Virus record (IMG/VR): IMGVR_UViG_3300021960_006484 | Coordinates: 1 to 25,310 of that record | Strand: one strand, 5' to 3' | DNA length: 25,310 nucleotides | From: a virus | Shown here: positions 1 to 25,310 of the stretch, piece after piece | Layout: each line of letters starts with the position of its first letter | Numbering within the stretch: position 1 is the first letter of the stretch | The notes under the pieces: generated by a model | What the model saw: only the letters and a program-made list of their open reading frames with translations | Database searches by the model: none | What the model was told of the DNA's origin: nothing | Position numbers and translations under genes: made by a program

Positions 1-107
1 AATATTGCTTGACGAGTACCATTGACACCACCATAGAGAACCTTGTCCTCAATGTGGGTCATATGAGTGTTCTTTTGTTCCGTTAAAAAATCTGAGAGGG
101 TTTTCAT
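1..107 (-). CDS. Conserved phage protein, N-terminal fragment (DUF6267-like)
   Basis: The gene starts at ATG 107..105 and runs off the left edge; 35 codons are visible. The segment with NTHMTHIEDKVLYGGVNGTR resembles the start of a conserved protein of T4-like marine phages (DUF6267-type, from memory) that has an HMxHxED motif followed by a GVxGxRxAI motif. Its function is unknown to me. The start lies 6 bases after the stop of the 71-residue late gene and has no clear Shine-Dalgarno, so it is probably translated by coupling and expressed from the same late promoter at 357-364. Confidence 0.65.
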   Translation of the reverse strand, partial: MKTLSDFLTEQKNTHMTHIEDKVLYGGVNGTRQAI

Positions 108-113
108 AATATA

Positions 114-329
114 TTAAATCCGCTGATCCCAAAAGGTCTTACTCAGCTCACCAAGAGTTGCATCAGCGGTGTCAGTTACTTTACGAACACGAGTATAGAC
201 TTGATGAGAACCATCGGTGCGAACACCAGCGGTTTGTTTCTGCCAGAGTGCAGTCTGTTTTCCGCCTGGGTCTGGTGGATTGTCATCATACTGCCAATTT
301 GGATTGCCTGGAATGTTTTGCCACGCCAT
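114..329 (-). CDS. Small late protein, 71 aa, probably virion-associated
   Basis: The 71-residue protein begins MAWQNIPGNPNW and is rich in Pro, Trp, Gln and Thr, with no membrane segment. The N-terminal motif recurs in short conserved proteins of T4-like marine phages (recognised from memory; function unknown). It lies 22 nt behind a perfect late-promoter box at 357-364, so it should be expressed late, which fits a structural or assembly role; that role is inference. GAG about 10 nt before ATG is a weak ribosome site. Confidence 0.75.
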   Translation of the reverse strand: MAWQNIPGNPNWQYDDNPPDPGGKQTALWQKQTAGVRTDGSHQVYTRVRKVTDTADATLGELSKTFWDQRI

Positions 330-356
330 TGAAAATATCTCGCAAAGGTTTCATAC

Positions 357-364
357 TATTTATA
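357..364 (-). promoter_or_regulatory. T4-type late promoter (TATAAATA)
   Basis: A perfect TATAAATA on the minus strand, the octamer read by the T4 late sigma gp55 with gp33 and the sliding clamp. Standard spacing puts +1 near 351, giving a 22-nt leader to the 71-residue gene. No -35 element is needed for this class. Confidence 0.8.
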
Positions 365-367
365 CAT

Positions 368-1771
368 TTAATATAGTTTGACAAAGTAACTTGATTGATC
401 CGTATCTGATTGTGCGTAACGAAACATCTTAGTTGTGAATTCGTTTCTCTTTGCAAGTGTACTACTCATAAGAATATCAACAAACTGCATACATATCGCT
501 TTACTATTTTTAAAGTTATAATCAGACTCTTCAACAAAATTCATAAACTCTGGCTTGTCCATCAACGGTTTACTAGGTTGAGACTTACTATTATATTTTT
601 TATATAACTCGTAAAGTTGTTCTTGAAATTTTCCGTTAGTCTCGTTTTGTTTAATCCAGTTGAGGTACTCTCTTTCAGAACCAAACCCACCGTATATTGT
701 TTTTCCGAAAACTTGTTGACAATAAAAATTTACATTACCACCACCAATTTTACCACCAGCTGCAGCACCACCTTTAATTTCACCTTGCCACGAAGTGTCT
801 CCACCAAACGTTCTAAACTGAACGTCTCCTTCACTGGTCTTCACATAAATGTCTTGTGAGTTAAAAAAGTCGCCTGTCTTACCGTAAGTAAAACTTAAAA
901 ATTTGTATGCGGGTCTACTGGCTAACTGACTTGGTGTATTAAATTCTGTCCACTTAGCATTAGATTGATTGGACGATACTTTCTTTAATGATATACCTAA
1001 CAGTTTACCTCTTTTAGCAAAATCAAATACCGCAGCGTTCAATTCACCCCAACTGCTAGTATGTTCCAATAACGGAGATTCTGTAGGCCTGAATGTAGAT
1101 GCCCAAATATCGCCGGGATTCCATTTGTCATTAGAAAAACTACCGGGCGCTTGAGGAATTTCGTCTTGTTTATCTCTTTTGTGACATTCCGTTTTTGCTT
1201 TATATACTTCATTCATAAATTTGGAACCACGATGAAAGTATACCGTATCTCTCATCTTGCTTCCATGTTTGTCAAATAGTGTATTAGCGGTCTTTATGTA
1301 AACATCGGTTTCAATCCAGTTCGCTGGACCATTCTTCAAACAATCGTTTAGTGAAACATCAGCGTTAACAAACTTTTCACCCAACTTTAGATCTTTAGGT
1401 GAAACGGAAGTACACTTACCTTTTTTAATATTAAAGACGTAGGAACAATAATAACACTGTAAGGATTCTGTATACTTGGTATCTTCAGCACCACCGCCGG
1501 AACCTGAACCGCCGCCAAAATCTTTGTCTTTAAAAATTTTAGAAAAAGGAATTTCTTTAATTGTTTTAGAAGATGCGATTTCTTTATATTTCAGAATTCT
1601 TTTCTTATTATCGTATTCGAGACCTATGACAGATTGACCAGCTTTAGTGGCACCTATGACAAAGGGTTTTTTATCTTTGATTTTAAGCGAAAAAATTTTG
1701 TCACGAGTTTCGCCAGCATAATCGCCGGAACTCGCAGTTTTTGAAAAGTCTTTTGTTTGTAACGAAGCCAT
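368..1771 (-). CDS. Large conserved late phage protein, 467 aa, function unknown
   Basis: The 467-residue protein has three visible parts. The N-terminal ~85 residues are Lys/Ile-rich. A flexible linker GGGSGSGGGAEDTKYTE follows, then a region opening with a CYYC pair (SLQCYYCSYVFN). A second Gly/Ala-rich patch (KGGAAAGGKIGGGN) lies near residue 340. The layout matches a long conserved protein of T4-like marine phages that I recognise but cannot name functionally. No signal peptide or membrane span is seen. A late-promoter box lies 5 nt before the ATG, so the gene is late and possibly structural (inference). There is no Shine-Dalgarno; see the finding on leaderless expression. Confidence 0.85.
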   Translation of the reverse strand: MASLQTKDFSKTASSGDYAGETRDKIFSLKIKDKKPFVIGATKAGQSVIGLEYDNKKRILKYKEIASSKTIKEIPFSKIFKDKDFGGGSGSGGGAEDTKYTESLQCYYCSYVFNIKKGKCTSVSPKDLKLGEKFVNADVSLNDCLKNGPANWIETDVYIKTANTLFDKHGSKMRDTVYFHRGSKFMNEVYKAKTECHKRDKQDEIPQAPGSFSNDKWNPGDIWASTFRPTESPLLEHTSSWGELNAAVFDFAKRGKLLGISLKKVSSNQSNAKWTEFNTPSQLASRPAYKFLSFTYGKTGDFFNSQDIYVKTSEGDVQFRTFGGDTSWQGEIKGGAAAGGKIGGGNVNFYCQQVFGKTIYGGFGSEREYLNWIKQNETNGKFQEQLYELYKKYNSKSQPSKPLMDKPEFMNFVEESDYNFKNSKAICMQFVDILMSSTLAKRNEFTTKMFRYAQSDTDQSSYFVKLY

Positions 1772-1775
1772 AAGA

Positions 1776-1970
1776 CTATTTATATTTTTTTTGTCTATAT
1801 TCTATTTTTCTTTCTTCACAAGCATCAACAATGTGTTTTCGTTCGTTTTGGTCAAAAGAAGACCACCACTGAATCTCAGTGATGGTTCGAAAACATCCGA
1901 TACAAATTTCAGAATCGTCTACGACACAAACCCCTAAGCAGGGAGAAGGGATAAATCCTTCTTCGTTCAC
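1776..1970 (-). CDS. DUF1289-family cysteine protein, 64 aa
   Basis: SPCLGVCVVD, then CIGCFRT, then EIQWW and NERK match the DUF1289 (PF06945) pattern: four cysteines as CxxxC and CxxC followed by RTxxEIxxW. The cysteines probably bind a metal or Fe-S cluster. The family is common in proteobacteria and its function is unsettled. The start is GTG 1970..1968, overlapping the upstream stop as GTGA, so it is translationally coupled to the secreted-protein gene. The 3' end overlaps the next late promoter. Likely acquired from a bacterial host (inference). Confidence 0.8.
   Translation of the reverse strand: MNEEGFIPSPCLGVCVVDDSEICIGCFRTITEIQWWSSFDQNERKHIVDACEERKIEYRQKKYK
1777..1784 (-). promoter_or_regulatory. 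T4-type late promoter (TATAAATA) abutting a start codon
   Basis: A perfect TATAAATA on the minus strand, overlapping the 3' end of the DUF1289 gene. Only five bases (GTCTT) separate it from the ATG of the 467-residue gene. At T4 late-promoter geometry the transcript would start at the A of that ATG. Confidence 0.75.
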
Positions 1971-2248
1971 TTCTTAAAGTTCACTTTATTACACTCAAAT
2001 CGTTCAAGACAGTTACGTGCTTTTCGTTTATTGATTGCAATATCCATCTGGGCTTTAATCTTTTGTCCACGAACATATGTTTCACCACGTTCGAGATAGA
2101 CTTTTCGCAAGTCGAGTTGAACATCTTTTTTGAACTCTTCCTTAACTTCCTTGATAATGAAAATGCCGGTGAGAATATCACCGAAGTCGGTTGCCTTAGC
2201 AGGCAGGGCGATAAAAATAAAAATTAAAGCAATAATCAGTTTTTTCAT
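1967..2248 (-). CDS. Small exported protein with signal peptide, 93 aa
   Basis: MKK is followed by a hydrophobic core of about 14 residues and an ALPAKA|TD signal-peptidase-I-like site near residue 20. The mature part (~73 residues) is highly charged, with Cys near residues 80 and 85 (NCLERFEC) that could form a disulfide in the periplasm. AGGAAA sits 6 nt before ATG. A late-like box GATAAATA lies at 2277-2284. I do not recognise a family; a periplasmic role late in infection (lysis or exclusion) is only inference. Confidence 0.75.
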   Translation of the reverse strand: MKKLIIALIFIFIALPAKATDFGDILTGIFIIKEVKEEFKKDVQLDLRKVYLERGETYVRGQKIKAQMDIAINKRKARNCLERFECNKVNFKK

Positions 2249-2276
2249 GTCATTTCCTATGTGGAACTTTATACAC

Positions 2277-2284
2277 TATTTATC
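2277..2284 (-). promoter_or_regulatory. Possible late promoter (GATAAATA, one mismatch)
   Basis: GATAAATAG on the minus strand differs from the T4 late octamer at the first base. The predicted +1 near 2271 gives a 22-nt leader containing AGGAAA before the exported-protein gene, the same geometry as the perfect box at 357-364. Confidence 0.45.
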
Positions 2285-2285
2285 A

Positions 2286-2462
2286 TTAGATAAATTTTTT
2301 CCTATCAACGATAGTAAAGGCAAGCTTGATATTTAAAAAGTGAAATATCAAACTATAGTATCGATAAACATCAGAATCCAAAACGAGATTCGCCGCAGGA
2401 AGTAATGCAATTTCTTTATACTCTTTCCAACTATTCTCAAAATCAAATTCAAATTCCATCAT
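2286..2462 (-). CDS. Hypothetical protein, 58 aa
   Basis: It opens ATG ATG GAA. GAGAGG lies 7 nt before the first ATG (2462..2460), so that start is preferred over 2459. The protein is acidic and aromatic at the N-terminus (MMEFEFDFENSWKEY) with a hydrophobic, basic C-terminus ending DRKKFI. It overlaps the end of the 102-residue gene by 14 nt, as in a coupled operon. The family is not recognised. Confidence 0.6.
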   Translation of the reverse strand: MMEFEFDFENSWKEYKEIALLPAANLVLDSDVYRYYSLIFHFLNIKLAFTIVDRKKFI

Positions 2463-2757
2463 GGTCTAACCTCTCGTGATTGCCTTTGTCTGTATCCATT
2501 GTTGCGAAGATTTTGCGAAACAGATTACCATTACGATACAGGTCAGCAATTGGGTAACCTTCAGTGGTTCGACCCATATCCACAATGACCTTATTGCCAT
2601 AACGGGTCTCTTCACAATTCGCAATAGTGATAGCTTCACCTTTTATTTCTTCCCATATTTGGAGAAGTCCTCCGGAAGTCTCAGATTCATTTATGTTGAT
2701 AACAACATCATCAGGTACACTTATCATATCAACAATTTTTAAATTTTCTACTGTCAT
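2449..2757 (-). CDS. Hypothetical protein, 102 aa
   Basis: A soluble acidic protein with a strong AGGAG 7 nt before ATG. It contains predicted beta-rich stretches and an LYRNGNLFRKIFATMD segment near the C-terminus. No cysteine motif, membrane span or catalytic motif is seen, and the family is not recognised. Its start lies just downstream of a nine-base homopolymer (C on the sense strand) at 2780-2788. No convincing promoter was found for it. Confidence 0.65.
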   Translation of the reverse strand: MTVENLKIVDMISVPDDVVININESETSGGLLQIWEEIKGEAITIANCEETRYGNKVIVDMGRTTEGYPIADLYRNGNLFRKIFATMDTDKGNHERLDHDGI

Positions 2758-2779
2758 TTTTACTCCTAAAAGTTAAAGA

Positions 2780-2788
2780 GGGGGGGGG
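2780..2788. repeat. Nine-base G:C homopolymer in an intergenic spacer
   Basis: Nine consecutive G on the plus strand (C on the transcribed-sense strand), in the 97-base spacer between the 64-residue and 102-residue genes, about 23 nt before the ATG at 2757. The same spacer holds a short direct repeat ATTGCTA-ATA-ATTGCTA on the minus strand. Confidence 0.7.
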
Positions 2789-2854
2789 TTTTGGTCCATA
2801 GCAATTATTAGCAATTTTCGTACCGCAACCCCAAAGTTAAAGTTTATGTCTCCT

Positions 2855-3049
2855 CTAGATCAAATCTCCTGTACAAAAGGCGTAGGCGGGGTTCTTGAAC
2901 TCAGCATCGAACATACCAACTTCGTCGAAACCGTACAATACGTACCCGTCCATTGGGTCAGTTCCCTTCTCATAGACAACTAAGTCAGCATCGGCAGGAA
3001 CAAAACCCTTGAAAGTGTTGATGTTGTCAACCAAGATTACGTTTTCCAT
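2855..3049 (-). CDS. Hypothetical acidic early protein, 64 aa
   Basis: The start at 3049 is preferred over an upstream in-frame ATG at 3112 because AGAAGAG precedes it and because the promoter at 3077-3105 would start RNA near 3070, inside the longer reading frame. The product MENVILVDNINTFKGF... is acidic, soluble and rich in Asp, Phe and Tyr. I recognise no family. It is the only gene directly behind this promoter. Confidence 0.7.
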   Translation of the reverse strand: MENVILVDNINTFKGFVPADADLVVYEKGTDPMDGYVLYGFDEVGMFDAEFKNPAYAFCTGDLI

Positions 3050-3076
3050 GTCTCTTCTCTCATTCATTAAAAACAT

Positions 3077-3105
3077 ATTATCGCATATATGAGGGCAAAT
3101 GTAAA
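3077..3105 (-). promoter_or_regulatory. Sigma70-type early promoter, class B
   Basis: On the minus strand, -35 TTTACA (3105..3100), 17-bp spacer, -10 GATAAT (3082..3077); +1 near 3070. The sequence around the start (3061-3081) matches that of the 6722-6750 promoter in 20 of 21 bases. Two direct copies of a ~22-bp repeat lie just upstream of -35. Confidence 0.8.
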
Positions 3106-3110
3106 GCGCC

Positions 3111-3168
3111 AAGTACTTGATTTGTAAAGGGTTTTTTTGGGGTCGTAAGTCATTGATTTGTAAGGGGA
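3111..3168 (-). repeat. Two tandem copies of an upstream promoter element
   Basis: On the minus strand, CCCCTTACAAATCAATGACT (within 3144-3168) and a variant CCCTTTACAAATCAAGTACT (within 3111-3131) lie in the same orientation, separated by an A-rich spacer. The nearer copy ends 5 bp before the -35 hexamer. Related copies stand at the same place before the promoters at 4941-4969 and 13138-13166. Confidence 0.75.
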
Positions 3169-3186
3169 TTTATATGAAGTTTTTTA

Positions 3187-3212
3187 AACTTTTTTTAGAT
3201 TGTTTTGGAATA
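3187..3212 (-). repeat. 26-bp exact repeat, copy 1
   Basis: An A/T-rich 26-bp segment, identical to 13248-13273. On the minus strand it contains CCAAAACAATCTAAAAAAAG. Both copies lie shortly after the stop codon of an operon's last gene and before the next promoter, so a role at operon boundaries is likely. Confidence 0.8.
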
Positions 3213-3240
3213 AGAATCGTGTTTTTTATATCTTTTGAGA

Positions 3241-3975
3241 CTATCGTGTGGTGCTTGATTCATTAACTTGAACAGTGGTTGACGCAGGATACAGACATCC
3301 AAGCATGCCAGGCATCAGTTGCCGGCACATAATTGCATCGTTTGGCCATGCACCATAGTCATATACAAGTGATACTAGTTTCTTCGCACCCGATGGTTTA
3401 AGGTAGTAAGCAGAGTTCCCTGGCAGACCCGCAGGATGCGCCTGAGACCGAATATAAGGTACCCCAACCACAGTATCAGGTGGAGTTCTGGAACCGATTG
3501 GTGCGGAGGCAGATTCTTGAATCTTTTGTTGATACAGGTCAGCACGAGGAGTCGCACCACGTTGAGGTCGATTTAAAGCAACTACTGATTTATTAGATGA
3601 TTCTAAAACATTTAAATTAAGTTTACGAGTGAATAGTGCATCGTGTTCAAAGATTAAAAAATCTTCTTCATGGGTGATACATTCTAACCACAACCGATAG
3701 TGTGACATAAAACAAGCTATTCGTTTTTCAGGTACCGCTGTTTGATATCCAGTTTTGGTCAGACCCGTTGCAAAATCTATAATTTCTTGTCCGTTCCAAG
3801 GGTAGTTCCAATTAAGTTGATGAAAAGACATTTCACTTTTTATGGTTTTCAAAGTAGAAGCCTCAAACAATTTTATATCAAAATCGTTCAGAACTTTCTT
3901 AGAAGATTCGATTAGATGGTCGGATCCAGCAACCGAATTATTGTCATCGAGTATTGTAATTACATTTGCTTTCAT
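3241..3975 (-). CDS. Glycosyltransferase family 25-like protein, 244 aa
   Basis: The start at 3975 forms an ATGA overlap with the upstream HD gene, has AGG 6 nt before it, and gives a family-like beginning (MKANVITILDDN). GT25-type features follow: SSKKVLNDFDI, CFMSHYRLWLECI, then the acidic metal-binding region FLIFEHDALF, and near the end a G..AYYLKPSGAKKL segment with YDYGAWPNDAIM. GT25 enzymes move sugars onto lipooligosaccharide or protein. Here the usual DxD/EDD is EHD. A phage enzyme might modify host surface glycans or phage DNA or protein; the target is not visible. Last gene of the three-gene operon behind 4941-4969. Confidence 0.7.
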   Translation of the reverse strand: MKANVITILDDNNSVAGSDHLIESSKKVLNDFDIKLFEASTLKTIKSEMSFHQLNWNYPWNGQEIIDFATGLTKTGYQTAVPEKRIACFMSHYRLWLECITHEEDFLIFEHDALFTRKLNLNVLESSNKSVVALNRPQRGATPRADLYQQKIQESASAPIGSRTPPDTVVGVPYIRSQAHPAGLPGNSAYYLKPSGAKKLVSLVYDYGAWPNDAIMCRQLMPGMLGCLYPASTTVQVNESSTTR

Positions 3976-4478
3976 AAGGAACCTACAAAATCGGCATATT
4001 TTGGCATAAGAGATTCGATCTCTTCTACATCCATAGCAAGCAAAAGCATCGCCATTTCGTGTCGCCAAGTCTCCCACAACTCCGTGTCGTGTTCTTTAAT
4101 CGACCCTGCGTTGTGGTATATGTCAAAGAACTTAATTATCTTGACCTCTTCCGGAGCCGCAAAAAGACGATCTCTATCGAGAGATTTCCGTGTTGCACGA
4201 TCACCGACGAATGTGGGGGGTTTTGTGAGATACCAGACATATTCTGCTACCCTATCTCCAAACAACTCCTCAATGTCCTCCATAGTCGCCCCAGTGTCTT
4301 CCACGGTGTCGTGTAGGATAGCGGCAACAATTGCGGTCTCACTTAACCTATGTTCTTTAACCATCTCAGCAACCGCCAGAGGGTGCTCAATGTAGGGTTC
4401 TCCGGTGTACTTCCTAATCTGCCCTTTGTGGTGCATTCCTGCCCACATCTTCGCATGGTCTATTCTTGCTTCACTCAT
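3972..4478 (-). CDS. HD-domain (p)ppGpp hydrolase-like protein (small alarmone hydrolase), 168 aa
   Basis: The start at 4478 overlaps the zincin stop by 8 nt and begins directly at the family N-terminus; longer in-frame starts lie inside the zincin gene. SpoT/Mesh1-type HD motifs are all visible: HAKMWAGMHHKGQIRKYTG, PYIEHP, AILHDTVEDT (the HD pair at about 56-57, ED at 60-61) and LFGDRVAEYV. Such enzymes remove the 3'-pyrophosphate of (p)ppGpp. No synthetase or TGS domain is present, so it is a stand-alone hydrolase. During infection it could blunt the host stringent response (inference). It lies between a zincin and a glycosyltransferase, with ATGA coupling downstream. Confidence 0.8.
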   Translation of the reverse strand: MSEARIDHAKMWAGMHHKGQIRKYTGEPYIEHPLAVAEMVKEHRLSETAIVAAILHDTVEDTGATMEDIEELFGDRVAEYVWYLTKPPTFVGDRATRKSLDRDRLFAAPEEVKIIKFFDIYHNAGSIKEHDTELWETWRHEMAMLLLAMDVEEIESLMPKYADFVGSL

Positions 4479-4917
4479 CCCAATATAACTCCGTAAATTC
4501 TTTTTCTCGTCTAAATGCTTCTTTCTCCCATGGTTGGTCTCGGTAGCGGATCGTGCCTCCACGAGGTCCTACGGGGATCTTCTGACCCTTCCAGACGGTA
4601 GCACCCTGAGACAACTCACGACGAATGTACTGTTTGATATGGACTAATTCATGGGCAATTGTAGAGGCAATCTCACGAGGTTCTACTGCTCGCAACTCAC
4701 CTTCATCGACTACCTTGCCGACCTCAACGCGATACTCATCAACATCAACATCAACTGCCTGACCAAAGAAACCATTTTCCACGACATTTTTGAAGTGAAT
4801 ACCAATAACGATATCTCGCTTAAACTCGCGAGGAAACAACTCGTTTACGACATCCTCCGCAAACTCCTCGTAGATCTTGCGACCCTTGATGCGACCCTTG
4901 AACTCTAAAATCAACAT
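4471..4917 (-). CDS. Zincin-type metalloprotease-like protein, 148 aa
   Basis: HELVH at residues 89-93 sits in a helix-like context (EIASTIAHELVHIKQYIRRE), followed about 40 residues later by WEKEAFRRE, which could give the third zinc-ligand Glu. This is the gluzincin pattern for a small phage zincin. No signal peptide is seen, so it should act in the cytoplasm. It is the first gene behind the consensus promoter 4941-4969, with AGGAGA 5 nt before ATG, so it is likely strongly expressed early. Its substrate is unknown. Proteolytic function is inferred from the motif alone. Confidence 0.7.
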   Translation of the reverse strand: MLILEFKGRIKGRKIYEEFAEDVVNELFPREFKRDIVIGIHFKNVVENGFFGQAVDVDVDEYRVEVGKVVDEGELRAVEPREIASTIAHELVHIKQYIRRELSQGATVWKGQKIPVGPRGGTIRYRDQPWEKEAFRREKEFTELYWDE

Positions 4918-4928
4918 GACATCTCCTA

Positions 4929-4943
4929 AATAACAAAGTTATT
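4929..4943. promoter_or_regulatory. Putative operator palindrome at the 4.94-kb promoter
   Basis: AATAAC-AAA-GTTATT, arms of 6 bp, overlaps the -10 region and is centred about 2 bp upstream of the predicted +1 (4934). Equivalent palindromes occur at the same position in the promoters at 8.96, 11.25 and 13.14 kb. Confidence 0.55.
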
Positions 4944-4969
4944 ATCTCATATACACGGGTAGGTGTCAA
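4941..4969 (-). promoter_or_regulatory. Sigma70-type early promoter, class A
   Basis: Minus strand: -35 TTGACA (4969..4964), 17-bp spacer, -10 GATAAT (4946..4941), +1 near 4934. It drives the zincin, HD hydrolase and GT25 operon after a ~17-nt leader with a good AGGAGA site. Confidence 0.85.
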
Positions 4970-4972
4970 GGT

Positions 4973-5035
4973 GTAAGCCCTTGATTCTAAAGGGGAAAAA
5001 AATGAAAGAAAAAACCAATAGAATCAAGGGCTTAC
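4973..5035. repeat. Long inverted repeat, 17-bp perfect arms
   Basis: GTAAGCCCTTGATTCTA at 4973-4989 is perfectly complementary to 5019-5035, with a 29-base loop that is T-rich on the minus strand. It fills the gap between the WYL_2 gene end and the -35 of the next promoter. A related inverted repeat at 13171-13232 differs in sequence, but its two arms still match each other. It could act as a transcript 3'-end structure or a protein-binding site. Confidence 0.85.
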
Positions 5036-5068
5036 GACCGGGTGAAAAGTGGAGATATAATGGAAGTT

Positions 5069-5344
5069 TCACTCAGAAGGGTATCCTTCGTACCATTTTA
5101 CCAATGTATTGACCCGAAACGAACGCCATGAGTTTTTATCAAGAGACCAAACCACCAAGTGGTCGTTGGTTTCTTGTTGTTCAAGAATCTCAGGCACATT
5201 GTGGTTCGACAACCCTGTATTCAATGTGCAAGGCATCACCCGCAACTCATCCGTATCAATCTTGGTGAATTCTACCGTCACTACACCTTTCTTTGCAGTC
5301 TCAACAAAACCTTTGATGTTGGTATTTTCTTTTCTAGTTTTCAT
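5069..5344 (-). CDS. WYL_2/DUF2693-like small beta-barrel protein, 91 aa
   Basis: The segments VTVEFTKIDTDELRVMPCTL, HLVVWSLDKNSWRSFRVNTL and KWYEGYP follow the pattern of the WYL_2 (PF10902, formerly DUF2693) family of short SH3/Sm-like beta-barrel proteins found in many T4-like phages: 'xVxFTKxDGxxRxMxCTL' followed by 'VWDxxKxxWRSFR'. A ligand- or nucleic-acid-binding regulatory role is plausible but unproven. The start forms an ATGA overlap with the upstream gene, and it ends the DUF932 operon just before the 4973-5035 inverted repeat. Confidence 0.75.
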   Translation of the reverse strand: MKTRKENTNIKGFVETAKKGVVTVEFTKIDTDELRVMPCTLNTGLSNHNVPEILEQQETNDHLVVWSLDKNSWRSFRVNTLVKWYEGYPSE

Positions 5345-5730
5345 GCAACCCTCTTTTTGATCATTAAAGTATCTTTAGGTAAAACGAAATTCCATTTGCC
5401 ATTGACAAACGCACGAATAGTCCTTTTAGCCTGAGTAAGTAACATTACTGGAGATAGATCTTCACCAAAGTCAATCATTTGATCCATATAGACTTCAGCG
5501 TCTCGCAGGGTTTTGAAGTTACCTACAAACTCTCGACCATTCTTAACAACTCGAACTTCGAAATCTTTCAGAGTTTCCATCTCTTGTTGTTCTTCTAGGT
5601 GAGTGTTAATGATTTCATTACACAAGGCGAGTGACACTTTTGCCACTCGTTTCTCAAACACCTCATCGAGGATAACTCTTCGATACTTGGTGGGAATCTC
5701 TTTATGTGAACGATATTGTACCATTTCCAT
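5341..5730 (-). CDS. Hypothetical protein, 129 aa
   Basis: A soluble protein. The N-terminal half has charged helices (YRRVILDEVFEKRVAKVSLA), and the C-terminal half has a VKNGREFVGNFKTLRDAEVYMDQ segment reminiscent of small beta-alpha folds. The family is not recognised. GGAGG lies 9 nt before the ATG at 5730; a second ATG two codons later is an alternative start. It is the middle gene of the DUF932-129aa-WYL_2 operon, coupled on the 3' side by ATGA. Confidence 0.7.
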   Translation of the reverse strand: MEMVQYRSHKEIPTKYRRVILDEVFEKRVAKVSLALCNEIINTHLEEQQEMETLKDFEVRVVKNGREFVGNFKTLRDAEVYMDQMIDFGEDLSPVMLLTQAKRTIRAFVNGKWNFVLPKDTLMIKKRVA

Positions 5731-5731
5731 A

Positions 5732-6688
5732 TTATGCTACCTCCGCTAATTCAAGTGCAAGGTTAGTTGCTTTCAGTTTTTTAGTTTGGTTGATGCCGAA
5801 CCAAGCAGATGCCATTCGTGCGTCAGCTGAACGACCTAACTTGTGGTCGGTAATATAAGTCACCGAGTTAAGAGCATTCCACCAAGTACCCATGGCCAAG
5901 TCAGCGCCAGGTTGTGTTTCCAGAACATCGTATGCAGCTTTCGCAGTAGTTGAAAGACCGGCATAGTCCTTGATATCATCTTTCTTTTTTGTGTTAGCGG
6001 CAGGAAAAACTTTACTGTAAAATGTGATTAAATCACTAACAGAAGTTTTCTTACTCGCCAAGAATCGGGCGGCATCACGATATTGTTCAAACTTTTCGTG
6101 AGCAAGTCCCATCTGATCCTTCACAATGTCAGCATTGAAAGCACGACGATGGTTCAACTTCACCTCGTTATTAGTGGCACCATTGAGTGACATAGTGAGG
6201 GTGTTGTTGCAAACAACCCGTGTAGGAGTCATACGAACGTTCAGTGACTTGCCATACTGATGCGGGTTAGAAAACAACATATAGTTATCAACACGGTCCT
6301 CACCGAGAACATCAAAAGACTCCTTGATCTTTGCAAGAACCCAGACAATCTGTCCATTCTTCAGAGAACCGGCGGTGTGCATTTCCATGTCACCAGCAAG
6401 GCAGAACTCATTAAAGAAGTCAAACGCTTCAGAATTCTGAACAGGTTCCCAATTATCACCAACGGAAGGAGAAAGGACACTGTTGTCAGACTCACGCAAC
6501 AAAGCGTTGCTTCCAGTCTCAATCATGTCACCATCAAAGGTGACGAATGAAGGGCGTTTCACAACGTTCCAATCAAGACCAGCTTGTTTCTGCATCTGAC
6601 GAGGTGTCAGATCTGCCGCTACTTTAACGCCAAGACCATGCCATGGAACTTGACCCGCATATGCCATTGTTTCTACTAGATGACTCAT
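5732..6688 (-). CDS. DUF932 (phage/plasmid-like, TIGR03299) protein, 318 aa
   Basis: The start MSHLVETMAYAGQVPWHGLG is the hallmark of this family (W-H-x-L-G near residue 17). It continues with LLRESDNSVLSPSVGDNWEPVQN and FLAGD-like segments, then VRMTPTRVVCNNTLTMSL and a C-terminal region with TWWNALNSVTYITDHKLG. Length and motif order match full-length members. DUF932 proteins are widespread on phages and plasmids, with unknown biochemical function. It is the first gene behind the class B promoter 6722-6750, with AAGG 9 nt before ATG. Confidence 0.85.
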   Translation of the reverse strand: MSHLVETMAYAGQVPWHGLGVKVAADLTPRQMQKQAGLDWNVVKRPSFVTFDGDMIETGSNALLRESDNSVLSPSVGDNWEPVQNSEAFDFFNEFCLAGDMEMHTAGSLKNGQIVWVLAKIKESFDVLGEDRVDNYMLFSNPHQYGKSLNVRMTPTRVVCNNTLTMSLNGATNNEVKLNHRRAFNADIVKDQMGLAHEKFEQYRDAARFLASKKTSVSDLITFYSKVFPAANTKKKDDIKDYAGLSTTAKAAYDVLETQPGADLAMGTWWNALNSVTYITDHKLGRSADARMASAWFGINQTKKLKATNLALELAEVA

Positions 6689-6721
6689 AATGTATTACCT
6701 TTTTTCATTGATTAAAAACAT

Positions 6722-6750
6722 ATTATAGGGCATTTTGGATGTTTTGTCAA
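6722..6750 (-). promoter_or_regulatory. Sigma70-type early promoter, class B (consensus)
   Basis: Minus strand: -35 TTGACA (6750..6745), 17-bp spacer, -10 TATAAT (6727..6722), +1 near 6715: a full consensus promoter. An A-tract, TTCTAAAAAA, lies immediately upstream of -35 in the position of an UP element. It drives DUF932, the 129-aa gene and WYL_2. Confidence 0.9.
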
Positions 6751-6808
6751 CATATTTTTTAGAACATTTTGTTATATGCTTATAACTTTACTCTCTAAAG
6801 ATGGTTTG

Positions 6809-6910
6809 TCAATACATTTCCGCGATTTCTTGAGCGTACTTAGGGTTAGTTACTGGCACTGCGTTGGATTTGTGGATTGGTAGTTTATTTATTTGCTTTC
6901 TTCTTAGCAT
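6809..6910 (-). CDS. 33-codon ORF: duplicated C-terminal tail of the 106-aa protein
   Basis: ATG 6910..6908 follows the methyltransferase stop by one base, and the frame reads to TGA at 6811..6809. Its C-terminal part, HKSNAVPVTNPKYAQEIAEM plus Tyr, matches the end of the 106-residue protein (HKSNAVPVSNPKYAREISEM plus Tyr) with 3 differences in 21 residues. The DNA similarity continues past the stop codon into AGATGG... (6799-6880 against 8975-9056, roughly 80% by eye). It is either a gene remnant left by a duplication or a translated mini-protein. A partial copy is more likely than a functional gene. Confidence 0.6.
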   Translation of the reverse strand: MLRRKQINKLPIHKSNAVPVTNPKYAQEIAEMY

Positions 6911-6911
6911 A

Positions 6912-7439
6912 TTACTTAGGAATTGTCAATCGTTCCATAATAATTTGTTTAGGTAAAAAATTCCAGCAATAGTAACTACTACTAAACGTTATCTTATTAT
7001 TGTCTCGACCATCAGGCGAAATAAATTTCATTCGCTTGTCAAACATTAATAATTGCAAATCCTTTTCTTCAAACAACAGTTTTGGCGCGCTGTCATTTAG
7101 CCAAGTATTCGTCATAATTAAAGCAAACGGTTTCTCGAACGCAAGGGCCCGTTCAAAATAATTTCGTTTCTTGGTGAACGGTGGATTAGAAACGATTACA
7201 TCCCAGTGATCCGGCTCATACTCAAAAAAGTCTTGCCCTGAGAAGATATGAGAATGCACAACTTCATTCTGTACAGAAATTTGTTTTACAAACTCACTCT
7301 CCTCAGTATCGAATGGGCACCACACAGTGTCACCTTTTGGAATGTATTTAAGAATCGGTGTTACCCCGTAGTCTGGGGTGTAACATTCATCGTTACCCCC
7401 CGGCGAATACGTCAATTCTTTTGCAAAAGATTTATTCAT
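6912..7439 (-). CDS. Phage adenine-type DNA methyltransferase, 175 aa
   Basis: The order GNDECYTPDYGVTPILKYIP, TVWCPFDTEESEF, SHIFSGQDFFEYEP, DVIVSNPPFTKKRNYF, KPFALIMTNTWL is a short phage methyltransferase family. NPPF at 85-88 is catalytic motif IV, and CPFD around 41-44 stands where the AdoMet-binding motif I usually is. The predicted activity is N6-adenine methylation of DNA (inferred from NPPF). It is the third gene of the cassette, one base after the 331-residue ORF, so it may protect DNA from the nuclease-like product encoded upstream. Family members also occur alone in phages, so that pairing is inference. Confidence 0.75.
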   Translation of the reverse strand: MNKSFAKELTYSPGGNDECYTPDYGVTPILKYIPKGDTVWCPFDTEESEFVKQISVQNEVVHSHIFSGQDFFEYEPDHWDVIVSNPPFTKKRNYFERALAFEKPFALIMTNTWLNDSAPKLLFEEKDLQLLMFDKRMKFISPDGRDNNKITFSSSYYCWNFLPKQIIMERLTIPK

Positions 7440-7440
7440 A

Positions 7441-8436
7441 CTAGATGACCCTATCTTTATTATTTCCCATAAAGATTACAACAACGTCTTTAAAATTACA
7501 TTTTTTTGCCCACGGACCTTTCAATTTGTTTGAAATCTTATCTTGATTAGATTTCTTTGCCTGATTTTTAGTCTTGGCGAAGAAAATGAAAACTAGTTTA
7601 TCTTCATCTCTATCTGGATTTTCATTATTTAGTGATTGGTGGATTGCCGAACCACTTGCTTCTCCACTCCAAGACGCTACAGTCCTTGGCGACATAATTA
7701 TATAATCAGAATATAGTTTTTCATATTTTGATACACAGATCGTTTGCTCAATATCTGTTGGTACCCAAGCTGGGCGCTTTCGTCCTCCAGTCTCATGATT
7801 GCCCACATAGTTCTTTAACGTAGTTTGGTTTAAAAATGGGTACCGTTTTAAAAAGATTGCATTTTCTTCAGTTGAAAGCTGAGGCGATAAACCTTGTGCA
7901 ATCCTTTCGTCCATAAGTTCATGATACTCAGTCTTCAGATCTTCTCCATCGGTAGACTGTTTCTCTTCCCAAACCAAATTTAATGAGTTACCTAGAGCTC
8001 TTATGTTTGTCAACCTCGAATCTAGGTCTTTATCAAAGCACACAACATAACAGTCTGCGGTAGTAATTCCACACGTTACGTGGATTAATACGCCGTGATT
8101 TCTATCAAGAAGTGCATAACTGTCTGCTAGAAATGTGGTGTCTTCATATACAACTTCCTCCGGAAAATAAACTAGTACCGGAGCCTGTAAACCAGACGTA
8201 TCGCCAGTGTTGTTTACCTTTTGAACTTGTCTGTTAACAAATTTGCGATCGATAGACTTATCTCTAACCTGTAACGATTTATTTAAATCGATGTTGTACA
8301 CATCCTCTGTTGGTTTAGTCACAAACTGAAGCAGATCTACATTTGGCACTTTAGTCCACGTTCCGCCCCTTATTTGTTTTACGATAACCTGAATGGGATC
8401 TTCCACATTAGATTTTTTTATTAATTCTAGTGTCAT
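7441..8436 (-). CDS. ParB-like protein (putative), 331 aa
   Basis: The N-terminal ~140 residues have a ParB/Srx-like flow: QAPVLVYFPEE, then a 'D-x-N-H' stretch (YALLDRNHGVLIHVTCGI) where ParB has DGxHR, then RLTNIRALGNSLNL. This is followed by a helical segment (AIFLKRYPFLNQTTLKNYV) that could be a helix-turn-helix. The C-terminal ~120 residues (SDYIIMSPRTVASW, LVFIFFAKTKNQAKK, VVVIFMGNN) look like a separate alpha/beta domain. The assignment rests on pattern only. The start overlaps the nuclease-like gene stop as ATGA. It could give DNA specificity to the nuclease or act as one itself. Confidence 0.5.
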   Translation of the reverse strand: MTLELIKKSNVEDPIQVIVKQIRGGTWTKVPNVDLLQFVTKPTEDVYNIDLNKSLQVRDKSIDRKFVNRQVQKVNNTGDTSGLQAPVLVYFPEEVVYEDTTFLADSYALLDRNHGVLIHVTCGITTADCYVVCFDKDLDSRLTNIRALGNSLNLVWEEKQSTDGEDLKTEYHELMDERIAQGLSPQLSTEENAIFLKRYPFLNQTTLKNYVGNHETGGRKRPAWVPTDIEQTICVSKYEKLYSDYIIMSPRTVASWSGEASGSAIHQSLNNENPDRDEDKLVFIFFAKTKNQAKKSNQDKISNKLKGPWAKKCNFKDVVVIFMGNNKDRVI

Positions 8437-8924
8437 AATACTTTCACTCCATAATTATAAATTTCATTTTTTGTTAATGTTGCCCCAAGTCTAGGGTCTT
8501 TTTTATTCAACGTTGAACCGAAACGTTTTTTTAATTTTGGAAGTAAAATCTCCAAAACTTTTTCTCCAGAAAGTTTCCAGATTTCGGATATAGATCCAGC
8601 ATCAAATCTAGCAATATAATGATTCTTATATTTGCCGATTTTTTCTTTGCGAAGATAGGTTTCTTGTTCTTCCCAAGATGGAAGAACGCTAATACCGTTG
8701 TACGCACCATTAATGTTTTTATTGATGGTGGATTTATATTCACACCCCCCATCATCATCGATGCCATCAGCACCAGAATATGTATCGGCTTTCTTATGAC
8801 CCAAAGCATTGGCGATCATTATCTCACGAGACACTGCATAGGAGAATGGATCTCCCCAGCCCTCCTCAATACACAAGTCATACATTTCTTTAAATAAATT
8901 TGCAAATTTATTTTCTGATTTCAT
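8433..8924 (-). CDS. PD-(D/E)XK restriction-endonuclease-like protein, 163 aa
   Basis: The helix SREIMIANALGHKKADTYSG leads into GADGIDDDGGCEYKST. D53 (or D56-D58) followed by E62-x-K64 is the catalytic PD-(D/E)XK arrangement, and the preceding helix Glu (E34) fits type II restriction enzymes. The rest (NKNINGAYNGISVLPSW, HYIARFDAGSISEIWKL, AL-type C-terminus) is compatible with a small endonuclease. Promoter 8960-8988 serves it, with only a weak AAG ribosome site before the ATG at 8924. As first gene of a nuclease-ParB-like-methyltransferase cassette it may cut competitor or host DNA; this is inference. Confidence 0.6.
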   Translation of the reverse strand: MKSENKFANLFKEMYDLCIEEGWGDPFSYAVSREIMIANALGHKKADTYSGADGIDDDGGCEYKSTINKNINGAYNGISVLPSWEEQETYLRKEKIGKYKNHYIARFDAGSISEIWKLSGEKVLEILLPKLKKRFGSTLNKKDPRLGATLTKNEIYNYGVKVL

Positions 8925-8946
8925 AATATATTTCTTAAGTTTTTTT

Positions 8947-8962
8947 GATAACAGGTGTTATC
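8947..8962. promoter_or_regulatory. Putative operator palindrome at the cassette promoter
   Basis: GATAACAGGTGTTATC, perfect 7-bp arms around a 2-bp centre, overlapping -10 and centred near -2 relative to the predicted +1 (8953). It is the cassette's version of the palindrome seen at three other early promoters. Confidence 0.6.
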
Positions 8963-8988
8963 TTAACACATAAAAGATGGTTTGTCAA
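8960..8988 (-). promoter_or_regulatory. Sigma70-type promoter of the nuclease/methyltransferase cassette, class A
   Basis: Minus strand: -35 TTGACA (8988..8983) overlapping the stop codon of the 106-aa gene, 17-bp spacer, -10 TAAGAT (8965..8960), +1 near 8953. The -35 half is also present in the duplicated copy at 6807-6812, but there no -10 follows. Confidence 0.75.
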
Positions 8989-9305
8989 TACATTTCCGAA
9001 ATTTCACGGGCGTATTTTGGATTGCTTACTGGGACTGCGTTGGATTTGTGGAGTTGTCCCAGACCGATGACGAAGTCTCCGGTGTACTGTTTTGACGCTC
9101 TTCTATCGCCTCCTGCCTTTGCTGGAGTAAGAGGTGACGATTTGTACTGTTTAATCTCTGCCGCACGTTCACTTGCATACGTTGTTTTTGGTTGGTATTC
9201 CTGAAACTTAGGCGGGACATATTTGACACAGACTTCTCCTTTCGGTTTACGAGGTTTACGTTTACGGCCATTAAAATCATACTTATAAGATCCGAAAACT
9301 CTCAT
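8985..9305 (-). CDS. Conserved phage protein with KSNAVPV tail, 106 aa
   Basis: A very basic N-terminus (NGRKRKPRKPKGE) is followed by a YTGDFVIGLGQLHKSNAVPV segment and an EISEMY end. This 'YTGDxxxGxxxxHKSNAVPV' module is familiar from short proteins of T4-like marine phages; the function is unknown. ATG 9305..9303 overlaps the upstream stop by one base (TAATG). The 3' end carries the -35 of the cassette promoter, and its last ~22 codons are duplicated at 6809-6880. The basic region could bind nucleic acid (inference). Confidence 0.75.
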   Translation of the reverse strand: MRVFGSYKYDFNGRKRKPRKPKGEVCVKYVPPKFQEYQPKTTYASERAAEIKQYKSSPLTPAKAGGDRRASKQYTGDFVIGLGQLHKSNAVPVSNPKYAREISEMY

Positions 9306-9472
9306 TAATTCTCCTCAATCAAATCTGTATATTCATCCATTATGTCAGATAAATCGTTCAATGTAAAGAGGGAAATTTTACCATTTCTCCACGCTTCTTC
9401 AACATCCCCATAAACCTTGAGCACCTTGGCAATCTTATCTTCATAAGACATCACATCTTCTTTTGCTATCAT
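9305..9472 (-). CDS. Hypothetical acidic helical protein, 55 aa
   Basis: The start at 9472 is chosen because GGGAG lies 8 nt upstream; a GTG farther upstream is inside the neighbouring gene and has no support. The product MIAKEDVMSYEDKIAKVLK... is acidic and predicted helical, ending YTDLIEEN. The family is not recognised. It is separated from the zinc-motif gene by 1 base and coupled to the 106-aa gene by TAATG. Confidence 0.6.
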   Translation of the reverse strand: MIAKEDVMSYEDKIAKVLKVYGDVEEAWRNGKISLFTLNDLSDIMDEYTDLIEEN

Positions 9473-9473
9473 A

Positions 9474-9944
9474 TCAATACTCCCAACTAATATCAGGACG
9501 GGTGTTGCCACTGCCGTTCCAGTTTACTTTACAACCACTCTCCTCAATGAGAGGAATGATTGCCTTGAAGTTTGCAACACCTTCGTCGGTGCCATCGAAA
9601 CAAAACATAGATCCATCACACTCGGTAGGAGGCATACAAACAAATCCACCCACACTGGTGTCAGGTTCATAGTCGAGATCCTCGAAGTCACCTGAAACGA
9701 AACCCTCTCCTTCACAATGTCCACAATGAACATCTTCTTCATCGTCGAAACCTGTACCGTCACAGTATTCGCAATCTTCTTCTCTCGCACCATAGACTTC
9801 ACAGTCTTGAGAATGATTGAATAACACTTTAGTCATATCAGTGTGCTCGACTTCACACCACGCACACGATTGACAACACGGCATGTTCCACTCGACAAAC
9901 CAACCTTCGGCACGAAGTGCCTCCTGCATTCTAGCAAAACTCAT
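9474..9944 (-). CDS. DUF6891-like protein with DnaJ-type zinc motifs, 156 aa
   Basis: The N-terminus EALRAEGWFVEWNMPCCQSC resembles the DUF6891 start (paired Cys followed by SCxW; recalled, moderate confidence). Inserted at residues ~58-81 are CEYCDGTG and CGHCEGEG, two CxxCxGxG repeats of the kind that hold zinc in DnaJ. The C-terminal half has MFCFDGTDEGVANFKAIIPL and ends GSGNTRPDISWEY. The protein is acidic, cytoplasmic and likely zinc-binding; its partner is unknown. AAGGAAG lies 4 nt before ATG. Confidence 0.65.
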   Translation of the reverse strand: MSFARMQEALRAEGWFVEWNMPCCQSCAWCEVEHTDMTKVLFNHSQDCEVYGAREEDCEYCDGTGFDDEEDVHCGHCEGEGFVSGDFEDLDYEPDTSVGGFVCMPPTECDGSMFCFDGTDEGVANFKAIIPLIEESGCKVNWNGSGNTRPDISWEY

Positions 9945-10083
9945 CGAACTTCCTTATAGTTTCGTAATCTGTTAATAGCATCATTTCACCTTGAGCGGCA
10001 ACCACTTGTTCTGGTAGGATCCCAGATTCGAGACATGCTTCATACCAATCAGCAAACCCAACCACTGCTTCTTCAAAACTCAT
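9931..10083 (-). CDS. Hypothetical protein, 50 aa
   Basis: An acidic small protein (MSFEEAVVGFADWYEACLES ... TIRKFDEFC). The ATG forms an ATGA overlap with the stop of the 65-aa gene, and its end overlaps the zinc-motif gene by 14 nt, the operon packing used throughout this region. No family recognised. Confidence 0.6.
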   Translation of the reverse strand: MSFEEAVVGFADWYEACLESGILPEQVVAAQGEMMLLTDYETIRKFDEFC

Positions 10084-10277
10084 CGAAACGCATCCTCCGT
10101 TTTAACAAACACGACATAGTCGGTGTTATGATGAGGGAATCCTGCATCATTATGCACCACAGCAGCAACAGCAAATCCATCGTCAAAAACCTCTTCGACG
10201 AAACCCGTACAACGTTTACCCATACGCTCAAAGTTTACATAGGAACCGTTGAGGTATGCTTTAGGGTTATTGCTCAT
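10080..10277 (-). CDS. Hypothetical protein, 65 aa
   Basis: A short, beta-rich sequence (NGSYVNFERMGKRCTGFVEEVFDDGFAV split by turns) that could be a small barrel; it ends TDYVVFVKTEDAFR. The start is ATGA-coupled to the 47-aa membrane protein upstream. No family recognised. Confidence 0.65.
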   Translation of the reverse strand: MSNNPKAYLNGSYVNFERMGKRCTGFVEEVFDDGFAVAAVVHNDAGFPHHNTDYVVFVKTEDAFR

Positions 10278-10417
10278 GTATTATCTCCATCAGTATATTT
10301 TACATTGGTTTTGTTAAACCGTTTTCGGTCTCGTTCTTCTATGATTGGCCATGCAACAGCAGCAGCAATCCAAAACAAGACAACAAAACCTGCCACGATA
10401 TTAAAAAGAATATCCAT
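10274..10417 (-). CDS. Small single-span membrane protein, 47 aa
   Basis: MDILFNIVAGFVVLFWIAAA gives one hydrophobic span of about 20 residues, followed by VAWPIIEERDRKRF and a charged cytoplasmic-looking tail. The ATG overlaps the upstream stop by one base (TAATG) and the stop overlaps the next start (ATGA), which strongly supports it as a real gene despite its size. Confidence 0.65.
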   Translation of the reverse strand: MDILFNIVAGFVVLFWIAAAVAWPIIEERDRKRFNKTNVKYTDGDNT

Positions 10418-10656
10418 TAGTGTGCGATCCTTACTGCGGGTTTGTAATCACCGATGATCGTGTCAGCAGTGGTACCGAAACCCATACCATCAAGAACGCT
10501 ACGAATGTATTCGATCTCATCTGCTTTCGCAAGACCAGCATGGTACGCACGACTGTCATCTGCCATGGTGAAAAACCAGTCGTGAAACTTACACTTCTCG
10601 TGGAGAATTTCACAGATTTCTGTTGCGTCCAAACCAGACAAATTTATTTTTTCCAT
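10417..10656 (-). CDS. Hypothetical protein, 79 aa
   Basis: The start at 10656 is preferred over an in-frame ATG at 10671, because GGGAG lies 8 nt upstream and it forms a TAATG overlap with the 76-aa gene. The product begins MEKINLSGLDATEICEILHE and contains CKFHDWFFTMADDSRAYHAG and an IRSVLDGMGFG stretch. Soluble; family not recognised. Confidence 0.65.
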   Translation of the reverse strand: MEKINLSGLDATEICEILHEKCKFHDWFFTMADDSRAYHAGLAKADEIEYIRSVLDGMGFGTTADTIIGDYKPAVRIAH

Positions 10657-10886
10657 TACGCTGTCTCCCATACTTTTACGATCATGTTATCATCGGTGCA
10701 AGAACCCTCACCAACTTCACGGATAATTTCGCACCCGTTCTGTTCCCATCGAAACGGAGTCATGAACTCAAAGTGGTGCGTCACACCAGTAGCAGAAGTA
10801 TACCGCGACTGGGTAATCTTACCCAGAACTCGCACACTCGAACCGACATAATCGATTTCGCAAATCTTACCAGTTAAATCTCTCAT
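10656..10886 (-). CDS. Hypothetical protein, 76 aa
   Basis: A predicted beta-rich small protein (GKICEIDYVGSSVRVLGKIT, then HHFEFMTPFRWEQNG) with three Cys that do not form a metal-motif pair. ATGA coupling upstream and TAATG coupling downstream. No family recognised. Confidence 0.65.
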   Translation of the reverse strand: MRDLTGKICEIDYVGSSVRVLGKITQSRYTSATGVTHHFEFMTPFRWEQNGCEIIREVGEGSCTDDNMIVKVWETA

Positions 10887-11056
10887 TGTGCAACTCCTTC
10901 AGCAGATAAAAACTCATCAATTTCTTCGTCACTCATACCAACACTGAGACAGGCACTGATGGCATCGTTGAGCTGCCCGTCTTGAATCAAATCAAGTGCG
11001 TGGATCAAGTACTCACCGACTTCACCTTTTGCATACCATGGGACCATATCTTTCAT
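10883..11056 (-). CDS. Hypothetical protein, 57 aa
   Basis: An acidic, helical small protein (MKDMVPWYAKGEVGEYLIHA ... MSDEEIDEFLSAEG). The C-terminal DEEIDEFL segment resembles a short UBA-like or helix-hairpin segment, but this is weak. The start forms a TAATG overlap with the 50-aa gene, and the stop an ATGA with the next. Confidence 0.6.
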   Translation of the reverse strand: MKDMVPWYAKGEVGEYLIHALDLIQDGQLNDAISACLSVGMSDEEIDEFLSAEGVAQ

Positions 11057-11208
11057 TACGCCACCTCTCCATAAGCTTCATCTTCAAGAAAAACACGAAG
11101 GTTGTGTTCAACCTCCATCTCATTAAGAGCATTTACATACTCACACAGATTACCAAAATCACCAGTATCAACAAACTCACCAGTGGTCATGTCAACTAAA
11201 ACTCCCAT
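11056..11208 (-). CDS. Hypothetical acidic early protein, 50 aa
   Basis: MGVLVDMTTGEFVDTGDFGN followed by an acidic helix (EYVNALNEMEVEHNLRVFLE). It is the first gene behind promoter 11244-11272, with AAGGAAT 4 nt before ATG in a ~29-nt leader. It opens a run of nine overlapping small genes down to 8985. No family recognised. Confidence 0.65.
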   Translation of the reverse strand: MGVLVDMTTGEFVDTGDFGNLCEYVNALNEMEVEHNLRVFLEDEAYGEVA

Positions 11209-11230
11209 ATCGATTCCTTTTCTATTTCCT

Positions 11231-11247
11231 TAATTACAGAGTAATTA
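11231..11247. promoter_or_regulatory. Putative operator palindrome at the 11.25-kb promoter
   Basis: TAATTAC-AGA-GTAATTA, 7-bp arms, identical to 13125-13141. It overlaps -10 and is centred 2 bp upstream of the predicted +1 (11237). Confidence 0.65.
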
Positions 11248-11272
11248 TCGCACATATTGGTATGTTTGTAAA
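11244..11272 (-). promoter_or_regulatory. Sigma70-type early promoter, class A
   Basis: Minus strand: -35 TTTACA (11272..11267), 17-bp spacer, -10 GATAAT (11249..11244), +1 near 11237. An ATCTAAAAAA A-tract precedes the -35. It drives the small-gene operon 11208-8985. Confidence 0.8.
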
Positions 11273-11316
11273 GCGTTTTTTAGATGAATTTCGGGAATAC
11301 ATTATATTCCTGATAT

Positions 11317-11502
11317 TCATATAAACATGATGATGGCCAAGAAGGTTCCAAAGATCACCATAGAACCCAGAAAAGACCCAAACACACCCTGCATGAACGT
11401 CTCGTCAAAGTCGCTGTCTGCGTGGTTGAATGACATTTTCCTGCGGCGATCTTCGGGGATGTACACAGAACCCACCTCGTGATTGAGCTTTCTTCTTTCC
11501 AT
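11317..11502 (-). CDS. Small membrane protein, 61 aa
   Basis: The start at 11502 has AAGGGG upstream; the open frame continues far upstream only as an out-of-frame shadow of the 201-aa gene. A basic and charged N-terminus (MERRKLNHEVG, EDRRRKMSFN) precedes a C-terminal hydrophobic span of ~23 residues beginning near GVFGSFLGSMVIFGTF. This suggests a tail-anchored inner-membrane protein with its N-terminus in the cytoplasm. Last gene of the operon behind 12152-12180. Confidence 0.65.
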   Translation of the reverse strand: MERRKLNHEVGSVYIPEDRRRKMSFNHADSDFDETFMQGVFGSFLGSMVIFGTFLAIIMFI

Positions 11503-11512
11503 AATAATCCCC

Positions 11513-12118
11513 TTATGCATACCAACTGTTGTAGAATTCTCGTTTGCCATCCCACTGGAAAGCACTGCTATAACTGTTGATCTTGATGCCATACTCAGTG
11601 ATTCGCTTGGTGAAAGTTTCTTCACCAATGAAAGCATTGTAAACAGGAACCACGTTCTGCGCCATACCGTGTGAAACTTCAGTACCCTTGACAGCACGAC
11701 AAGCGATAGGGCGCAACACGACAGTGGCATTGCCTATCTTCTCGACAACCTGAAACGCATCAACGTTAGTCTGCTCGTAACCCCAAGAAGAAACAAAGAT
11801 GTCATCAACGATTACACTGTTACGAGCCATCTCGATTCGCTCTTTCTTCTCTGCGGCACGTCTTGCCTTGTGTTCTTTCTTCGCTTCGAGGTCAACGAGA
11901 TGTTTTTCACAGAACTCAAACATGCGTTCGGTTGAACGGAAATAGTAGTGGAAAACATTTACGTAACCAAGCCGTGATCTTTTGCTGGGGCGAACACAAC
12001 GAGCAGTCGTTCCAGCGACATCGAGAGTCAATTCTAACCCTTCGGTTTCGAATTTTTCAATCAAACTTTTACAAGTAGCGGCATCGTTTGGAGCAACTTC
12101 AAAGGCAAAATCAGGCAT
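11513..12118 (-). CDS. Conserved hypothetical phage protein, 201 aa
   Basis: The start at 12118 (MPDFAFEVAPND) is preferred, because the in-frame ATG at 12151 lies upstream of the promoter's predicted +1 (12145), and GTGAG precedes 12118. The middle is a long charged helix (LEAKKEHKARRAAEKKERIE), probably coiled coil. The C-terminal half has VDDIFVSSWGYEQTNVDAFQ, a motif I have seen in phage proteins of unknown role, followed by GNATVVLRPIACRAV. Soluble. First gene of its operon. Confidence 0.7.
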   Translation of the reverse strand: MPDFAFEVAPNDAATCKSLIEKFETEGLELTLDVAGTTARCVRPSKRSRLGYVNVFHYYFRSTERMFEFCEKHLVDLEAKKEHKARRAAEKKERIEMARNSVIVDDIFVSSWGYEQTNVDAFQVVEKIGNATVVLRPIACRAVKGTEVSHGMAQNVVPVYNAFIGEETFTKRITEYGIKINSYSSAFQWDGKREFYNSWYA

Positions 12119-12151
12119 ATCTCTACTCACTTCTCTATTGTTTAAAATCAT

Positions 12152-12180
12152 ATTATGACAGGTTTTTTATGTTTTGTCAA
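12152..12180 (-). promoter_or_regulatory. Sigma70-type early promoter, class B
   Basis: Minus strand: -35 TTGACA (12180..12175), 17-bp spacer, -10 CATAAT (12157..12152), +1 near 12145. GTCTAAAAAAA lies just upstream. It shares TTGACAAAACAT with the 6722-6750 promoter and has the class B start region with ATAATATG. Confidence 0.8.
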
Positions 12181-12193
12181 CACTTTTTTTAGA

Positions 12194-12209
12194 CTATTTG
12201 GTTATATCG
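12194..12209. repeat. AT-rich palindromic region at the gene end upstream of a promoter
   Basis: The sequence GTTATATCGATATAAC, a perfect 16-bp palindrome, falls at about 12201-12216, beginning a few bases inside the 3' end of the 109-aa gene. An imperfect version, GTTATATGCTTATAAC, lies upstream of the 6722-6750 promoter at 6771-6786. Both stand about 20 bp upstream of -35 with an A-tract between. Confidence 0.45.
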
Positions 12210-12523
12210 ATATAACTTTTTGATCTAAGGAGGTTCTGGGCAGCGCTCAGAATCCACGAATCACGGTGGGGGAAATGGTACCCAGAACTACCATCCCAAC
12301 CATCGAAGTACTCGTCAAATCGATCAGAATATGCGTCTGGATACACTTTGAGCAGGTTTGCGAGGTCTTTACAGACATCATCGAACTTGTGGTCATCCCA
12401 GATATTCTCATCCAGAGCATAATACAGACAACTGTGAACCAACACCTGAAGGCGGTGCCGTTTAATCATCGCACCAATAGGGTCGGTAGGGTTAGGGAAC
12501 GTATACGTCTCGCCCTTCTTCAT
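12194..12523 (-). CDS. LigA-related conserved phage protein, 109 aa
   Basis: RHRLQVLVHSCLYYALDENI, DDHKFDDVCKDLANL, YPDAYSDRF and WDGSSGYHFP match a short phage protein often labelled 'DNA ligase LigA-related'. The 'HSxLYYxLDENIxxDHxFD' part resembles the Ia domain of NAD-dependent ligases, which binds NMN. It has no adenylation or OB domain, so it cannot be a ligase by itself. An NAD-related binding role is possible (inference). The start is ATGA-coupled to the 71-aa gene and has no separate ribosome site. Confidence 0.7.
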   Translation of the reverse strand: MKKGETYTFPNPTDPIGAMIKRHRLQVLVHSCLYYALDENIWDDHKFDDVCKDLANLLKVYPDAYSDRFDEYFDGWDGSSGYHFPHRDSWILSAAQNLLRSKSYIDITK

Positions 12524-12735
12524 AGGAGGTCACACGTATCAGCCCAGAGGGCTTCGTGCGTTTCTGGGACAATACCACGTATCTCCGGAGAAGGACCACC
12601 ATTAGCAAGGATATGATACGCTAGGAAGTTGGGAGTAAACCCTTCACCAACCCTGACAGGACCATAGGTACCTTCTTTGAAGATCTCAATCACGGGGCGG
12701 TCACACGACCAGTTACAGTTCATTTTGACAATCAT
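12520..12735 (-). CDS. Hypothetical protein, 71 aa
   Basis: A small protein with MIVKMNCNWSCDRPVIEIFK at the start and GEGFTPNFLAYHILANGG in the middle. Two Cys are near the N-terminus and one near the end (DTCDLL). ATGA overlaps on both sides. The family is not recognised. Confidence 0.65.
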   Translation of the reverse strand: MIVKMNCNWSCDRPVIEIFKEGTYGPVRVGEGFTPNFLAYHILANGGPSPEIRGIVPETHEALWADTCDLL

Positions 12736-13100
12736 ACCGAGGCTCCTTTTGCTTCTATCGTCAATGCTAACCGTTCAAACTCTCGTTCTGACATAACCGC
12801 ATCACCAAAGGATCGTCTCTTCGCAACATACATGCCGTATGCACTCTCTGGGGCAGGAGCAAGTTTTCGGACCTTGCCCCCTTCCATCAGGAAGTTTGCG
12901 TTGAGATACGCCTTCTCACCTTCAAATCGTGCAAAGTAAGGGTCTAAATCAACCAACACCCAATCACTGAGAGTCTTCTTACAAGCAGTGTTCTTGCGCG
13001 TATCGATTCGAGTGATCTCACCTTCAAGATAACCAGCAGCAGATTTCCAACCGATAGTCTCACCAACAACAGCAACTTTAAACGCTTTATAGTTAATCAT
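12732..13100 (-). CDS. Hypothetical early protein, 122 aa
   Basis: The first gene behind promoter 13138-13166, with GGAGA 6 nt before ATG in a ~30-nt leader. The N-terminal ~60 residues look like a small beta barrel (GWKSAAGYLEGEITRIDTRK, SDWVLVDLDPYFARF). The C-terminus has SAYGMYVAKRRSFGDAVMSE and a helical tail. Soluble; family not recognised. Confidence 0.7.
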   Translation of the reverse strand: MINYKAFKVAVVGETIGWKSAAGYLEGEITRIDTRKNTACKKTLSDWVLVDLDPYFARFEGEKAYLNANFLMEGGKVRKLAPAPESAYGMYVAKRRSFGDAVMSEREFERLALTIEAKGASV

Positions 13101-13124
13101 GTAGTTTCTCCGAGTAGTTTTTCT

Positions 13125-13141
13125 TAATTACAGAGTAATTA
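13125..13141. promoter_or_regulatory. Putative operator palindrome at the 13.14-kb promoter
   Basis: TAATTAC-AGA-GTAATTA, 7-bp arms, identical to 11231-11247. Overlaps -10 and is centred 2 bp upstream of the predicted +1 (13131). Confidence 0.65.
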
Positions 13142-13166
13142 TACAGTAGATGTTGTGAAAACACAA
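13138..13166 (-). promoter_or_regulatory. Sigma70-type early promoter, class A
   Basis: Minus strand: -35 TTGTGT (13166..13161, weak), 17-bp spacer, -10 TATAAT (13143..13138), +1 near 13131. The weak -35 is directly preceded by the ~22-bp upstream element at 13171-13192, which might compensate as an activator site. Drives the 122-71-109 aa operon. Confidence 0.75.
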
Positions 13167-13170
13167 GCGT

Positions 13171-13232
13171 TAAGTCATTGATTTGTAAGGGGAAAATTAG
13201 ACGAAAAAAACCCTCGATAAATCAATGACTTA
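13171..13232. repeat. Inverted repeat with 14-bp perfect arms
   Basis: TAAGTCATTGATTT at 13171-13184 is complementary to AAATCAATGACTTA at 13219-13232, with a 34-base loop. The arm nearer the promoter continues as the upstream element ending GTAAGGGG. The locus is homologous to 4973-5035, but both arms carry the same substitutions relative to it. Confidence 0.85.
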
Positions 13233-13237
13233 CGAGG
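13204..13237 (-). terminator. Possible Rho-independent terminator after the methyltransferase
   Basis: Minus-strand RNA would read CCTCG, a 16-base loop, CGAGG, G, then seven U (13210..13204). The stem is short (5 bp) and the loop long, so strength is doubtful. It lies 40 nt after the methyltransferase stop, at the end of the long rightward-cluster operon and before the next promoter, which is where a terminator is expected. Confidence 0.45.
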
Positions 13238-13247
13238 ATAAAAAAAT

Positions 13248-13273
13248 AACTTTTTTTAGATTGTTTTGGAATA
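13248..13273 (-). repeat. 26-bp exact repeat, copy 2
   Basis: Identical to 3187-3212. It begins 4 bases after the methyltransferase stop codon on the sense strand. Ten kilobases separate the two copies, and both mark the end of an operon. Confidence 0.8.
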
Positions 13274-13276
13274 TGT

Positions 13277-14029
13277 TTATATCAAAAAGTTATTAAGAGT
13301 GGAGACATTATCAACACGTTCAAGAGCAATCTTCACGTAGTCTGGATTGATCTCGGACCCAATCCACTTACGGCCCATCTCTTCACAGACCACCGCAGTA
13401 GTACCGACTCCCATAAAGGGATCGTATACAACATCACCTTCGGTACTAAAGTTATCCAGAATAGCACGTACCAACTTGGTAGGCATCACTGCGTTGTGAC
13501 CCTCAACGTGTTTCTCACGAGGGATCTTCCACACGTCTGAAAGAGTACCACGATTGAAGTAAACATCTTTCCGAAACATACGAGAGATGGGGTAGTCTTT
13601 TTCGAAGACCAATATAAACTCAAACTGACGATTGAGGACACCTTCCTGAACTGCTGGTTCTCCGTGACCCTTGTCCCAGATGATCACATCCTTGAGTGAT
13701 TCCGCAAAGTTACCGATCATCTGGAAGAGTGCTTGCTTACTACCCGCAACTACTGCGATGTTGTAAAACACCCTGTTAGAGACACGTAGGCACTCGGTGA
13801 GGACCTTTGAGTGAAACTCTAAGTATTCCTCTGTAGGCAAATCATCTGTGAACTCAGTGTACTTTGCTACGTTTTTAGGAGTATCATTTCCACGTGAAAT
13901 GAGTTTACCTTTGGATACCCTTCTACGTAGGTTATATGGCGGTGAAGTGATGACCAGATCAATACTATTGTCTTCTAATCTTACTAGGGTGTCCAAACAA
14001 CTTTCGTTGTGAACCAAATTGTTTGGCAT
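13277..14029 (-). CDS. Orphan DNA methyltransferase (N4-cytosine/N6-adenine type), 250 aa
   Basis: Motif IV TSPPYN lies at 28-33 (SIDLVITSPPYNL) and motif I DPFMGVGTTAVV near 203-214, so the order is IV before I, as in the beta class of AdoMet-dependent amino-methyltransferases. MPTKLVRAILDNFS precedes motif I and GSEINPDYVKIALERV follows it, as in family members. TSPPY favours N4-cytosine but does not exclude N6-adenine. No restriction enzyme is adjacent, so it probably protects or marks phage DNA. The start overlaps the cupin stop (TAATG). Last gene of the long replication-cluster operon. Confidence 0.88.
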   Translation of the reverse strand: MPNNLVHNESCLDTLVRLEDNSIDLVITSPPYNLRRRVSKGKLISRGNDTPKNVAKYTEFTDDLPTEEYLEFHSKVLTECLRVSNRVFYNIAVVAGSKQALFQMIGNFAESLKDVIIWDKGHGEPAVQEGVLNRQFEFILVFEKDYPISRMFRKDVYFNRGTLSDVWKIPREKHVEGHNAVMPTKLVRAILDNFSTEGDVVYDPFMGVGTTAVVCEEMGRKWIGSEINPDYVKIALERVDNVSTLNNFLI

Positions 14030-14436
14030 TAATTGCCGTCCCAGTTAAGATCCTGTTGGGCACCTTTTGCTTCTTCATGCCCAGCCGTTGGTACACGGGA
14101 ACCCTGTGAACGTCTTACGATGTCATTGTGGTCGAACTCAGACCAATACAACTCAAACGCAACACCGTCTTGGATACCCACAAACTGGTGCCATACACCG
14201 GCAGGTACTGCCATGTATTCACCCGCGTTTAGAACTGTGGTGTCCACAATCTCGCTGTTCTCTGGCCATGTGCGAATCAGCAACTTGCCAGACTCAACAA
14301 AGAAACCGTTCGACTTGGTGGTGTGATAGTGTTCAGAGCATTGAAAGTCCTTCTTGAACTCAATCCTATGGAACTCTAAAGAACCGTTTGCTTCAATCTG
14401 CTGGGTCTTGCCCCAGACTTTTCCTGCTGACTTCAT
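14029..14436 (-). CDS. Cupin-domain protein, 135 aa
   Basis: A single cupin fold: GSLEFHRIEFKKDFQCSEHY then HTTKSNGFFVESGKLLIR (motif 1 with HxH and a later Glu), then LNAGEYMAVPAGVWHQF (motif 2 with the distal His). The C-terminal ~25 residues are polar and add a tail beyond the barrel. It resembles mannose-6-phosphate isomerase C-terminal and other sugar-related cupins, but the substrate cannot be read from sequence. AGAGG sits 3-4 nt before ATG, and it overlaps the 83-aa gene by 44 nt. Confidence 0.8.
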   Translation of the reverse strand: MKSAGKVWGKTQQIEANGSLEFHRIEFKKDFQCSEHYHTTKSNGFFVESGKLLIRTWPENSEIVDTTVLNAGEYMAVPAGVWHQFVGIQDGVAFELYWSEFDHNDIVRRSQGSRVPTAGHEEAKGAQQDLNWDGN

Positions 14437-14644
14437 TTGCCTCTTCCTTTAATTCCAAATATACTTTTTCAAGTATGTCCGTGAGTCTTTTATCGTTCTC
14501 TTCACAGTAGGTCACCAGAGATATGACAGAAGTATACAAATCGTCATACTCTCCTTCAAGATTGTTTCCTCTCATCAAGATTTGAATACGAGAGAACATC
14601 ACATCTGAACACCCTCGGGACTCACCATTCCAAACATCGCTCAT
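14393..14644 (-). CDS. Hypothetical helical protein, 83 aa
   Basis: An acidic, mostly helical protein (MRGNNLEGEYDDLYTSVISL, then a charged helix ILEKVYLELKEEANEVSRK). The start is ATGA-coupled to the peroxiredoxin. The unusually long 44-nt overlap with the cupin gene means either that its C-terminus is shared coding or that the cupin starts later; the cupin ribosome site supports real overlap. No family recognised. Confidence 0.6.
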   Translation of the reverse strand: MSDVWNGESRGCSDVMFSRIQILMRGNNLEGEYDDLYTSVISLVTYCEENDKRLTDILEKVYLELKEEANEVSRKSLGQDPAD

Positions 14645-15186
14645 GCTGCTTGCGCCTGTCGGTTACGACAATACTGAATGACGTTCTCGGGTGATGAGAT
14701 TTCATAGGGATCATCGTCTGCTTCGTTGCGTTGACTTGCTTCTCCGAACCACATTTCGACCACACCATTATCAACGACAACAGCATACCGCCATGAACGA
14801 GAACCGAAACCAAGATTATCTTTGGTTACCAACATGCCAACTTCTTTTGTGAACTTGCCACTGCCATCAGGAATGACTTGTACATTTCGCAACTCTTGAT
14901 TGTCTGCCCAAGCATTCATTACAAACGCATCATTCACCGACATACAATAGATTGCATCAATACCCAACTCTTGAAACTCTGGAAACATCTTCTCATAGTT
15001 TGGCAGTTGTTGGGTTGAACACGTAGGTGTGAAAGCACCGGGCAGACCAAACAAAATAACTCGTTTGTTCTCAAAGTAATCTGCCGTGGTTTTGTCTTCC
15101 CATCGAAAAGGATTGGGCCCTTCTATTGATTCGTCACGCACTCGTGTTTTAAAAGTTACATCAGGTAGTCTATCACCTTTCCTCAT
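14641..15186 (-). CDS. Peroxiredoxin (Prx5-like), 181 aa
   Basis: GDRLPDVTFKTRV at the start, VILFGLPGAFTPTCSTQQLP (peroxidatic Cys56 in PGAFTPTCS) and VNDAFVMNAWADNQ, with SWRYAVVVDNGVVEMWF late, give the full Prx5/AhpE-like thioredoxin fold. It reduces hydrogen peroxide or organic peroxides in the cytoplasm using a thiol donor. The resolving Cys is not certain; Cys173 near the end is a candidate. Host-like enzymes of this kind may protect phage production from oxidative stress (inference). ATGA coupling with the 45-aa gene upstream. Confidence 0.88.
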   Translation of the reverse strand: MRKGDRLPDVTFKTRVRDESIEGPNPFRWEDKTTADYFENKRVILFGLPGAFTPTCSTQQLPNYEKMFPEFQELGIDAIYCMSVNDAFVMNAWADNQELRNVQVIPDGSGKFTKEVGMLVTKDNLGFGSRSWRYAVVVDNGVVEMWFGEASQRNEADDDPYEISSPENVIQYCRNRQAQAA

Positions 15187-15320
15187 AATCTTTTCACCTT
15201 ATACCAGTTTATAAATTCGTCCCATCGAAACATCTTTTGTCTTAGTGGACAAAAAAACAATCCGTTATAGGGGGGTTTAGTCGTATCTTTTTCAGGAAAC
15301 AATTCAGTTTGTCTGTACAT
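15183..15320 (-). CDS. Small hypothetical protein, 45 aa
   Basis: MYRQTELFPEKDTTKPPYNG LFFCPLRQKMFRWDEF and a short basic end. GGAG lies ~8 nt before ATG, the stop overlaps the peroxiredoxin start (ATGA), and the 5' end overlaps the DUF7220-like gene by 17 nt. Aromatic and basic; no membrane span. No family recognised. Confidence 0.6.
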   Translation of the reverse strand: MYRQTELFPEKDTTKPPYNGLFFCPLRQKMFRWDEFINWYKVKRL

Positions 15321-15543
15321 GTTTTTCTCCATTAATACTCTTTTTAAAATAATATATTCTTACGTAATACTTACGTATAACAGCCAATAAAAACAAAACG
15401 GTGGTCATACAAACAGTCATTAATAAAGCTTCCATTTCCATCCACAAACAAAAAACCACCATAATATAATTTAGTGGAAAATTTACAATTGTACCTAGAA
15501 CCGTATCGTTAAATGATTCTTTTAGAGCATCCTTATAAATCAA
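15304..15543 (-). CDS. DUF7220-like small membrane protein, 79 aa
   Basis: KESFNDTVLGTIVNFPLNYI followed by a second hydrophobic stretch (LLMTVCMTTVLFLLAVIRKY) gives two membrane spans joined by an acidic turn (WMEMEA). The 'ES..N...G...NFPLN' pattern is typical of DUF7220-type phage/bacterial proteins (recalled, moderate confidence). The start is TTG 15543..15541, making a TTGA overlap with the upstream stop; no in-frame ATG exists before the conserved start. Confidence 0.6.
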   Translation of the reverse strand: MIYKDALKESFNDTVLGTIVNFPLNYIMVVFCLWMEMEALLMTVCMTTVLFLLAVIRKYYVRIYYFKKSINGEKHVQTN

Positions 15544-15740
15544 TCGTCAGAATCCCAATCTATGGTGAAATTAATAGTATCTGTTTCGTAGATATCATTT
15601 TCAACATTATACGAATATTCTTTGCTGATGTCAAGGTCTTTCAAAAAATAATCAATAACCCTTCTTCTATTTTTACTGTCGCGAGCAATTTTATCGAGTT
15701 TCTTCTGGCGATAATCACAAAAACTTATTACATTATTCAT
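15540..15740 (-). CDS. Hypothetical protein, 66 aa
   Basis: MNNVISFCDYRQKKLDKIAR gives a basic N-terminal half, and the C-terminal half is strongly acidic (NVENDIYETDTINFTIDWDS plus DD). This split charge is seen in some nucleic-acid-mimic or regulatory proteins, but no function can be assigned. No clear ribosome site. Ends in a TTGA overlap. Confidence 0.6.
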   Translation of the reverse strand: MNNVISFCDYRQKKLDKIARDSKNRRRVIDYFLKDLDISKEYSYNVENDIYETDTINFTIDWDSDD

Positions 15741-15752
15741 AACATAGATACC

Positions 15753-15938
15753 TTACTTCGAGTGGGGAGGTTTCTTCACTTCCACAAACCATTCGTGTTT
15801 GCGAGACTTAGGATTGTATTTTTTCATCCTAAATTTTTCTAGTTTTTTAGGTTTACTAACCGTATAATGATAATCGTGTGATTCACGAGTCTGACCTTCT
15901 GGAATTAAATACACAACATCGTTATCTTTTCTAGCCAT
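15753..15938 (-). CDS. Ribosomal protein bL33-like protein, 61 aa
   Basis: The C-terminal 40 residues (HDYHYTVSKPKKLEKFRMKK then YNPKSRKHEWFVEVKK) follow bacterial bL33: 'GHFYTTxKNKRxxPEKLELKKFDPxxRKHVxYKE'. The initial MAR and the pI-basic character also fit; length (61) is close to the usual 50-56. If functional it would bind near the E-site of the host 50S subunit and might bias translation toward phage mRNA. It could instead be a fold relic with another role. The gene is between a 66-aa unknown and the nuclease gene. Confidence 0.6.
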   Translation of the reverse strand: MARKDNDVVYLIPEGQTRESHDYHYTVSKPKKLEKFRMKKYNPKSRKHEWFVEVKKPPHSK

Positions 15939-15940
15939 TA

Positions 15941-16417
15941 CTAAGAGTCTCCACCAAGACCAGCTTTCTCGAAAGTCATATCAACGGCACCTTCCTCAAT
16001 CAACTTGCGACGATTTTCCATGTGTGCTGCTTGAGTGTCTTCTTTAGACCCACCGTAATAAGGGACACAATGACCTTCTTCTGCCATCACCGCAGTGACA
16101 GCTCTCCACGAGTCAGTGGTTGCATCATACACATCAAAGTCACCAAGGATACGTCCGAACTTACCTTTCATATCTTCGCCATCTCTTGCAACTTGTGTTC
16201 TAAGAACAGGGGATTTTCCTAGCAACTCTTTGAGTCGTTTCTTTGCCGCCAGTCCAAAGACCTTCTCAACTTTATCACTGGTTCGAGATTCTGGAGTATC
16301 GATACCCATGATGCGTACTCGTTCTTTCTTTAACCAAACGCCGAAGCCAAGATCGATATCCACATCAACAGTATCACCGTCAACTACTTTAATTAATTTT
16401 GTTCTGTATTCGTACAT
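15941..16417 (-). CDS. Staphylococcal-nuclease (thermonuclease) domain protein, 158 aa
   Basis: KVVDGDTVDVDIDLGFG, then RVRIMGIDTPES with Arg35, Asp40 and Glu43, then KGKFGRILGDF with Arg near 89, give all SNase (PF00565) active-site residues. The protein is a single domain with no signal peptide or lipobox, so it should act in the cytoplasm as a Ca2+-dependent endonuclease on DNA or RNA. Host DNA breakdown is a plausible use (inference). ATG overlaps the DUF3310 stop by 1 base (TAATG). Confidence 0.9.
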   Translation of the reverse strand: MYEYRTKLIKVVDGDTVDVDIDLGFGVWLKKERVRIMGIDTPESRTSDKVEKVFGLAAKKRLKELLGKSPVLRTQVARDGEDMKGKFGRILGDFDVYDATTDSWRAVTAVMAEEGHCVPYYGGSKEDTQAAHMENRRKLIEEGAVDMTFEKAGLGGDS

Positions 16418-16788
16418 TAATTATGCACTCCTTTTTTTGTAATATTGTTCCATTCTTCTGGAGTAACATTATCTATACTATGATGACCTGGAGATGGTTC
16501 AAATCTCATTTTATTTTCTTCATCGTGAATGTACATCTGGATCAGTGCGTAATGTAAGATTTTCATTAGATCTTTTCTTGCATCACAGGGACTTCCTTTG
16601 TTACCGTATCGTTTTGCATACTTGATGACGTTACCCAAGCAAAACCCAGTACCATGACCAGAATCAATGATGACATCAGTAGCCTGATACTTATCCGTTG
16701 CATAATGTTGGTCGTATGTTTTGTCGACATATTCTTGTAACTCCCGAATAAGTTTGTCTTCATAAAATTTATAATTAACTTTGTTCAT
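16417..16788 (-). CDS. DUF3310 (SaV-like) protein, 123 aa
   Basis: The start at 16788 is preferred over 16806 because GAGG lies 6 nt before it and the longer form would overlap its neighbour more. The signature FCLGNVIKYAKRYGNKGSPC then DARKDLMKILHYALIQM is DUF3310 (PF11753), 'nucleotide kinase-related/SaV', common in phages. Members may interact with host recombination factors; the biochemical function is not established. An N-terminal helix-rich extension precedes it and a polar tail follows (SPGHHSIDNVTPEEW). Confidence 0.85.
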   Translation of the reverse strand: MNKVNYKFYEDKLIRELQEYVDKTYDQHYATDKYQATDVIIDSGHGTGFCLGNVIKYAKRYGNKGSPCDARKDLMKILHYALIQMYIHDEENKMRFEPSPGHHSIDNVTPEEWNNITKKGVHN

Positions 16789-16912
16789 CACAATCCTCAT
16801 TGTCATTATTTTTTAACAGGCAGGTGCCACATTTTGTCCCGATTTTATCGATAAGATTGGGATCGTCCTCCAACATCTTTTCGGTTATGGTGTTGCAAAT
16901 ACATAGATACAT
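16775..16912 (-). CDS. BFD-like [2Fe-2S] mini-protein, 45 aa
   Basis: The start ATG 16912 gives MYLCICNTITEKMLEDDPNL ... KCGTCLL. CxC (Cys4, Cys6) followed by CxxC matches the four ligands of BFD-type [2Fe-2S] domains, as in bacterioferritin-associated ferredoxin ('MYVCxCxxIT ... GxxCGxC'). The upstream in-frame extension starts with TTG, lacks a ribosome site and is rejected. Bacterial BFD releases iron from bacterioferritin, so this phage version could mobilise host iron or carry electrons (inference). Tail is acidic. Confidence 0.7.
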   Translation of the reverse strand: MYLCICNTITEKMLEDDPNLIDKIGTKCGTCLLKNNDNEDCDEQS

Positions 16913-16992
16913 AAAAGAACCACTTCCAATGAAATAACCCCAGTCACAAAACCTTTCCAAAACTGAAGTTGTAATATTTCTTTATACGACAT
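16885..16992 (-). CDS. Tiny single-span membrane protein, 35 aa
   Basis: MSYKEILQLQFWKGFVTGVI followed by SLEVVLLCIYVFATP gives one hydrophobic span. GAGAG lies 6 nt before ATG, and the start overlaps the cytidylyltransferase end by 11 nt. It overlaps the BFD-like gene start by 28 nt in another frame. Placement and ribosome site support it, but small size leaves doubt. Confidence 0.5.
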   Translation of the reverse strand: MSYKEILQLQFWKGFVTGVISLEVVLLCIYVFATP

Positions 16993-17398
16993 CGTTCACT
17001 CTCTTTCTTAAATCACTTGTAGAAAATCGATGGTCTCTTTTATTAAAGTATATCTCAATTCCTCTCTTAGCGCAAGTGGCCCGACCCGTAAAGGAAGTGT
17101 TTTTATATTCTGCGCCAATGATACGGATATCTATATTCACCATATTTAATATATCAAGTAAATCATCCTCTGATTGATATGGTATAATTTCATCAACATA
17201 CTTAACGCCAGCAAGTTGTGTATACCTCTCAACCAAAGTCTGCACTGGGGAATTCTTTTCTTCTCGATCAATCGATGGATCAACCTGTAATCCACAAATT
17301 AAATAATCACACTGTTCTTTCGCTTCACGTAACATTGACACATGTCCTGCATGAAGTAGGTCGAATGTGCTCGCTGTAAATCCTACTACCTTTCCCAT
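16982..17398 (-). CDS. Cytidylyltransferase-like (TagD/HldE-C type) protein, 138 aa
   Basis: VGFTASTFDLLHAGHVSMLR with HxGH at 16-19, and a C-terminal RFSTSDLRKRV (the ISSTxLR motif), define the nucleotidyltransferase fold of glycerol-3-phosphate cytidylyltransferase and the ADP-heptose synthase C-domain. KYVDEIIPYQSEDDL in the middle also fits. Likely substrates are CTP plus a sugar or polyol phosphate, but they cannot be resolved here. It may support glycan modification with the cupin and GT25 genes (inference). It overlaps the SleB gene stop by 13 nt. Confidence 0.8.
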   Translation of the reverse strand: MGKVVGFTASTFDLLHAGHVSMLREAKEQCDYLICGLQVDPSIDREEKNSPVQTLVERYTQLAGVKYVDEIIPYQSEDDLLDILNMVNIDIRIIGAEYKNTSFTGRATCAKRGIEIYFNKRDHRFSTSDLRKRVNDVV

Positions 17399-18048
17399 CG
17401 ATAGAACTCATGTTGACCAATTGTTCCGGTGTAAATCATACCACGATCTTTAACCCACTTAGGTCTAACTTGCAACGAATGATAATGTGTGGCACCTTCA
17501 GTTAACCCTCTCCAATTCCCTTTGTCAAAGACCTCTTCGGCCATCATATAAGATTCCATCCACGCATCAGGGTTGCCTGGGTCATCACTAACGCCATCAC
17601 AAAACCACGAGAACTGACACATGTGCCGTTTGGGTACCATATTCCCTTTCCAGTTCTCGACCCAAACAGTTTGTTTTACAACTTCGCACACTGTGTTGGG
17701 ATAATAGGAGTCTTCTACACGGTTCATGACCACATCAGCGACAGCACTTTGACCAGCAAAAGACTCACCCCGAGACTCATGGTAAATATTGAGAGCAAGG
17801 CAATAACGTTCATCCAAAAGAAGTTGTTCTTCAACCGAAGATTTAATTGGTTCGACAATTGTCGGTAATGGTTCAATTGTCGGGTTCTTTGTAATTTGCT
17901 CTGTAATTTTCTTTTCAGGTGTTTGTTCATCGGTCATTATCCAAGTAACAAGATTGTACAAGACTAGTGTCCAAAAGACTCCAAGAACAAAAAAGATTGT
18001 TCTTTGCCAAGGCCTTGGTGATTTCCAAGAGGAACTAAACATCTTCAT
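17386..18048 (-). CDS. Membrane-anchored SleB-type cell wall hydrolase, 220 aa
   Basis: The N-terminal span (TIFFVLGVFWTLVLYNLVTW) is followed by a Thr/Pro/Ile-rich linker and a Hydrolase_2 (PF07486) domain: ALNIYHESRGESFAGQSAVA then DVVMNRV with the catalytic-region Glu in 'HESRGE', later YYPNTVCEVVKQ, CQFSWFCDG and ATHYHS. Such domains cleave peptidoglycan. The start is uncertain: ATG at 18048 or 18042 each have purine-rich sites, and the longer frame to 18102 lies inside the neighbour. Topology suggests a periplasmic domain tethered to the inner membrane. Confidence 0.85.
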   Translation of the reverse strand: MKMFSSSWKSPRPWQRTIFFVLGVFWTLVLYNLVTWIMTDEQTPEKKITEQITKNPTIEPLPTIVEPIKSSVEEQLLLDERYCLALNIYHESRGESFAGQSAVADVVMNRVEDSYYPNTVCEVVKQTVWVENWKGNMVPKRHMCQFSWFCDGVSDDPGNPDAWMESYMMAEEVFDKGNWRGLTEGATHYHSLQVRPKWVKDRGMIYTGTIGQHEFYRWER

Positions 18049-18283
18049 CTTCTTTTCTTGATGGAATAAAAACAGCTTCGGAAGACTTAAAAATTTTTCC
18101 ATCCTCGTTAGTGAATGTTAAGTGATTATTATCATCGTTCCAATCAATATGTATAACATCAAAAGCGTCTATAATAATAGACCAAACCATTTCGCTGCCT
18201 TTCAGCACTCCTTCTTTTTTACCCCAAAAATAAGCGAACAACATCATTGTCAAAGTTAGAATAGTTTGAGTTACTGGTTCCAC
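18035..18283 (-). CDS. Conserved small membrane protein, 82 aa
   Basis: The start is GTG 18283..18281 with AGGAG just upstream. An N-terminal hydrophobic segment (MEPVTQTILTLTMMLFAYFW) precedes GKKEG and an acidic soluble part (DVIHIDWNDDNNHLTFTNED). The pattern is common in T4-like marine phages beside the gp41 helicase; function unknown. It overlaps the SleB gene by 8-14 nt. Confidence 0.7.
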   Translation of the reverse strand: MEPVTQTILTLTMMLFAYFWGKKEGVLKGSEMVWSIIIDAFDVIHIDWNDDNNHLTFTNEDGKIFKSSEAVFIPSRKEDEDV

Positions 18284-18291
18284 AAATTCTC

Positions 18292-19671
18292 CTATTGTAT
18301 TCTAAGTCCCTTGAGTCTTTGTCCAACTTTACTATTGTCGAACACTGGAGTATCATTCTCATCATCCGACATAAAGTTTTGTTGTGATTCATCTACATCA
18401 TACAGTTTCATTTTACTTCTGTCAATACCTATACAAAATCTTTTGTTTGAGTTAGGATCATTATAACGATTTTTTAATTGTTTAACCATCACCTGATTTA
18501 AGCTTTCAAGTTCTTCACTCGTAACCAGAGCAAACATTAAATCAGCAGTAGCAGGAAGACCAAACGATTCTGAAGTATCTTCAAGGCCCGGATCAGAATT
18601 AGTATATCCAGATCTAGTCGTTTGTGTAGCGGATAATATGGGAATATCAAATTCTACTGCAAGACCTCTCATCTCTTCCGCAATTGATTTAATGTAACTA
18701 TACGAATTAATTGCACCACCCATACCTTTCATTCTAGATGATGAACATATATTTAGATAATCCACAAATACAATTTCCGGTTTGAAAGACTTTTTTAGTC
18801 TCAACTCATTGAGTAAAGCACGAAAGTGTCCAGTATGCGCTTGGCCCGTAGGATATTCTTTGATAATCAACTTGCCTTTTGTCTTATCCGATATCTGTTG
18901 AACTCTATCGACAAACATCGTTTTGGACATCGTATCCAGTTGGTCTATTGGAATATTCATAAGGTTCGCATCAATACGTTCTGCGATACGTTCCTCAGCC
19001 ATCTCCAAAGTAATGTACAACACGTTCCTACCTTGGGAAAGGCTATTGGCGGCACAATGACACATAAAGAGACTTTTACCCACGCCTGTACCAGCCAGTG
19101 CGATGTTCAGAGTCTTATTAGGCAACCCACCCTTAGTTATTTGATTAAAGTATTCTAAATCAAATGGGATACGTTCCTCTTGCTCGTGATAAAAGTCATA
19201 TCGCTCTTCTACATTTTCTAGATAATCATGTCCAACATTAGTGTCAAAGCAAACCGCCAACGCCTTTTGTAAGACATCAGGAATTGCACTCTTAGACAAT
19301 TTCTGATGTTTACCATCAATGATCTGAATCGACTCCATGATGGCATTGTACACTGCTCGGTCTTGACACCACTTTTCAGTAGTATCTAACAACCAAGACA
19401 TTTCTTCCTCCTTAGGCGTAAATATATCAGGAAGAATATCCAGTGCATGTATATACATTTCTTCGTTAATTGTAACTTCATCAAGTTCAATTTTGAATGC
19501 TTCGAGTGTAGGGAGTGTATTGTACTTTGCGGTGAAACTTACAACCTGATTGAACAACTCACGATAAACACCCTCGAAATATTTCTTATCAATGAAAGGT
19601 AACACCTTTCGCATGTAACCGTCATTGGTTAATAGATTACGCAGTATGGTTTTTTCCAATTCAATATTCAT
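18292..19671 (-). CDS. 41: Replicative DNA helicase gp41 (DnaB family), 459 aa
   Basis: An N-terminal helical domain leads to a RecA-like core with Walker A GTGVGKS at 194-200, then SLSQGRNVLYITLEMAEERI and PEIVFVDYLNICSS (Walker B), followed by PILSATQTTRSGY (motif with Gln/Thr after Walker B) and KNRYNDPNSNKRF. This is the DnaB/gp41 order. It forms a hexamer that unwinds DNA ahead of the leading-strand polymerase with primase and gp59-type loading factors. The start is ATGA-coupled to the 98-aa protein. T4 gp41 is 475 aa, so length fits. Confidence 0.95.
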   Translation of the reverse strand: MNIELEKTILRNLLTNDGYMRKVLPFIDKKYFEGVYRELFNQVVSFTAKYNTLPTLEAFKIELDEVTINEEMYIHALDILPDIFTPKEEEMSWLLDTTEKWCQDRAVYNAIMESIQIIDGKHQKLSKSAIPDVLQKALAVCFDTNVGHDYLENVEERYDFYHEQEERIPFDLEYFNQITKGGLPNKTLNIALAGTGVGKSLFMCHCAANSLSQGRNVLYITLEMAEERIAERIDANLMNIPIDQLDTMSKTMFVDRVQQISDKTKGKLIIKEYPTGQAHTGHFRALLNELRLKKSFKPEIVFVDYLNICSSSRMKGMGGAINSYSYIKSIAEEMRGLAVEFDIPILSATQTTRSGYTNSDPGLEDTSESFGLPATADLMFALVTSEELESLNQVMVKQLKNRYNDPNSNKRFCIGIDRSKMKLYDVDESQQNFMSDDENDTPVFDNSKVGQRLKGLRIQ

Positions 19672-19964
19672 TGGGTCTCGACATCTTTAAATGAAACATA
19701 TCCCTGTTCAACTCCGGAAAGAATAATATCGCGCAAAGCCTCTGTTGCACATTCTTCCAACTTAGAATCGTTCTCTTCTACATCTGGATCGGGCGAATAG
19801 ATGATTTTGTAGTCAAAATTTAATTGTTTGTTTTCACCATCTATTCGTACAACACCGTAACGAATAACGGTTTCTGGATAGTCGCCAGTAACGAATCTTA
19901 CATCCCAACCGTCTCCCAGTTCTTGGGGAGTAGGAATAAGTTGGTAATCAATGTTTTCCTTCAT
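19668..19964 (-). CDS. Conserved protein between uvsX and gene 41, 98 aa
   Basis: A soluble acidic protein with PTPQELGDGWDVRFVTGDYP and VIRYGVVRIDGENKQLNFDY, then a helical end. The position between uvsX and gene 41, with ATGA overlaps at both ends, is the usual place for a small conserved protein in marine T4-like phages. Function is unknown; its invariant neighbourhood suggests a role in replication or recombination (inference). Confidence 0.75.
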   Translation of the reverse strand: MKENIDYQLIPTPQELGDGWDVRFVTGDYPETVIRYGVVRIDGENKQLNFDYKIIYSPDPDVEENDSKLEECATEALRDIILSGVEQGYVSFKDVETQ

Positions 19965-20986
19965 TCTTCTACTACCTCGATACCTAAGTCTACTACTTCA
20001 GATCCAACCGAGAAGGCATCACGCACATAATCTTGAAAGCCTTGATCTTCTAGGAAGGAAGACCAGAAGTCACGGTCTAACTCTTTGAGTCGGTACTTCT
20101 TCTCTTCACCGGCTTTAGAGTACCAACCATTAGATGGTTTGAATACATACTCGCCTGCCAGAGCGACATCAAGAAGACCCGACATCTCATCAATACCACC
20201 TTCCCACGACACTGAGATAGGGATCTTGGATTGTTCTTTCACGAACCGAGACTTCTCTACCTTGATTACAAAGTCATAACCAGTGACTTCGGTGCCAGTC
20301 TTGTTCTGTCTGCGACCAATGATCCAGATGTTATTTGCAGAGTAGTAGATGCCTGTACCACCGCCGACAATATCTTTCGGAAACAATCCAATCTCTTTAT
20401 AGGTGTGATTAACAGCGATCAACGGAATGTTTTTCATCGCAAGATATGGTGTGACCATACGGAACAAACCCTTGAAGGCTTTCGCACGAGACATGTCTGC
20501 AACTGACTTCTCGTTCATAGCATCTTCTAACTCTTTCTTAGAAGCAAGATTACCAATAGAATCAATTACAACAATGACATTATCATCCTTGTCCATTTCT
20601 TCTAATTGTCCTACCAGATCAAACTTCAACTCTTCGGCATCAGTAACGGGCACATGTAATACTCGTGATGTGTCGATACCAAACGCATCAAAGTACGATT
20701 GGGGCGAACCAAACTCTGAATCATAGAACAACATTACTGCATCAGGTTTCGCATTCAGATATGCGGCCGCCATCTTCAATGCAAAAGAAGTCTTAAAGTG
20801 TTTTGATGGTCCTGCGAGAACAGTAAGACCAGAAGTGATTCCACCATCCAGAGAACCTGTCAAGGCAACATTCATCATGGGCACATCAGTAGGTACTACT
20901 TCTTTCTCTTGAAAAAACTCGGATTTGTCTAGCTGACTAGTTAGTTTAATTTTAGAGTTCTTTTTTAATTTAGACATTAATGACAT
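19961..20986 (-). CDS. uvsX: UvsX RecA-like recombinase, 341 aa
   Basis: Walker A GPSKHFKT at 59-66 has the T4 UvsX form (GPSKxFK) rather than the RecA form. VIVVIDSIGNL near 137-146 is Walker B, and PLIAVNHTYKEIGLFPKDIV with GGGTGIYYSAN are the RecA L2-like elements. The C-terminus is acidic, as in UvsX. It coats ssDNA and performs strand exchange for recombination-dependent replication. AGGAA sits 7 nt before the first ATG at 20986; an ATG three codons later lacks this spacing. T4 UvsX is ~391 aa; this is the shorter marine-phage form. Confidence 0.95.
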   Translation of the reverse strand: MSLMSKLKKNSKIKLTSQLDKSEFFQEKEVVPTDVPMMNVALTGSLDGGITSGLTVLAGPSKHFKTSFALKMAAAYLNAKPDAVMLFYDSEFGSPQSYFDAFGIDTSRVLHVPVTDAEELKFDLVGQLEEMDKDDNVIVVIDSIGNLASKKELEDAMNEKSVADMSRAKAFKGLFRMVTPYLAMKNIPLIAVNHTYKEIGLFPKDIVGGGTGIYYSANNIWIIGRRQNKTGTEVTGYDFVIKVEKSRFVKEQSKIPISVSWEGGIDEMSGLLDVALAGEYVFKPSNGWYSKAGEEKKYRLKELDRDFWSSFLEDQGFQDYVRDAFSVGSEVVDLGIEVVEE

Positions 20987-20989
20987 TTT

Positions 20990-21934
20990 TTAATTCCTAT
21001 AAACATATTCAATTGCACTATTGGCTTCTACTTCCAAAGGTCTATTATCATACCACATTCCATTGTCTCTGTCAAGTTCTCTACAGAGATCAGCAATTTG
21101 TTTTGGTGTGATGGGGTATTCGGCTTTGATTGCATTGCCAGCAATCGCAACCATAATTTGATACATCTTATGGTACCAACCTGTACTAGTGATAACCATA
21201 TATTCACGAGCAAGTGATTTTGGAAAAAACGGACAGTCGTGATAAGATACCCAAGATATGTCAGTGTTGTTCGCTTGTTCTTTCCGATAGTTAATAACTT
21301 CATTTCTCAACGCTTCGGGAAGTTTATCTAGGAAATTATTACCCTTCGGTTTTTCATAGGGCCACGCTTCCATTAGATTTTCCGGACAGATGTGTTGTCC
21401 TGAATTAGAAAAAATAAAGTTGAAAGCCTCTGGGTATTCTGCCGGAACATAATACATACGAGACAAATCTTTTGTTTGTTTATCACCAATACCCTGAAGT
21501 TGTTTGTTTAATGCGTACCAAAAATGTGGAATATCGTCTGATGTAACAACAGATGTTAGGGGAAACACCAACCGAAACTTTGGTTGTATCGGTGTACTAC
21601 TAGCAGTGGAATAACACACAAATTCATATCGTCCACATATTTTTTGAAGACTGGGCATTACATCTGAAGAAGATACATCACCAAAAGAAACGAAATCATC
21701 CACGTCAACAGCAGCCCAACCACCCCAATAATCAACATTTTTATTAGACCTTGTAGTGTCGGGAAAATAACGAGCAGGAGTAATGAGAGGAGAAGAATTG
21801 TTTCCACCTTTTTGTCCTTCTTTAAGTGATAGTGCTTCAAGCAGGGATTGGAACTTGTCCCAAGTAGAAAATTCCATAGTCCTATGGGTTTTGTTATCGA
21901 ACTGATTTTTGAATATTGTTAATTCGTAATTCAA
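20990..21934 (-). CDS. PrimPol/AEP-like replication protein (putative), 314 aa
   Basis: [14 protein letters not shown] has the hhhDhD pattern of motif I of archaeo-eukaryotic-type primases. [20 protein letters not shown] resembles the 'YTTxSHTxxxPRFRLVLPL' segment of plasmid/phage PrimPol proteins, and [12 protein letters not shown] the 'DxSRxxRLPG' segment. The remaining C-terminal ~120 residues are helical and could be a PriCT-like domain. The start is TTG 21934 with GAGGA 9 nt upstream, making a TTGA overlap with the polymerase stop. Primase function is inferred from motifs; no helicase domain follows. Confidence 0.55.
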
Positions 21935-24369
21935 AAGAAAAAGTCCTCAAGCGTAGATTTTGGTTCTGCACTCCAACCCACAGCCTCTAAGATAGGTGTC
22001 AATGGATCAAGGAATGTTTTATCAAACATCTTATCATAATCAATGGCAGTTGTCAACCCCAATTCTTTTGGGAACTGGCCAGCAAACGAAATAATATTTT
22101 CTTTGATGCGATTGGGAACTTTGAGATAGATAAACTTAATCTTTTCTCCGTCTTGTATCATTTCGTACTTATTCTCAAGTCCCTCCCACTTAATATAATG
22201 GTTGTAAAGTAAAGCACCTCTCACATGAATTGGTGTTCCCTTTCCATAAATTTTTTCATGACTTTTCCACTTGGTCAATTCGGTGACACCCCGAGGAAAA
22301 GAAATTTCTTCAGCAGACATACTAGAAAACTCGTTGCGAAATGTTCTGATAGCATCTTGCGTCTCCGACTCTGTTCCGGACACGATCAATTTAAAAATGT
22401 CTTTGAACTTACCTCTAACAACTTGCGGGGTAGATGACTTAACTGCTTCAATGCCCATCATCTTCAATTTGGGTTCAGCGAATCGCACACCCTCCGAATC
22501 GTGAACATTAAGAATATATCTTTTCTTTGCAGTCCACACACCACGGTCAGCGATAACTTCTCGTTTCATTACCATTCTATTAGAGTATGCGTTAGTATCT
22601 TCTGCAAGTTGGTCGTATGATTTTGCAATAACTTTCTCAAAGTGTTCACAAACCTTGTCGAGGAAGTTAATAGGATTAGTCGGATTGTGTTGTGCGACCA
22701 ACTGAGACATATTAATATAGACAGAATCAGTATCAATGGCAATTACATAATCTTCTTTGGTGCCTAGTATATTTTGCAATTCATCGTTCACCGCCTTCTC
22801 TGCACATTTAATAGCCCGTTGACCCGATAGTGTTACAGCCTCAGCAATGCGATGATCAAAGTAACGAAAATATTTGTTTGCCAAAGCACCATAAAGAGAG
22901 TTCATCAAAATCTTGATACCAGTTTGTTCAGTATCCAAGGTGTCAATTTTTATTGCAAGTTTTTTAGTAGGCGACTTTTCATATTCTTGTTTCGCCTCTA
23001 TCATTGATTTTTTAATACCAACCCTTCGGTCGTAAAACTTGCTAATGACTTTGGGAATAATACCTTTAGAGGTTTTTCGATAGAAAGTTCCGTTAGCCGC
23101 TGAGGCAACATCATCTCCGTCTTCAGTAAGAGTTTCGGGGGACATATTATACTGAACAATAATATTGGGATACAGAGAATTAAGATCGAATGAACACACC
23201 CAATCATGAGCACCAACCACGGGTTCTTTTACATATCCACCAGCAATTTTGTTATAGACTTCTGGAACAGGCGGTTTGGGTGGAATCACCTTACCCTCAG
23301 ACATCAGTTCATTATAAATGATTGCATCCCAGATTGCCGTTGTTCCCAACGCATCTCCAAGATTTGTTTTAGCACCATAGGCCATTGTCATGACCAGAGT
23401 GATAATGCCAAGTTTTTCTTCTAGGCGATCTACCAGTTCAACATCTTTAATATTGTAGTCGATGAATTTTTGAAAATCAGATTTATACAGGGAATGTAGT
23501 GAACCATATTCCTCATAAGATAATTTGCGTTCACCCAACACCACATTAGCAATGTGATCGAGTTTATATGACTCTTGTTGTCCGTAAGTATTCCAAGTGA
23601 ATTTTTTGAAAAGGTCATAGTAATCGAGTTGAACAATACCATCAATGTCGTAAGAGATTTGTTCTCTGCCGCCAAGTGTCGGTATCATACGAGAACGAAT
23701 CAATCTCCACGGAGACATATCAAGGTACTCTCGTTCAGAAAGAATGTTATTCATTCGATTGATTAGATATGGAATATCGAAAAATTTCGTATTCCAACCT
23801 GTTACCACATCAGGACAACTGGGACCCGACCACCAACCAAGGAAAGAACGAAGTAGTGCTTTCTCGTCAGCACACTTAAAATATTTTACATTCATTTCTG
23901 TTTTAGTATCATCATAATCATATAGTCCGAAAACATAATAAATGTTGTCTTGATTATTCTTAACAGTTATGGATATTACCGGATGCGCGGCCTGATCCGG
24001 ATTCGGAAACCCCTCATCCGAAGCAACCTCGATGTCGATGGTGCAGACGTTTACCATGTCTCTATCGAAGTTTACACCAGAAGGAAATTTGTTTGCGAGA
24101 AATTGTGTAACGAAATTGGTTTGACCATAGATTGGAAAGTTAGGTACATTTTTGTAACGGAACTCAAATTCTTTCGCTTCTTTCATAGAGTCGAACTCCA
24201 TAGGAGAAACGGGAATTCCGTCCAGAGTTTTGTATTTGCCAGTGGCCTTAGAAGATTGTACAAAGAGTACAGGTTTGAATGGTATTTTTTCTTCTACCCG
24301 TTTACCATTGCGGTATCCACGATAGAGAAGTTGATTTCCGTGTTTGCTTACAGTCGTATAAAAATTCAT
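21931..24369 (-). CDS. 43: DNA polymerase gp43 (B family), 812 aa
   Basis: A complete family B polymerase: Exo[15 protein letters not shown] (DIE 112-114), Exo[15 protein letters not shown] (190-202), Exo[12 protein letters not shown] (305-313), motif [16 protein letters not shown] (393-407), motif [15 protein letters not shown] (486-499), motif C DTDSVY (546-551) and [10 protein letters not shown]. All catalytic acids for synthesis and 3'-5' proofreading are present. The final LEDFFF corresponds to the clamp-binding tail of T4 gp43. Shorter than T4 (898 aa) but full-domain, with no intein or intron. A consensus promoter lies immediately before the start. Confidence 0.97.
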
Positions 24370-24375
24370 AGACCT

Positions 24376-24404
24376 ATTATATGATAAAGTGATTGGAAAG
24401 TCAA
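24376..24404 (-). promoter_or_regulatory. Consensus sigma70 promoter of the DNA polymerase gene
   Basis: Minus strand: -35 TTGACT (24404..24399), 17-bp spacer, -10 TATAAT (24381..24376), then AGGTCT and ATG. Predicted +1 coincides with the A of the start codon (24369). It heads the replication operon. Confidence 0.85.
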
Positions 24405-24472
24405 GTGGTCCGACATTTTTATTGTCCGTTCTGTAGGAGCAGAGAACGCCGGTAAACTCTTATAGATGGGTC

Positions 24473-24490
24473 GGGGGGATGCATCCCCCC
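24473..24490. repeat. 18-bp perfect G/C-capped palindrome in the 24.37-24.53 kb spacer
   Basis: GGGGGGATGCATCCCCCC. As RNA it can form a stem with a 4-base loop (ATGCAT core partly unpaired) at 6-7 G-C pairs. No U-tract follows on the minus strand, so it is not a classic terminator; it could be a 3' processing or stability hairpin for the Hsp20 operon, or a binding site. Confidence 0.7.
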
Positions 24491-24530
24491 AGTTTATGCC
24501 GCCATTCGCTTAAAGGGGCACCCAAAGGTT

Positions 24531-24668
24531 TTACAACATGGGGATATATAGTGTGTTCACTGGTATACCCACATGAGTCCAGTCAGTGAAGAATGGCACA
24601 ATTAATCCAGCAAGAATAAGTGTGACCACCAAAACAACTGGTGTTGCTTCTTTTATTTTTGTGATCAT
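24531..24668 (-). CDS. Small membrane protein, 45 aa
   Basis: MITKIKEATPVVLVVTLILA continues hydrophobic (GLIVPFF) and then ends with a polar tail (TDWTHVGIPVNTLYIPML). One membrane span. ATGA overlap with the 50-aa gene upstream supports it. Third and last tiny gene after hsp20; no family recognised. Confidence 0.65.
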   Translation of the reverse strand: MITKIKEATPVVLVVTLILAGLIVPFFTDWTHVGIPVNTLYIPML

Positions 24669-24817
24669 CTCTTTTCCTTAATGTAATAATTACGACATTC
24701 CTGAACTGACTCTGCTATGTTATTCAGTACTTCTTGTTCGCATTTTGCATTAAGTTTTCGATTGCTATCACCCACAAGTATGATTCCGACAAATACCATT
24801 GCCGCTAATACGCCCAT
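24665..24817 (-). CDS. Small membrane-anchored protein, 50 aa
   Basis: MGVLAAMVFVGIILVGDSNR is an N-terminal hydrophobic anchor. The rest is charged with two Cys (AKCEQEVLNN, QECRNYYIKEKR), a pattern like small periplasmic or spanin-like peptides but without a lipobox. TAATG overlap upstream and ATGA overlap downstream. No family recognised. Confidence 0.65.
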   Translation of the reverse strand: MGVLAAMVFVGIILVGDSNRKLNAKCEQEVLNNIAESVQECRNYYIKEKR

Positions 24818-24942
24818 TATGCGTACCAACTTAAAAAAATCATAATTGGTGCTACCGCAAGTACTGCAAATAATTGCCCAATGGCAACCATCTCTTCTTT
24901 TTTAGAGGAAAGAAGAACCTCGCTTCTTACAAACTTTTCCAT
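24817..24942 (-). CDS. Small single-span membrane protein, 41 aa
   Basis: MEKFVRSEVLLSSKKEEMVA is a charged N-terminus, followed by a hydrophobic C-terminal span (IGQLFAVLAVAPIMIFLSWY). It starts 3 bases after the Hsp20 stop and overlaps the next gene by one base (TAATG), so it is probably co-expressed with hsp20. No family recognised. Confidence 0.65.
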   Translation of the reverse strand: MEKFVRSEVLLSSKKEEMVAIGQLFAVLAVAPIMIFLSWYA

Positions 24943-24944
24943 TG

Positions 24945-25310
24945 TTACGTCCTTTGTGAGATTTCTATTTTTCTCGGACGCTGTTCTTCGGGTAGTTCCA
25001 CTTTGAGTTTAATCACTAGTAGTCCATTGACGAATTCAGCTCCATCAACGACAACATGATCAGCAAGTCGGAATGTTTCCACGAATTTCTTCGTAGTAAT
25101 ACCCTTATGAAGATACTCAGTGGTATCCTCTTCTGGGTTTCCCCGAATGACTAGAACACCAGGCTTTGCCTCGATATCTAGGTCTTTCTTTTTGTAACCA
25201 CCAAGTGCAAATTCCATGGCGTATTCCGTGTCAGAATATTTTACAATATTGTGACGAGGAAAACCCTTCTCGTTTGCGCCAGCGGCAGTTAGTCTTTCTA
25301 TCTCATCCCA
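24945..25310 (-). CDS. Small heat-shock protein Hsp20 (IbpA-like), 5' end beyond window
   Basis: Open frame continues to the right edge, so the true N-terminus is outside. Visible are FPRHNIVKYSDTEYAMEFAL then GGYKKKDLDIEAKPGVLVIR (start of the alpha-crystallin domain), YLHKGITTKKFVETFRLADH and NGLLVIKLKVELPEEQRPRK, the C-terminal GLLxIxL strand followed by the PxxxxPRKIxI tail. Hsp20 proteins are ATP-independent holdases; T4-like marine phages commonly carry one, probably aiding capsid or enzyme folding. The initial ATG candidate at 25217 is internal and rejected. Confidence 0.95.
   Translation of the reverse strand, partial: WDEIERLTAAGANEKGFPRHNIVKYSDTEYAMEFALGGYKKKDLDIEAKPGVLVIRGNPEEDTTEYLHKGITTKKFVETFRLADHVVVDGAEFVNGLLVIKLKVELPEEQRPRKIEISQRT

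Follow-up and report, generated by a model that had tools for sequence, protein, structure and literature searches.

The window analysed here, a virus record of 25.3 kb, is probably a genome fragment, and its DNA polymerase is nearest to that of Phage C48C1 (Kyanoviridae, 56%), followed by those of marine T4-like cyanophages. Between a 106-aa gene and a DUF932 gene, an interval hereafter called the slot, the minus strand carries the three tightly coupled genes claimed by the initial annotation, in the order nuclease, ParB-like protein, and DNA methyltransferase (Table 1). The nuclease stop codon and the ParB-like start codon overlap in ATGA, and a single base lies between the ParB-like stop codon and the methyltransferase start. 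Codon changes in all three genes point to purifying selection.

Table 1. Features of the slot and its borders in the window, in the direction of transcription
Feature	Coordinates	Strand	Evidence or remark
106-aa gene, upstream border of the slot	8985..9305	-	20 relatives in IMG/VR; phrog_27048, E 4e-9
Repeat copy 1 (t1): 3' end of the 106-aa gene, promoter, and palindrome	8916..9057	-	
Sigma-70-type promoter TTGACA-17-TAAGAT before the cassette	8960..8988	-	10/12 consensus matches
Perfect palindrome GATAACACCTGTTATC, candidate operator	8947..8962	-	overlaps the -10 region
Putative PvuII-like restriction endonuclease, 163 aa	8433..8924	-	predicted model md55316606dfe, PvuII structural match
Predicted ParB/Srx-fold protein, 331 aa	7441..8436	-	phrog_5778; predicted model m4953014264b5
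DNA methyltransferase, 175 aa, SNPPF motif	6912..7439	-	phrog_799
Repeat copy 2 (t2): orphan tail of the 106-aa gene, other lineage	6740..6881	-	
Second promoter-like site, in t2	6785..6812	-	
DUF932 promoter TTGACA-17-TATAAT, perfect consensus	6722..6750	-	12/12
DUF932 gene, downstream border of the slot	5732..6688	-	PF06067, E 5.6e-41

The 163-aa protein is predicted to have the PvuII restriction-endonuclease fold and is a putative nuclease, in line with the PD-(D/E)XK-like identity first proposed for it. Its AlphaFold2 model (pLDDT 88.8) matched PvuII in Foldseek (E 1.8e-7) and aligned with the PvuII structure 2pvi over 150 of 163 residues (Z 14.6, rmsd 3.0), and the residues D53, E62, and K64, which are invariant in 11 relatives, fit a PD-(D/E)XK site. 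By sequence, the window protein matched phrog_35715 (function unknown) and was named by no other library; there was no significant direct match to PvuII, and PADLOC and NCBIfam (nothing useful) and sequence searches of the PDB (no credible match) gave the same outcome for the nuclease and the ParB-like protein. The P-TIM68 homologue matches PF09225 (Endonuc-PvuII) with an E of 0.002, below the curated cut-off, and this match was not reproduced by a Pfam search with the nuclease alignment. The resemblance to the PvuII system lies in the fold and size of the modelled nuclease and its D-E-K catalytic pattern, whereas the system in the window is phage-borne and has a ParB-fold protein between the two enzymes. 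The PvuII system also has a small HTH controller protein, which many type II systems do without; none of the three cassette genes had a Pfam HTH match and no HTH controller gene was found in the cassette. Next in the structural match are NhoI and Eco15I, whose PvuII-like domains were solved with methylated target DNA (Z 10.4 and 9.9), followed by other PD-(D/E)XK enzymes with Z of 7 or lower. A modification-dependent nuclease that attacks methylated rival or host DNA, as this second family would suggest, is nevertheless the least probable of the readings considered here and a very improbable one: PvuII proper is clearly the better match over the whole length, and, with a methyltransferase encoded in its own operon, such a nuclease would put the phage's DNA at risk unless it read other marks than those set by that methyltransferase.

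The 175-aa protein, annotated at first from its NPPF motif, is borne out as a methyltransferase by its match to phrog_799 (DNA methyltransferase, E 4e-34), along with weak Pfam matches to PF13651 (EcoRI_methylase) and PF07669 (Eco57I). Among the phage DNA methyltransferases of this family it is full-length, and it does not look truncated, since in phages of Thermus, Fusobacterium, Flavobacterium, Enterocloster, and Campylobacter relatives of about 170-207 aa exist as stand-alone enzymes. Fusions of ParB to this methyltransferase type were sought in other phages, and stand-alone enzymes were the only form found.

The middle protein is predicted to have a ParB/Srx fold, so that structure prediction gave both the nuclease and the ParB folds that the initial annotation had expected. 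The best structural match of its model (pLDDT 81) is KorB (Z 8.6, 139 aa), followed by PNOB8 ParB-N (Z 7.8, 156 aa) and then by Noc, ParB, ParB-CDP, and sulfiredoxin (Srx); every one of the best 24 structural matches is a ParB, Noc, KorB, or sulfiredoxin type or a related ParB-like fold. A Foldseek search by itself gave weak matches, the best being to ParB with an E of 0.018, and the C-terminal domain (residues 224-331) had weak structural matches only. In the PHROG profiles the protein belongs to phrog_5778 (function unknown); it had no Pfam match, and a scan of genome contigs for the family returned nothing. A match to S5 ribosomal protein in the PDB sequence search (6e-6) was dismissed as spurious in view of the predicted ParB fold. 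The canonical ParB motif is QPR...GERR; the family has QVR...GNHT, and the window protein has RNH in that place. With GNH or RNH instead of the GERR-type phosphate motif, NTP binding may differ from that of ParB.

An alignment search with the ParB-like family gave 25 IMG/VR loci, the neighbours of which were typed gene by gene by HMM. The relatives form 13 clusters at 80% identity in marine phages, and in 10 of them both a nuclease candidate and a methyltransferase lie within about 2.6 kb, an outcome with a chance probability of 2e-8 at an assumed rate of one cluster in ten. These neighbours comprise five unrelated nuclease types and four methyltransferase types (Table 2). N3 is the Pfam family PDDEXK_11 (above cut-off in S-RIM12, L065, and L070), N4 is MutH/MvaI-BcnI-like with weak scores, and N2 and N5 have PD-(D/E)XK-like motifs recognised by eye only. 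The exceptions are L077, where a Dam gene lies 1.7 kb from the ParB-like gene, and two clusters with five loci (L067/L068 and L079-L081), where the ParB-like gene stands alone among structural genes. The three genes of the window recur together, in the same order, in L083 (36, 31, and 73% identity for nuclease, ParB-like protein, and methyltransferase), and L062 combines the window's nuclease and ParB-like types with another methyltransferase type. The initial annotation had called the combination with a ParB-like protein non-standard for a restriction system. It has many relatives, and a literature search of open papers found no description of the trio, which relative to those papers is a new phage-borne restriction-modification (R-M) variant with a ParB-fold partner.

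Table 2. Gene orders around the ParB-like gene
Order	Where found
N1 (PvuII-like), ParB-like, M1	window, L083
N1, ParB-like, N6_N4-type methyltransferase	L062
N2, ParB-like, D12 methyltransferase	S-RIM2, L069, L078, L084
N5, ParB-like, D12	L054, L082
D12, N3, ParB-like	S-RIM12, ACG-2014b and relatives
N3, Dam, ParB-like	L065, L070, L071
N4, Dam, ParB-like	L048, L064
ParB-like, N4, D12	L066

From family membership and gene order, the nuclease and the methyltransferase are most simply read as a restriction-modification pair, in which the methyltransferase would mark phage DNA and the nuclease would cut unmarked DNA of the host or of rival phages. A nuclease-first operon would not be suicidal, because incoming virion DNA would already be methylated, leaving host or rival DNA as the immediate target of the nuclease. 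Conceivably, the two enzymes are non-cognate, the nuclease degrading host DNA for nucleotides and the methyltransferase shielding the phage from host restriction; in P-SSM2 the two genes are 6.6 kb apart, and relatives of the methyltransferase occur in many phages without an annotated nuclease neighbour. We consider this unlikely, as both types are adjacent in P-TIM68 and in L008-L021 and belong to one trio in L083, and nuclease-methyltransferase neighbourhoods recur for the other types too. R-M of chloroviruses and marseilleviruses, likewise a virus-borne nuclease with a methyltransferase, is associated with host DNA breakdown or the exclusion of rival viruses, so that giant viruses offer a precedent for either target (PMC7253447). 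Those are eukaryotic viruses, however, and the passages cited here mention no ParB-fold partner.

Comparisons of closely related loci show exchange and loss of parts. L064 and L065 have ParB-like proteins 93% and Dam proteins 89% identical, and L042 and L054 have ParB-like proteins 90% and D12 proteins 75% identical, yet within each pair the nucleases are unrelated; in the ParB-like tree, nuclease types are intermixed inside clades. In S-RIM2 it is the middle gene that has been replaced, between flanks 99.0% and 99.6% identical in the pair compared: four isolates have the phrog_5778-type gene (type A, as in KX349262), and many have a 351-aa protein (type B, as in NC_020859; phrog_2558, DGQHTG motif) between the same nuclease and methyltransferase, with a match at 95% or more in 54 of 65 records with this nuclease type. 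This protein is probably a second ParB-like type; as the profile comparison of the two types was not convincing, the fold of type B rests on its matches to phrog_1033 (E 0.0014) and DUF6551 (E 2.7e-4). The ParB-like unit of ACG-2014b is missing from ACG-2014g between flanks 97% and 96% identical, with breakpoints inside a repeated promoter element, and one ACG-2014b isolate has the ParB-like gene split into two reading frames. Genome-wide, neither phrog_5778 nor phrog_2558 had a match in P-TIM68, S-RIM8, S-RIM50, or ACG-2014g, where the nuclease and methyltransferase genes are present, and no ParB-like gene was found beside the nuclease-methyltransferase pair in the IMG/VR loci L008-L021. Judging by gene content, the ParB-like protein is often present but can be dispensed with, since the pair is kept without either ParB-like family in P-TIM68, S-RIM8, and S-RIM50. 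It is also unlikely to set specificity, since it stays in place when the nuclease is exchanged and does not follow nuclease type; it would more probably bind DNA as a nucleotide-gated switch and so tune the pair or direct it to targets. In essence, these exchanges suggest that phages trade weapons that tell self from foreign DNA, often keeping a ParB-type partner.

Exchange of genes between repeated promoter elements is described for T4-like phages as promoter-early-stem-loop (PeSL) shuffling (cited in PMC4503421). Exchange between promoter repeats was seen at L049/L090, and in L049 stem-loop and promoter repeats were noticed by eye. The repeat of the window is unlike a PeSL module, being a gene tail with a promoter; both copies carry promoters, and no terminator-like site or stem-loop was found on the minus strand at the repeats.

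The initial annotation had noticed two similar tails of about 80 bp around the cassette and proposed a mobile R-M-like or phage-competition cassette inserted, or lost, by recombination between them. The repeat is real: t1 and t2 are 86% identical over 80 nt (BLAST E about 1e-21) and 82% over the 60 nt of the coding part, share the exact TTGACAAACCATC, and keep register over 142 nt at 74%, a similarity far above chance. The tail still on the 106-aa gene (t1) is closest to the tails of L030, L031, and L033 (90-92%), whereas the displaced tail (t2) is 93% identical to the L024/L025 tail and only 82% to t1. By these identities, the tails are a chimaera of two lineages and not a recent tandem duplication. 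They fit a recombination scar at a gene end, whatever the direction and sequence of the events.

What did not materialise is the empty site: in none of 20 loci searched for it was the 106-aa gene followed directly by DUF932. Distinct loci with both border genes in this order have 1.2-3.6 kb of other genes between them, and the slot is therefore a cargo hotspot rather than the site of a simple insert. The cargo often consists of DNA-modification or nuclease genes (e.g., a GMP reductase-like gene with a Mom-family protein (PF25680, 1e-55), a carbamoyltransferase with a methyltransferase, or an HNH gene with a thermonuclease-like gene), and further cargos differ again; in all relatives examined the cassette is absent from the slot, and none of these slots is empty. 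Recombination at the tails thus keeps the support of their two lineages and of the present/absent pair at a related locus, and the R-M part of the proposal that of the PvuII fold, the methyltransferase, and the recurrence of the trio, while the simple insert with an empty site does not hold. One tail lineage on the gene and a second displaced beyond the cassette could also be the relic of a homing or selfish insertion whose element replaced the tail of its target gene. We regard this as very improbable: Pfam and PHROG profile searches recognised no homing-type domain or integrase in the cassette genes, the slot accepts many unrelated cargos, and comparable cassettes in other phages have promoter repeats, terminator repeats, or none, not gene tails.

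The promoter-like site before the cassette, whose -35 TTGACA shares bases with the 106-aa gene's stop codon, was first taken as the cassette's own. In L030 the 106-aa gene is followed by the same tail, promoter, and palindrome, and in L031 and L034 by a similar promoter and the same palindrome; no cassette nuclease, ParB-like, or methyltransferase gene was found in these three loci. The shared elements indicate that the cassette probably uses a promoter resident in the slot. The palindrome GATAACACCTGTTATC occurs once in the window (0.18 in shuffled sequence), and its overlap with the -10 region would suit a ParB-like protein that regulates transcription of the module or the phage region, in the manner of KorB or DndB, and takes no direct part in either cutting or methylation. 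The best structural match, KorB, is a transcriptional repressor, and for DndB an ATP-dependent repression of the dnd operon has been described (PMC12704722). Such a regulator seems to us possible but doubtful, because the palindrome, being present in L030, L031, and L034, is not tied to the ParB-like protein, and the existence of phage ParB-methyltransferase fusions argues for a direct role in DNA modification (PMC12704722). Within the 25.3-kb fragment, the neighbourhood of the cassette showed no recognisable dnd-type gene.

ParB-fold NTPases are found in the service of modification and restriction as DndB, DpdB, GmrS, and phage ParB-methyltransferase fusions (PMC12704722, PMC12839542, PMC4619093). 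The fusions, with their ParB-CTPase fold, and DndB and DpdB resemble the trio in joining a ParB fold to DNA modification (PMC12704722; PMC12839542); here, however, the ParB-like gene is separate, its operon includes a PD-(D/E)XK nuclease, and GNH or RNH stands in place of GERR or DGQHR. GmrSD (DUF262) type IV systems couple a ParB/Srx-fold NTPase to a nuclease (PMC4619093) and are marked by DUF262 with DGQQR and an HNH/DUF1524 nuclease, but the trio does not belong to them: the ParB-like protein has no DUF262 or other Pfam match, the nuclease has a predicted PvuII fold and is not of the HNH type, and a methyltransferase is present.

We consider it fairly probable that the cassette is a type II R-M module carried by the phage, with a ParB-fold protein as its accessory, and that it arrived as cargo at a recombination hotspot. 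A bolder and distinctly less probable reading is that of an undescribed class of three-part weapons in marine T4-like phages, in which a ParB-fold NTP switch would license or target interchangeable nuclease-methyltransferase pairs, with parts traded via promoter repeats and self told apart from host or rival without hypermodified DNA. To our knowledge, T4-like cyanophages do not share the cytosine hypermodification of T4. If the R-M interpretation is true, abundant ocean phages encode R-M modules with changing parts and a recurrent ParB-fold partner, which would offer a testable explanation of how self DNA is told apart from host and rival DNA in T4-like cyanophages. The S-RIM2 alleles, which come from cultured phages with near-identical flanks and differ in the ParB-like gene, make the role of this protein directly testable.

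S-RIM2 isolates carry one or the other of two highly divergent ParB-like genes (loci L086 vs L087); the nuclease and methyltransferase genes flanking these alternatives are 99% identical. One ACG-2014b isolate (Syn7803C76, L043) has its ParB-like gene broken into two reading frames, whereas the copy in L049 is intact. In the related phage locus L066, the gene adjoining the phrog_5778 gene on its upstream side encodes a protein of 364 aa that contains the motif DGRTRIRAA and may be an additional ParB-like type. In three further loci (L079, L080, L081) the ParB-like protein has an additional domain of roughly 140 aa at its N-terminus; its gene immediately follows an apparent major capsid gene, and no nuclease or methyltransferase lies nearby.

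The cassette's slot between the 106-aa and DUF932 genes is occupied in L022 and L037 by a gene resembling GMP reductase and, after it, a DNA-modification gene of the Mom family (PF25680, E 1e-55). In L040 it contains carbamoyltransferase and methyltransferase-domain genes, possibly a further DNA-modification pair. Relatives of the window's second methyltransferase, of N6_N4 type, lie immediately ahead of the 106-aa gene in L033 and L040, and its location is therefore variable. Downstream of the methyltransferase of a trio in L069 is a 190-aa gene without a Pfam match, whose product is possibly another nuclease.

The perfect or near-perfect palindrome GATAACACCTGTTATC, a candidate phage-wide operator, sits at promoters in the window phage and three relatives; in two of these, L031 and L034, a copy lies upstream of DUF932 as well.

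Coordinates of the features in the window and related phage loci
Feature	Location
S-RIM2 ParB-like alternatives	L086:3452-4507; L087:3321-4247
Broken ParB-like gene	L043:3983-4989
DGRTRIRAA protein	L066:1202-2296
ParB-like, added N-terminal domain	L079:3545-4900; L080:1558-2940; L081:1493-2887
GMP reductase-like and Mom-family genes	L022:839-2664; L037:6325-8219
Carbamoyltransferase and methyltransferase-domain genes	L040:794-3231
N6_N4-type methyltransferase	window 13277-14029
Its relatives	L033:4437-5180; L040:2-451
190-aa gene	L069:5727-6299
Palindrome	window 8947-8962; L030:6329; L031:1551, 6347; L034:2273, 6341
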